Positions 1 through 64,000 of a stretch of 64,000 nt of DNA are shown in pieces. The notes under the pieces were generated by a model. The model was not told the origin of the DNA. It saw nothing but the letters and a program-made list of their open reading frames with translations, and did not search any database. The DNA lies in NCBI RefSeq assembly GCF_900188125.1, contig NZ_FZOW01000005.1, forward strand, positions 186,001 to 250,000. The letters are read 5' to 3'. The position numbers and the translations under genes were made by a program. The stretch's first letter is position 1. Each line of letters opens with the position of its first letter. This DNA is from Rhodococcoides kyotonense. Its GTDB lineage: Bacteria > Actinomycetota > Actinomycetes > Mycobacteriales > Mycobacteriaceae.

Positions 1-935
1 AGCCCGAACGCGGTCAGGGTTCGATCCAGTGCGCCTTTGAGAAGGAATTGCCATCCCTTGGGGTCGACGTGCGGCATGACCATCAGCGGAAGGCCGCCGA
101 TGTGTTCGACGCGTGTCTTGTTGCCGACCGTGTCGAACAGGCGAGGAACGACCCACACCCGCATACCCAACTTGTGGGCGGTCCGCGTGGCTGCCACGAG
201 CTGTTCGTGTTGCACGGCCGAGAAGGCGATGATGACCTCTTCGGCTCCCGTGCTACGCGCGATCTTCTCGAACTCGCTCGGTGTTCCGAGGTACGGGACG
301 TCGATGAAATCGGATGCTGTGGGGTCGACAGGAGCCACAGGAGGAACGTCGACCAGGCCGACGGGCTCGAGACCGTATTCGGGGAACTGACGCATCCGTG
401 CGACCAGCTGATGCCCGATGGGGCCTCCGCCGATGATCAGAGTCGGTGCAGCGGAGTGGTACTTGCTTCTGAGGCGACGCTGGATCAGAACACGGACCAG
501 ACGGCCCGCCGCGATGAACACGGCCGCGCAGATCCAGATTCGGACCATGACGGGGCTCGGTCGATATTCGGTGCCCGCGACCAACATGATCGTCAGCACG
601 CCCAGAACGGCGAAGGCCACCGACGTCTCGACCGGCCCGACCTCGTCGAGGAAATTGCGACGGAGGCTTCGGCGGTACAACGACCTCGCGCCCAGGATCG
701 CTATGACGATCGGGACGAAAAGCCATGGAATCCAACCGAGTTCGGTGAGGCTGCCGGCGCGCCACAGCACCCCGACGCCGACCGCGAGGACTGCCGTCAG
801 TACGTCGACCGCCACCGTGACGATCGTATGTAGCGGATCGACTCGGAGGCGATCGGCCAGACCACGTTGTTTGATCTGCGGGTCGCGACGAGCGGTTTCG
901 GAGGTAGGCGCTGGTGATGCAAGCGTATTCGACAC
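1..935 (-). CDS. Polyprenyl-phosphate sugar phosphotransferase (exopolysaccharide initiation), N-terminal part
   Basis: Partial: the gene runs off the left edge, so only about 311 N-terminal residues are visible. About four hydrophobic segments lie between residues 37 and 150. A nucleotide-binding-like fold follows, with GGGPIG near residues 167-172. This is the N-terminal layout of WcaJ/WbaP-type enzymes (CoA_binding_3 region), which move a sugar-1-phosphate from a UDP-sugar to undecaprenyl phosphate to start exopolysaccharide synthesis. The catalytic C-terminal domain lies outside the window, so the activity is inferred. The GTG start is fixed by an in-frame TGA two codons upstream and a GGAG about nine bases upstream. 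The nearby secreted glycosidase at 1910 suggests a polysaccharide locus. Confidence 0.8.
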   Translation of the reverse strand, partial: MSNTLASPAPTSETARRDPQIKQRGLADRLRVDPLHTIVTVAVDVLTAVLAVGVGVLWRAGSLTELGWIPWLFVPIVIAILGARSLYRRSLRRNFLDEVGPVETSVAFAVLGVLTIMLVAGTEYRPSPVMVRIWICAAVFIAAGRLVRVLIQRRLRSKYHSAAPTLIIGGGPIGHQLVARMRQFPEYGLEPVGLVDVPPVAPVDPTASDFIDVPYLGTPSEFEKIARSTGAEEVIIAFSAVQHEQLVAATRTAHKLGMRVWVVPRLFDTVGNKTRVEHIGGLPLMVMPHVDPKGWQFLLKGALDRTLTAFG

Positions 936-1101
936 TGGTCAAACTCCCGTTCGGGACCGAAAGCGAGTTCCAAGCACAGCTGAAGACTATCCCAGCCAGG
1001 CTTTACGAAAACGTCTTTGCCTTATCGATCTTGTTACGGAAAAACGGCTGTTTTCCGGTTTTACCACCGAATTACGGGGCGATAGTTTCAATTGCAAAGG
1101 T

Positions 1102-1809
1102 TCAGCCGAAGATTCGCTCACGAACGATCCAGGCGAGATCCTGAAGTATTTGTTGGTGGCCGACGGTCCATTCCCGGGGTTGCTCGTCCCAGACGCACAA
1201 CGTGCCGACAGCGTGGCCCTGGTCGTCTTTCAGCGGGACGCCCATGTACGAGACGGCGAGCTTGTTCAACACTGCCGGGTGATCTTTCAGCAACTCGTGG
1301 ACTCGTGCGTCCTCGACGACGAGAAGTTGGCCCCCGTCGATCGTGTACTGGCAGATGGAGTCGTTCACCGGGAGTTCGCGCGCTTCTTCGAGTTCGACGG
1401 GAAGGCCGACTGCGCTCTTGTAGAACTGACGCCTGTTGTCGATGAGCGACACTGCAGCAGACGGTACCTGGAGTGCGTCGACCACCATAGCGACGAGCCG
1501 GTCGTAGCTGTCTTCCTTCGGGGAGTCCAACAATCCGGTCCGTTCGACGGCTGCGAGACGGTCGGGGTCGTCCAGTGCCCGCTCGATCGACGACGACTCC
1601 TCGGCCGCGGCAGTCGGTTCGATCTGAGCGGCCTTGAGATGCCGCAGCAACTGCCCGAGTTCCGAGTCGTCCCGGTCCGTCAGCTCTTGCACGAGGCGGG
1701 TGACGACTGCGCGTCGTACATAACCGTCGACGGACTCTCCTGCTTTTTCGGCTTGCTGTCCGAGTATCGCGTCGAGCCGATCGTCGAACTCTGGAACTCC
1801 GATAGTCAT
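1102..1809 (-). CDS. GAF-domain sensor-like protein
   Basis: About 235 residues from the ATG at 1809; an in-frame ATG at 1851 would add 14 residues. The first ~50 residues are charged and helical and resemble a short regulator-like head. From about residue 90 to the end there is one GAF domain, with the typical central stretch DSICQYTI, then VEDAR and a YMGVPL...GTLCVWD core. No kinase, HTH or cyclase domain is attached, so it may act as a stand-alone ligand or redox sensor. The ligand cannot be told from sequence. It is transcribed away from the secreted glycosidase, sharing a roughly 100-bp intergenic region with it. Confidence 0.72.
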   Translation of the reverse strand: MTIGVPEFDDRLDAILGQQAEKAGESVDGYVRRAVVTRLVQELTDRDDSELGQLLRHLKAAQIEPTAAAEESSSIERALDDPDRLAAVERTGLLDSPKEDSYDRLVAMVVDALQVPSAAVSLIDNRRQFYKSAVGLPVELEEARELPVNDSICQYTIDGGQLLVVEDARVHELLKDHPAVLNKLAVSYMGVPLKDDQGHAVGTLCVWDEQPREWTVGHQQILQDLAWIVRERIFG

Positions 1810-1872
1810 TTCGCCGATGTTAGTGCAGACCGGTGAATACTCCGCTTTCATTCGACGTGTAAGTTCGAAAGA

Positions 1873-1903
1873 TTGTTTTTTCGCGCGATATTGCTGCTAG
1901 CAT
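1873..1903 (+). promoter_or_regulatory. Candidate promoter for a leaderless transcript
   Basis: A TTGTTT at 1873 and a TAGCAT at 1898 are spaced 19 bases apart. The TAGCAT ends six bases before the GTG start at 1910, with no Shine-Dalgarno sequence and an in-frame TAG at 1898-1900. This geometry fits a leaderless mRNA beginning at or next to the start codon, which is common in actinobacteria. Inference from spacing only. Confidence 0.4.
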
Positions 1904-1909
1904 CTTCCG

Positions 1910-3025
1910 GTGCTTCAGCGTGTACAGCTGAGCGGAACTCCCAAGCTGTTCACGCTCACCACTCTCGTCCTGTTAATTCTCTCGATGTTCGTGTCGCCGT
2001 CGGTGGCGCAGGCCGCACCGATGTCCGGCGGGAAGTGTTCCGGCATGTCGAGCGCACCTCGCATAGGAGTGTCTCCCGGTGCGTCGATCGGTGCTGCCTC
2101 CGACACGGACCTCGACCGTGAGCTCACCGCGATGAGCAACGCGGGGGTATTCGGAGTCCGCGTCGACATCGATTGGTCCGCAATCGAATCGGTTCGAGGA
2201 CGGTTCAACTGGTCGAATACCGACCGGATTCTTTCTGCCGTCGTCGCACATGGTTTGTGCCCGCTCGGCATCATCGCCTACACACCGCAATGGGCGAGGG
2301 TCGCCGGAGCATTGACCGACTCGCATTCGCGTCCGGCGAATCCGGATGCGTTCGCAGCATTCGCGTCGACCGTCGTGCAGCGGTACCGCGACTACATGAA
2401 TCTGTGGGAAGTCTGGAACGAGCCGAACATCGTGGGCTTCTTCAAACCGAAGCCGGACCCCACGGCGTATTCGATTCTGTTGCGCGCGACCTATCGAGCG
2501 ATCAAGGCGGCCCAGCCGGAATCGACCGTACTGTCGGGTGGACTCGCGCCTGCCGAGAGCAACGGCACCAACATCGGACCCAAGGCGTTTCTACAGGCGA
2601 TGTACGACGTCGGCGGAAATCAGTACTTCGACGCGTTCAACATCCACCCGTACACGTACCCGTATCTGCCGAACGATCCCAGCACTGCGAGTTGGAGTAC
2701 CGCACAGGCGATGTGGCCGATGCGCGACATCATGGTCGCGGGCGGCGACAGTGCCAAGCAGATCTGGCTGACCGAGTTCGGGGCGCCGACAGGCACGGCG
2801 GCGAACGCCGTGACCGAGCAGGTTCAATCGGACACGATCGGAATCGTCATGGATGCGGTGCTCGGCAACTCGTGGATGGGGCCGGCGTTCGTGTACAGCT
2901 CGCGTGACGCCGGAACCAACACCGCCGATCCGGAGCAGAACTTCGGCCTGCTGCGTCGTGACTTCACGCCGAAGCTCGCTTACAACAGAGTCGCGGGATT
3001 CACGGCCGCACATCCGGCCGCGTAA
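1910..3025 (+). CDS. Secreted clan-A glycoside hydrolase (GH5/GH39-like)
   Basis: 371 residues with an N-terminal hydrophobic signal segment (about 13-35) ending in an AQA-type cleavage site, so probably exported. The catalytic barrel carries the two glutamates expected of clan GH-A retaining glycosidases: Glu171 in WNEPN (acid/base) and Glu289 in LTEFG (nucleophile). Other barrel landmarks are VRVDIDW near the start and NIHPYTY before the nucleophile. The substrate is unknown. The neighbouring polyprenyl sugar transferase suggests it may trim or release a surface polysaccharide, as hydrolases in exopolysaccharide clusters do. The GTG at 1910 is forced by an upstream in-frame stop and has no ribosome-binding site. 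Confidence 0.82.
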   Translation: MLQRVQLSGTPKLFTLTTLVLLILSMFVSPSVAQAAPMSGGKCSGMSSAPRIGVSPGASIGAASDTDLDRELTAMSNAGVFGVRVDIDWSAIESVRGRFNWSNTDRILSAVVAHGLCPLGIIAYTPQWARVAGALTDSHSRPANPDAFAAFASTVVQRYRDYMNLWEVWNEPNIVGFFKPKPDPTAYSILLRATYRAIKAAQPESTVLSGGLAPAESNGTNIGPKAFLQAMYDVGGNQYFDAFNIHPYTYPYLPNDPSTASWSTAQAMWPMRDIMVAGGDSAKQIWLTEFGAPTGTAANAVTEQVQSDTIGIVMDAVLGNSWMGPAFVYSSRDAGTNTADPEQNFGLLRRDFTPKLAYNRVAGFTAAHPAA

Positions 3026-3030
3026 CGCAC

Positions 3031-3066
3031 CCGGCCACGCACATGCATATGCATGTGCGTGGCCGG
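3031..3066. repeat. Palindromic repeat, family B copy 1 (perfect 36-bp palindrome)
   Basis: Two 18-base arms are perfectly self-complementary around a TGCATATGCA centre. It lies between the converging stop codons at 3025 and 3089, so a bidirectional terminator is plausible. The 28-bp core (3035-3062) recurs with small changes at 31234 and 40410. Confidence 0.85.
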
Positions 3067-3088
3067 TGGGGTGGGATGGGGCGGGGTG

Positions 3089-4549
3089 CTAGTGACGCAC
3101 GGGCACTTCGGATTCGACCTGAGCGACGACTGCAGACCGAGTCTTCTCGAAGCGCGGCAGGAACGCGGCGACGACGAGCGCGATGATCGCCGCTGCGGCT
3201 GCGACGCCCATCGTGACGCGGAAACCGCCCTGTGACGGAACTTCTGTCGATCCGAGCGTGACCGTCATCTGCGCCAGGATCACACCGGCGACGGCGCTGG
3301 CACTCGAGGTTCCGAGGGAGCGCATCAACGTGTTCAGGCTGTTCGCGGCTGCGGTCTCCGATGCGGGCACGGCGCCCATGATGAGGGCAGGCATTGCGCC
3401 GTACGCCAATCCGATTCCCGCGCCGATGATGCACGAAATCAACACGAGCTCCCAGATCGCGCTCATCGTCACGACGCCGAACAAGTAGCCGATCGCGACG
3501 ACGATCGCGCCGATCATGAGTGTCACCTTCGGCCCCTTCGTCGTCGTGATGCGGGACGACAGCGGTGCCACGAGCATCATGACGATGCCGGACGGTGCCA
3601 TGACAAGACCCGTGACGAGCATCGACTTGCCGAGCCCGAATCCCGTTGCCGCGGGAAGCTGCAGAACCTGCGGGAAGACGAGCGTCATCGCGAACATCGC
3701 GAATCCGAAGACCACCGACGCGACGTTCGTCAGCAGTACCTGACGGCGCGCCGACACTCGGAGATCGACGAGGGGCTGGGACGAACGCAGTTCCCACCAA
3801 CCCCAGAAGGCAAGCGAGACAGCCGACACGGCGAACAGGACGATCGTGGTCGTGCTCGTCCAACCCCAGCTCGATCCCTTCGAGATCGCGAGCAGCAGTG
3901 CGACGAGTGTGATGGACAACGTCGCGGCACCGACACCGTCGAACGAGCCTCCGGTGCGGACGGTGGATTCCGGAACTGCCCAGACGACGAGCCCGGTCAC
4001 GACGACACCCAAGGCGGCCGACACCCAGAACAGAAAGTGCCAGTCGGCGTACTCGGCGATCAACGCCGCGGCCGGCAGGCCGAGCGCGCCGCCCACTCCG
4101 AGGGATGCGCCCATGGTTGCCGTCGCGCCTGCGAGGCGTTCCCTGGGCAGGACGTCGCGCATGATGCTGATGCCGAGCGGGATCACACCCGCCGCGAGTC
4201 CCTGCAGTGCACGCCCGATGATGAGCGGAACGAGCGATTCACTCAGTGCGCCGATGATCGAGCCGGCGATCATGAGGCCGAGGCTGACGAGCAGCAGCAG
4301 TCTCTTGCCGAACATGTCGCCCAGGCGTCCCATGACCGGAACGGCCACCGCGCCTGCAAGCAGCGTCGCCGTGATCGCCCATGCGGTGTCTGCGGACGAT
4401 GCATCGAGTAGTGCGGGGAGCTGGGGGATCAGCGGAATGATCAGTGTCTGCATGAGCGAGACGACGATTCCGGTGAAGGCCAGAACCGCGACCACGGCGC
4501 CGGTACGCGTCGGCTCGACGCGTGCGGATTCGGGCACGGATACGGACAT
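3089..4549 (-). CDS. MFS multidrug efflux transporter, DHA2 (14-helix) type
   Basis: 486 residues, hydrophobic throughout, consistent with about 14 membrane helices. The MFS motif GRLGDMFGKR sits after helix 2 and the helix-5 region contains the efflux-type GxxLGPxxGG-like stretch SLGVGGALGLPAAA. Proton-driven drug export is the family role; the substrate is unknown. A TetR gene is divergent (start 4720), and the 170-bp gap between them carries repeated TTGACT/AGTCAA half-sites, the usual layout of a drug pump with its own repressor. A 36-bp palindrome lies just past its 3' end. Confidence 0.88.
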   Translation of the reverse strand: MSVSVPESARVEPTRTGAVVAVLAFTGIVVSLMQTLIIPLIPQLPALLDASSADTAWAITATLLAGAVAVPVMGRLGDMFGKRLLLLVSLGLMIAGSIIGALSESLVPLIIGRALQGLAAGVIPLGISIMRDVLPRERLAGATATMGASLGVGGALGLPAAALIAEYADWHFLFWVSAALGVVVTGLVVWAVPESTVRTGGSFDGVGAATLSITLVALLLAISKGSSWGWTSTTTIVLFAVSAVSLAFWGWWELRSSQPLVDLRVSARRQVLLTNVASVVFGFAMFAMTLVFPQVLQLPAATGFGLGKSMLVTGLVMAPSGIVMMLVAPLSSRITTTKGPKVTLMIGAIVVAIGYLFGVVTMSAIWELVLISCIIGAGIGLAYGAMPALIMGAVPASETAAANSLNTLMRSLGTSSASAVAGVILAQMTVTLGSTEVPSQGGFRVTMGVAAAAAIIALVVAAFLPRFEKTRSAVVAQVESEVPVRH

Positions 4550-4591
4550 AGGGAGGAGCCTTTCAGGGCGCTGTCGATCGAAGTAAAGCAG

Positions 4592-4625
4592 TTGACTGAA
4601 ATAATCTAAGTCAAGTGATTGACTT
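4592..4625. promoter_or_regulatory. Candidate TetR operator cluster
   Basis: Three half-sites alternate in orientation: TTGACT at 4592-4597, AGTCAA at 4609-4614 and TTGACT at 4619-4624. The last two form a perfect 7-4-7 palindrome at 4608-4625. The cluster lies between the divergent MFS pump and TetR genes, where a repressor site is expected. Confidence 0.6.
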
Positions 4626-4719
4626 CGTCAAAGCGATTCTGTTCACTGTGGCTGTTATGTCCGATTCGGCCCCTTGGGTTGTGCAGGGACGCGAAACGAG
4701 TTGTGAAAGGCTGGATGTC

Positions 4720-5367
4720 ATGACGAGCGGTGGAGCGAGGTCGACGCGCACTGCCGAGACCCGAGACGCGATCCTGACGGTCGCCGAACGGCTCTACGCC
4801 GAAAGAGGTCTCCATGCCGTGTCGAATCGGCAGGTGAGTGAAGCGGCAGGGCAAGGCAACAACGCCGCCGTCGGCTACCACTTCGGAACCAAGGCCGACC
4901 TCGTGCGCGCCATCGTCGTGAAGCACTCCGCCGAGATCGAAGAGGCCAGGATTCGGATGGTCGGTCTCGTGGGGGAGGCCGACGACCTCCGCGATTGGGT
5001 GACGTGTCTCATCAGGCCGTACACCGATCACCTGGACGAACTCGGTTCGCCCAGTTGGTACGGCCGCTTCACGGTTCAGGTCGTCGCCGATCCGGCTCTG
5101 CGTTCGGTTGCGTACGAGCACGCCGGGGGATCGGACTCGCTGCGTACGACACTCGCCGGTCTCAGCCGCTGTCTGCCGGACCTGCCACTGGACGTCCGTC
5201 GGGCGCGCGGCGCCATGGCGCGCAATCTGCTGATGAACGTGTGTGCCGAGAGGGAAGCGGACTTCGCGGAGCAGCACCCCGAGCGGCCGGCGAGTTGGCA
5301 GGACTGCGGCACGGATCTGATCGACGCGACGGTCGGGCTGTGGCAGGCGCCGGTCACGCGCCGATAG
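4720..5367 (+). CDS. TetR-family transcriptional regulator
   Basis: 215 residues. An N-terminal helix-turn-helix covers about residues 10-60 (ETRDAILTVAERLYAERG, then VSNRQVSEAAG and AVGYHFGTKADLV). The rest is the helical ligand-binding domain, ending with QDCGTDLIDATVGLW. The ATG at 4720 was chosen over an ATG 105 bases upstream because GAAAGG precedes it and the homologous region begins here. It probably represses the divergent MFS pump through the TTGACT/AGTCAA sites that lie 95-130 bp upstream of this start. The inducer is unknown. Confidence 0.87.
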   Translation: MTSGGARSTRTAETRDAILTVAERLYAERGLHAVSNRQVSEAAGQGNNAAVGYHFGTKADLVRAIVVKHSAEIEEARIRMVGLVGEADDLRDWVTCLIRPYTDHLDELGSPSWYGRFTVQVVADPALRSVAYEHAGGSDSLRTTLAGLSRCLPDLPLDVRRARGAMARNLLMNVCAEREADFAEQHPERPASWQDCGTDLIDATVGLWQAPVTRR

Positions 5368-5370
5368 TGC

Positions 5371-6099
5371 CTACTGCCCGCCTGCGATCCTCACGGTTGT
5401 GCCCGACGCGTACGACGCGTCGTCGGACAGCAGCCACGACACCGCGCCCGCGATTTCCTCGGGCCGTCCCGCGCGTTTCATCGGCACGATCTCGGCTACC
5501 TTCGCCGGCCTCTGCGGATCCCGGTGGAAGTCGGTCCAGATGGTGCCGGGTGCAACCGCGTTGACACGAATGTTCCTCTCCGCCAACTCTTTCGCGAGTC
5601 CGACGGTGAGCGCTTCGACTCCGGCCTTGGATGCCGCATAGTGCACGTACATGTTCGGACTGCCGAGAGTTGCTGCGGCCGAAGAGATGTTGACGATAGA
5701 CCCGTGTCTCGAGTCCGTCATCGGCTCGATCGCGTATTTGATGGACGCCAGCACTCCGACGAGATTCAGATCGATGTCCGCCCGGATGGAATCGAGATCG
5801 TTGTCGACGAGGCTGCCGACGGCCGACGCCGCACCCGCATTCGTGACGAGCCCTGTCAGAGAACCGAATTCACGCACCTGTCGATACATCTCGACGACCG
5901 AAAACTCGTCCGTCGTGTCCGTTCTCACGACGAGTGCGCGACGGCCGAGGCGGGCAACGTCGTCGGCGACCTCCTGCGCAGCGTCGCGTGCATTCAGATA
6001 GGTGACGACGACGTCGTGGCCGTCGGCGGCAAGTCTCCTGCAGATCGCGGCGCCGATTCCTCGACTGCCTCCGGTGACGACTGTGAGCGGGGTGGCCAT
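5371..6099 (-). CDS. SDR-family oxidoreductase
   Basis: 242 residues of a classical short-chain dehydrogenase/reductase. It has the NAD(P)-binding TGGSRGIG near residues 9-16, NAG in the VTNAGAAS stretch, an ISS serine, and the catalytic YxxxK in HYAASKAG. The C-terminus ends with SGTTVRIAGG, as in FabG-like enzymes. The substrate is unknown. A much longer open frame extends upstream but is only a shadow of the divergent flavoprotein gene; the ATG at 6099 matches the family start. It converges with the TetR gene only 3 bp away. Confidence 0.87.
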   Translation of the reverse strand: MATPLTVVTGGSRGIGAAICRRLAADGHDVVVTYLNARDAAQEVADDVARLGRRALVVRTDTTDEFSVVEMYRQVREFGSLTGLVTNAGAASAVGSLVDNDLDSIRADIDLNLVGVLASIKYAIEPMTDSRHGSIVNISSAAATLGSPNMYVHYAASKAGVEALTVGLAKELAERNIRVNAVAPGTIWTDFHRDPQRPAKVAEIVPMKRAGRPEEIAGAVSWLLSDDASYASGTTVRIAGGQ

Positions 6100-6159
6100 A
6101 CGGGTGACTCTGCCAGAAACTCCGGTGACGATGTCCGGCACGGTTGTTAGAGTCGACTG

Positions 6160-6813
6160 GTGGCATGGGACGAGATTCGAGACGCAGACGAACTGACCCG
6201 GATGTTCGGCACCCCTAGCTACCGGGCGGCCAACAAGGATCGATCGGCCTTGCATCCCTTGGATATTCGATGGCTCTCCGAGTCGCCGTTCTGTCTCATC
6301 GGCACCGCAGATGCCGACGGTCGATGCGACGTCTCCCCCAAAGGCGACCCGGCGGGGCAGCTCGCGCGGGTGTTGGATTCGACCACCATCGCCATCGCGG
6401 AGCGCCCAGGCAACAAGCGTATGGACGGCTATCGGAACGTGCTGGCCAACCCGTTCGTGGGGATCAACTTCTTCATTCCCGGGCGTGGGGACACGTTGCG
6501 CGTCAACGGCCGCGCACGGCTGATCAAGGATGCACCGTTCTTCGAGGACATGACCGTCAAGGGGCATCGTCCTATCCTGTGCCTGGTCGTCGACGTCGAG
6601 CAGATCTTCTTCCACTGCGCCAAGGCCTTCATGCGATCGAAGCTGTGGGAGCCGGATACGTGGGATCCGGCAGTCATGCCTACCGTCTCGGAGATCACCA
6701 AGGCCGTCATGCCGGATTCGCCCGAGTCGTTGGCCGAGCTCGAGAAGTACTACGGCGCCTCCTACGAGAAGCAGCTCTACCAGCCGCAGGAGGTTCCAGC
6801 GGACTCCCAGTGA
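6160..6813 (+). CDS. PPOX-type flavoprotein, MSMEG_1061-like
   Basis: 217 residues of the pyridoxamine-phosphate-oxidase-like split-barrel fold. Typical blocks are FCLIGTADADGRCDVSPKGD, then AIAERPGNKRMDGYRN and a central VGINFFIPGRGDTLRVNGRA. Family members bind FMN or F420; this subgroup is annotated as FMN-dependent. It starts at a GTG, divergent from the SDR 60 bp away. The reaction is unknown; proteins of this type are often reductases or oxidases of small molecules. Confidence 0.8.
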   Translation: MAWDEIRDADELTRMFGTPSYRAANKDRSALHPLDIRWLSESPFCLIGTADADGRCDVSPKGDPAGQLARVLDSTTIAIAERPGNKRMDGYRNVLANPFVGINFFIPGRGDTLRVNGRARLIKDAPFFEDMTVKGHRPILCLVVDVEQIFFHCAKAFMRSKLWEPDTWDPAVMPTVSEITKAVMPDSPESLAELEKYYGASYEKQLYQPQEVPADSQ

Positions 6814-6876
6814 GTTCCCAGTAGCAGCGCCCATCGTGTGAGCAGAAACCTTCCACTCACACGAGGAGTCAAAACC

Positions 6877-7464
6877 ATGGCACTGATCGAGAACTCATCG
6901 CCCACCGCAGGCACTGTCGTTCCGACGGCGGCCCGATCCACCGGAATCCTGCTGGCGACTGCGACGACGGCGTGGGCCGTCGGGATGGCGCTCATCGGAG
7001 GCCACGAGGGATTCGGCTGGCAATCGGTCGTCGGGGGCGCCACCGCCGTCGCGTTCCAGATCGCGATCATCCGGTTGCTTCTGTTGCAGTTCCGCACGCA
7101 CGCGATGGGCGACGGCCGCGTGGCCAGGGGCTTCTACATCGCGCAGTTCGTGTTCATGGCAGGCGCGCTCGTCTCGTCGACGCTGGACGCCTTCTGGCTA
7201 TTGCACGGCACTGCGGTGTGGATGGCGTTCGACCTGTTCTGGCCCCTGTCGATGCTGGGCATGGTGGGTATCGGAATCCGGATCGCGATCGCGGGCCGGT
7301 GGACCGGGATCGTTCGGTGGTGGACGCTGTGGGCTCAGTCCTGGTTCGTCGCGACCATCCCGCTCGTGCTGATCGTGCGTGACGCCGGACAGATCGTCGG
7401 GTCCGCGCACCTGATCCTGGGCTACGCGATCCTCGGCGTCCTGTTGGCGATTCGCCAACGGTAA
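6877..7464 (+). CDS. Six-helix membrane protein of unknown function
   Basis: 195 residues with about six membrane helices: near residues 20-42, 47-70, 83-107, 112-138, 147-165 and 175-193. No catalytic motif is recognised. The ATG at 6877 is preceded by GAGGAG eleven bases upstream, which decides against an ATG at 6838. It sits between a flavoprotein and a large SARP regulator and may be a target of the latter; no function can be assigned. Confidence 0.72.
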   Translation: MALIENSSPTAGTVVPTAARSTGILLATATTAWAVGMALIGGHEGFGWQSVVGGATAVAFQIAIIRLLLLQFRTHAMGDGRVARGFYIAQFVFMAGALVSSTLDAFWLLHGTAVWMAFDLFWPLSMLGMVGIGIRIAIAGRWTGIVRWWTLWAQSWFVATIPLVLIVRDAGQIVGSAHLILGYAILGVLLAIRQR

Positions 7465-7497
7465 GACGAAACGTCGGCGGCACTTTATGATCCATCG

Positions 7498-10374
7498 GTG
7501 TCGACCGATCAGCCCACACCGAGCGCTCGCGTCGAGCTGCGGGTTCTCGGCCCGATCGAGGCTTTTCTGGACGGCCGGCCCATCGCTCTCGGTGGGCCGG
7601 TTCCTCGTGCGATCGTCGCCCGGCTCGCGATCGCGAACGGCCGCATGGTCACCGACGACGCACTGATCGACGACCTGTGGGGCGATGCGCCACCTCGGAC
7701 CGCGTCGCTGACGTTGCAGGGCTACATCTCGACGCTACGCAAAGCGTTCGAACCGAATCGAGGAACGAGCAAGCCGACCGTGCTCGTCCGACGCGGACCC
7801 GGTTATGCCCTCGTCCTTCCCGCCGACGGGCTCGATTCGACGCGGTTCCTCCAGCTCGCGGAGGCCGGCAGGCACGCACTCGTCGCGCAGGACTATCCCG
7901 CCGCCGACCACGTTCTCGGCGACGCTCTCGATCTGTGGCGCGGGCCAGCCCACGCGGACTGCGCAGACAGGCCGTTCGCCGAGGCTGAGATCAGGCATCT
8001 CGAAGACCGTCGCATCGGTGTGTTCGAGGATCGGATGGACGCGGCAATCACGTTGGGAGAGAACGTGTCCTCCGCAGCCGCCCTGGAGGCGCACACCCGT
8101 GAGCACCCGCTGCGGGAGCGGGCCTGGGAATTGCTGGCGCTCGCGTTGTACCGCGCAGGTCGACAGGGCGATGCGCTGACGGCGCTGAGGACCGCGCGCG
8201 AGAATCTGGCCGATCAGCTCGGTGCGGATCCGAGGCCGAGTCTGAGCGCGCTGCACGAGAAGATCCTGCGTCAGGACCCCTCGCTCGACGCCCACACCGC
8301 GCAGGTGCAGGACGCGCGCCCCCCGGCGCGGCACAGCCTGGTTCCGATTCCGCTGACGCCGCTCGTGGGCAGGCAGGACCAGTTGCACGCCGTCGAACAG
8401 GCGGGTGCGACCAACAGGCTCGTCACCCTCACCGGGCCGGGAGGGATGGGCAAGACGCGGCTCGCCCTCGAGGTGGCGCGTCGTCGTCAGGATTCCGATG
8501 GGCCGTGGTTCGTCGAATTGGCGGACGTTCGCGACGGCGGATTGCTGGTCGACGCGATCGCCACGGCACTCGGGGTGACGGTGTCCGGCGGTGCCGCATC
8601 ACTCGTCGCGATTCTGCGCGACCGGCAGACACTTCTCGTTCTCGACAACTGCGAACAGGTGCTGGGTCCGGTCGCCGACTTCGTGTCGTCGGTGCTGGCA
8701 TCCTGCCCTGGAGTGTCGATCCTGGCAACGTCGCGAGAAGCTCTCGGCGCGCACGGTGAATACGTCTACGACACCCCGTCCATGTCCTCGGGCGCGACGG
8801 GGGAGGCGGTCCGCCTGTTCGTCGATCGAGCGTCGCCGCAGTTGGGTGGCTGGGACCCGGGTGCAGAGGACTTGGAACTACTCGAGAAGCTGTGCCGAGC
8901 ACTCGACGGAATGCCGCTCGCCATCGAACTTGCTGCGGCGCAATGTCGTACGCTCTCGGTCCGGCAGTTGGTCGACAACCTCGACGATCGATTCTCCGTG
9001 CTGCGGGGTGGGCCGAGGACCAATCTGCGGCATTCGACCATGCTGGCCGCAGTGGAATGGTCGTATTCCAGTCTTCAGCCGTCGGAAAGCGCGTTGTTCC
9101 TGGATCTGGCCGTCTTCGACGGCGGATTCGACCTCGACGCCGCGCGCGAGGTCACCGGCCACCGCGGGATCATCGGCGACCTCGGTGCGCTGATCGACAA
9201 ATCGCTGGTGAAGTCGTCGGGTGGTGATCCGCGGCGATACCGGATGCTCGAAACTCTCCGGAGTTACGCTGCGCTGCACCGTGATCCGGCTCGATCGGCG
9301 GAGCTGCGAGCTCGCCACACCGAGTGGGTCGTCGCCATGGCAGAGGACGCCTACTTCGGATTGCGCGGTCCGGACTGTCCGCGCTGGATGGAGCGCCTCG
9401 ATCACGACATGCCGAACGTGCGTTCGGCGCTCGAATATCTGGACAACACATCCGAAACGTATCTACGCATCGTGGGCAGCCTGTACTGGTACTGGTATCG
9501 CCGCGGCCACGTGGCAGAAGGGCTTCGGTACCTCGAGCCGGCCATGAAGGCCAAGGACATAGGCATCGGGGTGCTCGTGCGCGCAGTGGCGGGCTTGACC
9601 ATCACCCGGTATCTGGCCGGCGACATCTCGGGTCTGCTCGAATCCTTCGGCAGGCTGGCCGAATTGGAACCTCGGACGCACTCGGACGAGCTCGCGCGGT
9701 CCGACGCCTTGGTGTCGCTCGCGTTCTTCGAGGCAGGATCCGGATTGACGGACCAAGCCGTCGCGCATGCCGACGAAGCGCTCGCACTGTCGGACGTCAT
9801 CGATGCCCCGTACACGAAGGCAGAGGCCCTGATGTCCGCAGGCACAGCGTTTCTGCGCAGCGGTGATCTGAGTCGGGCCGAGCAGCTTCTGGCCTCGTCC
9901 GCAGCCGTGGCCGAGGAGTGCGGATATCAGTGGTGCCTGGCGTCCGCGCTGTGGATTCACGCCAAAGTGGATCTCGCGCAGCAGCGTTGGGGTGGACCGG
10001 CCGAACGCAAGCTGGCTCGCATGATCGATGCATGCGACGACGTGTCCGATACGTCGTCGTGGATGGTCGGTCTCGCGACGCTGGCGTACGCATTGTTCCG
10101 CAGGAACGAGATCGATTCGGCGACACAGCTGTTGGGTGTGGTGGACCGTCAGGTCGAGATGATCGGGTACGTGCCGTCGGCGATGGATCCCATCGACATC
10201 GGGCGGTACGACCGGGAGATCCGCGCAGCCGTCGACGACGAGACTCTTCGACGGAACATCGATATCGGTCGGCGATTGACGCGCGGTGAGGTGCGGGAAC
10301 TCGTGCATGTCGCAGTCCCGCCGTCGTCGAACGGTCACCTCAGAGACGACACGAACATGACCTCCCAGCCCTGA
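7498..10374 (+). CDS. AfsR/SARP-family regulator with BTAD, AAA/NB-ARC-like ATPase and TPR-like region
   Basis: 958 residues from a GTG start. Residues about 5-100 form an OmpR-type winged-helix DNA-binding domain (VELRVLGPIEAFLDG at the start). About 105-255 is the bacterial transcriptional activation domain, with LWRGPA and REHPLRERAW. An ATPase follows, with Walker A GPGGMGKTR (about 313-321) and Walker B LLVLDNCEQ (about 379-387). The last ~350 residues are helical, TPR-like repeats. Such proteins activate nearby secondary-metabolite or stress genes under ATP control; the target here is unclear, as no biosynthetic cluster is visible. Its last 40 bases overlap the convergent gene at 10335. 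Confidence 0.88.
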   Translation: MSTDQPTPSARVELRVLGPIEAFLDGRPIALGGPVPRAIVARLAIANGRMVTDDALIDDLWGDAPPRTASLTLQGYISTLRKAFEPNRGTSKPTVLVRRGPGYALVLPADGLDSTRFLQLAEAGRHALVAQDYPAADHVLGDALDLWRGPAHADCADRPFAEAEIRHLEDRRIGVFEDRMDAAITLGENVSSAAALEAHTREHPLRERAWELLALALYRAGRQGDALTALRTARENLADQLGADPRPSLSALHEKILRQDPSLDAHTAQVQDARPPARHSLVPIPLTPLVGRQDQLHAVEQAGATNRLVTLTGPGGMGKTRLALEVARRRQDSDGPWFVELADVRDGGLLVDAIATALGVTVSGGAASLVAILRDRQTLLVLDNCEQVLGPVADFVSSVLASCPGVSILATSREALGAHGEYVYDTPSMSSGATGEAVRLFVDRASPQLGGWDPGAEDLELLEKLCRALDGMPLAIELAAAQCRTLSVRQLVDNLDDRFSVLRGGPRTNLRHSTMLAAVEWSYSSLQPSESALFLDLAVFDGGFDLDAAREVTGHRGIIGDLGALIDKSLVKSSGGDPRRYRMLETLRSYAALHRDPARSAELRARHTEWVVAMAEDAYFGLRGPDCPRWMERLDHDMPNVRSALEYLDNTSETYLRIVGSLYWYWYRRGHVAEGLRYLEPAMKAKDIGIGVLVRAVAGLTITRYLAGDISGLLESFGRLAELEPRTHSDELARSDALVSLAFFEAGSGLTDQAVAHADEALALSDVIDAPYTKAEALMSAGTAFLRSGDLSRAEQLLASSAAVAEECGYQWCLASALWIHAKVDLAQQRWGGPAERKLARMIDACDDVSDTSSWMVGLATLAYALFRRNEIDSATQLLGVVDRQVEMIGYVPSAMDPIDIGRYDREIRAAVDDETLRRNIDIGRRLTRGEVRELVHVAVPPSSNGHLRDDTNMTSQP

Positions 10375-10700
10375 TCGCTGTCGAAGGGCCCGAACACGGC
10401 AGGCAACGATGTCCGACGGACGGACGCGGACACGGCGTCGGGAAGATCGGTCAGATCCGAGTCGCCGAACACCGCGCATGTGAGCGCGGACGACAGGCTG
10501 TAGGCGTCGGCGGCGGTGCAGACGAACACTGGAAAAGTGATGTCGGCGCCTGCGCCGTCGCGAGCAGCCGACTCGGCACGCACGTGCAGCCATTCGAGAA
10601 ACATCTCGGCGTCGTCGCGGTCGCAGAACTGGACTCGTGCCGACCTGATGCGGGTGCCGGTCAGCGGGGCCGAGTACTCGGAGAGGGTCGGAGCGCTCAT
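10335..10700 (-). CDS. Hypothetical protein
   Basis: 121 residues from the ATG at 10700; a longer frame to 10829 exists but lacks support. No family is recognised. The protein is mixed alpha/beta, with two cysteines in a central FPVFVCTAADAYSLSSALTC stretch and a C-terminal FDSDQGWEVMFVSSL. The codon pattern is ordinary for the window. Its 3' end overlaps the SARP regulator's 3' end by 40 bases in convergent orientation, so either boundary could be revised. Confidence 0.5.
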   Translation of the reverse strand: MSAPTLSEYSAPLTGTRIRSARVQFCDRDDAEMFLEWLHVRAESAARDGAGADITFPVFVCTAADAYSLSSALTCAVFGDSDLTDLPDAVSASVRRTSLPAVFGPFDSDQGWEVMFVSSLR

Positions 10701-10770
10701 GAGGGGTACGTCCTTCGTCGATGGGAACTGGACGAAAGAGTGCACCCAGCCACTTGGAAACGACTTGGAA

Positions 10771-11418
10771 CTACTCGAGCCGACCGAACGCGACCGCACC
10801 CAGAATCGTGTGTGCTCCGGCGATGACACCGTCGAGTGACTCGGTGTCGGGTGCGAGCACCCACTGCTGCGTCATCATCAGGACCGCCCCGACCAACCCG
10901 ACAGCCAATGTTCGACGGTTCGGCCCGGACAAGCCGTGCGCCGTGCCGACCGACGCCGCAAGTGCGAGAACCGCGTCGACGAACAACGACGTCGTCTCCC
11001 GGTACAGAGCGTCGACCTCCGCCGACACGCCCAGGACTTCGAGGAGCACGATTCGCGCGGATCGTGGATCGGCTGCCACGCTGCGGAAGAAGTTCGACAA
11101 GGCAGCCTGGAGCACTTCTTCCGCCGTCGGATCATGTTCTGCTGCAGGGACTTCGATGCTGTTCAGCATCGTCGCCGTCGCGCGTCGGTAGACGGCGACG
11201 AGCAGGTCCTCGCTGCTGTCGAACGACTCGTAGAAGTAACGCTTGGTCAACCCGGCGCTTGCGCAGACACGGTCGATCGATGCCGAGCGGTAACCACTCG
11301 TGCCGAAGATGTCCACGGCAGCGTCGAGAAGCTTCTCGCGTCGGTCCTCACGGCGCTGGTCGGACGACGACCCACGGTACGGACGGCCGGGAACAGGTCG
11401 GGTGTCGGAAGTGCTCAC
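10771..11418 (-). CDS. TetR-family transcriptional regulator
   Basis: 215 residues. The helix-turn-helix lies at about 25-70 (REKLLDAAVDIFGTSGYR, then RVCASAGLTKRYFYESFDS). The C-terminal part is a TetR ligand-binding region. The GTG at 11418 was chosen because the frame upstream has no family similarity and enters the divergent gene. It is divergent from an SDR and EthA-like monooxygenase pair that begins 91 bp away and probably controls it. It does not resemble EthR beyond the general TetR fold. Confidence 0.83.
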   Translation of the reverse strand: MSTSDTRPVPGRPYRGSSSDQRREDRREKLLDAAVDIFGTSGYRSASIDRVCASAGLTKRYFYESFDSSEDLLVAVYRRATATMLNSIEVPAAEHDPTAEEVLQAALSNFFRSVAADPRSARIVLLEVLGVSAEVDALYRETTSLFVDAVLALAASVGTAHGLSGPNRRTLAVGLVGAVLMMTQQWVLAPDTESLDGVIAGAHTILGAVAFGRLE

Positions 11419-11509
11419 CCCCCGATCTTGACACCCATCCGTATCAGATGGAAAGTGACACGTAGCAGTTCCCAAAATGGGGGGAACGGAACATGGAGGT
11501 GGACTTCTC

Positions 11510-12379
11510 ATGGCCGCACTCTCGAACAAGGTCGTGTTCATCACCGGCGCAGCGCGAGGAATCGGGGCCGAGACCGCCCGATCGCTCGCCGCGCGGGGCA
11601 GCAAACTGGTCCTCACCGATGTCGACGAAGAACCACTCCGCGAACTGGCAGCCGAGCTCGGTGACAGCGTGGCACTTGCCGTCGTCGCCGACGTTCGCGA
11701 TCTGGGGGCCATGCAGGCGGCCGTCGACGCAGGCGTCGAGAAGTTCGGGGGACTGGACCTGGTTCTCGCGAACGCGGGGATCGCGAGCTACGGATCCGTA
11801 CTTCAGGTCGACCCCGAAATCTTCGACCGCGTCCTCGACATCAACTTGCGGGGCGTGTTCAACACCGCACGTGCCACACTGCCGTCGCTGATCGAACGCA
11901 AGGGCTACATCCTCATCGTCTCCTCGCTGGCCGCATACGCCGCGTGCCCGGGTCTGGCCGCGTACAACGCCAGCAAGGCGGGGGTCGAACAATTCGCCAA
12001 CGCGTTGCGTCTCGAGGTCACCTATCGCGGTGTCGGCGTCGGATCGGCGCACATGGCGTGGATCGACACCCCGCTCGTGCGAGACGCGAAAGCGGACCTC
12101 GGTGCGTTCGGTGAGATGCTCGGTCTCATGCCCGGTCCCTTCGGGCACACCATGACCGTCGACAAGTGCGTCGACGCGTTCGTCGACGGCCTCGAGAAGC
12201 GGAAGCGCAAGGTCTACGTGCCGCGCTGGGTCGGGGCTGCCGGATTGTTCAGGGGAGTACTGCAATCGGCCGTCGGCGACCGCGCTCTGCTGAAGCACGT
12301 GCCGAGGCTTCTACCGAAAATGGACGCAGAAGTCGCGGCGCTCGGGCGGTCGACCAGCAAGCGCAACGTCACGCGATAA
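11510..12379 (+). CDS. SDR-family oxidoreductase
   Basis: 289 residues. TGAARGIG at about 12-19 binds NAD(P); LANAG, a SSL serine and YNASK in the GLAAYNASKAGVEQF stretch complete the active site. The C-terminal ~60 residues are basic, as in SDRs that act on lipophilic substrates. The ATG at 11510 follows GGAGGTGG by about eight bases. The stop is only 29 bp from the next gene, an EthA-like monooxygenase, so the two are probably co-transcribed. Together they could interconvert alcohol, ketone and ester forms of one compound. Confidence 0.88.
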   Translation: MAALSNKVVFITGAARGIGAETARSLAARGSKLVLTDVDEEPLRELAAELGDSVALAVVADVRDLGAMQAAVDAGVEKFGGLDLVLANAGIASYGSVLQVDPEIFDRVLDINLRGVFNTARATLPSLIERKGYILIVSSLAAYAACPGLAAYNASKAGVEQFANALRLEVTYRGVGVGSAHMAWIDTPLVRDAKADLGAFGEMLGLMPGPFGHTMTVDKCVDAFVDGLEKRKRKVYVPRWVGAAGLFRGVLQSAVGDRALLKHVPRLLPKMDAEVAALGRSTSKRNVTR

Positions 12380-12408
12380 TTCATTCCCCCTCACGCGAAA
12401 GTGCCTCG

Positions 12409-13893
12409 ATGACAACCACTTCTCCTTCCGAATCCTCGCAGGACGTGGCCGCCGAGACGGTCGACGTACTGATCGTCGGCGCCGGGCTGTCCGGTATCGG
12501 AGCCGCGCACCATCTGCAGTCGAAGGTGCCGGGAAAGACGTACACCATTCTCGAGAGTCGTGGCGCGATCGGCGGCACGTGGGATCTGTTCCGCTACCCG
12601 GGAATTCGGTCGGACTCGGACATGTACACCCTCGGGTACAACTTCCGCCCGTGGACCGGGGACAAGTCGATCGCCGACGGCAAGGACATCCGCGAATACA
12701 TCGAGAACACTGCCCGCGACGGCGGCATCGACGAGAACATCAGATTCCACCACCGAGTGGTGAAGGCATCGTGGTCGACGAAAGACTCGCGGTGGACGAT
12801 CGTCGCACTCCGATCCGACACCGGAGAAACCGTCACGTTCCACGCGTCGTTCCTGATGTGCTGCAGCGGATATTACGACTACACGAAGGGATTCACACCG
12901 GAGTTCGACGGCATCGACGACTTCGGCGGTACCGTCGTGCATCCGCAGTTGTGGCCGGAGGATCTCGACTACGCAGGCAAGAAGGTCGTCGTCATCGGAA
13001 GCGGTGCCACCGCGATCACGTTGGCGCCCAACCTCGCTCGTGAGGCCGACCATGTCACGCTGTTGCAGCGGTCGCCCAGCTACATCATGTCGTTGCCGTC
13101 GAAGGATCCGATCGCGCTCGCGCTGCGGAAGTACCTGCCGGCGAAAGCTGCCTACGGGGTCACTCGTCTGAAGAACGCAGTGACCGCCATCGGTCTGTAC
13201 GTGCTGTGCCAGCGCTACCCGAAGTTCATGAAGAAGCAGATTCGCAAGCTGCAGGAGAAGTGGCTTCCCGAGGGGTACGACCTCGACACCCACTTCACGC
13301 CCAAGTACAACCCGTGGGATCAGCGACTGTGCCTCGTTCCCGACAACGATCTCTTCCGGTGCATCCGCAAGGGCGAGGTCGAACTCGTGACCGATCACAT
13401 CGACAGGTTCGATGCCGACGGTATCCGGTTGCAGTCCGGAGGCCACCTCGACGCGGACATCGTCATCACTGCGACCGGGCTGAATCTCGTCGCGTTCGGC
13501 CACGTCGATCTCGAAGTCGACGGCCGAACCGTCGACCTCACCGAGACCATGGCGTACAAGGGCATGATGCTGACCGACGTCCCGAACTTCGCGTTCGTCG
13601 TCGGCTACACGAATGCGTCGTGGACGTTGAAAGCGGACCTGGTCTGCGACTACGTGTGCAGGTTGCTCCAGCACATGGACGCCGGCGGACATCGCGAGGT
13701 GCGCCTGACGCGGGACCCGTCGATCGGGGAAGAACCGTTCCTCGACTTCGCCGCCGGCTATGTGCTGCGGTCCGTCGACTCGTTCCCGAAGCAGGGATCC
13801 AAGGCGCCGTGGCGACTGCGCATGAACTACTTCAGAGATCTGCCGGTGTTGCGGTACGGATCCGTCGTCGACGACAACATGAGCTTTCGCTAG
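12409..13893 (+). CDS. Flavin-containing Baeyer-Villiger monooxygenase, EthA-like
   Basis: 494 residues, close to the length of EthA (489). It has the FAD-binding VGAGLSGIGAAHHL near residues 22-35, GGTWDLFRYPGIRSDSDMY, and the NADPH-binding IGSGATA near 197. The Baeyer-Villiger fingerprint FGGTVVHPQLWP is at about 172-183. Conserved C-terminal blocks include TATGLNL and ASWTLKADLV. Such enzymes insert oxygen into ketones or oxidise sulphur compounds; in M. tuberculosis EthA also activates ethionamide. It lies 29 bp after an SDR gene and opposite a TetR. The natural substrate is unknown. Confidence 0.92.
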   Translation: MTTTSPSESSQDVAAETVDVLIVGAGLSGIGAAHHLQSKVPGKTYTILESRGAIGGTWDLFRYPGIRSDSDMYTLGYNFRPWTGDKSIADGKDIREYIENTARDGGIDENIRFHHRVVKASWSTKDSRWTIVALRSDTGETVTFHASFLMCCSGYYDYTKGFTPEFDGIDDFGGTVVHPQLWPEDLDYAGKKVVVIGSGATAITLAPNLAREADHVTLLQRSPSYIMSLPSKDPIALALRKYLPAKAAYGVTRLKNAVTAIGLYVLCQRYPKFMKKQIRKLQEKWLPEGYDLDTHFTPKYNPWDQRLCLVPDNDLFRCIRKGEVELVTDHIDRFDADGIRLQSGGHLDADIVITATGLNLVAFGHVDLEVDGRTVDLTETMAYKGMMLTDVPNFAFVVGYTNASWTLKADLVCDYVCRLLQHMDAGGHREVRLTRDPSIGEEPFLDFAAGYVLRSVDSFPKQGSKAPWRLRMNYFRDLPVLRYGSVVDDNMSFR

Positions 13894-14055
13894 CTTTGTG
13901 ACGTAACACGAACCGCGAACATGCCGATTGGTATTCGAACGTTACGAACGCGAACGGCATTTCGGGTGGAGACCCACGGATTCGCCTGGCAATATGCTCC
14001 CGGAATGTCCGATTCGGTACGTGCGTAATCGGTTGGTGCGGAAGTGGAGCAGTTC

Positions 14056-15249
14056 ATGAAGGTCTGGCGCGGAACGGTACTGGGCGCTGTCGCGGCGCTC
14101 GCTGGGGTGGTCGTCCTGTCGGCATGTGGAACGACGACGACGTCGACCGAGGCGGTTGCCCCGATCGATTCGAATCCCATCGCGGAGCTCATGAAGCCCA
14201 AGGTGACCTCGACGGTCGCCGACGGTGCCGTCGGGTTCTCGCCGGCGGATCCGGTGACCGTCACCGTCAGCGACGGCAAACTTGCGAACGTCACGATGCT
14301 CAATCCCGAGGGGAAGGCCGTCTCGGGCGCGATGGCGCCGGACGGACTGTCCTGGACCAACACCGAGCCGCTCGGATACAACCGCGAATACCGCGTACAG
14401 GCCGACGCGTACGGACTCGGGGGAGCGTCGAGCACCGTCACGAGCTTCACCACCAGCCAGCCCGGCAACTTCACCAAGCCCTACCTGCTGCCGTCGGAGG
14501 GTGCCGTCGTCGGAATCGGTCAGCCGGTCGCGGTGCAGTTCGACGAGACGATCACCGACAAGATCGCCGCACAGAACGCCATCCAGGTGACGACGACGCC
14601 ACCCGTCGAAGGTGCCTTCTATTGGGTCAACGACCGTGAGGTCCGCTGGCGGCCGCAGAACTACTGGGCGTCGGGCACGCGCGTCGACGTCGCGGTCAAC
14701 GTGTACGGCCGCGATCTCGGTGACGGCATCTACGGCCAGGAGAACGCCACGGCGTCGTTCACCATCGGTGACGCCGTGGTCGCGACGGCGGACGACAACA
14801 CCAAGCAGGTCACGTTCAACGTCAACGGCCAGGACGTCATCACGATGCCGACGTCGATGGGCAAGGACAGCACGCCGACCGACAACGGGGTCTACATCAT
14901 CGGTGATCGGTTCGACCACCTGGTTATGGACTCGTCGACGTACGGCGTGCCGGTGAACTCCGCTGCCGGGTATCGCACCCCGGTCGACTGGGCGGTGCGC
15001 ATGTCCTACAGCGGCATCTTCTTCCACTCCGCGCCGTGGTCGGTCGGGCAGCAGGGATACTCGAACGCGAGCCACGGCTGCTTGAACCTGAGCCCCAGCA
15101 ACGCGAAGTGGGTCTACGACAACACCAAGCGCGGTGACATCGTCGTCGTCAAGAACACCCTCGGTGGAACGCTGTCCGGCGTCGACGGCCTCGGCGACTG
15201 GAACATCCCGTGGGATCAGTGGAAGGCCGGCAACGCCACCAGCGTCTAG
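14056..15249 (+). CDS. L,D-transpeptidase lipoprotein (LdtMt2-like)
   Basis: 397 residues. A signal peptide ends in a lipobox (VVLSAC, Cys near residue 24), so the protein is probably lipid-anchored outside the membrane. Two Ig-like domains follow, then the YkuD catalytic domain with SHGCLNLS, nucleophile Cys342 and His340. It forms 3-3 cross-links in peptidoglycan and is the likely counterpart of Rv2518c. The ATG at 14056 has GGAG upstream; a GTG at 14044 is possible. Its last four bases overlap the stop of the convergent M23 peptidase. Confidence 0.93.
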
Positions 15250-16004
15250 TCGGAGTCGCCCTTCTGATACCTGGCGGGATCGATGCCGAGCGTCTTCAAG
15301 TACGCGACGGGTTCGATGCTCGACCCGTTGTTGCGGACCTCGAAGTGCAGGTGCGGTCCCGTCGAGTTGCCGGTGCTGCCGACGCTGCCGATCTGGTCAC
15401 CGGGTTCGACGGTGTCACCGACGCTGACGTTCACCTTCGACTGATGCCCGTAGTACGTGACCGTGTTGCCGCTCTTGATGCGCACGAGGTTGCCGTAGCC
15501 GTCGCCTGCGTCTCCGGCTTGCTCGACGGTCCCGCCCGTCACCGCGTAGATCGGTGTGCCCGACGGCGCTGCCAGATCGACTCCCTGGTGATACTGGGCT
15601 CCGTTGCCGGTCGGGTTGTTACGGCCGCCGTAACCCGAACTGATCTCGTAGCTGCGCGCCGGGAGCGGCAGGATGGATCCACCCAGTCCGACGGACGGGG
15701 GAGCGGCTTTCACCTCGGGTTCGGATTCCAACTCGTCGGCGCTGGTGTCGCCCTCGGGGGCAGGTCCGAAGTCCGAATCGAGAATGACGGCGGCGACCTC
15801 GTTGATGAGAACACCCGTCGCGTCCAGGACCGCCGAGAGAATCGCTGCACGCTGTTGGGCGTCGGGCTGCGGGATCGGTATCTCGGGTAGTTCGATGGTC
15901 GGCTGCGCTGCCGCGACGGTCGGATTGATCAGACCCGTCGTACCGAGGCACAGCGCTGCCGACAACACCGAACCTGCAATCACCTTGTGAACTCGTCGAG
16001 CCAC
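15246..16004 (-). CDS. Secreted M23 (LytM-type) peptidase
   Basis: 252 residues. A signal peptide ending near AAA (residues 31-33) is followed by an acidic linker (about 75-105) and a C-terminal LytM domain. Zinc-site motifs are complete: HxxxD at His139 and Asp143, and HLH at His218-His220. The role is cleavage or regulation of peptidoglycan stem peptides outside the cell. The GTG at 16004 follows AGGAGG, which rules out the longer frame up to 16076. It converges on an L,D-transpeptidase with a 4-base overlap, so two cell-wall enzymes end against each other. Confidence 0.9.
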
Positions 16005-16261
16005 GTGTCGTACCTCCTGGTCTCTGCCCGACTGCTTCGATGGGCTTCGAACTGCTGGTGACGCGTTTTGGGGCACGACAAATCAGAACTGCGTGATCAC
16101 AGCTTCAACATTGGTACTTTTCTTCCCCAAAAGTGCCATCAGTAACCGTACGTCACATGAACCACATAGGAAACTCGAAAGTTGAATTACAGCAACGTAA
16201 TTCACGTATTCGCTCGTGTGTGCGAACGAGTAGCCGCCGAGGCGGGGCGTACTCGGGACAC

Positions 16262-16292
16262 AAAAAAACCGGCCTCCGTGTGGAGACCGGCT
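16262..16292 (-). terminator. Rho-independent terminator of tRNA-His
   Basis: On the minus strand a 9-bp GC-rich stem (CCGGTCTCC / GGAGGCCGG, ACAC loop) is followed by seven T residues. It lies 12 bases past the tRNA 3' end. The rest of 16005-16261 is the upstream region of the M23 gene; I see no gene or confident riboswitch in it. Confidence 0.85.
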
Positions 16293-16304
16293 TTCCTGTA
16301 ACGA

Positions 16305-16381
16305 TGGGGTGAGTGACGGGACTCGAACCCGCGACACCCAGGATCACAACCTGGTGCTCTACCAGCTGAACTACACCCACC
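16305..16381 (-). tRNA. tRNA-His (GTG anticodon)
   Basis: Cloverleaf with GTGGGTG/CACTCAC acceptor arms, a D-arm GTTCAGCTGGTAGAGC, anticodon loop TTGTGAT and T-loop TTCGAGT. The extra G at position -1 and C73, both hallmarks of tRNA-His, are encoded, as is the CCA end. Confidence 0.96.
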
Positions 16382-16468
16382 ATAGCTACGTCGAACAGCA
16401 CCCTCGCGGGCTCTGCATCAGCAGCGGAGACAATACTAGCGGGTCGATTCGCAGGTTCCTAATCGCCC

Positions 16469-17071
16469 CTACGACTGTGTGTCGAGACCCTCGACGATAG
16501 CTGCGATTTCGCTGGTGGACGGGCCTGGCTGGGGTACGAAAACCGTCTGGCGGTAGTACTTCAGCTCCTTGATCGACTCCTTGATGTCGGCCAGAGCCCG
16601 GTGAGCGAGCCCCTTCGTCGGCTGACCGAAGTAGATCCGGGGATACCACCGACGCGACAGCTCCTTGATGGAACTGACGTCGATCATCCGGTAGTGCAGG
16701 TAGGTGTCGAGTTCGACCATGTCGCGCGCGATGAAACCGCGATCGGTCGCGATGGAGTTGCCGGCGAGCGGCACCGTCGCAGCCACCGGTACGTGCTCGC
16801 GGATGTACTCCAGTACCTGCTTCTGTGCCTCCTCGATCGTTACCGTCGAGGCGCGTACCTCTTCGGTGAGACCCGATTTGGCATGCATCTTCTTGACGAC
16901 GTCGGGCATACCCGCCAGCGCCTCGTCGTCGGCATGGATGACGATGTCCACACCCTCACCGAGAATTTCCAGCTCGCTGTCGGTGACGAGCGCCGCGATC
17001 TCGATGAGTTTGTCCTTCGACAGATCCAGGCCGGTCATTTCGCAATCGATCCACACAAGTTTGTCCTGCAC
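16469..17071 (-). CDS. orn: Oligoribonuclease
   Basis: 200 residues, the usual Orn length. DEDDh exonuclease motifs are present: [10 protein letters not shown] at the N-terminus (Asp9, Glu11), [11 protein letters not shown] in the middle and [11 protein letters not shown] near the end. Orn degrades 2-5-nt RNAs and pGpG in the cytoplasm. The GTG at 17071 gives the family start; a GTG three codons upstream is an alternative. It is flanked by tRNA-His and a HerA-like ATPase, as remembered for the Rv2511/Rv2510c region of M. tuberculosis. Confidence 0.95.
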
Positions 17072-17154
17072 TCCAGACACACTAGTGCGAGAAGAACTCG
17101 CACTATGGTTTGCGGTGGTGATCAACAGTGGCCACGGGTAGGAGGAGCGCGAAC

Positions 17155-18876
17155 ATGTCGGTGGATCCGAATCAGCCGAGCAGTGCCGAGACGTCGACGC
17201 CGGCGGAGCGGGCCAAGGCCGCAAAGGCTGCGGCGGTCGAGGCCGCGAGGATTGCCCAGGAGGCTGCAGCCGCGGCAGAGGCAGCCGAGAAGGAGGCGCT
17301 GGCAGCCGAACAGGAGGGCTCCACCTCGCAGAACGACGTCGCATCGTCCATCGCCGCTGGCTATGCCACATCCGGCGCTGCACTCGAACTCGGAACGGTC
17401 ATGGTCGACGGGGTCGTGGACCCGTCGTCGCGCATCCGTATTCCGTTGGCCACGCTGAACCGCCACGGTCTCGTCGCCGGGGCGACGGGTACCGGTAAGA
17501 CGAAAACGTTGCAAGGCATCGCCGAGCAGTTGTCGGCGGCGGGCGTTCCCGTCGTCATGGCCGACATCAAGGGTGACCTGTCGGGGCTGTCGGCGGCCGG
17601 GGCGGACAACGACAAGATCCGCGCGCGAGCCGTCGAGTGCGGTGAGCCCGAATGGCAACCCAGCAGCTACCCGGTCGAGTTCCTGTCGCTCGGCACCGAC
17701 GGGATCGGTGTGCCTGTTCGGGCGACCATCACCGCCTTCGGCCCAATTCTGCTGAGTAAGGTGTTGCAGCTCAACAAGACTCAAGAATCGACACTTGGCC
17801 TGATTTTCCACTGGGCGGACAAGCAGGGCCTGGCGTTGCTGGATCTCAAGGATCTGCGTTCCGTCATCACCCACCTGACGTCCGACGAGGGCAAGGCCGA
17901 TCTCAAGGGAATCGGGGGAGTTTCGGCAGCCACGGCAGGGGTGATCCTTCGGGCGCTGGTGAACCTCGAAGCCGACGGTGGCGACACGTTCTTCGGTGAA
18001 CCCGAGCTCGAAACCGAGGACCTCCTGCGCGTCGGAACGGACGGCAAAGGCGTCGTCACCTTGTTCGAGCTCGGCACGCAGGCTGCGCGGCCGGTGATGT
18101 TCTCGACGTTCCTGATGTGGGTGTTGGCGGACCTGTTCCAGACGCTTCCCGAAGTGGGAGACATCGACAAGCCGAAGCTCGTTTTCATCTTCGACGAGGC
18201 GCATCTACTGTTCGCCGACGCGTCGAAGGCATTCCTCGAGCAGGTCGAGCAGACGGTCAAACTGATCCGATCGAAGGGCGTCGGCGTCATCTTCTGCACG
18301 CAGTTGCCCGCCGACGTTCCCAACGAGGTGCTGTCGCAACTCGGCGCACGCGTTCAGCATGCGCTGCGCGCATTCACGCCCGACGACCAGAAGGCGTTGA
18401 ACAAGACGGTGCGTACGTATCCCAAGACCGACGCGTACGACCTGGAGAAGGCTCTGACGTCACTGGGGACGGGCGAAGCGATCGTCACGGTTCTGTCCGA
18501 GAAGGGTGCCCCGACGCCGGTGGCGTGGACCAGGATTCGGCCACCGCGCTCGCTGATGGACACCATCGGCGGCGACGCGATCACCGCGGCCGCGTCGTCG
18601 AGCGCGTTGAATGCTAAGTACCGCGAGACGATCGACCGCGAGTCGGCTTACGAGAAGCTCACGGCTCGGGTCGTGGACGTTCCAGCGCCTACGGAGACGT
18701 TCGATCTGCCACCACTTCCCGCGGATCTCCCGCCACTTCCTCCCGAGGGACCTTCGGCCGCGGAGCGGATCATGGACAACCCGGCCGTCAAGAGTTTCCT
18801 GCGATCGGCGGCTTCCGCTGCGGGACGGGAGATCTCGCGCAGCATCTTCGGGACGGGGCGTCGGCGGAGGCGGTGA
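17155..18876 (+). CDS. HerA-like ATPase (DUF853 family)
   Basis: 573 residues. The first ~60 are an Ala/Glu-rich helical stretch. The ATPase core has Walker [11 protein letters not shown] at about 109-118, [12 protein letters not shown] soon after, and Walker [11 protein letters not shown] near 344-353, followed by ICTQ-type sensor [10 protein letters not shown]. This is the YjgR/DUF853 branch of FtsK-HerA ATPases; the role in the cell is not settled. GGAGGAG precedes the ATG at 17155. It is divergent from orn by 83 bp. The C-terminus ends in a basic RRRRR tail. A family A palindrome follows its stop by 5 bp. Confidence 0.88.
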
Positions 18877-18881
18877 ACCAC

Positions 18882-18921
18882 GTGCACGAAAATACATAGC
18901 CCGCTATGTATTTTCGTGCAC
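18882..18921. repeat. Palindromic repeat, family A copy 1
   Basis: The 40-bp core consists of two 18-base arms (GTGCACGAAAATACATAG and its complement) around CCCG. It is identical to the copies at 20135 and 55609. It fills the 51-bp gap between converging stop codons (18876 and 18928), so a bidirectional terminator is the simplest role, though no T-tract follows the arms. Confidence 0.92.
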
Positions 18922-18927
18922 ATGCGG

Positions 18928-19431
18928 TCATGAGCGGGAGTAGCCCGCCAGAACATCGGTCATCGCGAGACGCAGAGCTTCCTCTGTGCCGATGGCGGCT
19001 TGCCCGGTCTTGTAGTTCAACGACAGGGTCAGATCGTCGAAGTAGGCGATCAACCGACCCGAGGTTCCGGCGATCGAGTAGACGTTGACCGGCACGCCGG
19101 CGACATCGACCATCTCGTCGTGTGGGTCGGCTTCCGTCTGTCCGCTGACCCACAGCGTCAGATTCGGTTTCGTGTACGTATTGCCGCCGTCCCACTCGCA
19201 TCCACCGTTCGGCTGCGGCAGTTCGAAGGGCTCGACGTCGGCGAGTTCCAATTGCTGCAGGACTGAATCCGAGACGACGGAACACGGATCCACGTCCGCT
19301 GCATCTCCGCTCGGCGTGTTCGGCTCGACTTCCTCGCCGTTCACTGTGTAGGTGACCTCCTGCTGGCTGCAGCTGCCGACGAGCAGGGCAGCGGTTGCGA
19401 GAGCAGGAAGGGCGAACTGGCGAAGACGCAT
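18928..19431 (-). CDS. Lipoprotein, DUF3558-like
   Basis: 167 residues. The signal peptide ends in lipobox LVGSC (Cys21), so it should be anchored on the outer face of the membrane. The mature part has DPCSVVSDSVLQQLEL, then a second cysteine in GGCEW; this paired-cysteine pattern and layout resemble DUF3558 lipoproteins of actinobacteria. Function unknown. A second, unrelated lipoprotein gene is divergent 115 bp away. Confidence 0.78.
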   Translation of the reverse strand: MRLRQFALPALATAALLVGSCSQQEVTYTVNGEEVEPNTPSGDAADVDPCSVVSDSVLQQLELADVEPFELPQPNGGCEWDGGNTYTKPNLTLWVSGQTEADPHDEMVDVAGVPVNVYSIAGTSGRLIAYFDDLTLSLNYKTGQAAIGTEEALRLAMTDVLAGYSRS

Positions 19432-19545
19432 GTAGGCGATCCTTTCGGGCGAAATGTCCGTTCAGCGTAGAGCTGCGGTTCGTCCGTCCGGAACCGGTAG
19501 AACTACTCATATCGGGCAACCACCGGGAGATGAAGGATGGTCTGC

Positions 19546-20121
19546 ATGAAAACGAAACCATGGCTCACAGTGCCTGTGGCAGTTGCGTTCCTCATCGGAT
19601 GCAGTTCGGGCTCGGCGACGGCGGAGAGGTCGTTCGGATTCCCGGACTCGGCAGGGGGCCTGCTCACGAGGCAGGCGCAGACCGAGCGATTCGGTCGAGA
19701 GGACGACACCGTCGAACAGCGTGAACTGACGGTAGCGCAGTTGAGTGCCGCTTATGACGGTGCTGTTGCTGCGTCGCAGGCCTACGCCGACGATTCGTTG
19801 AGGGTGTTGGTGACCGCCTACGCGGTCAACGCATCCAGTCCCAAGCTGTGGAGTCCCCAGGCGAACGAGAAGATCGCCGAGCGACTGAGGCTTGCTGCCC
19901 CACCCGAACGCGTCGAGCGCTCGGGGGACGCGGAATGCGTCGTCGAGTCGCGCTCGTTCGTGCCCGACAGCACCGGCCCGACGCGCCCCGACGAGCGGGT
20001 GCTTCGGTGCCAGGGTGTGCGCGACGGTGTGACCGTCCTGATTCCCGAGATTGCGCCCAGCGTCGACGCCGACACGGCGTTACGCGTCGTCGCCGATTCG
20101 TTGGATCATTTCCGCCCGTAG
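19546..20121 (+). CDS. Putative lipoprotein of unknown function
   Basis: 191 residues from the ATG at 19546, preceded by AAGGA with nine-base spacing; an ATG three codons upstream is also possible. The signal segment ends in lipobox LIGC (Cys about 20). The mature protein is soluble, with a helical middle (LTVAQLSAAYDGAVAASQAY) and two cysteines (AECVV and LRCQG) that could form a disulphide. No family is recognised. It lies between another lipoprotein and the mycolate reductase, so an envelope role is possible but only by location. Confidence 0.68.
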   Translation: MKTKPWLTVPVAVAFLIGCSSGSATAERSFGFPDSAGGLLTRQAQTERFGREDDTVEQRELTVAQLSAAYDGAVAASQAYADDSLRVLVTAYAVNASSPKLWSPQANEKIAERLRLAAPPERVERSGDAECVVESRSFVPDSTGPTRPDERVLRCQGVRDGVTVLIPEIAPSVDADTALRVVADSLDHFRP

Positions 20122-20131
20122 GGGCTACGCC

Positions 20132-20177
20132 CATGTGCACGAAAATACATAGCCCGCTATGTATTTTCGTGCACATG
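20132..20177. repeat. Palindromic repeat, family A copy 2 (perfect 46-bp palindrome except centre)
   Basis: It has the same 40-bp core as the copies at 18882 and 55609, here with arms extended by CAT/ATG to 22 paired bases around the CC centre. It occupies the gap between converging stops at 20121 and 20178 and abuts the cmrA stop codon directly. Confidence 0.92.
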
Positions 20178-20981
20178 TCAGTTGCCGAGCTTCTTGTAGA
20201 AACTCCCGATGATCGGCGCAGAAATCGCCCGCGGACTGTACTGACCCGCGACGGACATCCCCTTGCTGATCAAACCCGGTACGACGCGCATCTTGTTCTT
20301 CGCCAGCGAATTCAGCGACAGTTTCGCGGTGTAGGCGCTGTCGATCCACAGGAAGTCGGGCACGAGCTTGTCGACGATCGACGCGTCGGCGGGATCGGGA
20401 GTCTCGGTGCGGACCGGGCCGGGTGCGAGAAGCGTGACGTTGACGCCGCTGCCCTTCAATTCGTCACGCAGCGACTCGGAGAACGTGTTGGCGAACGCCT
20501 TGGTCGCGGCGTACGTGGCGTTGTTCGGGATCGCCATGTTGCCGGCCGCCGAACCGACGATCAGGATTCCGCCGCTGCCGCGCTCGACCATGCCGGGCAG
20601 TACTGCGAGCGTCAGGTCGTGGACCGTGACGGCATTGAGTTCCACCTGGTCACGCTCGTACGACGGATCGAGATCGGCGACCGGCCCGAACGTCGCGATA
20701 CCCGCGTTGTTGCACAGGATGCTGATCTCACGGGTCGCGAGTTCGTCGGTGAACGGTTTCCGCGCGTCCCTGTCGGACAGATCCACGACCCGCACCTCGA
20801 CGGTCACGCCGTGATCCGTCCGCAGTGTCGCGGCCAGCTTCTCGAGGAGGTCGCCGCGTCGAGCAACGATGATCAACGAGTGGCCACGGGCAGCCAGTTC
20901 GGTCGCCAACGCCTCTCCGATTCCGGAGGAGGCGCCGGTCACGACGGCGCGGGCTTCGGGTGCAGGGCTCGGCAGACTCAC
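20178..20981 (-). CDS. cmrA: Mycolate reductase (SDR), CmrA type
   Basis: 267 residues. Cofactor motif TGASSGIG at 15-22; Ser144, Tyr157 and Lys161 form the catalytic set (NATYAATKAF). Remembered blocks of Rv2509 are strongly conserved: LNAVTVHDLTLAVLPGM, LLAPGPVRTE, KLVPDFLWI and NKMRVVPGL. CmrA reduces the beta-keto group of newly made mycolates to the mature beta-hydroxy form, so its presence indicates a mycolic-acid-bearing host. The location near orn and the HerA-like ATPase agrees with M. tuberculosis. No search was run; the call rests on recalled sequence and context. Confidence 0.87.
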   Translation of the reverse strand: MSLPSPAPEARAVVTGASSGIGEALATELAARGHSLIIVARRGDLLEKLAATLRTDHGVTVEVRVVDLSDRDARKPFTDELATREISILCNNAGIATFGPVADLDPSYERDQVELNAVTVHDLTLAVLPGMVERGSGGILIVGSAAGNMAIPNNATYAATKAFANTFSESLRDELKGSGVNVTLLAPGPVRTETPDPADASIVDKLVPDFLWIDSAYTAKLSLNSLAKNKMRVVPGLISKGMSVAGQYSPRAISAPIIGSFYKKLGN

Positions 20982-21005
20982 GGTCAGTCAGGGTAATGGA
21001 TGAGC

Positions 21006-23669
<2,664 letters not shown>

Positions 23670-23683
23670 CTAGGCTTCGGGGC

Positions 23684-25003
23684 ATGAGTGCACAGGCGGA
23701 CGCCGTCGTCGGCGTCGCGACCACCCGCAAACAGGTATTCGCCTGGGGGATATGGGATTGGGGATCGGCGGCATTCAACGCGGTGATCCTGACGTTCGTG
23801 TTCTCCGTCTACCTGACCGATGCCGTCGGGGACGACCTTCCCGGTTCTATTTCGGCGACGTCCTGGTTCAGCTGGGCGATCGGACTGGCAGGCGTCGTGA
23901 TCGCCGTTCTCGCACCGATTTCTGGGCAACGATTCGATGCGCGTGGCAAGCGCAAGCGGTCGCTGGGAATTCTCACGGGCCTGACCGTCGTGAGCATGGC
24001 GGGTCTGTTCTTCGTCCAGGACGACTACCACTACCTGTGGCTCGGTCTCGTGCTGCTCGCTGCTGGCTCGATTCTCTTCGAACTCGCCAGCGTTCCGTAC
24101 AACTCGATGCTTCGGCAGGTCTCCACGCCGGAGAACATCGGCCGCGTCTCCGGATTCGGCTGGTCGATGGGCTATTTCGGCGGCATCGTTCTGTTGCTCG
24201 TCTGCTACTTCGGGTTCATCACCGGCGACGGTGACACCCGTGGACTGTTCGGACTGACCACCGACGGCGGCCTCAACATTCGACTCGTCGCTCTCCTCGC
24301 TGCGGTGTGGTTCGCGGTATCGGCGATTCCGTTGTTTCTCGCCGTGCCGGAGATGCCCGCCACCGGTGCCGATCCGGGTGCCGCCAAAGCCGGAATGATC
24401 GAGTCGTACAAGGTGCTCTTCCGCGACCTGCGAGACCTGTGGACGGCGGACCGTCGCAGCGTCTATTTCCTGGCAGCGAGTGCCCTGTTTCGCGACGGTT
24501 TGGCCGGCGTCTTCACGTTCGGCGCCGTCCTCGCGGTCAGTGTGTACGGCATCGGCACGGCCGACGTGCTGCTGTTCGGTGTTGCTGCCAACGTCGTCGC
24601 CGGACTGGGTGCGGTCACCGCGGGCCGGTTCGACGACAGGACCGGGCCGAAGGCAGTGATCGCGTTCTCGCTCGCATCGATGATCGTCGCGGGCGTCGTG
24701 TTGCTGTTCGTGTCCGGGCCCGTCCTGTTCTGGATCTTCGGTCTGATCCTGTGCCTGTTCGTCGGGCCGGCGCAGTCGTCGTCGCGCACGTTCCTGGCAC
24801 GCCTGGCTCCGCCGGGACGCGAGGGCCAATTCTTCGGTCTGTACGCGACGACCGGTCGTGCCGTGTCGTTCCTCGCACCCACGATGTTCGGGTTGTTCGT
24901 CTGGATGTTCGACGCGGACCGCGCAGGCATCGGCGGCCTTCTCGTCGTGCTCGTCGTCGGCTTGGCCGCCCTGATGGCCGTGAAGTCGCCGGACCGGGTC
25001 TAG
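23684..25003 (+). CDS. MFS transporter, Atg22/UMF1-like
   Basis: 439 residues with about 11-12 membrane helices. The N-terminus WGIWDWGSAAFNAVILTFVF and the later SVPYNSMLRQVSTPENIGRVSGFGWSMGY-type segment are typical of the UMF1 (Atg22-like) branch of MFS, whose eukaryotic relatives export amino acids from vacuoles. Bacterial substrates are not known. It is divergent from the PadR gene by about 117 bp and ends against the alpha/beta hydrolase with a 4-base overlap. Confidence 0.85.
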   Translation: MSAQADAVVGVATTRKQVFAWGIWDWGSAAFNAVILTFVFSVYLTDAVGDDLPGSISATSWFSWAIGLAGVVIAVLAPISGQRFDARGKRKRSLGILTGLTVVSMAGLFFVQDDYHYLWLGLVLLAAGSILFELASVPYNSMLRQVSTPENIGRVSGFGWSMGYFGGIVLLLVCYFGFITGDGDTRGLFGLTTDGGLNIRLVALLAAVWFAVSAIPLFLAVPEMPATGADPGAAKAGMIESYKVLFRDLRDLWTADRRSVYFLAASALFRDGLAGVFTFGAVLAVSVYGIGTADVLLFGVAANVVAGLGAVTAGRFDDRTGPKAVIAFSLASMIVAGVVLLFVSGPVLFWIFGLILCLFVGPAQSSSRTFLARLAPPGREGQFFGLYATTGRAVSFLAPTMFGLFVWMFDADRAGIGGLLVVLVVGLAALMAVKSPDRV

Positions 25004-25829
25004 ACGGGGCGGACGCGGGCGAGTATTTCGTCGGCGAGGCGCGCCGACGCCTCCTCCGGGATCCAATGAGACACGCCGTCGAGCTCGACGAAGGAGTAAG
25101 GGGCGTCGACGAATTCGTGGCATCGCTCGGCCGCGGCGCGTCCGATGGCCGAGTCCTGATTGCTCCAGACGAACGTCGTCGGCACACGGACCGGCTCGAG
25201 CTTGCCGCTCGCACTCGTCATCGCTCGATACCAGTTGAGGGCCGCCGTCAACGCGCCAGGCTGCTGGAGATGTTCCACGTAGCGGTCGTCGGGACTGCTG
25301 TCGGAGAACATCGCCCTCAATCGCGCGGCGTCGTTCTCGAGCAGTACGTGCTCGGCTTTCCCTTCCTCACGAAGCAGACCGATGTAGCTGGACCGCTCCT
25401 GCTGGTCGGCGTCCTCGCGTAGTGCCCATCCGAATGCCGCAGTATGTGGCACCGACACGGCGGTCAAGGTGCGCACACGATCCGGGTGCTGCGCCGCCAG
25501 CTGCCACGCGACGGCCGCGCCCCAGTCGTGGCCGACGACGTGCGCCGACGTGAGGTCGAACGCGTCGAGCACCCGAGGACGTCTCCGACGAGCTCGTCCG
25601 ACGCGTAGGCATCGACCCCGTCTGGACGGGCGCCGGGTGAATACCCGCGCTGGTCCGGCGCGATGGTCCGCAGTCTCGCGGCGGTGAGGTGGGGTACGAC
25701 GGCGTCCCAGCATGCGGAAGTCTGTGGAAATCCGTGCAACAGGACGGTCGGAATCCCGTCGGACGGGCCCGCGACGAGCACATCGAACTCGAGCTCGCCG
25801 AGGGTCACGGTCGTAGCGGTCGACGTCAT
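25000..25829 (-). pseudogene. Alpha/beta hydrolase (epoxide hydrolase/dehalogenase-like), frameshifted
   Basis: Two overlapping frames together make one ~276-residue hydrolase. The first (ATG at 25829) gives LGELEFDVLVAGPSDGIP, VLLHGFPQTSACWDAVVPHL and APDQRGYSPGARP, then loses similarity. The second frame resumes with VLDAFDLTSAHVVGHDWGA (nucleophile Asp in HDWG) and ends with the histidine region GVSHWIPEE. The break falls at a run of three C (25572-25574, GGG on the coding strand). A fourth base there would restore one frame. It may be a true lesion or a homopolymer sequencing error. The ATG overlaps the upstream TetR stop by four bases, so the two were built as an operon. Confidence 0.85.
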
Positions 25830-26467
25830 GAACGATCCTCTCGGCTGGGTCCTGGCTTCCAGGCTCCCATGCCGAGCACGATGAGGCGTACCTGCTGCTC
25901 GGTTCTGAGGAGAAGATCTTGTTCGTTCCTGCTACCGGGTCTGTCGATCTCCAGTAGACCTTCGGCGGCGGTCAGCATCGTCGAGACGATCAGGTCTGCC
26001 GCCATCTCCAGGTCGTCGACATTCCATGTCTCGAGACCCGGCATACGGGACAGGTCGATCGTCAGTTCGCTGACGAACATGCGAAGTTCGGTCGCGAAAG
26101 CTCTGCGTACCTCGGTGACGCCGCCGTAGCGCTCGCGGGCCAGGAACCGGAACTGCTCCTCGTGACTGCGAACCTGCCGGACGAGGATGCGCAGCGACTC
26201 CGACGCGTTCTTGACGGTGGGGTCTTTCCGTGCGTCACGCAACATCTGTCGGAGCATGTGCATCGAGTCCTCGACCAGCGCGACACCGAGGTCTTCCATC
26301 GACGCGAAATGCCGATAGAAGGCGGTCGGCACGAGGCCCGCGGATCGGCTGACTTCGCGGAGGCTCACGCTCGCGAAGGACCGATCTCGAAGCAGGTCGA
26401 GTGTGCCGTCGATCAGCGCTTGGCGCGTGCGTTCCTTCCGCTCGGCTCTCGTCCCCGGTTCCGTCAC
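25826..26467 (-). CDS. TetR-family regulator, DesT-like by position
   Basis: 213 residues. The helix-turn-helix is at about 8-55: KERTRQALIDGTLDLLRD, then VSLREVSRSAGLVPTAFYRHF. The C-terminal domain has WNVDDLEMAADLIVSTMLT. It starts from a GTG at 26467. It is divergent from the ferredoxin reductase/desaturase pair, the same arrangement as Pseudomonas desT with desCB, where DesT senses the acyl-CoA saturation state. An AGTGnAC...GTnCACT palindrome in the gap is a likely binding site. It is also translationally coupled to the downstream (broken) hydrolase. Confidence 0.83.
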   Translation of the reverse strand: MTEPGTRAERKERTRQALIDGTLDLLRDRSFASVSLREVSRSAGLVPTAFYRHFASMEDLGVALVEDSMHMLRQMLRDARKDPTVKNASESLRILVRQVRSHEEQFRFLARERYGGVTEVRRAFATELRMFVSELTIDLSRMPGLETWNVDDLEMAADLIVSTMLTAAEGLLEIDRPGSRNEQDLLLRTEQQVRLIVLGMGAWKPGPSREDRS

Positions 26468-26620
26468 GGAAGTGAGTTTATGACTGTCCACCCCTCGGGC
26501 ACCTCGTTCCTCGTCGAGCCGTTGGATTCGAATGTGACCCAGGGCACCTGCAGGGCCCTCTGTTGCCGACGCCACTCGACCGTTGACAGTGCCCGGTGAC
26601 TGTCTGGCACACTCGACTCC

Positions 26621-26638
26621 AGTGCACAGACGTACACT
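26621..26638. promoter_or_regulatory. Candidate operator for the desaturase operon
   Basis: The 18-bp interrupted palindrome has the form AGTGnAC-n4-GTnCACT, with six of nine pairs matching. It lies 40 bp before the ferredoxin reductase start, in the gap with the divergent TetR gene. It recalls the DesT/FabR type of box; binding is inferred. Confidence 0.5.
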
Positions 26639-26677
26639 GAAAAAGTTGCTCGGTGTCGACCGAGATCGGGAGGCGAG

Positions 26678-27790
26678 ATGACGCTCCAGCAGAAGTCGCG
26701 ACGGTCCAGGTTCTTCGGAAAGTTCTCGGCGTTGTCGCTGTTCGAAGCCATGGCGACCCCGCACGAGCTCGACCGATACCTCGAACTCGTCGACCCGATG
26801 ACGACCGTGCGTGATCTACGTGCCGAGGTCGTCGACGTACACCGATCCACCGACGACACCGTCACTCTGACGCTGCGCCCGACGTGGCAGTGGAAGGGTT
26901 TCGAGGCGGGGCAGTTCGTTCAGGTCGGGGTCGTCGTCGACGGTGTGCGACACACCCGGTGCTACTCGCCCGCATGTTCGCAGTATCGATCCGACGGGCA
27001 CATCGAGATCACCGTCAAGGCGCATCCCGACGGCGTCGTCTCGGGATATCTACATCGTGAAGCCCGTCCCGGCCTGGTCGTCGGTCTGTCGCAGGCGGAG
27101 GGCGCTTTCCGTGTCCCGACGCCTCGGCCCGAACGCCTTCTGCTTCTCAGTGGCGGCAGTGGCATCACGCCCGTTCTGTCGATGCTGAGGTCGCTGCTGG
27201 ACGAGGGGTGCGGCAGCGACATCACGTTCGTTCACTACGCTCGTACCGAGCGCGATGTCCCGTATCGGCGCGAACTCGACGACATAGCAAGAACTTTCGA
27301 CACAGTTCGAAAAGTCTATGTCTACACCGAACAGGACTCCGGCGGTGATCTGCACGGACACTTCGGTCGCGAGCACCTGGACGCCGTCGCGCCGTGGTTC
27401 GCCGACGCGCAGACGTTCCTGTGCGGTCCGCCCGGGTTGACGAAGGCGGTGACGGACACGTACGACGGCCTCGGCCTTGCCGACCGCGTCCACGTCGAGG
27501 AATTCGCAGCGCCGGCGGTGGCGGTCACCGACGATGCGGACGGGCAGCTGACGTTCTCGGAAAGTAAAGTGGTGGCGGAGAATTCGGGCCGCACTCTGCT
27601 GGAGCAGGCCGAGGATGCGGGGCTGTCCCCGGCCTATGGATGCCGAATGGGCATCTGCTTCACCTGCACGTCGGTGAAGACGTCCGGATGCACGAAGAAC
27701 GTCAAGACGGGCGAGGTCGACGTGGAGCCGGACAAGGAGATTCAACTCTGTGTGTCGGTACCCGTCGGCGATGTCGCTCTCGACATCTGA
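26678..27790 (+). CDS. Ferredoxin reductase partner of stearoyl-CoA desaturase (Rv3230c-like)
   Basis: 370 residues with three modules. An FAD domain (about 45-145) contains the RCYSP motif. An NAD(P)H domain (about 150-260) contains LLLLSGGSGITPVLSML and FLCGPPGL. A C-terminal plant-type 2Fe-2S domain has YGCRMGICFTCT near 320-331 and the last cysteine in IQLCVS. It passes electrons from NADPH to the desaturase encoded 40 bp downstream, as described for Rv3230c with DesA3. The ATG at 26678 follows GGGAGG closely. Confidence 0.92.
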   Translation: MTLQQKSRRSRFFGKFSALSLFEAMATPHELDRYLELVDPMTTVRDLRAEVVDVHRSTDDTVTLTLRPTWQWKGFEAGQFVQVGVVVDGVRHTRCYSPACSQYRSDGHIEITVKAHPDGVVSGYLHREARPGLVVGLSQAEGAFRVPTPRPERLLLLSGGSGITPVLSMLRSLLDEGCGSDITFVHYARTERDVPYRRELDDIARTFDTVRKVYVYTEQDSGGDLHGHFGREHLDAVAPWFADAQTFLCGPPGLTKAVTDTYDGLGLADRVHVEEFAAPAVAVTDDADGQLTFSESKVVAENSGRTLLEQAEDAGLSPAYGCRMGICFTCTSVKTSGCTKNVKTGEVDVEPDKEIQLCVSVPVGDVALDI

Positions 27791-27830
27791 AAAGCCGAGT
27801 CATACAAGATCCGGAACGGAGAACGAAAGA

Positions 27831-29015
27831 ATGTTCGGAATATCTTTTCCCACACTGTCTTTCCCACTGTTCGGCGGTACTCGCGCCGAGACGCCCGAGG
27901 AGCTTGCCCCGACGGTGCTGTCGTACGAGAAGGTCCAGGAGCTCGGCCGAGAACTGGACGAGCTTCGCGCGCGTACCGTGGCCAAACTGGGCGACGAGGA
28001 CCGAGAGTACATCTACAACATCGTCAAGACGCAGCGCGGATTCGAGATCGCCGGTCGCGCAATGATGTACGTGCCGTTCATTCCACCTGTTTGGCTCGCG
28101 GGCGTCGGCGCACTCGGTGTTTCGAAGATCCTCGACAACATGGAAATCGGCCACAACGTGATGCACGGTCAATACGACTGGATGCGTGAGCCCGGCTTCA
28201 ATTCGCGTGTGTTCGAATGGGATACGGTGTGCCCGGCCGATCAGTGGAAGCATTCGCACAACTACATGCACCACACCTTCACCAATATCGTCGGCAAGGA
28301 TCGCGATATCGGATACGGCATTCTGCGGATGGACGAAGGTCAGAAGTGGAATCCGTACTACCTCGGAAACCCGGCATACGCATTCCTGCTGATGGTGTTC
28401 TTCGAGTGGGGCGTCATGCTGCACGACCTGGAAGCGGAGAACGTTATCCAGGGCAAACGAAAGTGGCACGACGTCAAGCCGCTACTGAAGGGCATGTGGC
28501 GCAAGGCAGGACGGCAGGTATTGAAAGACTACGTCGTATTTCCTGCGCTGTCCGGGCCGTTCTTCGTGACGACCTTGGTCGGAAACGTCGGCGCCAACCT
28601 GATTCGTAATCTGTGGACTTACTCGATCATCTTCTGCGGTCATTTCCCGACGGGGGTGCAGACGTTCACCGAGGAGGAGACGGAGAACGAGTCGAGCGGC
28701 GAATGGTACGTCCGTCAGATGCTGGGATCGGCGAACATCGAGGGAAGCCCGCTGTTCCACATCATGTCCGGCAACCTGTCGCACCAGATCGAGCACCATT
28801 TGTTCCCCGACCTGCCGGCGCACCGCTATCCGGAGATCGCGCCCGAGGTGCGCGCGCTGTGTGAGAAGTACGATCTGCCGTACAACACCGGCGGCTTCTG
28901 GCGGCAGATCGGGACGGTGTGGGGCAAGATCTTCAAGCTTGCGCTACCTGACTCGCTGACCGGTTCCAAGCCGCACGTCGGTGTTATCGTCGAGCGCAAG
29001 AAAGTTGCGGCCTAG
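27831..29015 (+). CDS. desA3: Membrane acyl-CoA/fatty acid desaturase (DesA3-like)
   Basis: 394 residues. All three histidine boxes of membrane di-iron desaturases are present: HNVMH (109-113 region), HSHNYMHH at 141-148 and HQIEHH at 318-323. Hydrophobic pairs flank them (about 78-105, 180-200, 235-272). DesA3 introduces the delta-9 double bond to make oleate in mycobacteria. The start at 27831 has GAGAACGAAAG upstream; the frame extends further back but there overlaps the reductase. It is the second gene of a two-gene operon with its reductase. Confidence 0.92.
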   Translation: MFGISFPTLSFPLFGGTRAETPEELAPTVLSYEKVQELGRELDELRARTVAKLGDEDREYIYNIVKTQRGFEIAGRAMMYVPFIPPVWLAGVGALGVSKILDNMEIGHNVMHGQYDWMREPGFNSRVFEWDTVCPADQWKHSHNYMHHTFTNIVGKDRDIGYGILRMDEGQKWNPYYLGNPAYAFLLMVFFEWGVMLHDLEAENVIQGKRKWHDVKPLLKGMWRKAGRQVLKDYVVFPALSGPFFVTTLVGNVGANLIRNLWTYSIIFCGHFPTGVQTFTEEETENESSGEWYVRQMLGSANIEGSPLFHIMSGNLSHQIEHHLFPDLPAHRYPEIAPEVRALCEKYDLPYNTGGFWRQIGTVWGKIFKLALPDSLTGSKPHVGVIVERKKVAA

Positions 29016-29062
29016 CCAGGCCGACGCCGGCATCGACAGACCTATGTAGGGGAGACGAATCG

Positions 29063-29308
29063 GTGGTAGGCAAATTCGAACGCAACAAGGACACGGTTCA
29101 AGAATTGACGGAATCGGCCGCCAATCACGTCGGGAAGATCGCCGTCATCATCGCGGGAGCGGTGCGTGACGTGACCCGCGAGATCGGCGATTGGATCTCC
29201 GACGGCATCGAGATGCGCGAGGCCGCCCGCAAAGCGCGCGACGACGCCTCGCTCGGCACCGTGATCAACGGTGAATTCGAGAATCGTGGAGACGCCGAGA
29301 ATCGCTGA
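29063..29308 (+). CDS. Small helical protein of unknown function
   Basis: 81 residues from a GTG start with GGGGAG eleven bases upstream. The protein is mostly helical, with one mildly hydrophobic stretch (HVGKIAVIIAGAVRDVTREI, about 22-41) and many charged residues. No family is recognised. It begins 47 bp after the desaturase and ends before a clear terminator, so it may be the third gene of the desaturase operon. Confidence 0.68.
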   Translation: MVGKFERNKDTVQELTESAANHVGKIAVIIAGAVRDVTREIGDWISDGIEMREAARKARDDASLGTVINGEFENRGDAENR

Positions 29309-29323
29309 GCGCTCGATTCGGTG

Positions 29324-29350
29324 AGCCACCCGGCAGACGTCGGGTGGTTT
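29324..29350 (+). terminator. Terminator-like hairpin after the desaturase operon
   Basis: Arms CCACCCG and CGGGTGG are separated by eight bases and followed by TTT. It sits 17 bp after the 81-aa gene and before the PucR gene. Confidence 0.65.
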
Positions 29351-29470
29351 GCCATGTGCTGGAAACAAACCTAGAGAATGTTTGAATGCGCAATCGCATA
29401 CTCGGAGACCGAATTGTGCGATACGGTGTTCCCGACGCTGAGGTGCACCGTCGAGAAAGGGTGGTCCGAC

Positions 29471-30592
29471 ATGCTGGTGAACGTTCAACCGCGAACTTCC
29501 GACAACACCGTTCGACCCGAGGACGAATTCCGGGCCCGATGCCGGGCGCTTGCCCTGACTGCGTCGGCCTCCGGTCGCATTCCGAACCAGGCCGACCTCG
29601 ACGAGCTCACCCGTGCCTCGCGCGCTCTTGCCCGCAGGGGTGTTCCGCTCCGTTCTCTGCTGCACACGATGCATGTCGCGGCAGCGCAGGTGCTACGAGA
29701 GAAGGCGTCGAGCGGCGACGCAGGAGTCGTCGACGGCGCCGTGCTCATGGTCAGCGTCCTCGAGGCCGTCGGAACGGCAGTGTCGAGCGTCTATCTCGAC
29801 AGCTACGGCCCGGGCGCAGGCGATCGTGAGCGAGCTCGGGAATTGACCGAGTCCATGCTGACAGGTGACGGCGAGTGCCGTCGTTTGGCGGATCGGGCGG
29901 GCGTCGTGATCGCAGCCGAATACGACGTCGTGTCCCTGTCTTTCGATGTACCGGCCTTCGACGAAGGTTCGGGCGGGCAGGGTGTGATCGACCGAATCGA
30001 GGACGAAGTCGTGCGCTCGGACATCGAGGGCATGTTGATATCGCTGAACGGGCGCGGGGGCGTGGTTCTGCGCCCCGTCGGCGCGCTCGGATCCGTCGAA
30101 TCTCTCGTCGGCCGCATCGAGCACCTGCTCGGACGTGATGTGCTCGCGACCACGGCATCGGCTGCGGTGGACGACATTCCGAATGCTGCGACGCACTGCC
30201 GAGAACTCGTCGCTTTGGCCCGCGGCTTGAATTTTCGGCCAGGCGTATATCGCACCGCCGACATGGCACTCGAATTCCAACTCACCAGGCCGGGCCCGGG
30301 TCGAGCGAGGCTACGCTCCCTGATCGAACCCCTTGGCGGATCACCCGAACTCGTCCACACGCTGCAGACGTTCATCTCCACCGAAGCCAATCGGCGCGTC
30401 AGCGCGAAAGCTCTTTTCGTGCACCCCAATACGGTCGACTATCGCCTCAAGCGCATCGAGACGCTCACCGGTGTCGATCCGCTGAGCCCGGTCGGCCTGA
30501 TGGCGTTGCACGCTGCACTCGTCGTCGATGCGTTGTCCCGCACAGAGGGCGACGCCCCGCCTCCAGGCGACGAAGTGGCCGAAGCGTCCTGA
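29471..30592 (+). CDS. PucR/CdaR-family transcriptional regulator
   Basis: 373 residues from the ATG at 29471, which has GAGAAAGGG upstream; an ATG at 29378 would add 31 residues of atypical codon use. The N-terminal half is helical and sensor-like. The middle (about 165-280) is GGDEF-related. The last ~65 residues are the PucR helix-turn-helix, with LVHTLQTFISTEANRRVSA followed by LFVHPNTVDYRLKRIETLTG. Such regulators respond to small metabolites; the target is unknown. It is encoded right after the desaturase operon and converges on the DUF218 gene 13 bp away. Confidence 0.85.
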   Translation: MLVNVQPRTSDNTVRPEDEFRARCRALALTASASGRIPNQADLDELTRASRALARRGVPLRSLLHTMHVAAAQVLREKASSGDAGVVDGAVLMVSVLEAVGTAVSSVYLDSYGPGAGDRERARELTESMLTGDGECRRLADRAGVVIAAEYDVVSLSFDVPAFDEGSGGQGVIDRIEDEVVRSDIEGMLISLNGRGGVVLRPVGALGSVESLVGRIEHLLGRDVLATTASAAVDDIPNAATHCRELVALARGLNFRPGVYRTADMALEFQLTRPGPGRARLRSLIEPLGGSPELVHTLQTFISTEANRRVSAKALFVHPNTVDYRLKRIETLTGVDPLSPVGLMALHAALVVDALSRTEGDAPPPGDEVAEAS

Positions 30593-30605
30593 CCCGCCTG
30601 CCCTG

Positions 30606-31304
30606 TCAGCCGGCGGAGATCACGCCGCTGACAGGCAGTCTGCCGCCGACGGCATTGCGGAAGTCCACCAACGCGCGCTCCACATGGTTCGGGCTGGAGA
30701 CGACGACGATTCCCGACGTCCGACGACCGGCCAGCAGCGCCACCGTGTTGGCCGCATTCTCGACGGTCGACCGCGAACGGCCTTCCTCGGTGATGCGCTC
30801 TGCGGGAACCCCGTTGTCCACCAACCAGTTACGCATCGCACGTGCTTCGGTGACGCCGGACCGTGGGACCCCTCCGCTCGTCACGATGGGCGCGAACGGA
30901 TAGCGGTTCGCCAGTGTGAGTGCGGCATTGAGCCGATCGACGAGAAGTGGGCGCATCGAACCGTCGTCGTACAGCCCTGCCCCGAGGACCACGATCGTCG
31001 TACCCCTCTGATCGATGTCCAGCATCAACGGCGCCTGCCGGGTCAAGAACTCGAACTGGGTACACCGGACGATCGCCTGTAGATCCAGCGACCTGCATCC
31101 GCCGACCGTCGAGACGACACTGTTCACCACGGTGATCGGAGTGATGTCGGCGGATGCCGTCGAGGGCACCGATGCGAGAGCGACTGCAACTGCTGCCGCC
31201 GCGAGAACTGAAGTCGCGCGCCCGCGTCCCCGCCCACGCAAATGCATAAGCGTTTGCGTGGATCGTGATGACTCCGCCGTTTTCGGACGTGATTTCCCCG
31301 CCAT
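30606..31304 (-). CDS. Exported DUF218 (YdcF-like) protein
   Basis: 232 residues. A basic N-terminus is followed by a hydrophobic export segment (about 31-50). The DUF218 domain begins with TIVVLGAGLYDDGSMRPLLVDR, then PIVTSGGVPRSG and an EGRSRSTVENA motif with VVVSSPNHVERA. The family fold is Rossmann-like and is found in envelope proteins such as SanA and YdcF. The start is uncertain: ATG at 31304, or ATG at 31247, which falls inside a family B palindrome. Confidence 0.82.
   Translation of the reverse strand: MAGKSRPKTAESSRSTQTLMHLRGRGRGRATSVLAAAAVAVALASVPSTASADITPITVVNSVVSTVGGCRSLDLQAIVRCTQFEFLTRQAPLMLDIDQRGTTIVVLGAGLYDDGSMRPLLVDRLNAALTLANRYPFAPIVTSGGVPRSGVTEARAMRNWLVDNGVPAERITEEGRSRSTVENAANTVALLAGRRTSGIVVVSSPNHVERALVDFRNAVGGRLPVSGVISAG
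31234..31261. repeat. Palindromic repeat, family B copy 3 (diverged)
   Basis: A 28-bp element with CCACGCAAA/TTTGCGTGG outer arms and a TGCATAAGC-type centre. Unlike the other copies it lies at the 5' end of a gene (the DUF218 gene), overlapping one of its possible ATG starts. Confidence 0.6.
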
Positions 31305-31519
31305 TCAACGCACCCCCCGGCATCGATGAATCGATTCCGAACCACTGTGGCAGCAGGGGTCGACCCGTAGCGGCAGAAACGGATTGTGACTGCTTACAAG
31401 ATCGAATCGCCGAGCTGTGACGACGTCCAATGGCAGCGCGCCCCGGGGCTGCGAGTCGCGTCGAACCGAACGGGTACACTCATCAACCGTTGTTCGGGCG
31501 AGAGGAATACCCGAACTCC

Positions 31520-31595
31520 GCCTCCGTAGCTCAGGGGATAGAGCAAGGGCCTTCTAATCCCTTGGTCGCAGGTTCGAATCCTGCCGGGGGCACCA
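31520..31595 (+). tRNA. tRNA-Arg (TCT anticodon)
   Basis: Cloverleaf with GCCTCCG/CGGGGGC acceptor arms, anticodon loop CTTCTAA, T-loop TTCGAAT and encoded ACCA end. It decodes AGA, a rare codon in this GC-rich genome. The 215-bp stretch before it holds no gene. Confidence 0.96.
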
Positions 31596-31676
31596 CATTC
31601 TGTTTCGACCCCGCTCGCGTCGGGCATCAATACCGGGATTCGATGCTTCGACATGATTCCTCCGAAAGGGTGGCCG

Positions 31677-32813
31677 ATGCGGGACGTCCTCGACGAGTTG
31701 GTCGCAATCTGGCGCAGTGGCGGCACCGCGGGCCTCGGCACCGTGGTGCGGACGTTCGACAGCGCGCCACGTCCCGCCGGGGCGTCGATGGTCGTCGCCC
31801 CCGACGGTTCCGTGGCCGGATCGGTGTCCGGAGGATGCGTCGAGGGTGCCGTGTACGAGTCGGCGACAACGGCGAGCGACACCGGTGTCTCGACACTCGA
31901 GCGCTACGGAGTGAGCGACGACGACGCGTTCGCAGTGGGTCTGACGTGTGGGGGAGTGCTCGACATCTTCGTCGAACCCGTCTCTCGCGCAACGTTTCCC
32001 GAGCTCGAATCCGTGGCCGACGCGATAGCGGAAGATCGCCCGATTGCCGTCGCCACCGTCGTTCGGCATGCGGACCCGTCGAGAGTCGGTCGGCACGTCG
32101 TCGTCGGCGAACTCGCCGCCGAAGGCTCGCTCGGATCCGATCGCACCGACAGCGCCGTCGTCGACGACGCACGGGGGTTGCTCGCGTCGGGCAGATCGGC
32201 CGTGCTGACCTACGGCCTGGACGGTGAACGACTCGGAGACGGCATGGACGTCTTCGTCGCAAGTTACGCACCCCGGCCTCGCATGCTGGTCTTCGGGGCG
32301 ATCGACTTCGCCGCGGCCGTGGCCGAACAGGGCGCGTTCCTCGGCTACCGCGTCACCGTGTGCGACGCCCGCGAGGTGTTCGCGACGACGGCTCGGTTCC
32401 CGTCGGCCGAGGACGTCGTCGTCGACTGGCCGCACCGATACCTCGGCGAACAGATATCGAAGGGGACGGTCGACCAACGAACTGTCGTGTGTGTGCTGAC
32501 CCACGACCCGAAGTTCGACATTCCACTCCTCGCGCTCGCATTGCGGCATCCGGGATTCGCGTTCGTCGGGGCCATGGGATCGCGTCGAACGCACGAGGAT
32601 CGGGTGTCTCGGCTGAAGGGAGAAGGATTGACCGACGGCGAACTGTCGCGTCTGTCCAGCCCCATCGGTCTGGATCTCGGAGCCCGCACCCCGCAGGAGA
32701 CCGCAGTGTCGATCGCTGCGGAGATCGTCGCGCGCCGCTGGGGCGGGTCGGGCGAGCCCCTCGCCGCGGGGCGAGGACGTATCCACCACGATTCCGTGGC
32801 GCACGACACATGA
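31677..32813 (+). CDS. XdhC/CoxI-family protein
   Basis: 378 residues. The N-terminal XdhC_CoxI domain has TFDSAPRPAGASM and the characteristic SVSGGCVEGAV cysteine motif. The C-terminal Rossmann-like domain has VFGAIDFAAAVAEQG and ends with GAMGSRRTHEDRV and GLDLGARTPQETAVSI. Family members bring sulphurated molybdenum cofactor to xanthine dehydrogenase or CO-dehydrogenase-type enzymes. No molybdenum hydroxylase is encoded nearby, so the partner is elsewhere. AAAGGGTGG precedes the ATG at 31677. Confidence 0.9.
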   Translation: MRDVLDELVAIWRSGGTAGLGTVVRTFDSAPRPAGASMVVAPDGSVAGSVSGGCVEGAVYESATTASDTGVSTLERYGVSDDDAFAVGLTCGGVLDIFVEPVSRATFPELESVADAIAEDRPIAVATVVRHADPSRVGRHVVVGELAAEGSLGSDRTDSAVVDDARGLLASGRSAVLTYGLDGERLGDGMDVFVASYAPRPRMLVFGAIDFAAAVAEQGAFLGYRVTVCDAREVFATTARFPSAEDVVVDWPHRYLGEQISKGTVDQRTVVCVLTHDPKFDIPLLALALRHPGFAFVGAMGSRRTHEDRVSRLKGEGLTDGELSRLSSPIGLDLGARTPQETAVSIAAEIVARRWGGSGEPLAAGRGRIHHDSVAHDT

Positions 32814-32884
32814 ACTACGACGGCGTGTAGCAGTTCCGGGCGCTGGCTATCGGCGCACTTCAGAGACGTCCTACTCTGGACGGC

Positions 32885-34915
32885 ATGGCAGCACCCGAAG
32901 TAGCCCCGATCGAACCGTCACCGACGGCGAAACACTCGTCGTCGACGTCCGTGTTCGCCACGGCCGGGGCCATTGCTGCAGTCGTCGCCGCACTCGTCGT
33001 CACGTTGTCCGCGTCCGACGCGCTCGTCCTCCTCGGCATCCCGGATCCGGGGCCCGCCACGATCTACGGGCTTCCCGCAGTGCGTGCCGCAGGCGAGATC
33101 GCCGCCTCGATCGCCATCGGTTCGTTCCTTCTCGCGGCGTTTCTCGTACCTCCGCAGAAGAACGGCGTGCTCGACGTCGGGGGATACAGGGCAGTGAGGA
33201 CCGGATCGGTCGCCGCGATCGTGTGGGCAGCGTGTGCACTCGTGCTCGTTCCGTTGACTCTGTCGGACACATCCGGCCAGCCGTTCCTGGTCGCGCTGCA
33301 GCCCAGCAACCTCTGCGTCGCGCTCGATCAGGTGGAAATCGCCAGCGCGTGGCGATGGACAGCAATCCTCGCCGTCGTGCTCGCGATCGTCTCGAGGGCG
33401 GTGCTGCGGTGGTCGTGGACACCGCTGCTGCTCGTATTCGCGCTCGGCACGCTGATGCCGATCGCCGTGACCGGGCATTCCTCGTCGGGCGGGTCGCACG
33501 ACGTCGCGACGAACAGCTTGATCCTTCACCTGATCGCGGCGACGCTGTGGGCCGGTGGCCTGTTTGCGCTGCTCGCGCATGCCCGTCGCGCGGGTGCCTA
33601 CACCGACGTCGCTGCACGTCGGTTCTCTGCTGTGGCGACTGTGTGCTTCGTCGTCATGGGCGTCAGCGGTGTCATCAACGCGCTCGTCAGGGTGTCCGCC
33701 TCGGACCTCTTCACGACGACGTACGGCAGACTCGTGCTCGGCAAGATCGTCGCGCTCGTCGTGCTCGGAGTCTTCGGGTGGATTCAACGTCGTCGATCGT
33801 TGCCCGCGCTCGTCGCCGACCATCGGTCGCGCGGTGCACTGGTTCGGTTCGCGGGTGGGGAAGTGCTGATCTTCGCTGCGACGATCGGACTCGCCGTCGG
33901 GTTGGGACGGACACCACCGCCGTCGGACGTCGACCCGAACCTGTCGCTGACGGAAGCGGCGCTCGGTTACGACCTGAACGGTCCGCCCACGTTCGCGCGG
34001 CTCGCACTCGACTGGCGTTTCGATCTGATCTTCGGCACGGCATCCATCGTGCTCGCCGCGGTCTACCTCCTCGGAGTGCGCAGGCTTCGGCGACGCGGTG
34101 ACACGTGGCCGATGGGCCGCACGGTCGCGTTCCTGCTCGGGTGTCTGACGATGCTGATCGGCACGTCGTCGGGCGTCGGCAAGTATTCGCCCGCTGTGTT
34201 CAGTGTGCACATGGGCGGCCACATGGCGTTGTCGATGCTCGCTCCTGTGCTGCTCGCTCTCGGCGGCGGGTTGACGCTGGCACTTCGAGCGCTTCCCGCT
34301 GCAGGAAAAGACGGTGTCCCCGGACCTCGCGAGTGGATTCTGCAGGCGCTGCACAGCCCCGTGTCGCGATTTCTGACGCACCCGATCGTCGCTGCTGTGC
34401 TCTTCGTCGGTGGTTTCTACGCGTTGTACCTCGGCGGGATCTTCGGCGCCATCCTCGACAACCACTCCGCGCATCTGCTGATGAACGCGCACTTCATTCT
34501 CAGCGGCTATCTCTTCTACTGGGTCGTGATCGGCGTCGATCCGTCGCCGCGCCGCGTCGAACCCATCACGAAGCTGGCGATGGTATTCGGATCGCTGCCG
34601 TTCCACGCATTCTTCGGCGTCGCGTTGATGAGCATGAACACCGTCATGGGCGGGTGGTACTACCGAACGCTCGGCCTGGACTGGAACGCCGATCTGCTCG
34701 GCGATCAGAAGCTGGGCGGCGGTATCGCCTGGGCGACGGGCGAGATCCCACTCGTTCTCGTCATGCTCGCGCTGCTGATCCAGTGGTCACGCAGTGACGA
34801 CCGAAACGCCAAGCGGTCCGACCGCGCCGCAGAACGCGATCACGACGCCGACCTCGCCGCGCACAATGCGATGTTCGCCGAGTTGGCCAGGCGGGACCGC
34901 GAAGCAGGTCGCTGA
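32885..34915 (+). CDS. CopD-CtaG fusion membrane protein
   Basis: 676 residues with some 14-16 membrane helices. The N-terminal half (about 20-360) is CopD-like, with the GHSSSGGSHD histidines and a HLIAATLWAGGLFALL helix. The C-terminal half (about 400-650) is CtaG/caa3_CtaG-like, with FSVHMGGHMALSML and a LLMNAHFILSGYLFYWVVIG stretch. Both domains handle copper, so the protein probably supplies copper to cytochrome oxidase or other cuproenzymes. Rv0102 in M. tuberculosis has the same fused layout. It converges on a MarR gene, with stops 2 bp apart. Confidence 0.9.
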   Translation: MAAPEVAPIEPSPTAKHSSSTSVFATAGAIAAVVAALVVTLSASDALVLLGIPDPGPATIYGLPAVRAAGEIAASIAIGSFLLAAFLVPPQKNGVLDVGGYRAVRTGSVAAIVWAACALVLVPLTLSDTSGQPFLVALQPSNLCVALDQVEIASAWRWTAILAVVLAIVSRAVLRWSWTPLLLVFALGTLMPIAVTGHSSSGGSHDVATNSLILHLIAATLWAGGLFALLAHARRAGAYTDVAARRFSAVATVCFVVMGVSGVINALVRVSASDLFTTTYGRLVLGKIVALVVLGVFGWIQRRRSLPALVADHRSRGALVRFAGGEVLIFAATIGLAVGLGRTPPPSDVDPNLSLTEAALGYDLNGPPTFARLALDWRFDLIFGTASIVLAAVYLLGVRRLRRRGDTWPMGRTVAFLLGCLTMLIGTSSGVGKYSPAVFSVHMGGHMALSMLAPVLLALGGGLTLALRALPAAGKDGVPGPREWILQALHSPVSRFLTHPIVAAVLFVGGFYALYLGGIFGAILDNHSAHLLMNAHFILSGYLFYWVVIGVDPSPRRVEPITKLAMVFGSLPFHAFFGVALMSMNTVMGGWYYRTLGLDWNADLLGDQKLGGGIAWATGEIPLVLVMLALLIQWSRSDDRNAKRSDRAAERDHDADLAAHNAMFAELARRDREAGR

Positions 34916-34917
34916 CG

Positions 34918-35361
34918 TCACCAGGATGCGGTGACCTTCGCCAGGATCCGGGTGAGTTCGGTGCGCTCGGCGGAGTCCAGGTCGTCGAACACCTCGGTCG
35001 CGACGCTGCGACGTGCGTCGTCGATCGCTTCGAGCCGCGTTCGCCCGGTGTCGGTGAGCGCAACGAGGATTGCGCGTCGATCAGCTGGATCCGCCTCGCG
35101 CACGACCAGATGCGCTGCTTCCAGTGAATCGACGATGTCGGTCGCCGAACGCGCGACGATGCGCAGACGGTCCGCGAGTGCACGTAGGCGTACGGGCTCG
35201 CCCTCCCGCGCCAGCACGTGCAGGGCTCGGCTCTGCGACGGGTTCAGGCCGAACGGCTCCAGTGCACTCATGTGTGTGTGGCGAATACGCCGCGCGACGG
35301 CCATGAACGAGTCTGCGAGGTTCGGTGTGTCCTCCGTGTGCATGGCGCACAGCATACCCAT
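34918..35361 (-). CDS. MarR-family transcriptional regulator
   Basis: 147 residues; ATG codons at 35355 and 35343 are also possible. The winged helix has LNPSQSRALHVLAREGEPVR, RALADRLRIVARSATDIVDSLEA and the wing VREADPADRRAILVALTDTGR. It is divergent from an ABC exporter, with a near-perfect 21-bp palindrome between them. MarR proteins usually repress themselves and an adjacent pump and let go on ligand binding. The ligand is unknown. Confidence 0.88.
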   Translation of the reverse strand: MGMLCAMHTEDTPNLADSFMAVARRIRHTHMSALEPFGLNPSQSRALHVLAREGEPVRLRALADRLRIVARSATDIVDSLEAAHLVVREADPADRRAILVALTDTGRTRLEAIDDARRSVATEVFDDLDSAERTELTRILAKVTASW

Positions 35362-35370
35362 CCATTGCTT

Positions 35371-35391
35371 GTAACCTCATAATGAGGTAAC
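35371..35391. promoter_or_regulatory. Candidate MarR operator
   Basis: A 21-bp palindrome centred at 35381 has arms GTAACCTCAT and ATGAGGTAAC with one mismatched pair. It is AT-richer than its surroundings, contains CATAAT, and lies ten bases before the MarR start and 38 bases before the ABC exporter start. Confidence 0.68.
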
Positions 35392-35428
35392 CTCTGCAAT
35401 ATGTCGTTCTACCATCCTGGAGGTCTAC

Positions 35429-37246
35429 TTGGTAAGCCCACGAATACAGTCGAAAACCGCCGCGCCTGACGCAGCCCCCGTCGGCCGAGTTCTCTCCCTG
35501 TTCCATCCCTACCGTTTTCGTATCGCGGTCGTGTCCGCGATCATCGTCTTCAGCGCGATCGTCGCGCTTGCCTCGCCGCTTCTACTTCGCGAACTGCTCG
35601 ATCACGCAATCCCCGATCGCGACGTCACACTCGTCACGCTGATCGCTGCGGGCATGATCGCAGTCGCGGTCGTCACCAATGTGCTGGGCGTCGTGCAGAC
35701 CTGGATGTCCAACGGCGTCGGGCAGAAGCTCATGCACGACCTGCGCGTCGCGGTCTACGGCCACCTGCAGAAGCAATCACTCGGATTCTTCGCGAGGACC
35801 CGGACCGGCGAGGTGCAGTCGCGAATCGCCAACGACATCGGTGGCATGCAGTCCGTCGTCACGAACACCGCCACGTCGATCGCGCAGAATGTCACGACGG
35901 TCGTTGCCACGGTCGTCGCATTGTTCCTGCTGGACTGGCGTCTCGCCCTGTTCTCGCTCATGATCCTTCCGGTCTTCGTGCGCATCGCGCGCCGAATCGG
36001 GCAGGAACGCCGAAAGATCTCGGGTCGACGCCAGAAGCTGTTGAGCGAGTTGACCGTTCAAATCGAGGAATCGCTCTCGGTCAGCGGGATCCTGCTCGGC
36101 AAGACCACCGGGTCCGGCACTGCTCTGACCGAACAATTCGCGGCCAAGTCCGACAAGGTCGCCGAGGTCGAATTGTCCGCGATGATGGCGGGCAAGTGGC
36201 GGATGGCCAGCATGCAGATCAGCTTCGCGGTCATGCCGGCACTGGTGTACTGGTTCGCCGGCGTCACCATCGGCCACGGCAGCACCCTGACCGTCGGCAC
36301 ACTCGTCGCGTTCACGACGCTGCAGACTCAGCTGTTCCGGCCGACGATGCAGCTGCTGAGCACAGGCGTCGACGTCCAGAGCTCGCTCGCTCTGTTCGGA
36401 CGTGTCTTCGAGTACCTCGATCTGCCGATCGACATCGAGGAGCCTCGGGTGCCGAAATCGTTGGATCGGAACGCAGTTCATGGTGACGTGAGGTTCGATC
36501 ACGTCGGTTTCACCTACGCCGGATCGAGCGCCGCGACGCTCGTCGACATCGATCTCGACGTGCCTGCCGGTTCCACGCTCGCATTGGTGGGGGCCACGGG
36601 ATCGGGCAAGACGACGCTCGGCTATCTCGCTGCGCGCCTGCACGATCCGACGTCGGGAACCATCACGGTCGACGGCGTGGATCTCCGCGACCTGAGCACG
36701 AACACCGTCGCGGATCTGGTCGGCGTCGTGTCGCAGGAAACCTACCTGTTCCACGCCACGATCCGCGAGAATCTTCGCTTCGCCAAACCCGATGCGACGG
36801 ACGAGGACATCGAACAGGCGGCGAAGATCGCTCAGATCCACGAGTTCATCGTCGGACTGGACGACGGGTACGACACGCTCGTCGGCGAACGCGGCTACCG
36901 ATTCTCCGGAGGAGAGAAGCAACGCCTGTCGATTGCACGCACCGTCCTGCGGAACCCGCAGATCCTGATTCTCGACGAGGCGACGAGTGCGCTGGACAAC
37001 TCGACGGAGCGCGCCCTGCAAGACGCACTCGAGCGATTGATGAAGGGCCGCACGACGATTCTGATTGCACATCGACTGTCGACGGTCCGCGCAGCAGACC
37101 GAATCGCGGTACTCGATCACGGGCGGGTGCTCGAGTCGGGAACGCATTCCGAATTGGTGGCAGCCCGCGGGCGGTATTTCGAACTCGCACGATCGTCGGA
37201 TTCCGTATCCGTTGCCGACGAATTCGAGGACGAGAAGGCCGCGTAG
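35429..37246 (+). CDS. ABC exporter, fused membrane and ATPase domains
   Basis: 605 residues. Six membrane helices lie in about 30-310. The ATPase domain has Walker A GATGSGKTT near 388-396, the signature SGGEKQRLS near 493-501 and Walker B ILILDEATSALD. Half-size exporters of this type act as homodimers, often on drugs or lipids. It starts at a TTG with GGAGG six bases upstream; an ATG at 35401 is in another frame. The divergent MarR gene and the palindrome between them suggest ligand-inducible expression. Confidence 0.9.
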   Translation: MVSPRIQSKTAAPDAAPVGRVLSLFHPYRFRIAVVSAIIVFSAIVALASPLLLRELLDHAIPDRDVTLVTLIAAGMIAVAVVTNVLGVVQTWMSNGVGQKLMHDLRVAVYGHLQKQSLGFFARTRTGEVQSRIANDIGGMQSVVTNTATSIAQNVTTVVATVVALFLLDWRLALFSLMILPVFVRIARRIGQERRKISGRRQKLLSELTVQIEESLSVSGILLGKTTGSGTALTEQFAAKSDKVAEVELSAMMAGKWRMASMQISFAVMPALVYWFAGVTIGHGSTLTVGTLVAFTTLQTQLFRPTMQLLSTGVDVQSSLALFGRVFEYLDLPIDIEEPRVPKSLDRNAVHGDVRFDHVGFTYAGSSAATLVDIDLDVPAGSTLALVGATGSGKTTLGYLAARLHDPTSGTITVDGVDLRDLSTNTVADLVGVVSQETYLFHATIRENLRFAKPDATDEDIEQAAKIAQIHEFIVGLDDGYDTLVGERGYRFSGGEKQRLSIARTVLRNPQILILDEATSALDNSTERALQDALERLMKGRTTILIAHRLSTVRAADRIAVLDHGRVLESGTHSELVAARGRYFELARSSDSVSVADEFEDEKAA

Positions 37247-37286
37247 AGTTTTCGAGAGTTCGGGCCCCGACGTGAACGGAGTTGCT

Positions 37287-37907
37287 GTGGTGCGCACGGT
37301 GGCGTCGACGGTGCGTGCCGAGTTGGAGATCAAGAAGTCGCGCTTCATCGCAGTGGTCGCCCGGGCCGCTTCCGAAGACGAAGCCCGCGCCGTGATCGCG
37401 TCGGAGAAGAGCGCGGAACCTGCTGCGCGCCATCATTGTTCCGCGTTCGTCTACGGCGACATCCAGAGAGTCGAACGGTCGAGCGACGACGGCGAACCGA
37501 GCGGAACCGCGGGCACACCGATGCTCGACGTTCTGCGAGGGCACGATCTGACCAACGTGGTAGCCGTCGTGACGCGGTATTTCGGCGGGACCAAGCTCGG
37601 CACGGGCGGACTGACGCGCGCCTACGGGGGCGCCGTCGCGCAGGCATTGCAGGGGAGTCCGCTTCTGTATCGACATCGCCGGACACTCGTGCGCGTCGAG
37701 CTACCCCACCCCGACGCCGGCCGAATCGAGTCCGAACTGCGACGACGGGACATCGGAGTCGTCTCGATCGACTACGGCGAGGCCGTCGTTCTGACTCTGT
37801 CGGTCGCTCGTCCCGATGACCTCGACACGACCCTTGCGGACCTCACCGCGGGCGCGATCGGTGCGGAACGACTCGGCGACACGTACGTCGAGTCCGCTGC
37901 CCCATAA
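37287..37907 (+). CDS. YigZ/IMPACT-family protein
   Basis: 206 residues. The N-terminal UPF0029 domain has EIKKSRFIAVVARAASEDEA, RHHCSAFVYGD and SSDDGEPSGTAGTPMLDVL, then VVTRYFGGTKLGTGGLTRAY. A DUF1949-like C-terminal domain follows. Family members have been linked to translation control and to peptidase activity; the bacterial role is uncertain. A GTG at 37287 is used here; GTGs at 37272 and 37290 are alternatives. It follows the ABC exporter by 40 bp. The 37908-38106 stretch after it shows no gene. Confidence 0.87.
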   Translation: MVRTVASTVRAELEIKKSRFIAVVARAASEDEARAVIASEKSAEPAARHHCSAFVYGDIQRVERSSDDGEPSGTAGTPMLDVLRGHDLTNVVAVVTRYFGGTKLGTGGLTRAYGGAVAQALQGSPLLYRHRRTLVRVELPHPDAGRIESELRRRDIGVVSIDYGEAVVLTLSVARPDDLDTTLADLTAGAIGAERLGDTYVESAAP

Positions 37908-38106
37908 CATCGGCGACCGACGTCGCGGTTCGGACACGAGCGTCGGCAGACTCCTTCATCCACAGCGAACGCCCCATCCACAGGTTCGTTCATCGGCCCA
38001 GTTCGGCTGCCGTGTACCGCCGCCTTCCTGAGGCACAGTCCTCCTATCGGCCCGGCACCGCCGACCGAGACGACAAGAATCCGATATCCGATGGGGGACG
38101 AGAAAG

Positions 38107-38595
38107 ATGTACGAGGCACAGTGCGCGGTGGTGGGGACCGTCATCACCAATCCGATCAAGAGACAGACACCGAGTGGTGAACCGGTGCTCAGCTTCCGTA
38201 TGGCCAGCAATGCCAGGCGGCAGGACCGCAACACCGGGGAGTGGACCGACGGCGGCACCTTGTTCCTGACCGTGACGTGCTGGCGGCGACTGGTCACCGG
38301 GGTGGGAGCGTCGCTCATGAAAGGCGACCCGGTGGTTGCCTATGGACAGCTACGAACCAACGAGTACACGACGCGCGAGGGTGTCGAACGAGCCGATCTG
38401 GAGATGACGGCCAGCGCCGTCGGACCGGATCTCGCGCGCTGTGTCCTCGATATCGACCGCCGCCGATCGGCACCGGCCAAGCAGACCGAGCCCGAGGACG
38501 AGATCGTCGGGGACCAGTCCGACGACTACGACGAACAGCAGGAGACGGACGCCGAGTACGAGGACACAGACGCCGTGGTCGCCGCGGCGGTCTGA
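38107..38595 (+). CDS. ssb: Single-stranded DNA-binding protein paralogue (SSBb-like)
   Basis: 162 residues. An OB-fold covers about 1-110, with VVGTVITNPIKRQTPSGEPV, FLTVTCWRRLVTGVGASLMKGD and a YGQLRTNEY-type strand. The C-terminal tail is acidic (EPEDEIVGDQSDDYDEQQ) but ends in AAAV rather than the DDDIPF-like tip that recruits partner proteins. This suggests the second, non-essential SSB of actinobacteria rather than the replication SSB. It precedes ettA, as Rv2478c precedes Rv2477c. Confidence 0.85.
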   Translation: MYEAQCAVVGTVITNPIKRQTPSGEPVLSFRMASNARRQDRNTGEWTDGGTLFLTVTCWRRLVTGVGASLMKGDPVVAYGQLRTNEYTTREGVERADLEMTASAVGPDLARCVLDIDRRRSAPAKQTEPEDEIVGDQSDDYDEQQETDAEYEDTDAVVAAAV

Positions 38596-38603
38596 CGGCC
38601 TGA

Positions 38604-38643
38604 CCGGGCATGCGTGCAGTCCGTTGTCGACACGCATGCCCGG
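38604..38643 (+). terminator. Strong hairpin after ssb
   Basis: Perfect 13-base arms CCGGGCATGCGTG and complement flank a 14-base loop, eight bases after the ssb stop and 74 bases before ettA. There is no T-tract, so termination is likely but not certain. Confidence 0.6.
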
Positions 38644-38717
38644 GACGACCGACCGGCCCGGTGAACGGAAATCGGTCGATGGTGTTCGACGGCGCTCGCA
38701 CCGATAAGCTGGCGCAC

Positions 38718-40397
<1,680 letters not shown>

Positions 40398-40404
40398 CGT
40401 CTCC

Positions 40405-40442
40405 CCACTCCACGCACGTGCATATGCATGTGCGTGGAGTGG
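40405..40442. repeat. Palindromic repeat, family B copy 2
   Basis: A 38-bp palindrome with one mismatched pair has two 19-base arms meeting at GCAT/ATGC. It lies eight bases after the ettA stop and 127 bases before the glutamate dehydrogenase gene, in tandem rather than convergent context. The 28-bp core at 40410-40437 matches the copy at 3035 in all but one base. Confidence 0.85.
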
Positions 40443-40569
40443 AGTGTTGTGCGTCGACGCCGCCTGGGAGTGTGCGCGTACCCCATGAGCGAGGTCGATC
40501 CCCGATAGGGTCGTGTGCGAGGCGACAACGAGGTCGCTGGGGATTCCTGTCGAGGGAGTGGTTCAACAC

Positions 40570-43500
40570 ATGCCGAATTCGGCTGGCACGAAGGACACCG
40601 ACCGAGCGATCGACCTGCCCGAGAAGTTGGTGACCACGCTGCCTGATGTGCAGGCGGCGTACTTCGCACACGTCGACACCGACGACCTGGCAACGGCGGT
40701 CGTCCAGCCCGCGCACTCGATGCTCGGGAGCCATCTCCGACTGGCGGCGCGCCGAGCCGTCGGGACTGCCAACGTCGAGGTGCATCGCCCCGAAGGCGGG
40801 GAGGTCGGCCTGGCCCTTCGTATCGTCACCGACGACATGCCGCTGCTGGTGGAATCGGTGATGTCCCAGTTGTCGCGGCTGGGTGTCGACGTCGTCGAGA
40901 TCGTGCATCCGATTCTGTCGGTGACCCGCGACGACGACGGAAATCTGCTGACGGTTGCGCCCGGTAACGGCACCGTCGTCGAGGGAACGCTGCGTGAGTC
41001 CTGGATGCACGTGCAGTTGAACCCGTCGACCGACGACGACACACTCGACGGTCTCGACACAGCGATCGCCGGGGTGCTGTCCGATGTTCGCGAGGTCGTC
41101 GAGGACACCGGCGAGATGCGCGACGCGCAGAGTTCCGTGGCGAACGCACTCGACACCGTTGCCGACGGCACGAACCGATCCGACGCCGACGAGTTGCGCG
41201 ATGCCGCCGATCTGCTTCGATGGCTCGCCGACGGCCACTACACGTTGCTCGGCTATCGCAACTACAGCGCGGAGCAGACGCGTGGACTCGGAGTGCTCCG
41301 CCGCGACAACGCGCTCGGGTCGGACTCGACATCCGCGTCAGGACGCGGCGAATTGTTGACTCTCGCACAGGGTTCGAGGCCCGCGACCGTTCATCGTGCG
41401 GTGTACCCGTACTTCGTGACGGTGTTCGATCGCGCGACACCCGAGCTGGGCGAGCATCGATTCGTCGGTGTGTTCACCGTGACGGCGTTGCACGAGAACG
41501 TGCTCGACATCCCGGTGATCGAGCGCCGCGTGCGGTCGGTGATCGACCGGGCCGGGTACGACCTCGGGTCGTTCTCCGGGCAGGCCATGCTCGAAGTGCT
41601 GCAGTCCATGCCCCGGTCGGAGTTGTTCGCGAACAGCGAGGATGCGCTGTTCGACACGGCGACTGCCGTCATGGCGATCGGCAGGCGTCGTCGGGTGAAG
41701 GTGTTCCTGCGCGAGGACGCGGACGGTGCGTTCGTGTCCGCGCTGGTCTATCTCCCACGCGACCGATACACGACGCGTGTGCGCCTGGCAGTGCAGGACT
41801 GCCTGTTGCGCGAGCTCGGTGGCTCGAGTATCGACTACACCGCCCGCGTCACCGAGTCGGATCTCGCGCTTCTGCATGTGACGGTGCGTCGTACGTCCGG
41901 TGATTCGACGCGAGCCGACCTGTCCGCGCACAACGTCGCCCACATCGAATCGCTGCTGACGAAGACCATACGGACCTGGGAAGATGCGCTCGCGGAAGCA
42001 GTGTCCCGCAACAAGTCTGCCGACCCGCTGATGGCGGCGAAGTACGCCGAAGCGCTGCCCGAGGCGTACAAGCAGGACTTCGGCCCCGACCGAGCAGTGT
42101 CGGACATCGCTCGGCTGGGCGCGCTGGCCGACGGGGCAATCGACATGCAGTTGTATCGGGACGAGGATTCCGAGGTGGGCAGCTGGCGGTTCAGCCTGTA
42201 CATCGGTGGCCGCGGCGTCTCGTTGAGCCAGGTGTTGCCGATCCTGCAGAGCCTCGGCGTCGAGGTCGACGACGAGCGTCCGTACCCGGTCGTTCGTCCG
42301 GATGGAATGCAGTGCTGGATATACGATTTCGGCGTCTCCGCGTCGCGTGAGATGTTGTCCGCCGCGATCGACGGTGATCTGGATTCGGAACTGCACGGTG
42401 CGGGGGACGCGGATCGCGAGAGCCGTGTGCAGATTCGGTTCACCGATGCCTTCAGCGCGGTGTGGGCCGGCCGCGCCGAGGCCGATCGGTTCAACGAACT
42501 GGTCATGCGGGCCGGATTGACGTGGCGTCAGGCAGTGATCCTGCGGGCGTACGCAAAGTACCTGCGGCAGGCCAACTTTCCGTACAGCCAGTTCAACATC
42601 GAAGGCGTCCTGCTCTCGCATCCGAGAACGGCCCGCCTGTTGGTGGCGCTGTTCGAGTCGCAGTTCGACCCGGACGCCGACGAGCGCCGCACCGACGAAC
42701 TCGAAGCCGAGCTGCGCGCACTGATCGATCAGGTCATCAGTCTGGACGCGGACCGTATCCTCCGCTCGATCTTCGAGCTGATACGCGCCACGCTGCGGAC
42801 CAACTTCTACGTCGTCGACGCATCCGGGCGATCGCGCGAGTTCTTGTCGCTCAAGTTCGATCCGCAGGACATCGTCGAATTGCCCAAGCCGCGACCGAAA
42901 TTCGAGATCTTCGTCTACGCTCCTCGGGTCGAGGGAGTGCACCTGCGGTTCGGTGCAGTGGCCCGTGGTGGGCTGCGGTGGTCGGATCGGCGCGAGGACT
43001 TCCGAACCGAGATTCTCGGTCTGGCCAAGGCCCAGATGGTCAAGAACGCCGTCATCGTGCCGGTCGGTGCCAAGGGCGGATTCGTCGTCAAGCGCCCACC
43101 GGCACCGTCCGGCGATGCTGCCACCGACCGCAAGGCAACCGCCGAGGAAGGCCAGGCGTGCTACCGCCTGTTCATCGCCGGATTGCTCGATGTGACCGAC
43201 AATCTCGATCGCGCAACCGGATCCGTCGTTCCGCCGGAGCGTGTCGTTCGCCGTGACGGTGACGACACCTACCTCGTCGTCGCCGCCGACAAGGGCACCG
43301 CGACGTTCTCCGATCTCGCCAACGGTGTCGCGGCCGAGTACGATTTCTGGCTCGGCGACGCGTTCGCCTCGGGTGGCTCCGCGGGGTACGACCACAAGGC
43401 CATGGGTATTACCGCCAAGGGTGCGTGGGAGAGCGTCAAGCGACACTTCCGTGAGATCGGAATCGACACTCAGTCACAGGATTTCACCGTGGTCGGTGTC

Positions 43501-45378
43501 GGTGACATGAGCGGCGACGTGTTCGGCAACGGCATGCGCCTCAGTCGGCACATCGGACTGGTCGCTGCCTTCGACCACCGCCATGTCTTCCTCGATCCGA
43601 ATCCCGACCGGGCGGCGTCGTTCGCCGAGCGGGAGCGACTGTTCGCACTGCCCAGATCGTCGTGGGCGGACTACGACACGTCGTCGATCTCCGACGGCGG
43701 AGGTGTGTACGAGCGGACGGTCAAGTCGATCCCGATCAGCGGGCCGGTCCGAGAGGCACTCGGACTCGACGACGAAGTGACTGCGCTGTCGCCGCCTGAA
43801 TTGATGCGGGCGATCCTGACCGCACCGGCAGACCTGTTGTGGAACGGTGGAATCGGGACGTACATCAAGGCGTCGACCGAGTCGAATGCCGACGTCGGAG
43901 ACAAGTCGAACGACGCAATCCGCGTGAACGGCAACGAGTTACGCGTCACCGTCGTCGGTGAAGGCGGAAACCTCGGTGCCACCGCGCTCGGACGCATCGA
44001 ATACGACCAGGCAGGCGGCCGAATCAACACCGACGCGGTGGACAACTCGGCCGGTGTCGATTGCTCCGACCACGAAGTCAACATCAAGATTCTGCTCGAA
44101 TCGGCCATTGCCGAGGACAGACTGGCCCGCGAGGATCGTGACGACCTTCTGGCCTCGATGACCGACGAGGTGGGCCGACTCGTCCTGTGGGACAACATCA
44201 TGCAGAACGAGTTGCTGGGAACCTCGCGTGCCGACGCGCCTGCGCTGCTGTCGGTGCATCGACGTGTCATCGAGGACCTGGAAGCACGCCGTGGGCTGGA
44301 CCGCGAGCTCGAAGCGTTGCCGTCCGAGGCCGACATTCGCCGTCGAAAGCAGGACGGCAGGGGACTGACGTCGCCCGAGCTCGCGACGCTCATGGCTCAC
44401 GTCAAGCTGGGGTTGGAAAACGATCTGCTGACAAGCGAACTCGTCGACAGTGACGTGTTCGCGTCGAAGCTTCCGAAGTACTTTCCCGCACCTCTCCGCG
44501 AACCGTACGCCGGCGAGATCACGTCGCACCCGCTCCGTCGCCAACTGGTGGCGACGATGCTGACCAACGAGACGGTCGACCGCGGCGGAATCACGTTCGT
44601 GTATCGCCTCGCCGAGGACGCGGGCGCGTCGGGAACCGATGCGGTGCGTGCGTTCGCCGCTGCCACAGCGATTTTCGATCTCGAGAAGCTGTGGCAGGAG
44701 ATTCGCACCGCGCCGATCGATACCGCGTGCTCGGATCAGCTGTTGCTCGAATCGCGGCGTGTGCTCGACCGGGTGGGTCGATGGTTGCTGTCCAACCGGC
44801 CGCAACCTCTCGCCGTCGGCGCGGAGATCAGCCGATACGCAGGCACGGTCGCGAAGCTCGGTGATTCGGTCGGCCGGTGGATCGACGGGCATCGGGCCCG
44901 CGAGTTGGCAGGCAGGGTCGACGAGGCCGTGCAGGGTGGTGCTCCGAAAGATCTGGCGGTCAAGGTGTATCGACTGCTGGACGTCTACTGCCTGCTCGAC
45001 ATCGCCGACGTCGCAGACATCACCGAACACGAACCAGAGGATGTCGCCGAGCTCTATTTCGCGCTCGATGCGCACATCGGAATCAACTGGTTGCTGACGT
45101 CGGTTTCCGGGCTGGCGCGCGGGAATCGCTGGCATTCGTTGGCGCGCTTGGCCCTTCGCGACGATCTGTATTCCTCGCTGCGCGCGATCACCAAGGAGGT
45201 TCTGCTCGGCGGCGAACCGCACGAGAGCGCGGCGGAGAAGATCGCGGAATGGGAATCGACCAACTCGTCGCGGCTGACCAGGGCACGCACCGCTCTCGGT
45301 GAGATCGCCGACGCGGGCACGCTCGATCTGGCGACGCTGTCGGTGGCGGCGCGTCAGGTCCGCAGTATGGTGCCCTGA
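40570..45378 (+). CDS. gdh: Large NAD-dependent glutamate dehydrogenase (GDH2/180-kDa class)
   Basis: 1602 residues. The catalytic region is around 790-1120: APRVEGVHLRFGAVARGGLR, then WSDRREDFRTEILGLAKAQM, KNAVIVPVGAKGGF and VGVGDMSGDVFGNGM of the NAD-binding part. Long N-terminal ACT-like and C-terminal helical regions are typical of the class. It oxidises glutamate to 2-oxoglutarate and ammonia with NAD. In mycobacteria the orthologue (Rv2476c) is held by GarA, so the same may apply here. The ATG at 40570 was chosen; GTGs at 40558 and 40513 are possible. Confidence 0.95.
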   Translation: MPNSAGTKDTDRAIDLPEKLVTTLPDVQAAYFAHVDTDDLATAVVQPAHSMLGSHLRLAARRAVGTANVEVHRPEGGEVGLALRIVTDDMPLLVESVMSQLSRLGVDVVEIVHPILSVTRDDDGNLLTVAPGNGTVVEGTLRESWMHVQLNPSTDDDTLDGLDTAIAGVLSDVREVVEDTGEMRDAQSSVANALDTVADGTNRSDADELRDAADLLRWLADGHYTLLGYRNYSAEQTRGLGVLRRDNALGSDSTSASGRGELLTLAQGSRPATVHRAVYPYFVTVFDRATPELGEHRFVGVFTVTALHENVLDIPVIERRVRSVIDRAGYDLGSFSGQAMLEVLQSMPRSELFANSEDALFDTATAVMAIGRRRRVKVFLREDADGAFVSALVYLPRDRYTTRVRLAVQDCLLRELGGSSIDYTARVTESDLALLHVTVRRTSGDSTRADLSAHNVAHIESLLTKTIRTWEDALAEAVSRNKSADPLMAAKYAEALPEAYKQDFGPDRAVSDIARLGALADGAIDMQLYRDEDSEVGSWRFSLYIGGRGVSLSQVLPILQSLGVEVDDERPYPVVRPDGMQCWIYDFGVSASREMLSAAIDGDLDSELHGAGDADRESRVQIRFTDAFSAVWAGRAEADRFNELVMRAGLTWRQAVILRAYAKYLRQANFPYSQFNIEGVLLSHPRTARLLVALFESQFDPDADERRTDELEAELRALIDQVISLDADRILRSIFELIRATLRTNFYVVDASGRSREFLSLKFDPQDIVELPKPRPKFEIFVYAPRVEGVHLRFGAVARGGLRWSDRREDFRTEILGLAKAQMVKNAVIVPVGAKGGFVVKRPPAPSGDAATDRKATAEEGQACYRLFIAGLLDVTDNLDRATGSVVPPERVVRRDGDDTYLVVAADKGTATFSDLANGVAAEYDFWLGDAFASGGSAGYDHKAMGITAKGAWESVKRHFREIGIDTQSQDFTVVGVGDMSGDVFGNGMRLSRHIGLVAAFDHRHVFLDPNPDRAASFAERERLFALPRSSWADYDTSSISDGGGVYERTVKSIPISGPVREALGLDDEVTALSPPELMRAILTAPADLLWNGGIGTYIKASTESNADVGDKSNDAIRVNGNELRVTVVGEGGNLGATALGRIEYDQAGGRINTDAVDNSAGVDCSDHEVNIKILLESAIAEDRLAREDRDDLLASMTDEVGRLVLWDNIMQNELLGTSRADAPALLSVHRRVIEDLEARRGLDRELEALPSEADIRRRKQDGRGLTSPELATLMAHVKLGLENDLLTSELVDSDVFASKLPKYFPAPLREPYAGEITSHPLRRQLVATMLTNETVDRGGITFVYRLAEDAGASGTDAVRAFAAATAIFDLEKLWQEIRTAPIDTACSDQLLLESRRVLDRVGRWLLSNRPQPLAVGAEISRYAGTVAKLGDSVGRWIDGHRARELAGRVDEAVQGGAPKDLAVKVYRLLDVYCLLDIADVADITEHEPEDVAELYFALDAHIGINWLLTSVSGLARGNRWHSLARLALRDDLYSSLRAITKEVLLGGEPHESAAEKIAEWESTNSSRLTRARTALGEIADAGTLDLATLSVAARQVRSMVP

Positions 45379-45417
45379 TCAAGTGTCGACCGGAACTACA
45401 GCGAAGGACGTTCTCGA

Positions 45418-45882
45418 GTGAGTGTGCCCGACGGCCATCTGTCCGAGGAACTGCAGCCGAGTGAGCGAATCGGCTTCCACACCACCGTCGAAGTGCGGTG
45501 GTCGGACATGGATGTCTACCAACACATCAACCATGCGCGCATGGTGACGTTGCTCGAGGAGGCACGCATTCCGTGGCTGCTGGTCGACGGCAAACCGACC
45601 GCGAATCTGCGGCACGGTGCGGTGATCGCAGATCTGCACGTGAAGTATCGCGGGCAGCTCCGTCACGAGGACGGCCCGCTCGACGTGTTCATGTGGGTCG
45701 ACAAGGTCAGGGCAGTCGACTTCGTCGTCGGGTACGAGGTGCGGGCGAGGGGCGCCTCGCTCGACACCCCGGCGGCGATCGTCGCGTCGACCCAGATCGC
45801 GGCGTTCGACATCGATTCGCAGCGGCTACGGCGGTTGACCGGACCGGAGCGCGAATACCTGGAGAGCTGGCGACGTGTTTGA
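45418..45882 (+). CDS. Acyl-CoA thioesterase, hotdog fold (4HBT type)
   Basis: 154 residues from a GTG. The family core is present: VEVRWSDMDVYQHINHARMV with the Asp-His region, then EEARIPWLL and DLHVKYRGQLRHEDGPLDV. It hydrolyses acyl-CoA thioesters in the cytoplasm; chain preference is unknown. It lies 39 bp after gdh and overlaps the next gene by eight bases, so the three are probably one operon, as with Rv2476c-Rv2474c. Confidence 0.9.
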   Translation: MSVPDGHLSEELQPSERIGFHTTVEVRWSDMDVYQHINHARMVTLLEEARIPWLLVDGKPTANLRHGAVIADLHVKYRGQLRHEDGPLDVFMWVDKVRAVDFVVGYEVRARGASLDTPAAIVASTQIAAFDIDSQRLRRLTGPEREYLESWRRV

Positions 45883-46561
45883 GCGGACCCTGACCGTGCC
45901 CGACGCGGTCGAACGCGAGAATCTGACGGCGTTTCTCGCGAAGGCCGTGCGGCTCGACGAGGCGGCGGTGGTACGGCTCCGTATGCGCGGTGACGGGCGG
46001 CTGTCGGTGTGGGCGACAACAGGTTTCGATGCGCTCGCCGTTCGGGTCGTCGACGGGGCGATCGTGCCCGACGACACATCCGCTGCCGCCGATCAACTGC
46101 TCCAGGCGCTGGAGTCGGCGACGTCGGGGCACGTGGACCCGGGCTTCTCGATGGATTCGGCGTGGCGGGGTGCGCTGCCGCCGGATCACGGCTTCGAGCA
46201 CGTCGACGACGTGCCCGCACGTGTGCTGATCGATCTCGCCCAGCGGGGTGCCGCGTTGGCGAAGGAACACGGGAGCAGTCACGGCCCGCCGGTGTCGTTG
46301 CTGGATCAAGAGGTGCTGCACGTCGACGGCCCGGCCGGTGACGTGTCCATTGCCATGCGCACCGTATTCGCGCTCACCGCAATGGGTTTCGTCCCCGCCA
46401 CCGGGCAGGACTCGATGACCGCCGACATCGACCTCGCACGAATCGCCTCGGACGAACGGGTGCGTGTGCGTGCGACGGCGGTGTGGTTACGCCTCGACGC
46501 GAGATTCGGATCGGTGTTCTGTCGACGCGGAAATCAGTTGTCGCTCAGCGTCGAACGCTGA
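45875..46561 (+). CDS. Conserved hypothetical protein (Rv2474c-like by position)
   Basis: 228 residues from a GTG that overlaps the thioesterase by eight bases, a sign of translational coupling. The protein is soluble, Asp/Ala-rich and without a recognised domain. Visible blocks are RLRMRGDGRLSVWATTGFDA, DDVPARVLIDLAQRGAALAK and VWLRLDARFGSVFCRRG. It has no membrane segment or signal peptide. Conserved order after the thioesterase suggests a role tied to gdh or thioesterase, not known. Its 3' end overlaps the convergent EamA gene by 28 bases. Confidence 0.8.
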   Translation: MFERTLTVPDAVERENLTAFLAKAVRLDEAAVVRLRMRGDGRLSVWATTGFDALAVRVVDGAIVPDDTSAAADQLLQALESATSGHVDPGFSMDSAWRGALPPDHGFEHVDDVPARVLIDLAQRGAALAKEHGSSHGPPVSLLDQEVLHVDGPAGDVSIAMRTVFALTAMGFVPATGQDSMTADIDLARIASDERVRVRATAVWLRLDARFGSVFCRRGNQLSLSVER

Positions 46562-47460
46562 GACCGTCGACGCACGTCGAGCGCGAGCAGAACGAGAGCG
46601 GAAGCCACGACGGCCATGCCGACCCCAGCGAGAACCGTCGGAGATTCTCCGAGCACGACGATGCCGAGCAGCGCGGCGACGACGGGTTCCGCCAGGGTCA
46701 GCGTGGCCACGGTCGCGGGCGGCAAGGCACTCAATCCGATGCCGAACAGCAGGTAGGCGACGACGGTCGGAATTAGTGCGAGATACAGGATCACGAGAAG
46801 TCCCGACGCCGAGTCCAACCCGCCGGGCCAGCGCACGATCAGCACGGGCAGCAGAACGACGGCGCCGACGGCGAACATCTGGGCCATCGCGGCCTCCGGG
46901 CGGGTGCCACTGTTGATGATTCTGGACCCGGCGACGGTGTACAGGGCATAGCCGAAGCCTGCGCACAGTGCTGCCGCGGCGCCGAGCGAGACGTCCGAGG
47001 CGGTCTCGGAATCCGATCCCGAGACCAACAGCAGCATGCCGAGAACTGCCAGGCCCGTCGACGCGAACCAGATCGGTCCTGGGCGTGCGCGATCGACGCT
47101 CCACTGCAGCATGCCCGTGAACGCAGGACCCGATCCGAGCGCGATCATCGTGCCGGCAGCGACGCCCGCCATTTGAACGCCGGAGAAGAATCCGACCTGA
47201 TAGACGGCGACGCCGAATCCGCCCAGCAGGAGGCGTCGTACCCCGGCGGCCGAGGAGGATCCGAGACCGCCGCGTAGCCACGCCAGCGGAACCAGGACGA
47301 GACTGGCGAGCGCGACGCGTGCGCTTCCGACGGCCAACGGGTCGAGATCGACACCGGCCCAGGACGAGCCGAGGGCCTGAGCGGTTCCGGTGGTACCGAA
47401 GAGCGCAGCTGCAGCGAGGACCGCGGCCAGGCCCGCGGCCGCGGCGCTCAGACGAGCCAC
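46534..47460 (-). CDS. EamA/DMT-family transporter
   Basis: 308 residues with about ten membrane helices in two EamA repeats; the second starts near residue 150 with AAALCAGFGYALYTVAGSRI. Members export amino acids, purines or other metabolites; the substrate is unknown. The GTG at 47460 lies inside the last codons of the alpha-glucosidase gene (13-base overlap), so the pair should be co-translated. A longer upstream frame is a shadow of the glucosidase. Confidence 0.87.
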   Translation of the reverse strand: MARLSAAAAGLAAVLAAAALFGTTGTAQALGSSWAGVDLDPLAVGSARVALASLVLVPLAWLRGGLGSSSAAGVRRLLLGGFGVAVYQVGFFSGVQMAGVAAGTMIALGSGPAFTGMLQWSVDRARPGPIWFASTGLAVLGMLLLVSGSDSETASDVSLGAAAALCAGFGYALYTVAGSRIINSGTRPEAAMAQMFAVGAVVLLPVLIVRWPGGLDSASGLLVILYLALIPTVVAYLLFGIGLSALPPATVATLTLAEPVVAALLGIVVLGESPTVLAGVGMAVVASALVLLALDVRRRSQRSTLSDN

Positions 47461-49061
47461 GCCGCCGCGTCGGCAGGCAGTTGCCCGTCGACAAGGGGCG
47501 CACTGGCCATCAGCAGCTCGCCCGGCGGCAACGGAATGGGTACGTCGGTCGCGTTGAGAGCGCAGATCAGGCCGCCGCGTCGTCGGAAGGCAAGGCATCC
47601 GGGAGGGCTTCCGTACCAATCGACTTCGGTTCCGGAGAACTCCGGGCGCAGCGCACGCAATTCGATCGCAGCGCGGTACAGGCTCAGCATCGAGTCGACG
47701 TCCTCGAGTTGCGCTTCGACGGTCCGCGACGCCCACTCCGGTGGCATCGGGAGCCACGTTCGCGTCGAGCTGCTGAAGCCGAACGGCGGTTCGGTGCCTT
47801 CCCACGGAACCGGGACGCGGCAGCCGTCGCGTCCGCGTTCGGCGTGTCCGGATCGCTCCCAGACGGGGTCCTGCAGAACGTCGTCGGGCAGATCGACGTT
47901 CGGTAGGCCGAGTTCGGCGCCGTTGTACACGAACACCGTTCCGGGAAGCGCCAATTCGAGCAGGATCATCGCGCGGGCACGCTGAGTACCGCGGTCACCG
48001 CCTCCGTACCGGGTGACCTCACGAGCGATGTCGTGGTTCGACAGAGCCCACGTGGGAGTGCCGTCGACCCTCTCGACCGCGTCGAGCGAGTTCGTCACGG
48101 CGTCGCGGATCGCGGCGGCATCGAAATCGGCCTCGGCCAGACGGAAATTGAAGCCGAGGTGCAGTTCGTCGGGGCGGATGTAGTCGCCGAACCGGGCGTT
48201 GTCCTGTACCCAGATCTCACCGATCGTGGTCGTGCCCGGGTACTCGTCCATGACCTTGCGGATGCCGCGATGGATCTCGTGCACCGCATCGTTGTCGAAC
48301 CGGGGATCGTCGTCGTCGTTCTTCATCAGCGCGTTGCCCTCGAGGTTCATGTCGAGCAACTCGGCGGGCTTGGCCATGCCGTGGGCTACATCGATGCGGA
48401 ACCCGTCGATGCCGCGATCGAGCCAGAACCGCAACGTCGTCGTCAGATCCTCGACGACCTCCGCATTGTCCCAATTCAGATCCGGCTGTTCCTGGGCGAA
48501 GATGTGCAAGTACCACTGGCCCGGCGAACCGTCGGCGGAATCGACGCGTGTCCATGCGGGCCCGCCGAAGATGGACGGCCAGTTGTTCGGGGGCTGCGAG
48601 CCGTCGGGACCGGACCCGTCGCGGAAGATGTAGCGCGCCCGTTCCGGACTGCCGGGCGCCGACGCGAGTGCCGCGGCGAACCACGGGTGCTGATCGCTGG
48701 TGTGGTTGGGCACGAGGTCCATCGTGACTTTGATGTCACGGCCGTGGGCCTCCTCGATCAGCGCGTCCATGACGTCGAGATCGCCGAACAGCGGGTCGAT
48801 CGCACGTGGATCGGATACGTCGTATCCGTGATCGGCCATCGGGGATTTCATGACCGGGCTGAGCCAGATCGCGTCGACGCCGAGCAGTTCCAGGTAGCCC
48901 AATCGGTCGCGTACGCCGCCGAGATCGCCGACCCCGTCACCGTTCGAATCGGAGAAGGATCGCGGATAGATCTGGTAGAAGATCGCGTCCTTCCACCAGG
49001 TGGTGTCCAGCGCTTGTTCCTTCGGGTCGGTCACGACTGCCAAGTCTGCCAAATACGACAT
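47448..49061 (-). CDS. aglA: Alpha-glucosidase, GH13
   Basis: 537 residues. GH13 regions are complete: DLVPNHTSDQHPWF, GFRIDVAHG with nucleophile Asp224, GEIWV with acid/base Glu282, and LSNHD with Asp344. The N-terminus WWKDAIFYQIYPRSFSDSNG is typical of oligo-1,6- and alpha-glucosidases. It has no signal peptide, so it acts on maltose- or isomaltose-type sugars in the cytoplasm. The neighbouring order (glbO upstream) matches Rv2471-Rv2470. The EamA transporter gene starts within its 3' end. Confidence 0.93.
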   Translation of the reverse strand: MSYLADLAVVTDPKEQALDTTWWKDAIFYQIYPRSFSDSNGDGVGDLGGVRDRLGYLELLGVDAIWLSPVMKSPMADHGYDVSDPRAIDPLFGDLDVMDALIEEAHGRDIKVTMDLVPNHTSDQHPWFAAALASAPGSPERARYIFRDGSGPDGSQPPNNWPSIFGGPAWTRVDSADGSPGQWYLHIFAQEQPDLNWDNAEVVEDLTTTLRFWLDRGIDGFRIDVAHGMAKPAELLDMNLEGNALMKNDDDDPRFDNDAVHEIHRGIRKVMDEYPGTTTIGEIWVQDNARFGDYIRPDELHLGFNFRLAEADFDAAAIRDAVTNSLDAVERVDGTPTWALSNHDIAREVTRYGGGDRGTQRARAMILLELALPGTVFVYNGAELGLPNVDLPDDVLQDPVWERSGHAERGRDGCRVPVPWEGTEPPFGFSSSTRTWLPMPPEWASRTVEAQLEDVDSMLSLYRAAIELRALRPEFSGTEVDWYGSPPGCLAFRRRGGLICALNATDVPIPLPPGELLMASAPLVDGQLPADAAAWLV

Positions 49062-49105
49062 TCACCCTCGACGCAGGGACCGGCCGAGGCGACGCGTCGT
49101 CTCAT

Positions 49106-49501
49106 TCAGAATGCCGAGTTGACCATCGAATTCGCGGCCATCTCCATGTAGTCGACCAACTGGGCACGGTGCGCGTCGTCCAACACCGAGTCGTCGATCG
49201 ATGCGATCGCGGTGTGCATGCACCGCAGCCATGCATCGCGCTCGATCGGTCCGATTCGGAACGGCGAATGTCTCATCCGCAGACGCGGGTGTCCACGCTC
49301 GTCCGAGTACGTGCGCGGACCACCCCAATACTGCTCGAGGAACATGCGCATGCGACGTTCGGCTGGGCCGAGGTCCTCTTCGGGGTACAGCGGACGGACG
49401 ACCTCGTCCTTCGCCACTTCCTCGTAGAACTTCGCGGTCAGCTTGTGGAAGGTGTCGCCGCCGCCGACCGCGTCGTAGAACGTCTGCTGCGGTTCGGTCA
49501 T
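49106..49501 (-). CDS. glbO: Truncated haemoglobin O
   Basis: 131 residues, group II truncated globin. Key residues match trHbO with a constant shift of three: Tyr26 (B10), Tyr39 (CD1), proximal His78 (F8, in RLRMRHSPF) and Trp91 (G8, in DAWLRCM). The protein binds O2 tightly and has been linked to peroxide and NO chemistry and to terminal oxidase function. GGAGAG precedes the ATG at 49501, ruling out the longer frame. It lies 44 bp upstream of aglA in the same direction. Confidence 0.95.
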
Positions 49502-49552
49502 GGCGTGATGCTCTCCGTCTTCGGTTGGACTGTGTGCGAGATTCAAGTATCC

Positions 49553-50527
49553 CTACTTGGACAGGTCCGGGACGAATCCGCCCGCTCGACCTTCGGGGTA
49601 GGGGGCTCTGATACCGGCGTTCTCGAATGCCTGCAGTATCTCGCGGTGCATGCGGCGCTGCACCGCCCACTGGCGACCGGGCCTCGTCTCGACGGTAATG
49701 CGAATGGTCACGGTGTCAGCGCTCACCGCGTTGACACCCAGCATCTCGGGCGAGCCGAGCAGGTCACCTTCGAAGTCACCCGACTGGACGACATCGAGGG
49801 CAGCCTTCTCGGCGACCTCGCACGCCTCGTCGATGTTCGCGGTGTGCGCGACAGGCAGGTCGAGCACGGCGACCGCGAAGCCCTGACTCATGTTGCCCAC
49901 TCGGAGAACCTCTCCGTTGCGGCAGTACCACACGGTGCCGTTGACGTCGCGGACCGTCGTCACGCGGAGGCCGACACTCTCGACGGTGCCGATGGCCTCG
50001 CCCAGGTCGACGACGTCGCCGACGCCGTACTGGTCCTCGAGGAGCATGAATATGCCGGACAGGAAGTCACGGACGAGATTCTGCGCACCGAAACCGAGGG
50101 CTACTCCGACGATGCCCGCGGACGCGATGAACGGGGCAACGTTGACTCCGACGACATCGAGCACGGACAGAACGAACCAGGTCAGGATCACGACGGACAC
50201 GCCGGACTTCATGACCGACCCGATGGTCTTGGCACGTTGTTTGCGTCGCTCGGACAGGATCGATCCCTGTAGCGACGTCGGGGCTCGTTCGCGCAGTGGT
50301 CGAAGCAGAAGTGGTGGTTTGGTCGAATCGCTCGAGTTACGTCGGGTGAAGCGATCGATGAGCTTGTGCAGCACCAGACGCAGAACGATCGCGAGCGCCA
50401 GATATCCGGCGACTTGCAAAGGCCTGTCCACCAGCCAGTCTCGACCGGTTTCCGTCAATTCGAATGCTCGCGAGTCCAGGGACGATGCGATGGCGTGCAG
50501 GCGTGGATTCGGATCGATAACAGACAC
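49553..50527 (-). CDS. mscS: Small-conductance mechanosensitive channel, MscS family
   Basis: 324 residues. Three membrane helices: about 36-58, 107-130 and the pore-lining helix near 133-165 (VGVALGFGAQNLVRDFLSGIF, Ala/Gly-rich). The beta domain follows (EDQYGVGDVVDLGEAIGTVE) and then the C-terminal alpha/beta domain. It releases solutes on hypo-osmotic shock. It starts at a GTG, and 51 bp after its stop is glbO in the same direction. Confidence 0.9.
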   Translation of the reverse strand: MSVIDPNPRLHAIASSLDSRAFELTETGRDWLVDRPLQVAGYLALAIVLRLVLHKLIDRFTRRNSSDSTKPPLLLRPLRERAPTSLQGSILSERRKQRAKTIGSVMKSGVSVVILTWFVLSVLDVVGVNVAPFIASAGIVGVALGFGAQNLVRDFLSGIFMLLEDQYGVGDVVDLGEAIGTVESVGLRVTTVRDVNGTVWYCRNGEVLRVGNMSQGFAVAVLDLPVAHTANIDEACEVAEKAALDVVQSGDFEGDLLGSPEMLGVNAVSADTVTIRITVETRPGRQWAVQRRMHREILQAFENAGIRAPYPEGRAGGFVPDLSK

Positions 50528-50719
50528 CTGGAGAGTCTACGGACGTCGACAGATCTCGCCACCGAGGTCTGCAGCCGCCCACTCGTTCGCCCGAAGTTCA
50601 CCGATCCGCAACGGACTCAGAAGCAAAAAGGGGTGTGCGCGCAGGTCGGATTCGTGTTCCACTGTTCCTCGTGTTCCGCGCAAGCCATGCGCGGGCGCCG
50701 ACGTCCTGGGAGAACGCCC

Positions 50720-51418
50720 ATGAAGAAGAAGCAACATCACCGACAACTTCTGCCCACTGATGCCCACGAAACCGCAGACCAGCGGCTACGGACATCAGGG
50801 GCGAATGCACTGCACGTAGTCCATCCCGACGGCTCTGCCGGACATTCCTCAGCAGCGAAGCCTGCAGGAGCGATCAGTTCGGCGGAGGACGTCGTACCCG
50901 CCTGGGTCAAACGGCGGGTCCTTCTTCTCAACGCCACGTTCGAACCCCTCACCGCTCTGCCGATGCGCCGAGCCGTGGTGCTCCTGGTGTGCAACAAGGC
51001 CGACGTCATCCACGACGATCCCGGCGGCCCGTTCATCCGCTCGGCGGACTTCTCCGTGCAGGTTCCGTCCGTCATTCGCTTGAGAACGTTCGTTCGGGTC
51101 CCGTATCGCGCCCGCGTCCCGATGACCCGCGCGGCTCTCATGCATCGCGATCGCTTCCGGTGCGCATACTGCGGATCGAAAGCGGAGACGGTCGACCACG
51201 TGATTCCGCGCAGTCGTGGGGGAGAGCACTCGTGGGAGAACTGCGTCGCATGCTGCGCTCCGTGCAACCATCGCAAAGCGGACAAAATGCTCAGTGAGCT
51301 GGGGTGGACCCTACGGGCGCAACTCGTCCCGCCCAAGGGACCGCACTGGCGTCTGCTCGCGAGCACCAAGGAACTGGACCCGTCCTGGCTCGCGTATCTG
51401 GGCGAAGGCGCAGCCTGA
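50720..51418 (+). CDS. HNH endonuclease family protein
   Basis: 232 residues from an ATG with GGAG eight bases upstream. The first ~55 residues are variable. Then comes RRVLLLNATFEPLTALPMRR and an HNH core: FRCAYCGSKAETVDHVIPRS, NCVACCAPCNHRKADK, with two CxxC zinc ribbons and the DH and N/H residues. Family members nick or cut DNA; this conserved actinobacterial type (Rv2469c position) has no established role. It is not linked to phage genes here. Confidence 0.88.
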   Translation: MKKKQHHRQLLPTDAHETADQRLRTSGANALHVVHPDGSAGHSSAAKPAGAISSAEDVVPAWVKRRVLLLNATFEPLTALPMRRAVVLLVCNKADVIHDDPGGPFIRSADFSVQVPSVIRLRTFVRVPYRARVPMTRAALMHRDRFRCAYCGSKAETVDHVIPRSRGGEHSWENCVACCAPCNHRKADKMLSELGWTLRAQLVPPKGPHWRLLASTKELDPSWLAYLGEGAA

Positions 51419-51468
51419 CGGCTACCCGGCGTCGCTCCGCCACGAAAAATGGACTAACGTCACACCCT

Positions 51469-51720
51469 GTGAGCATTCTCGAGACCTTGCTGATATTCGG
51501 CGTGATCCCGATCGCGATCGTCGGGATCATCGGTGCGTTGTCCTACGTTGCCGACAGGCAGCCGGGATTGGACGTCACGCCGTACCGACTGACCGACAAG
51601 TGGACGCGTGGCCCTGTGCTGTGGAGCGCGACGGACGAGGTGACGCCGCACGGTGGCGGCCATTCCTCGCACGCGTCGGCAGCCGATTCGATCGGAGGAT
51701 CTGCAAGTGGCAAGTGGTGA
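51469..51720 (+). CDS. Small membrane protein, CtaJ-like (aa3 oxidase accessory subunit)
   Basis: 83 residues from a GTG. One membrane helix spans about residues 4-27 (ETLLIFGVIPIAIVGIIGAL), followed by a soluble tail with YRLTDKWTRGPVLWSATDE. The position between the HNH gene and the DUF5130 gene matches, from memory, the small gene encoding CtaJ, an extra subunit of the mycobacterial bcc-aa3 supercomplex. That identity is inferred from size, single helix and neighbours; I could not compare sequences. Its end overlaps the next gene by 14 bases. Confidence 0.62.
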   Translation: MSILETLLIFGVIPIAIVGIIGALSYVADRQPGLDVTPYRLTDKWTRGPVLWSATDEVTPHGGGHSSHASAADSIGGSASGKW

Positions 51721-52183
51721 ACTGACGAAGACCCACGTCGACGAGAGCGAGCTGCCGTACGGCGCTGCGTTGACCGCGAGCGGTCGCGTGTCTGCTGTCC
51801 ACGAGTTCGGCAAGCCGAGCCCGGATCATCTGCCGTTCGCGACGCAGGACCTCGTCGCGCTCGACGACGCTCTCGCCGAGGCGACGCGCGCGACGCAGAT
51901 CCGGTTCAACGTCTACGTCGGTGACCTCGGAGCCGACACGGCCGCAGGCGCGGATGCGGTGTTCCCTGGTACACCCGACGCCGTCCGTTCCGTGCTCGTC
52001 GCGGTTGACCCCGACAACAAGGCCATCGAGATCCGGACGGGTCGGCGCGTGTCCAACCGTGCGACGGATCGCGTCGCGCAGCTCGGTGTCACGGCAGCGG
52101 TCGGACCGTTCCGTGACGGCAACCTGATCGACGGACTGGTCAGCTCGGTCCGCGTCATGGCTGCTGCCATCGTCAGCCCGTAA
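51707..52183 (+). CDS. DUF5130-like protein (Rv2468c position)
   Basis: 158 residues from a GTG preceded by GGAGG; it overlaps the upstream small membrane gene by 14 bases. The fold looks TPM-like: residues 45-75 ATQDLVALDDALAEATRATQ, then NVYVGDLG and a strand SVLVAVDPDNKAIEIRTG, ending with a hydrophobic helix LIDGLVSSVRVMAAAIV. The function is unknown. The overlap suggests joint expression with the CtaJ-like gene. Confidence 0.78.
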   Translation: MASGELTKTHVDESELPYGAALTASGRVSAVHEFGKPSPDHLPFATQDLVALDDALAEATRATQIRFNVYVGDLGADTAAGADAVFPGTPDAVRSVLVAVDPDNKAIEIRTGRRVSNRATDRVAQLGVTAAVGPFRDGNLIDGLVSSVRVMAAAIVSP

Positions 52184-52197
52184 CAGCATCGCTCCAA

Positions 52198-52232
52198 CGA
52201 CAGCGCCCCCGGAACTTTCCGGGGCGCTGTCG
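52198..52232. terminator. Bidirectional terminator hairpin
   Basis: 15-bp arms (CGACAGCG...CCCCGGA and complement, one bulged C) close an ACTT loop. It fills the gap between the converging stops of the DUF5130 gene (52183) and pepN (52244). Confidence 0.75.
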
Positions 52233-52243
52233 TCGTATCGGGG

Positions 52244-54817
<2,574 letters not shown>

Positions 54818-54975
54818 TTAAGTCATGCACCTTCTCGAGTAGGGAAACGATGGATGCCACCATCCCATCACGTTCGGGTTCCGGCATGCTGGTCAAGGGA
54901 GGGCATGGAATGGTTCGGCGCCATCCGGAGTTGGCTTGTCCGGAAGGCTACGAACCTTGGACGAAGGAGATGGAC

Positions 54976-55593
54976 GTGACCGACAGTGCACAGAAGGACA
55001 CCGCAGATTTCTGGTTCGACCCGCTGTGCCCCTGGTGCTGGATCACCTCGCGCTGGATTCTCGAGGTCGAGAAGGTGCGCGACATCGACGTGAACTTCCA
55101 CGTCATGTCGCTCGCAGTGTTGAACGAGGGCCGGGATCTGCCCGAGCAGTACTCGGAGCTGATGACGAAGGCATGGGGACCGGTGCGCGTCGCGATCGCT
55201 GCGTCGAAGGCCAAGGGCGACGAGATTCTCTCTCCGCTCTACACCGCGCTGGGCACCCGGATCCACAACGAAGGCAACAAGAATTTCCCCGAGGTCATCG
55301 AGCAGTCGCTCGCCGAGCTCGGACTTCCGGCGGAACTCGCGAAGGCAGCCGAGAGCACCGAGTACGACGAGGCGCTCCGCACGAGCCACCACGCGGGCAT
55401 GGACAAGGTCGGCGACGACGTCGGCACACCCACCATCCACGTCAACGGTGTCGCGTTCTTCGGGCCGGTTCTCTCTCGCATCCCGCGCGGCGAAGAGGCA
55501 GGAAAGCTGTGGGACGCGTCGGTGATCTTCGCGTCGTACCCGCACTTCTTCGAGCTGAAGCGCACGCGTCACGAGGATCCTGAGTTCGACTAG
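54976..55593 (+). CDS. Mycothiol-dependent nitroreductase, DsbA-like (Rv2466c type)
   Basis: 205 residues. A thioredoxin fold with a helical insert has the active site CPWC at Cys18 and Cys21 ([11 protein letters not shown]) and a cis-Pro loop in [10 protein letters not shown]. The mycobacterial orthologue uses mycothiol to reduce substrates, including nitro prodrugs, and guards against oxidants. The GTG at 54976 follows AAGGAGA; an ATG two codons earlier is possible. A family A palindrome follows the stop by 15 bp. Confidence 0.92.
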
Positions 55594-55608
55594 GCGCCTT
55601 CGGCGCAC

Positions 55609-55648
55609 GTGCACGAAAATACATAGCCCGCTATGTATTTTCGTGCAC
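55609..55648. repeat. Palindromic repeat, family A copy 3
   Basis: The 40-bp core is identical to the copies at 18882 and 20135 although 35 kb away. It lies between the converging stops of the nitroreductase (55593) and DUF429 (55655) genes. Confidence 0.92.
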
Positions 55649-55654
55649 ATGGGG

Positions 55655-56332
55655 CTATACGACGATGCGATCTGCCGCGTCCGTGGTTCCGAACATCCGG
55701 TGCTCGCCCCTGCTGAATCGCCACGCCGACCATGCGGCCGCCGCCGCATCCAACGCGTCGTCGACGACGGGTCCGACCGGTAACTCCGCGAGCCCGGCCG
55801 CCAGATCGCGTGGATCCAACCACGAACCGAGCGCCGCGAGCCTCTGCCCGGCCCCTCGGGCCGTCTTCTTCGATGCGAACTCCGTCGAGGGCGCCATCAT
55901 CCGGAACGCGCATTCGGGATGTACTTCGACGACGCGCTCGGGATCGAAGCGCACCGACTGCCACGACCGCACCCCGGCCATCAGATACCACGTCTGTTTG
56001 CTGATCGCCTTGCCGGTGACCGACCGCGAGATCGCGCACGCGTCCTCGTACGAGTCGGCGTCCAGAACTGCTCGCACCGGGGTGTGGAAGATCGACGAGC
56101 GCGCCGGTCCGAGAAACGACTTCGCTTCGGATTCACTTGTGCGATAGCCGTGTTCGGGCATCGACAATGGCATGTCGACGCCGACGGCCGAACAGTCCTC
56201 GGTGCTGCGCACCACCTCGTCGACGTCGTGGGCGACGCTCCATCGGATGTGCGAGCCGTCGTACCTCGCCACCACCCATTCGCCCTTCGCGCCGTCGACG
56301 CCGGCGACCGCATTTCCAGCGCTCACATCCAC
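55655..56332 (-). CDS. DUF429 family protein (RNase H-like fold)
   Basis: 225 residues; starts at GTG 56332, or GTG 56326 behind AGGTGG. DUF429 landmarks: VAGVDGAKGEWVVAR (first acidic strand), VGVDMPLSMPE, SSIFHTPVRAVLDADSYEDA, ISKQTWYLMAGVR, EVHPECAFRMM and the C-terminal DDALDAAAAAWSAWRF. The family is predicted to be an RNase H-like nuclease, without proven function. It is divergent from rpiB with only 16 bp between starts. Confidence 0.87.
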   Translation of the reverse strand: MDVSAGNAVAGVDGAKGEWVVARYDGSHIRWSVAHDVDEVVRSTEDCSAVGVDMPLSMPEHGYRTSESEAKSFLGPARSSIFHTPVRAVLDADSYEDACAISRSVTGKAISKQTWYLMAGVRSWQSVRFDPERVVEVHPECAFRMMAPSTEFASKKTARGAGQRLAALGSWLDPRDLAAGLAELPVGPVVDDALDAAAAAWSAWRFSRGEHRMFGTTDAADRIVV

Positions 56333-56348
56333 CTGTCAGACTCTAGGC

Positions 56349-56828
56349 ATGCGCGTATACCTGGGTGCAGACCACGCTGGTCTCGAGTTCAAGAATCAGA
56401 TCATCGAACACCTCACGAAGTCCGGGCACGAGCCCGTCGACTGCGGTGCATTCGACTACGACCCCGTCGACGACTACCCGGCCTTCTGCATCGACGCGGC
56501 ACGTCGCGTCGTGGCGGACCCGGGCAGCCGTGGCCTGGTGCTCGGTGGTTCCGGCAACGGCGAGCAGATCGCCGCGAACAAGGTGCCCGGTGCTCGCTGC
56601 GCGCTGGCGTGGAGCGTCGAGACCGCGAAGCTCGCGCGTGAGCACAACGATGCTCAGCTGATCGGCATCGGCGGACGTATGCACACGCTGCCCGAGGCGC
56701 TCGCGATCGTCGACGCATTCCTCGGTACCCCGTTCTCCGGTGAAGAGCGCCACCAGCGCCGCATCGACATCCTGTCGGAGTACGAGCGTTCGGGCGAGGC
56801 GCCCGAGGTACCGGGAAAGCCTGCCTGA
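56349..56828 (+). CDS. rpiB: Ribose-5-phosphate isomerase B
   Basis: 159 residues. GADHAG with Asp8 and His9, and the phosphate/anion-hole loop LGGSGNGEQIAANK. Where E. coli RpiB has a catalytic cysteine, this protein has the Ser/Glu arrangement (SGNGEQ) known from the mycobacterial enzyme. It interconverts ribose 5-phosphate and ribulose 5-phosphate in the pentose phosphate pathway. It ends 3 bp before the Nei-type glycosylase gene, so the two are co-transcribed. Confidence 0.95.
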   Translation: MRVYLGADHAGLEFKNQIIEHLTKSGHEPVDCGAFDYDPVDDYPAFCIDAARRVVADPGSRGLVLGGSGNGEQIAANKVPGARCALAWSVETAKLAREHNDAQLIGIGGRMHTLPEALAIVDAFLGTPFSGEERHQRRIDILSEYERSGEAPEVPGKPA

Positions 56829-56831
56829 TCA

Positions 56832-57629
56832 GTGCCGGAAGGCCATACCCTGCACCGCCTCGCGCGGTTGCATCAACGACGGTTCGGCGGGGCACCGGTC
56901 GAGGTGAGCAGCCCTCAGGGGCGCTTCACCTCCGGTGCCGCGCTGGTCGACGGGCTCGTACTCGAGAAGGCCGAAGCCTGGGGCAAGCACCTGCTGCACC
57001 GCTACGAGTCGGATCTGATCGTCCACATCCATCTCGGTCTGTACGGCAAGTTCACCGAACAGGCTGTGCCGCTGGATGATCCGGTCGGCGCGGTTCGCCT
57101 GCGGATGGTGGGCGACGAGTACGGCACCGACCTGCGCGGGCCGACGGCGTGCGAAATCTATACGGAGCAACAGGTCGACGCGCTGAAAGCGCGGCTCGGG
57201 CCGGACCCGATCAGGAAAGACGCCGACCCGGAGCGGGCCTGGGCTCGAATCACGAAGTCCCGCACGCCCATCGGAACGCTACTGATGGATCAGCAGGTCT
57301 TGGCAGGAGTCGGAAACGTCTATCGGGCCGAGGTCCTCTTTCGTCACGAGATCAATCCGATGCGGCCGGGAAAGGACGTCGACCGCGCCGAGTGGGACGC
57401 GCTGTGGTTCGACCTCGTCGAGCTGATGAACATCGGTGTGCGACGCGGAAGGATCATCACCATCCGTCCCGAGGACGATCACGGTGAAGCAGGCTACGCA
57501 CCGAAACGGCCCCGCACCTACGTCTATCGCAGGGCGGGGCGTCCGTGTCGAATCTGTGGCACCGAGATCCTGCATTCGGTGATGCAGGCGCGAAACCTGT
57601 TCTGGTGTCCTGTGTGTCAGGCGACCTAG
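56832..57629 (+). CDS. nei: Fpg/Nei-family DNA glycosylase
   Basis: 265 residues from a GTG. The mature N-terminus PEGHTLHRLA supplies the catalytic Pro and Glu of the Fpg/Nei class. A helix-two-turn-helix contains MDQQVLAGVGNVYRAEVLF. A C-terminal zinc finger has CRICG and CPVC. It excises oxidised bases and cuts the abasic site. Matches to remembered Rv2464c (Nei1) are extensive, including SSPQGRF and TDLRGPTACE. Its stop overlaps the convergent DUF1542 gene by four bases. Confidence 0.93.
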   Translation: MPEGHTLHRLARLHQRRFGGAPVEVSSPQGRFTSGAALVDGLVLEKAEAWGKHLLHRYESDLIVHIHLGLYGKFTEQAVPLDDPVGAVRLRMVGDEYGTDLRGPTACEIYTEQQVDALKARLGPDPIRKDADPERAWARITKSRTPIGTLLMDQQVLAGVGNVYRAEVLFRHEINPMRPGKDVDRAEWDALWFDLVELMNIGVRRGRIITIRPEDDHGEAGYAPKRPRTYVYRRAGRPCRICGTEILHSVMQARNLFWCPVCQAT

Positions 57630-58417
57630 AAGCCGAAATCACCGCCACCGAAGTCTCCGCCGCCTCCGAAGTCGCCACCGCCGAAGTCTCCGCCGCTGTC
57701 TCCGAAGTCGCCGCCGCCGTCGCCGTAGTCGCCACCTGCGTCGCCGAAGTCTCCGCCGCCTTCCGAGCCGTCACCGGCTCCGCTTGCGAATTCCTGTTCG
57801 CCGTATCCGACGCCCGCCATCCCGGAGAACATCGCCGAGAACAGGAACATCGAGCCGACGCCCCACGCGCCTGCGACGAGCGCGGGCTTCCACCACGGCT
57901 CGGAGTACCAACCCGCGGGGACCGGCCGGCCTGCGACCTTGCCGCCGGGGTAGTAGTTGGGGGTGCGCTCGGACGGGTTGGGTGACGCCTCGACTTGCCT
58001 GCCCTCGAAGTCCACCTTGCGGTCCTCGGTGACCTGGCCCGCGGACTTCTGTCCGTCGATGCCCTGGATTTCGGGACCGGGGTCCATGCCCATGGCGAGC
58101 CGGGCAGCGCGGATGTAGTACAGCCCTTCGAGTGCGGTCTGCTTCGCGAGCCGAGCCTGTTCGACGGTCTTCGCCTGATCGATCTGCGAGCCGGCGGCGA
58201 TGTTGCGTTCCGACGCGTCGGCCAGCGCTTGCTTCGACGCGGTGTCGGTGCCGACGAGATTGTAGATCTGACCGCCGAGACGTTCGATCGACTGCCGTGC
58301 GTCCGCCTTCGCGTCGTCCAGCGTGCTCGCCGTCCTGGCTGCGGAGTTCTTCTGGCTGCGTACGACCAGAAAGACGACAGCAGCGACGACGATGACGACG
58401 AGTAACAATGCTTCCAC
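57626..58417 (-). CDS. DUF1542-type membrane-anchored protein with glycine-rich tail
   Basis: 263 residues from GTG 58417. One N-terminal membrane helix (about 3-22, ALLLVVIVVAAVVFLVV) is followed by a helical region (about 25-110, ASTLDDAKADARQSIERLGG) and a second hydrophobic segment (about 185-205). The last ~55 residues are nearly all Gly, Asp and Phe in GGGDFG-type repeats. Tails of this type also end several bacterial TPM/DUF1542 membrane proteins. Function unknown; the tail could be disordered and sticky. Confidence 0.8.
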   Translation of the reverse strand: MEALLLVVIVVAAVVFLVVRSQKNSAARTASTLDDAKADARQSIERLGGQIYNLVGTDTASKQALADASERNIAAGSQIDQAKTVEQARLAKQTALEGLYYIRAARLAMGMDPGPEIQGIDGQKSAGQVTEDRKVDFEGRQVEASPNPSERTPNYYPGGKVAGRPVPAGWYSEPWWKPALVAGAWGVGSMFLFSAMFSGMAGVGYGEQEFASGAGDGSEGGGDFGDAGGDYGDGGGDFGDSGGDFGGGDFGGGGDFGGGDFGF

Positions 58418-58548
58418 GTGTATGACCCCTTCCGGGGATTCTTCCGGGGGCGGGTGACGACGCGGCCCCGTCGGACAAATCGGACACTTTCCACGATACG
58501 CGGCGCATCCGGGCGCGAACCCGATGCGGCAAGGGCAGGATCGTAGCC

Positions 58549-59301
58549 ATGACACCCGATCAGCAAGTGGAACTTCTGGCGGTCGAATGCGGCCGCATGG
58601 GATCGCTCTCGTTGGACGAAGCCAGCACTCCCGTGCCGTCCATGCCGGACTGGACCATCGAGAAACTGGTCAGGCACGTGACCTTCGTCCACCGAATGGC
58701 TCGCGCGGCACTCGATGTACCGGCAGTCGACGGTATGGCGAAAGTCATTGCAGCAGTGGAGAAGCCGGAACGTGGGCCTGCCGTCCTCGACGACTATGCC
58801 GAGTCGGCCGCCGCGATGCTCGACGCATATCGTCGCGTGGATCTGCAGACTCCGGTGGCCACGTGGGCGGGGGAGGGGACGGCCGACTACTGGATCCGTC
58901 GTCAGTTGCACGAGGTGACCGTCCATCGTTTCGACGCACAGGATGCGGTTCACGCACGCGGCGGATCGGAGTCCGACGACGCCGACCCGGCCGGTGCCGC
59001 CGACGGCGTCGCGGAGTGGGCCGAGGCGTTCCTGACGCGTGTGCCCCTGGATCGACTGCCCGACTTGAAGGGTCGGACCGTGCATCTGCACACCGACGAC
59101 GGAACCGACATGGAACTGTTCCTCGATTTCACCGGTGAGGCTGTCGTCGTGACGCGTGAGCACCGCAAAGGGGACGTCGCGCTTCGAGGATCGGCGCAGG
59201 ATCTGTTGCTGACCGTGTGGCGGCGACGGCCGTTCGACACCCTCGTCGTCGTCGGCGACGCGGCGGTCGGGCGGGCGCTGTACGACGGTGTGCGGATCTG
59301 A
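58549..59301 (+). CDS. Maleylpyruvate isomerase-family mycothiol-dependent protein
   Basis: 250 residues. The N-terminal DinB-like bundle (MDMPI_N) has PDWTIEKLVRHVTFVHRMAR with a metal-site histidine and the second histidine pair in RRQLHEVTVHRFDAQ. The MDMPI_C-like domain follows (VHLHTDDGT, then DVALRGSAQDLLLTVW). Such proteins use mycothiol for isomerase or S-transferase reactions, so it fits a mycothiol producer. The substrate is unknown. A terminator follows its stop. Confidence 0.87.
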   Translation: MTPDQQVELLAVECGRMGSLSLDEASTPVPSMPDWTIEKLVRHVTFVHRMARAALDVPAVDGMAKVIAAVEKPERGPAVLDDYAESAAAMLDAYRRVDLQTPVATWAGEGTADYWIRRQLHEVTVHRFDAQDAVHARGGSESDDADPAGAADGVAEWAEAFLTRVPLDRLPDLKGRTVHLHTDDGTDMELFLDFTGEAVVVTREHRKGDVALRGSAQDLLLTVWRRRPFDTLVVVGDAAVGRALYDGVRI

Positions 59302-59320
59302 CGGTGAGAAGAGGGACATG

Positions 59321-59360
59321 AAAAAGGCCCGGCCCCCGCAGTGCGGGGGCCGGGCCTTTT
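59321..59360. terminator. Bidirectional rho-independent terminator
   Basis: A-tract, then 5'-GGCCCGGCCCCCGCA arm, its complement and a T-tract, symmetrical on both strands. It ends both the mycothiol-dependent enzyme gene and, on the minus strand, the tRNA-Gly transcript. Confidence 0.92.
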
Positions 59361-59365
59361 CGGTG

Positions 59366-59436
59366 AGCCGATGACGAGAATCGAACTCGCGTAGCCTGTT
59401 TGGAAGACAGGGGCTCTACCATTGAGCTACATCGGC
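59366..59436 (-). tRNA. tRNA-Gly (TCC anticodon)
   Basis: Cloverleaf with GCCGATG/CATCGGC acceptor arms, short D-loop, anticodon loop CTTCCAA and T-loop TTCGATT; CCA is not encoded. The 59437-59639 stretch between it and the divergent tRNA-Pro holds no gene. Confidence 0.96.
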
Positions 59437-59639
59437 GTGCGAGCGACTCGATGGGATCGCCATCTCCGTCGCTTGCGATTCGAAACTCTACATAATCCTG
59501 CTTCGAGATTACAAACCGCCTGCATGTAGAGTCTGCGGAGACGGAAGCGGTGGCCCTGTGTCGGGCACCGGTGGTGTCTGCTGTTGAATGGTGCCTGTAG
59601 GTTGAACGATGTCGGCACGAGTTCGGTGTTGCAGTACGA

Positions 59640-59713
59640 CGGGGTGTGGCGCAGCTTGGTAGCGCATCCGCTTTGGGAGCGGAGGGTCGCAGGTTCAATT
59701 CCTGTCACCCCGA
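59640..59713 (+). tRNA. tRNA-Pro (TGG anticodon)
   Basis: Cloverleaf with CGGGGTG/CACCCCG acceptor arms, anticodon loop TTTGGGA and T-loop TTCAATT; CCA is not encoded. It lies upstream of tig, as remembered in M. tuberculosis. Confidence 0.96.
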
Positions 59714-59826
59714 CAAGATGAGGTCGGACCCGATCAGGGTCCGACCGGTATCCACGGACACGGCTCGTCGAGTATGGGCGGGCCCAGGCCGACCGCAAGG
59801 CAAGACCACCAGAAGGAGCATGTCCC

Positions 59827-61203
59827 GTGAAGAGCACCGTCGAGCAGCTCAGCCCGACGCGAGTCCGTATCAACGTTGAGGTGCCCTTCGAGGAGCTCAA
59901 GCCTGATTTCGACCGCGCTTACAAGGCACTCGCGCAGCAGATCCGCCTGCCGGGATTCCGTCCGGGCAAGGCCCCGGCGAAGCTTCTCGAGGCGCGTGTC
60001 GGCCGTGGCGCCGTGTTGGAGCAGGTCGTCAACGACGCTCTCCCGGCTCGTTACTCGGAGGCCGTGAGCTCGGAGCAGATCAAGGTCATCGGCCAGCCCG
60101 AGATCGAGATCACAAAGATCGAGGACGGCGAGGAGCTCACGTTCACCGCCGAGGTCGACGTTCGCCCTGAGATCGCGCTGCCGGACTACTCGACCATCAG
60201 CGTCACGGTCGATCCCCTCGAGATCACCGACGAAGCAGTCGACGAGCAGCTGCAGTCGCTGCGTCAGCGTTTCGGCACCCTGACCGGTGTCGAGCGTCCC
60301 GTCCAGAGCGGCGACTTCGTGTCGATCGACCTGTCGGCCACCGTCGACGGTGAGGCCGTCGAAGAGGCAACCGCCAACGGTCTGTCGCACGAGGTCGGAT
60401 CGGGCCAGCTGATCGAGGGCCTCGACGACGCCATCGTCGGCGTCTCGGTCGACGAGTCCAAGGACTTCACCTCGACACTCGTCGCAGGCGACTACGCAGG
60501 CAAGGAAGCAGTCGTCACCGTCAAGGTCGTCTCGGTCAAGGAGCGCGAGCTTCCCGAGGCCGACGACGAGTTCGCACAGCTCGCCAGCGAGTTCGACACC
60601 CTCGACGAGCTCCTCGCCGACCTGAAGACGCGCGTCGAGCGTGTGAAGAAGGTCGAGCAGGCAGGCCAGATCCGCGACAAGGTGCTCGAGACGCTTCTCG
60701 AGACCGTCGAGATCCCCGCGCCCGAGGCTGTCGTCAAGGCCGAGGTCGATTCGCAGCTCCACGAGGCCATCCACGGTCTCGACCACGACGAGGCGAAGCT
60801 CGCCGAGCTGCTGGAGTCGCAGGGCTCGAGCCGTGAGGAATTCGACAAGGACGTCAAGGAGACCGCCGAGAAGTCGGTGCGTACCCAGCTCCTGCTCGAC
60901 GCCATCGCCGAGGCCGAGAAGACCGAGGTCGGTCAGGACGAGCTCACCGAGCGGATCATCTTCCAGGCGCAGCGCTACGGCATCTCGCCGGAGGAGTTCA
61001 TCCAGCAGGTGCAGCAGGCCAACCAGCTCGGTGCAGTCTTCGCCGACGTGCGTCGTGGCAAGGCGCTCGCGACCATCGTCGATCGCGTCAAGGTGACCGA
61101 CACTGCCGGCGCAGACGTCGACACTTCCGAGCTCTTCGGTAGCCCGGCCGAAGCAGAAGAGCCTGCAGCAGGCGATTCTGCCGAGGGTGAACAAGAGAAG
61201 TAA
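59827..61203 (+). CDS. tig: Trigger factor
   Basis: 458 residues. The N-terminal ribosome-binding domain (1-~110) includes the signature [11 protein letters not shown], near residues 39-49. A PPIase FKBP-like domain follows (about 160-245, with [10 protein letters not shown]). The C-terminal chaperone domain has [19 protein letters not shown]. It meets nascent chains at the ribosome exit. It is followed by its own terminator and then clpP1P2, so chaperone and protease genes are adjacent. Confidence 0.97.
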
Positions 61204-61218
61204 CGCTCACAGCGAACG

Positions 61219-61255
61219 ACGGCGGTTCCGGGACTCCGGGGCCGCCGTCTTTCGT
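61219..61255 (+). terminator. Rho-independent terminator of tig
   Basis: 13-bp GC-rich stem (ACGGCGG.. / ..CCGCCGT, two G-T pairs) with GACT loop and CTTTCGTT tail, 15 bp after the tig stop. Confidence 0.85.
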
Positions 61256-61302
61256 TAGTGTCTGTATCAGGAACCAACGATCGTATGGAAAAGGCAGGTA
61301 CC

Positions 61303-61935
61303 GTGACTGTTCAGAATCCGGCGGCTTCGCACCAGCAGAGTCCCGTCATGACTTCGGCCGCCTCCGGCTTGAATCTCAGCGACTCCGTGTACGAGCGTCT
61401 GCTTCGCGAGCGCATCATCTTCCTCGGTACTCAGGTCGACGATGACATCGCCAACAAGCTGTGCGCACAGATTCTCCTTCTTTCCGCCGAGGATCCCACT
61501 CGCGACATCTCGCTCTACATCAACTCGCCCGGTGGTTCGGTCACCGCGGGCATGGCCATCTTCGACACGATGGAATTCGCCGAGTGCGACGTCGCGACCT
61601 ACGGTATGGGTCTCGCCGCGTCGATGGGGCAGTTCCTGTTGTCGGCAGGCGCGAAGGGCAAGCGCTACGCACTCCCGCACGCGCGCATCATGATGCACCA
61701 GCCGTCGGCGGGTATCGGCGGTAGCGCCAGCGACATCGCCATCATGGCCGAGCAGTTCGCGCACACCAAGCGTGAGATGGCCGAGCTCATCGCTCAGCAC
61801 ACGGGTCAGACCGTCGAGCAGATCACCGAGGACTCCGATCGTGACCGGTGGTTCACGGCCGCAGCGGCGAAGGAATACGGCTTCGTGGACCACGTCGTCT
61901 CGCGCGCACGTCAGGCAGGCGGCATCGGCGAGTAG
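61303..61935 (+). CDS. clpP1: ATP-dependent Clp protease proteolytic subunit 1
   Basis: 210 residues from GTG 61303, which has AGGCAGG upstream; starts at 61285 or 61348 are possible. The catalytic triad is Ser107 (GLAASMGQ), His132 (MMHQP) and Asp177 (EDSDRD). The N-terminal ~25 residues are probably a propeptide. In actinobacteria ClpP1 and ClpP2 form a mixed two-ring protease. It is 45 bp from clpP2, so they form one operon. Confidence 0.95.
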   Translation: MTVQNPAASHQQSPVMTSAASGLNLSDSVYERLLRERIIFLGTQVDDDIANKLCAQILLLSAEDPTRDISLYINSPGGSVTAGMAIFDTMEFAECDVATYGMGLAASMGQFLLSAGAKGKRYALPHARIMMHQPSAGIGGSASDIAIMAEQFAHTKREMAELIAQHTGQTVEQITEDSDRDRWFTAAAAKEYGFVDHVVSRARQAGGIGE

Positions 61936-61980
61936 ATCGCCCTCGCTCCGTCCCTCGAAACCCCACTTCTTGGAGAAACG

Positions 61981-62622
61981 ATGACAAACTTGTTCGACCC
62001 CAATCAGATGCCGTCCTCGCGGTACATCCTGCCGTCCTTCGTCGAGCACTCCAGCTACGGCGTCAAGGAGTCCAACCCGTACAACAAGCTGTTCGAGGAG
62101 CGCATCATCTTCCTCGGTGTCCAGGTCGACGACGCGTCGGCCAACGACATCATGGCGCAGCTGCTCGTGCTCGAGGGTCTCGATCCCGACCGCGACATCA
62201 CGATGTACATCAATTCACCGGGTGGATCGTTCACGTCGCTGATGGCGATCTACGACACGATGCAGTACGTCCGCGCGGACGTCGCAACGGTCTGCCTCGG
62301 CCAGGCAGCGTCGGCAGCGGCTGTTCTGCTGGCGGCAGGAACGCCCGGCAAGCGTGCGGCATTGCCGAACGCTCGTGTGCTGATCCACCAGCCCGCCAGC
62401 GGCGGAATCCAGGGTCAGGTCTCCGACCTCGAGATCCAGGCAGCCGAGATCGAGCGCATGCGTCGCTTGATGGAGACGACGCTCGGACGCCACACCGGCA
62501 AGGATCCCGACGTCATCCGCAAGGACACCGATCGCGACAAGATTCTGACCGCCGAGCAGGCGAAAGAGTACGGAATCATCGACACCGTGTTCGACTACCG
62601 CAAATTGTCGGCACAGAAGTAG
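61981..62622 (+). CDS. clpP2: ATP-dependent Clp protease proteolytic subunit 2
   Basis: 213 residues from an ATG with GGAG nine bases upstream. Triad: Ser111 (GQAASAAA), His136 (LIHQP) and Asp182 (KDTDRD). An N-terminal extension of about 30 residues precedes the shared core. It pairs with ClpP1 and docks ClpX or ClpC1 for regulated protein degradation. Confidence 0.95.
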
Positions 62623-63011
62623 TACCGAGCAGGTATCTTCGCAGGACCGTTGCCGGTGCCGGGTGGACCAGCTTTCGATTCACCCGGCACCGCGACATCG
62701 TAGGAACGCGCCGGCCTGCTGTCGCGCGAGGCTCCGACGTAACACTCGGGGGGCGCTCGATCGATGGTCGGGGTGGCAGTGCAGAGGTATGTCGGTCGAT
62801 CCGAGGACTCGAGAAGAATCGGTCGGCGAATCACCGGAAACAACTCGCCCATGTTCGACGAACACGGGTACGGTCGCATCAGGGCTCGAAAGCTATGGCT
62901 GGTCATGTCATCGCTCGAACGCTGTGGATCGAGAAGTTGCTCACGGCCTGACGAGGCATCCGTAGTGGTGCTCGTCGGCCGAACGCGGACAAGGAAGTAG
63001 GAACCTCGACA
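62623..63011 (+). other. clpP2-clpX intergenic region
   Basis: 389 bp with no convincing gene; a 78-codon frame at 62764-63000 has no ribosome-binding site or family pattern. It carries the hairpin at 62655 and presumably the clpX promoter. I did not find a clear ClgR-type box. Confidence 0.6.
62655..62691 (+). terminator. Hairpin after clpP2
   Basis: Arms GGTGCCGGGTG and CACCCGGCACC are separated by 15 bases, 33 bp after the clpP2 stop. There is no T-tract. It may end or attenuate the clpP1P2 transcript before clpX. Confidence 0.55.
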
Positions 63012-64000
63012 ATGGCACGCATCGGTGACGGTGGCGATCTGCTGAAATGCTCTTTCTGCGGCAAGAGCCAGAAGCAGGTGAAGAAACTCATTGCAGGACC
63101 AGGTGTGTACATCTGCGATGAGTGCATCGACCTGTGCAACGAGATCATCGAGGAGGAGCTCGCGGAGTCGAGCGAGGTCAAGCTCGACGACCTGCCGAAG
63201 CCCTCCGAGATCCGTGATTTCCTCGAGAACTACGTGATCGGACAGGACACCGCCAAGCGCACGCTGGCCGTGGCCGTCTACAACCACTACAAGCGCATCC
63301 AGGCCGGCGACAAGGCACGGGATACCCGTGGCGAAAGCGTCGAACTGGCCAAGTCCAACATTCTGATGCTCGGCCCGACCGGGTGCGGTAAGACGTATCT
63401 CGCGCAGACGCTGGCCAAGATGCTCAACGTCCCGTTCGCGATCGCCGACGCCACTGCGCTCACCGAGGCGGGGTACGTGGGTGAGGACGTCGAGAACATT
63501 CTGTTGAAGCTGATCCAGGCAGCGGATTACGACGTCAAGCGCGCCGAGACCGGCATCATCTACATCGACGAGGTCGACAAGATCGCCCGCAAGAGCGAGA
63601 ACCCGTCGATCACGCGTGACGTGTCCGGTGAGGGAGTCCAGCAGGCGCTGCTGAAGATTCTCGAGGGGACGCAGGCGAGTGTTCCACCGCAGGGCGGCCG
63701 TAAGCACCCGCACCAGGAGTTCATCCAGATCGACACGACCAACGTGCTGTTCATCGTCGCGGGTGCGTTCGCGGGCCTCGAGAAGATCGTGTCCGATCGT
63801 GTCGGCAAGCGCGGACTCGGTTTCGGTGCAGAGGTGCGGTCCAAGGCGGAGATCGACACGCAGGACCACTTCGCCGAGGTCATGCCCGAGGACCTGATCA
63901 AGTTCGGTCTGATTCCGGAGTTCATCGGGCGCCTTCCCGTCGTCGCTTCGGTGACCAACCTGGACAAGGAATCGTTGGTCACCATCCTGTCCGAGCCGAA
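63012..64000 (+). CDS. clpX: ATP-dependent Clp protease ATP-binding subunit ClpX, 5' part
   Basis: Partial: about 329 residues are visible before the window ends. The N-terminal zinc finger has Cys13, Cys16, Cys35 and Cys38. Walker A is GPTGCGKT near residue 121; Walker B is [10 protein letters not shown] near 183; the RSKAEID stretch and IGRLPVVA follow. ClpX unfolds tagged substrates and feeds them to ClpP1P2. The adaptor-binding zinc finger is intact. Confidence 0.97.

Follow-up and report, generated by a model that had tools for sequence, protein, structure and literature searches.

Organization of the locus

The window, i.e., the whole stretch of 64,000 nucleotides analyzed here, contains the following genes and predicted sites.

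25826–26467, minus strand: TetR-type repressor of the DesT/FabR family (213 aa, GTG start at 26467; Pfam, PDB, and Foldseek)
26678–27790, plus strand: reductase gene, encoding a DesC-like ferredoxin-type NAD(P)H reductase (FAD, NAD, 2Fe-2S; Pfam)
27831–29015, plus strand: desaturase gene, encoding a DesB-type membrane acyl desaturase with three His boxes (Pfam)
29063–29308, plus strand: small conserved protein of 81 aa, neighbor of the desaturase in relatives, predicted helix
25000–25829, minus strand: alpha/beta hydrolase gene 3′ of the TetR gene, frame broken in the window (Pfam on both halves)
26621–26638, no strand: O1, predicted operator of the reductase-desaturase operon, AGTGCACAGACGTACACT, just 3′ of the putative -10
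26475–26492, no strand: O2, predicted weaker second operator, AGTTTATGACTGTCCACC, 3 mismatches
26583–26588, plus strand: putative -35 (TTGACA) of the operon promoter, an exact hexamer conserved in relatives
26608–26613, plus strand: putative -10 (CACACT) of the operon promoter, as read from the letters
26533–26548, no strand: candidate CRP/GlxR-type site, TGTGACCCAGGGCACC, 2 mismatches, 88 bp upstream of O1

The gene coordinates and strands agree with a sequence-only reading of this DNA, in which a TetR gene was divergent from a reductase/desaturase operon and an 81-aa protein followed the desaturase. The palindrome that this reading placed about 40 bp before the operon lies 39 bp 5′ of the ATG at 26678. 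We infer that the TetR gene probably has a leaderless start at its GTG. The proposal that the TetR transcript runs into a hydrolase held in part: the hydrolase start codon, an ATG at 25829, overlaps the TetR stop, but the frame is broken here, with the ORFs 25464–25829 and 25000–25713 in different frames. The two halves share one frame in 17 of the 17 relatives where both were found.

The TetR protein is a relative of DesT

A PDB sequence search matched the TetR protein to DesT (3lsj; E = 3.3e-30), and DesT was the only PDB match at E ≤ 1e-10 for a profile built from 33 relatives (E = 1.3e-50). DesT chains occupied ranks 1–4 of the Foldseek fold search, in which the match extended over the DesT ligand domain, and Pfam TetR_N and TetR_C_46 were both above cut-off. 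The TetR N-terminal domain and the full-length similarity to DesT place the protein in the DesT/FabR family. Its score with the FabR equivalog model NF008402 (NCBIfam) was 134.1 bits, below the curated cut-off of 151; therefore, it was not filed as FabR itself.

The O1 palindrome is conserved upstream of the operon

O1 reads AGTGCAC-AGAC-GTACACT, a near-perfect palindrome. Across the 6.3-Mb genome, its pattern, AGTGnAC-n4-GTnCACT (the box), is matched exactly just once, and the reversed pattern not at all. At ≤2 mismatches, 159 genome-wide matches were found versus 151 for the control; thus, there is no genome-wide excess of the box at this threshold. Sought upstream of orthologous operons, where its absence would have refuted the sequence-only reading, the box was present at ≤2 mismatches in all 125 divergent regulator loci, compared with 0.85% of base shuffles, although many of these loci are close relatives and the locus counts are therefore not independent events. 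It was also present at ≤2 mismatches in 59 of 59 loci of the order when the region was extended to reductase codon 20; the boxless appearance of 10 of 60 regions (59 loci plus the window) was an artefact of cutting at the estimated reductase start. A stricter box pattern occurred in 35 of 61 genomes of the family and its control in one; a few carry it at two places.

In most cases, the box stays with the operon when the regulator is relocated. In four of the five genomes traced, it remained upstream of the reductase at ≤2 mismatches, with one mismatch in G017, G034, and G178 and two in G665. The fifth, G666, has a degenerate operon box, a three-mismatch copy upstream of the reductase. The TetR gene of G139 and G028 apparently lies opposite a small membrane protein gene with boxes in between, and the box is absent from the paralogue desaturase operons of these two genomes.

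When the O1 matrix was applied to E. coli, the site upstream of fabB ranked first of 4,984 positions and that upstream of fabA second of 3,484, with scores of 9.1 and 3.1 bits, respectively, versus 26.0 for O1 of the window. As judged from its letters and its conservation, the palindrome at the target promoter is a predicted operator of the DesT/FabR type.

Predicted promoter, second operator, and CRP/GlxR-type site

Of the 125 loci, 71 have an exact TTGACA in the 60 bp preceding O1 (0.9% of shuffles), and in most loci O1 falls 32–38 bp past the start of a TTGACA-like -35. In the window, the putative -35 and -10 are separated by a 19-bp spacer, and the predicted transcription start of the operon falls approximately on the first base of O1.

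O2 overlaps TAAACT on the minus strand, the putative -10 of the TetR gene. It is not significant in the window alone, where about 19 matches at ≤3 mismatches are expected; with the O1 matrix it scores −1.7, just over the 99% level of the shuffles (−2.1). A predicted second operator before the TetR gene is above this level in 69 of 125 loci, and such a site, read from the related loci, is a new addition to the earlier observation.

So is a CRP/GlxR-type site upstream of the box. With ≤2 mismatches allowed, 99 of the 125 loci have the pattern TGTGA-N6-TCACA at a distance of 57–65 bp upstream of O1 (11 for the best permuted control), and 103 have it anywhere in the region. The window has no such site at 57–65 bp, and its candidate is displaced to 88 bp. 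The site lies 88–89 bp upstream of O1 in the relatives L121, L122, and L124, and at 60 in the closest relative, L120. The genome encodes a CRP/GlxR-like protein.

The desaturase is a paralogue of DesA3

The desaturase carries the His boxes HNVMH, HNYMHH, and HQIEHH and matches Pfam FA_desaturase at 3.4e-32. The label “DesA3” in the sequence-only reading is valid for the broad family, but orthology with M. tuberculosis DesA3 (Rv3229c) was ruled out, since the identity to a DesA3 orthologue is 46% (versus 61% to a paralogue on C31 in the same genome) and the upstream motifs are different. The mycobacterial DesA3/Rv3230c operon likewise consists of a reductase and a membrane desaturase; however, the suggested comparison with Rv3229c/Rv3230c led to a separate paralogous operon type, for which all seven loci lacked a box (≤2 mismatches) close to the start of the reductase. 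DesA3-type loci instead have TAC-N6-GTA clusters, with three motifs at the desaturase start in 7/7 loci and two before the reductase in 6/7; such motifs are printed for Rv3229c/Rv3230c in an excerpt of PMC3388012. The operon described here is thereby set apart from the DesA3 operon, for which it might be mistaken.

Nor was a box at ≤2 mismatches seen close to the reductase start in the other paralogue loci that include both a reductase and DNA upstream of it (0/10); two of them have a more distant two-mismatch match, at about 0.9 kb (L107) and 3.5 kb (L266). No box was found in L102 and L103, loci without a reductase match, and L118, a 16-kb stretch that surrounds L102, contains one box match, 3.4 kb from the desaturase.

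A small, predicted helical protein follows the desaturase

The small protein gene is the same-strand neighbor of the desaturase gene in 72 of 78 loci. Pfam and NCBIfam gave no family for the protein at E ≤ 0.001, and its two PHROGs matches were weak (0.019 and 0.054, with none lower); it is predicted to form a single long amphipathic helix. This conserved, apparently helical protein is likewise new relative to the earlier observation, and exposes a family of possible desaturase partners.

Comparison with known systems

DesT of Pseudomonas aeruginosa is divergent from a reductase and acyl desaturase pair (desCB) and has a palindromic operator. The present locus resembles it, as had been proposed, in its DesT-type repressor, which is similar over the full length (34% identity in the fold alignment), in its divergent reductase-desaturase pair, and in its palindromic operator. 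It differs in the predicted second operator, seen in 69 of 125 loci, the candidate CRP/GlxR-type site, and the conserved third gene. The PDB title of 3lsp names the desCB promoter. According to part of PMC3462791, DesT also binds upstream of fabAB, whereas here there is no box excess elsewhere in the genome.

FabR of E. coli and Salmonella belongs to the same TetR subfamily, and its sites upstream of fabB and fabA are picked out by the O1 matrix, at modest scores; its published core is ACAnnTGTnnnnT (extract of PMC4804515). FabR differs in that it acts on fabA and fabB rather than on a desaturase, and the TetR protein falls short of the equivalog cut-off. The mycobacterial MadR (Rv0472c) is likewise an acyl-CoA-responsive TetR repressor of desaturase genes, but in the sections of PMC8872791 consulted its reported motif and targets (desA1, desA2) are different, and deletion of madR is reported to have left DesA3 (MSMEG_1886) unchanged.

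Proposed mechanism and alternatives

The locus probably works as a desaturase switch of the DesT/FabR kind that responds to acyl-CoA. DesT-like control of the operon is strongly supported by the sequence, because the TetR protein is a DesT relative, the box is conserved, and the box stayed in four of five traced genomes in which the regulator moved; homology with DesT suggests that the protein binds DNA and distinguishes saturated from unsaturated acyl-CoA. The degenerate box of G666, the loci of G139 and G028, the modest scores of the E. coli sites, and the FabR-model score below the cut-off weigh against this reading. TetR dimers bound to O1 would keep RNA polymerase from transcribing the operon, and dimers on O2 would restrict synthesis of the repressor itself. 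A long-chain acyl-CoA in the C-terminal domain would determine DNA affinity: unsaturated acyl-CoA would favor binding and saturated acyl-CoA would favor release, so that the desaturase would be made when lipids are over-saturated. The candidate CRP/GlxR site upstream of the -35 in most relatives probably adds activation that depends on carbon state. The desaturase probably has a helper at the membrane in the small helical protein produced alongside it.

Less likely, the same operators and target follow a MadR-like logic, in which many acyl-CoAs bind, solely saturated long-chain acyl-CoA releases DNA, and unsaturated acyl-CoA adds nothing. This logic is described for a desaturase-gene regulator of related bacteria, the mycobacteria (PMC8872791, in part), but DesT is the solved structure nearest to the TetR protein, both by sequence profile and by fold. 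Furthermore, the MadR motif TCTGTG-N7-GT is at chance level in the window (2 matches versus 2.24 expected); one match overlaps O1, but its letters CACAGA are not conserved in the O1 logo.

It is very improbable that the TetR protein senses another molecule, such as the substrate of the neighboring hydrolase, with the desaturase as a mere downstream effector. In the window the hydrolase gene overlaps the TetR stop, and in Rhodococcus-group relatives it comes after the TetR gene, but both hydrolase halves were found only in Rhodococcus-group loci; the retrieved flanking DNA of the other genera retaining TetR, box, and desaturase did not show both. Moreover, the TetR fold match covers the DesT ligand domain. 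Least credible of all is conservation of the palindrome as a promoter part or for a different regulator, since its position at the promoter, in most loci 32–38 bp past the start of a TTGACA-like -35, is outweighed by its absence from paralogous desaturase promoters, the second copy that 69 of 125 loci have ahead of the TetR gene, and its resemblance to the E. coli fabB and fabA sites.

Significance and distribution

Under the DesT/FabR-type switch, a regulator and an operator are now assigned to these desaturase genes as specific, testable candidates in bacteria for which lipids matter (Rhodococcus, Nocardia, Gordonia, and Mycobacterium). The results also suggest that closely related DNA codes serve unsaturated-fat control across actinobacteria and gammaproteobacteria. 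More tentatively, and with somewhat less than even confidence, we suggest that Mycobacteriales and some relatives have a multi-input second aerobic desaturase operon, with a DesT-type repressor at two operators, CRP carbon-state activation at a fixed upstream site, and, outside Mycobacterium, a previously unnamed amphipathic-helix family aiding the desaturase at the membrane. This operon would be wired apart from DesA3; if so, one cell holds two desaturase systems with separate codes.

Literature searches of open-licence papers recognized no DesT-type regulator of this operon in actinobacteria, and the word desaturase is absent from the main text of a mycobacterial TetR survey (PMC4482099). 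A similar arrangement, often with a probable CRP-type site and the small protein, is conserved in many related bacteria, as read from their genomes. The reductase gene was divergent from the regulator gene in 125 of 133 distinct loci. Among the matches listed for 200 genomes of the order, a desaturase of at least 59% identity occurred in 57, every one of which had the TetR gene, and 57 of the 60 TetR genomes had such a desaturase.

Across the phylum, the FabR model found more distant relatives in eight genomes of family f18; none had a reductase match within 1.5 kb on either side, and a two-mismatch box match was near three of the eight. In a genome of another family (G407), one locus (L202) has a divergent reductase gene, with a two-mismatch box match between it and the regulator gene.

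Gene organization

Gene coordinates bear out the layout proposed in the sequence-only reading, namely a TetR gene divergent from a reductase-desaturase operon, an AGTGnAC-n4-GTnCACT palindrome (the box) about 40 bp before the operon, and an 81-aa protein after the desaturase:

26467 (GTG) to 25826, minus strand: TetR gene, divergent from the operon
26475-26492: O2, weaker second candidate operator, AGTTTATGACTGTCCACC, over the putative -10 element of the predicted leaderless TetR transcript
26621-26638: O1, candidate operator palindrome, AGTGCACAGACGTACACT, 39 bp before the reductase ATG
26678-27790, plus strand: reductase gene, first in the operon
27831-29015, plus strand: membrane desaturase gene, after the reductase
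29063-29308, plus strand: 81-aa ORF, after the desaturase

The alpha/beta hydrolase placed behind TetR in the same reading does lie downstream, but its reading frame is split in the window (two different frames, 25464-25713), whereas the halves share one frame in 17/17 relatives having both. Either the gene has mutated recently or the sequencing is in error here.

A DesT-type regulator and its probable operator

The TetR protein matched DesT, the Pseudomonas aeruginosa repressor of desCB, across 202 residues (3.3e-30), and a profile built from 33 TetR relatives retrieved DesT alone from the PDB at E<=1e-10 (1.3e-50). With the predicted model (mean pLDDT 86.7), the top four Foldseek matches were DesT structures (two chains with palmitoyl-CoA, one with DNA, and one with the desCB promoter and oleoyl-CoA), followed by the much weaker FasR (2.9e-06 vs 4.3e-11). 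The recognition region GLVPTAFYRHF is near-invariant across relatives. We withhold the name FabR, that of the E. coli/Salmonella counterpart, because the protein's score falls under the FabR equivalog cut-off. The second-best TetR in the genome scored 35.5 bits vs 450; the best named match, with records very near this genome possibly left out, was from Rhodococcoides kyotonense (94% identity). Relatives at E<=1e-30 occurred in 135/148 genomes searched of genus g2, by inference Mycobacterium.

Conservation of the box upstream of orthologous operons was checked on loci chosen by protein similarity, independently of the box. A set of 200 genomes of the order supplied 59 (the 60th match being that of the window itself), and another 80 were named loci. 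Adding the window and dropping identical regions left 133 loci, of which 125 have a divergent reductase. The box was kept at <=2 mismatches in all 125, compared with 0.85% of shuffled sequences, and the O1 consensus was AGTGTACANNYGTTCACT followed by GAA. Over 81 listed loci, the box was exact in 50 and carried one mismatch in 25, two in 4 and four in 2, the last being Gordonia loci (L138, L139) without the operon in the fetched stretch. Since the O1 pattern has one exact match in the whole 6.3-Mb genome, with no surplus at two mismatches, O1 appears to behave like a local operator rather than a member of a large regulon.

The O1 matrix, which gave the window's O1 a score of 26.0, ranked a site first of 4,984 positions upstream of E. 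coli fabB (score 9.1) and a site second of 3,484 positions upstream of fabA (score 3.1); we take both to be FabR sites. Passages of PMC3462791 and PMC4804515 also back this assignment. From these scores, the DNA code would be related, not identical.

Taken together, the comparative evidence strongly supports repression of the operon by the TetR protein through O1. By analogy with DesT, the protein would sense acyl-CoA; a ligand logic like that of the mycobacterial desaturase-gene repressor MadR is possible instead (PMC8872791, in part). Systems of the DesT type are already known; searches of open-licence papers turned up no actinobacterial version that combines two operators with a cAMP-receptor site and a third gene.

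The operon is not of the DesA3 type

The operon had been labelled DesA3, after the mycobacterial Rv3229c (desaturase)/Rv3230c class, and comparison with that class contradicts the label at the level of orthology. A DesA3-type protein (L232) shares only 46% identity with the window desaturase vs 61% with a paralogue on another contig of the genome, C31; neither a TetR match nor a box appears in the DNA fetched for that paralogue. At the DesA3-type loci, three TAC-N6-GTA sites stand at the desaturase start (7/7) and two ahead of the reductase (6/7), an arrangement also printed for Rv3229c and Rv3230c in part of PMC3388012; the box is near the reductase start in 0/7. In contrast, the window operon has the box and no TAC-N6-GTA site. 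The box was likewise near the reductase start in 0/10 paralogue loci having a reductase. In L241-L247, the three sites at the DesA3-type desaturase start stand 15 bp apart; L242 has three two-mismatch box matches, away from the reductase start.

Predicted promoter and additional sites

An exact TTGACA lies <=60 bp upstream of O1 in 71/125 loci, against 0.9% of shuffles. Allowing one mismatch, it was present in 114 loci, starting 32-38 bp before O1 in 87 and 26-27 bp in 19; from this spacing, we infer that operon transcription starts at the edge of O1. In the interval from O1 to the TetR gene, a second site scored by the O1 matrix exceeded 99% of shuffles in 69/125 loci; the window's O2 only just clears this level and would not stand out in the window alone.

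Unexpectedly, TGTGA-N6-TCACA occurred at <=2 mismatches in 103/125 loci (shuffles, 2.6%), fitting the GlxR consensus TGTGANNTANNTCACA (PMC4254451, in part). A copy lay 57-65 bp upstream of O1 in 99/125 loci, while the best of 29 half-site permutations reached 11 at that distance; the highest count anywhere for a permuted half-site was 54, with the operator-like GTGTA, and other spacers gave at most 36. The window has no copy at 57-65 bp, its best lying 88 bp upstream of O1 with two mismatches; the site is at 88-89 bp in three relatives (L121, L122, L124) and at 60 in the closest (L120). A full-length CRP-family protein of this genome matches PDB 3d0s (6.6e-135) and 4byy (3.5e-111), presumably the CRP of M. 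tuberculosis and the GlxR of C. glutamicum, and probably binds sites of this type. At L076 and similar genus g2 loci, the second operator is just a few bases from the CRP-type site; therefore, the two proteins could compete there.

Regulator and operon apart

Eight of the 133 regions lack a divergent reductase; the operon was found elsewhere in five of these genomes, one region (L182) being left out of the tracing. With TetR elsewhere, the box ahead of the reductase had one mismatch in G017, G034 and G178, two in G665 and three in G666. In this last genome, a Gordonia (L274), the regulator no longer adjoins the operon and the box has decayed, possibly a natural case of weakened control.

Among the matches listed, TetR was present in 57/57 genomes with a desaturase of at least 59% identity, and three TetR genomes (G028, G094, G139) lacked such a desaturase. 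In G139 and G028 (stretches L113:3207-3271 and L114:11713-11778), two boxes lie between the DesT-type regulator and a short membrane protein, which, as read from the ORFs, the regulator apparently faces instead of a desaturase; their paralogue-type desaturase operons are without a box. In another family of the class, eight genomes (L210-L217) encode DesT/FabR relatives that are more distant (37-42% identity) and have no reductase beside them.

The third gene

A homologue of the 81-aa protein follows the desaturase within 250 bp on the same strand in 72/78 desaturase loci; it lies further on in three and was not found in three. Homologues also adjoin the separated operons of G017, G665 and G666. 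A profile search (L072-L118, L241-L247) found it in no genus g2 locus and no TetR-less paralogue locus, and it occurs once in the window's genome. The protein is modelled as a single helix spanning residues 2-62 (mean pLDDT 77.7, pTM 0.39), amphipathic in six sequences (hydrophobic moment 0.51-0.67) and with no transmembrane stretch in them (top 19-residue hydropathy 1.14). The likeliest reading, a guess, is a membrane-surface protein or desaturase partner.

Outside the actinobacteria, the myxobacterium Minicystis rosea has the desaturase, the TetR and divergent reductase, and a one-mismatch box, but not the small protein; this copy points either to transfer between phyla or to an ancient origin.
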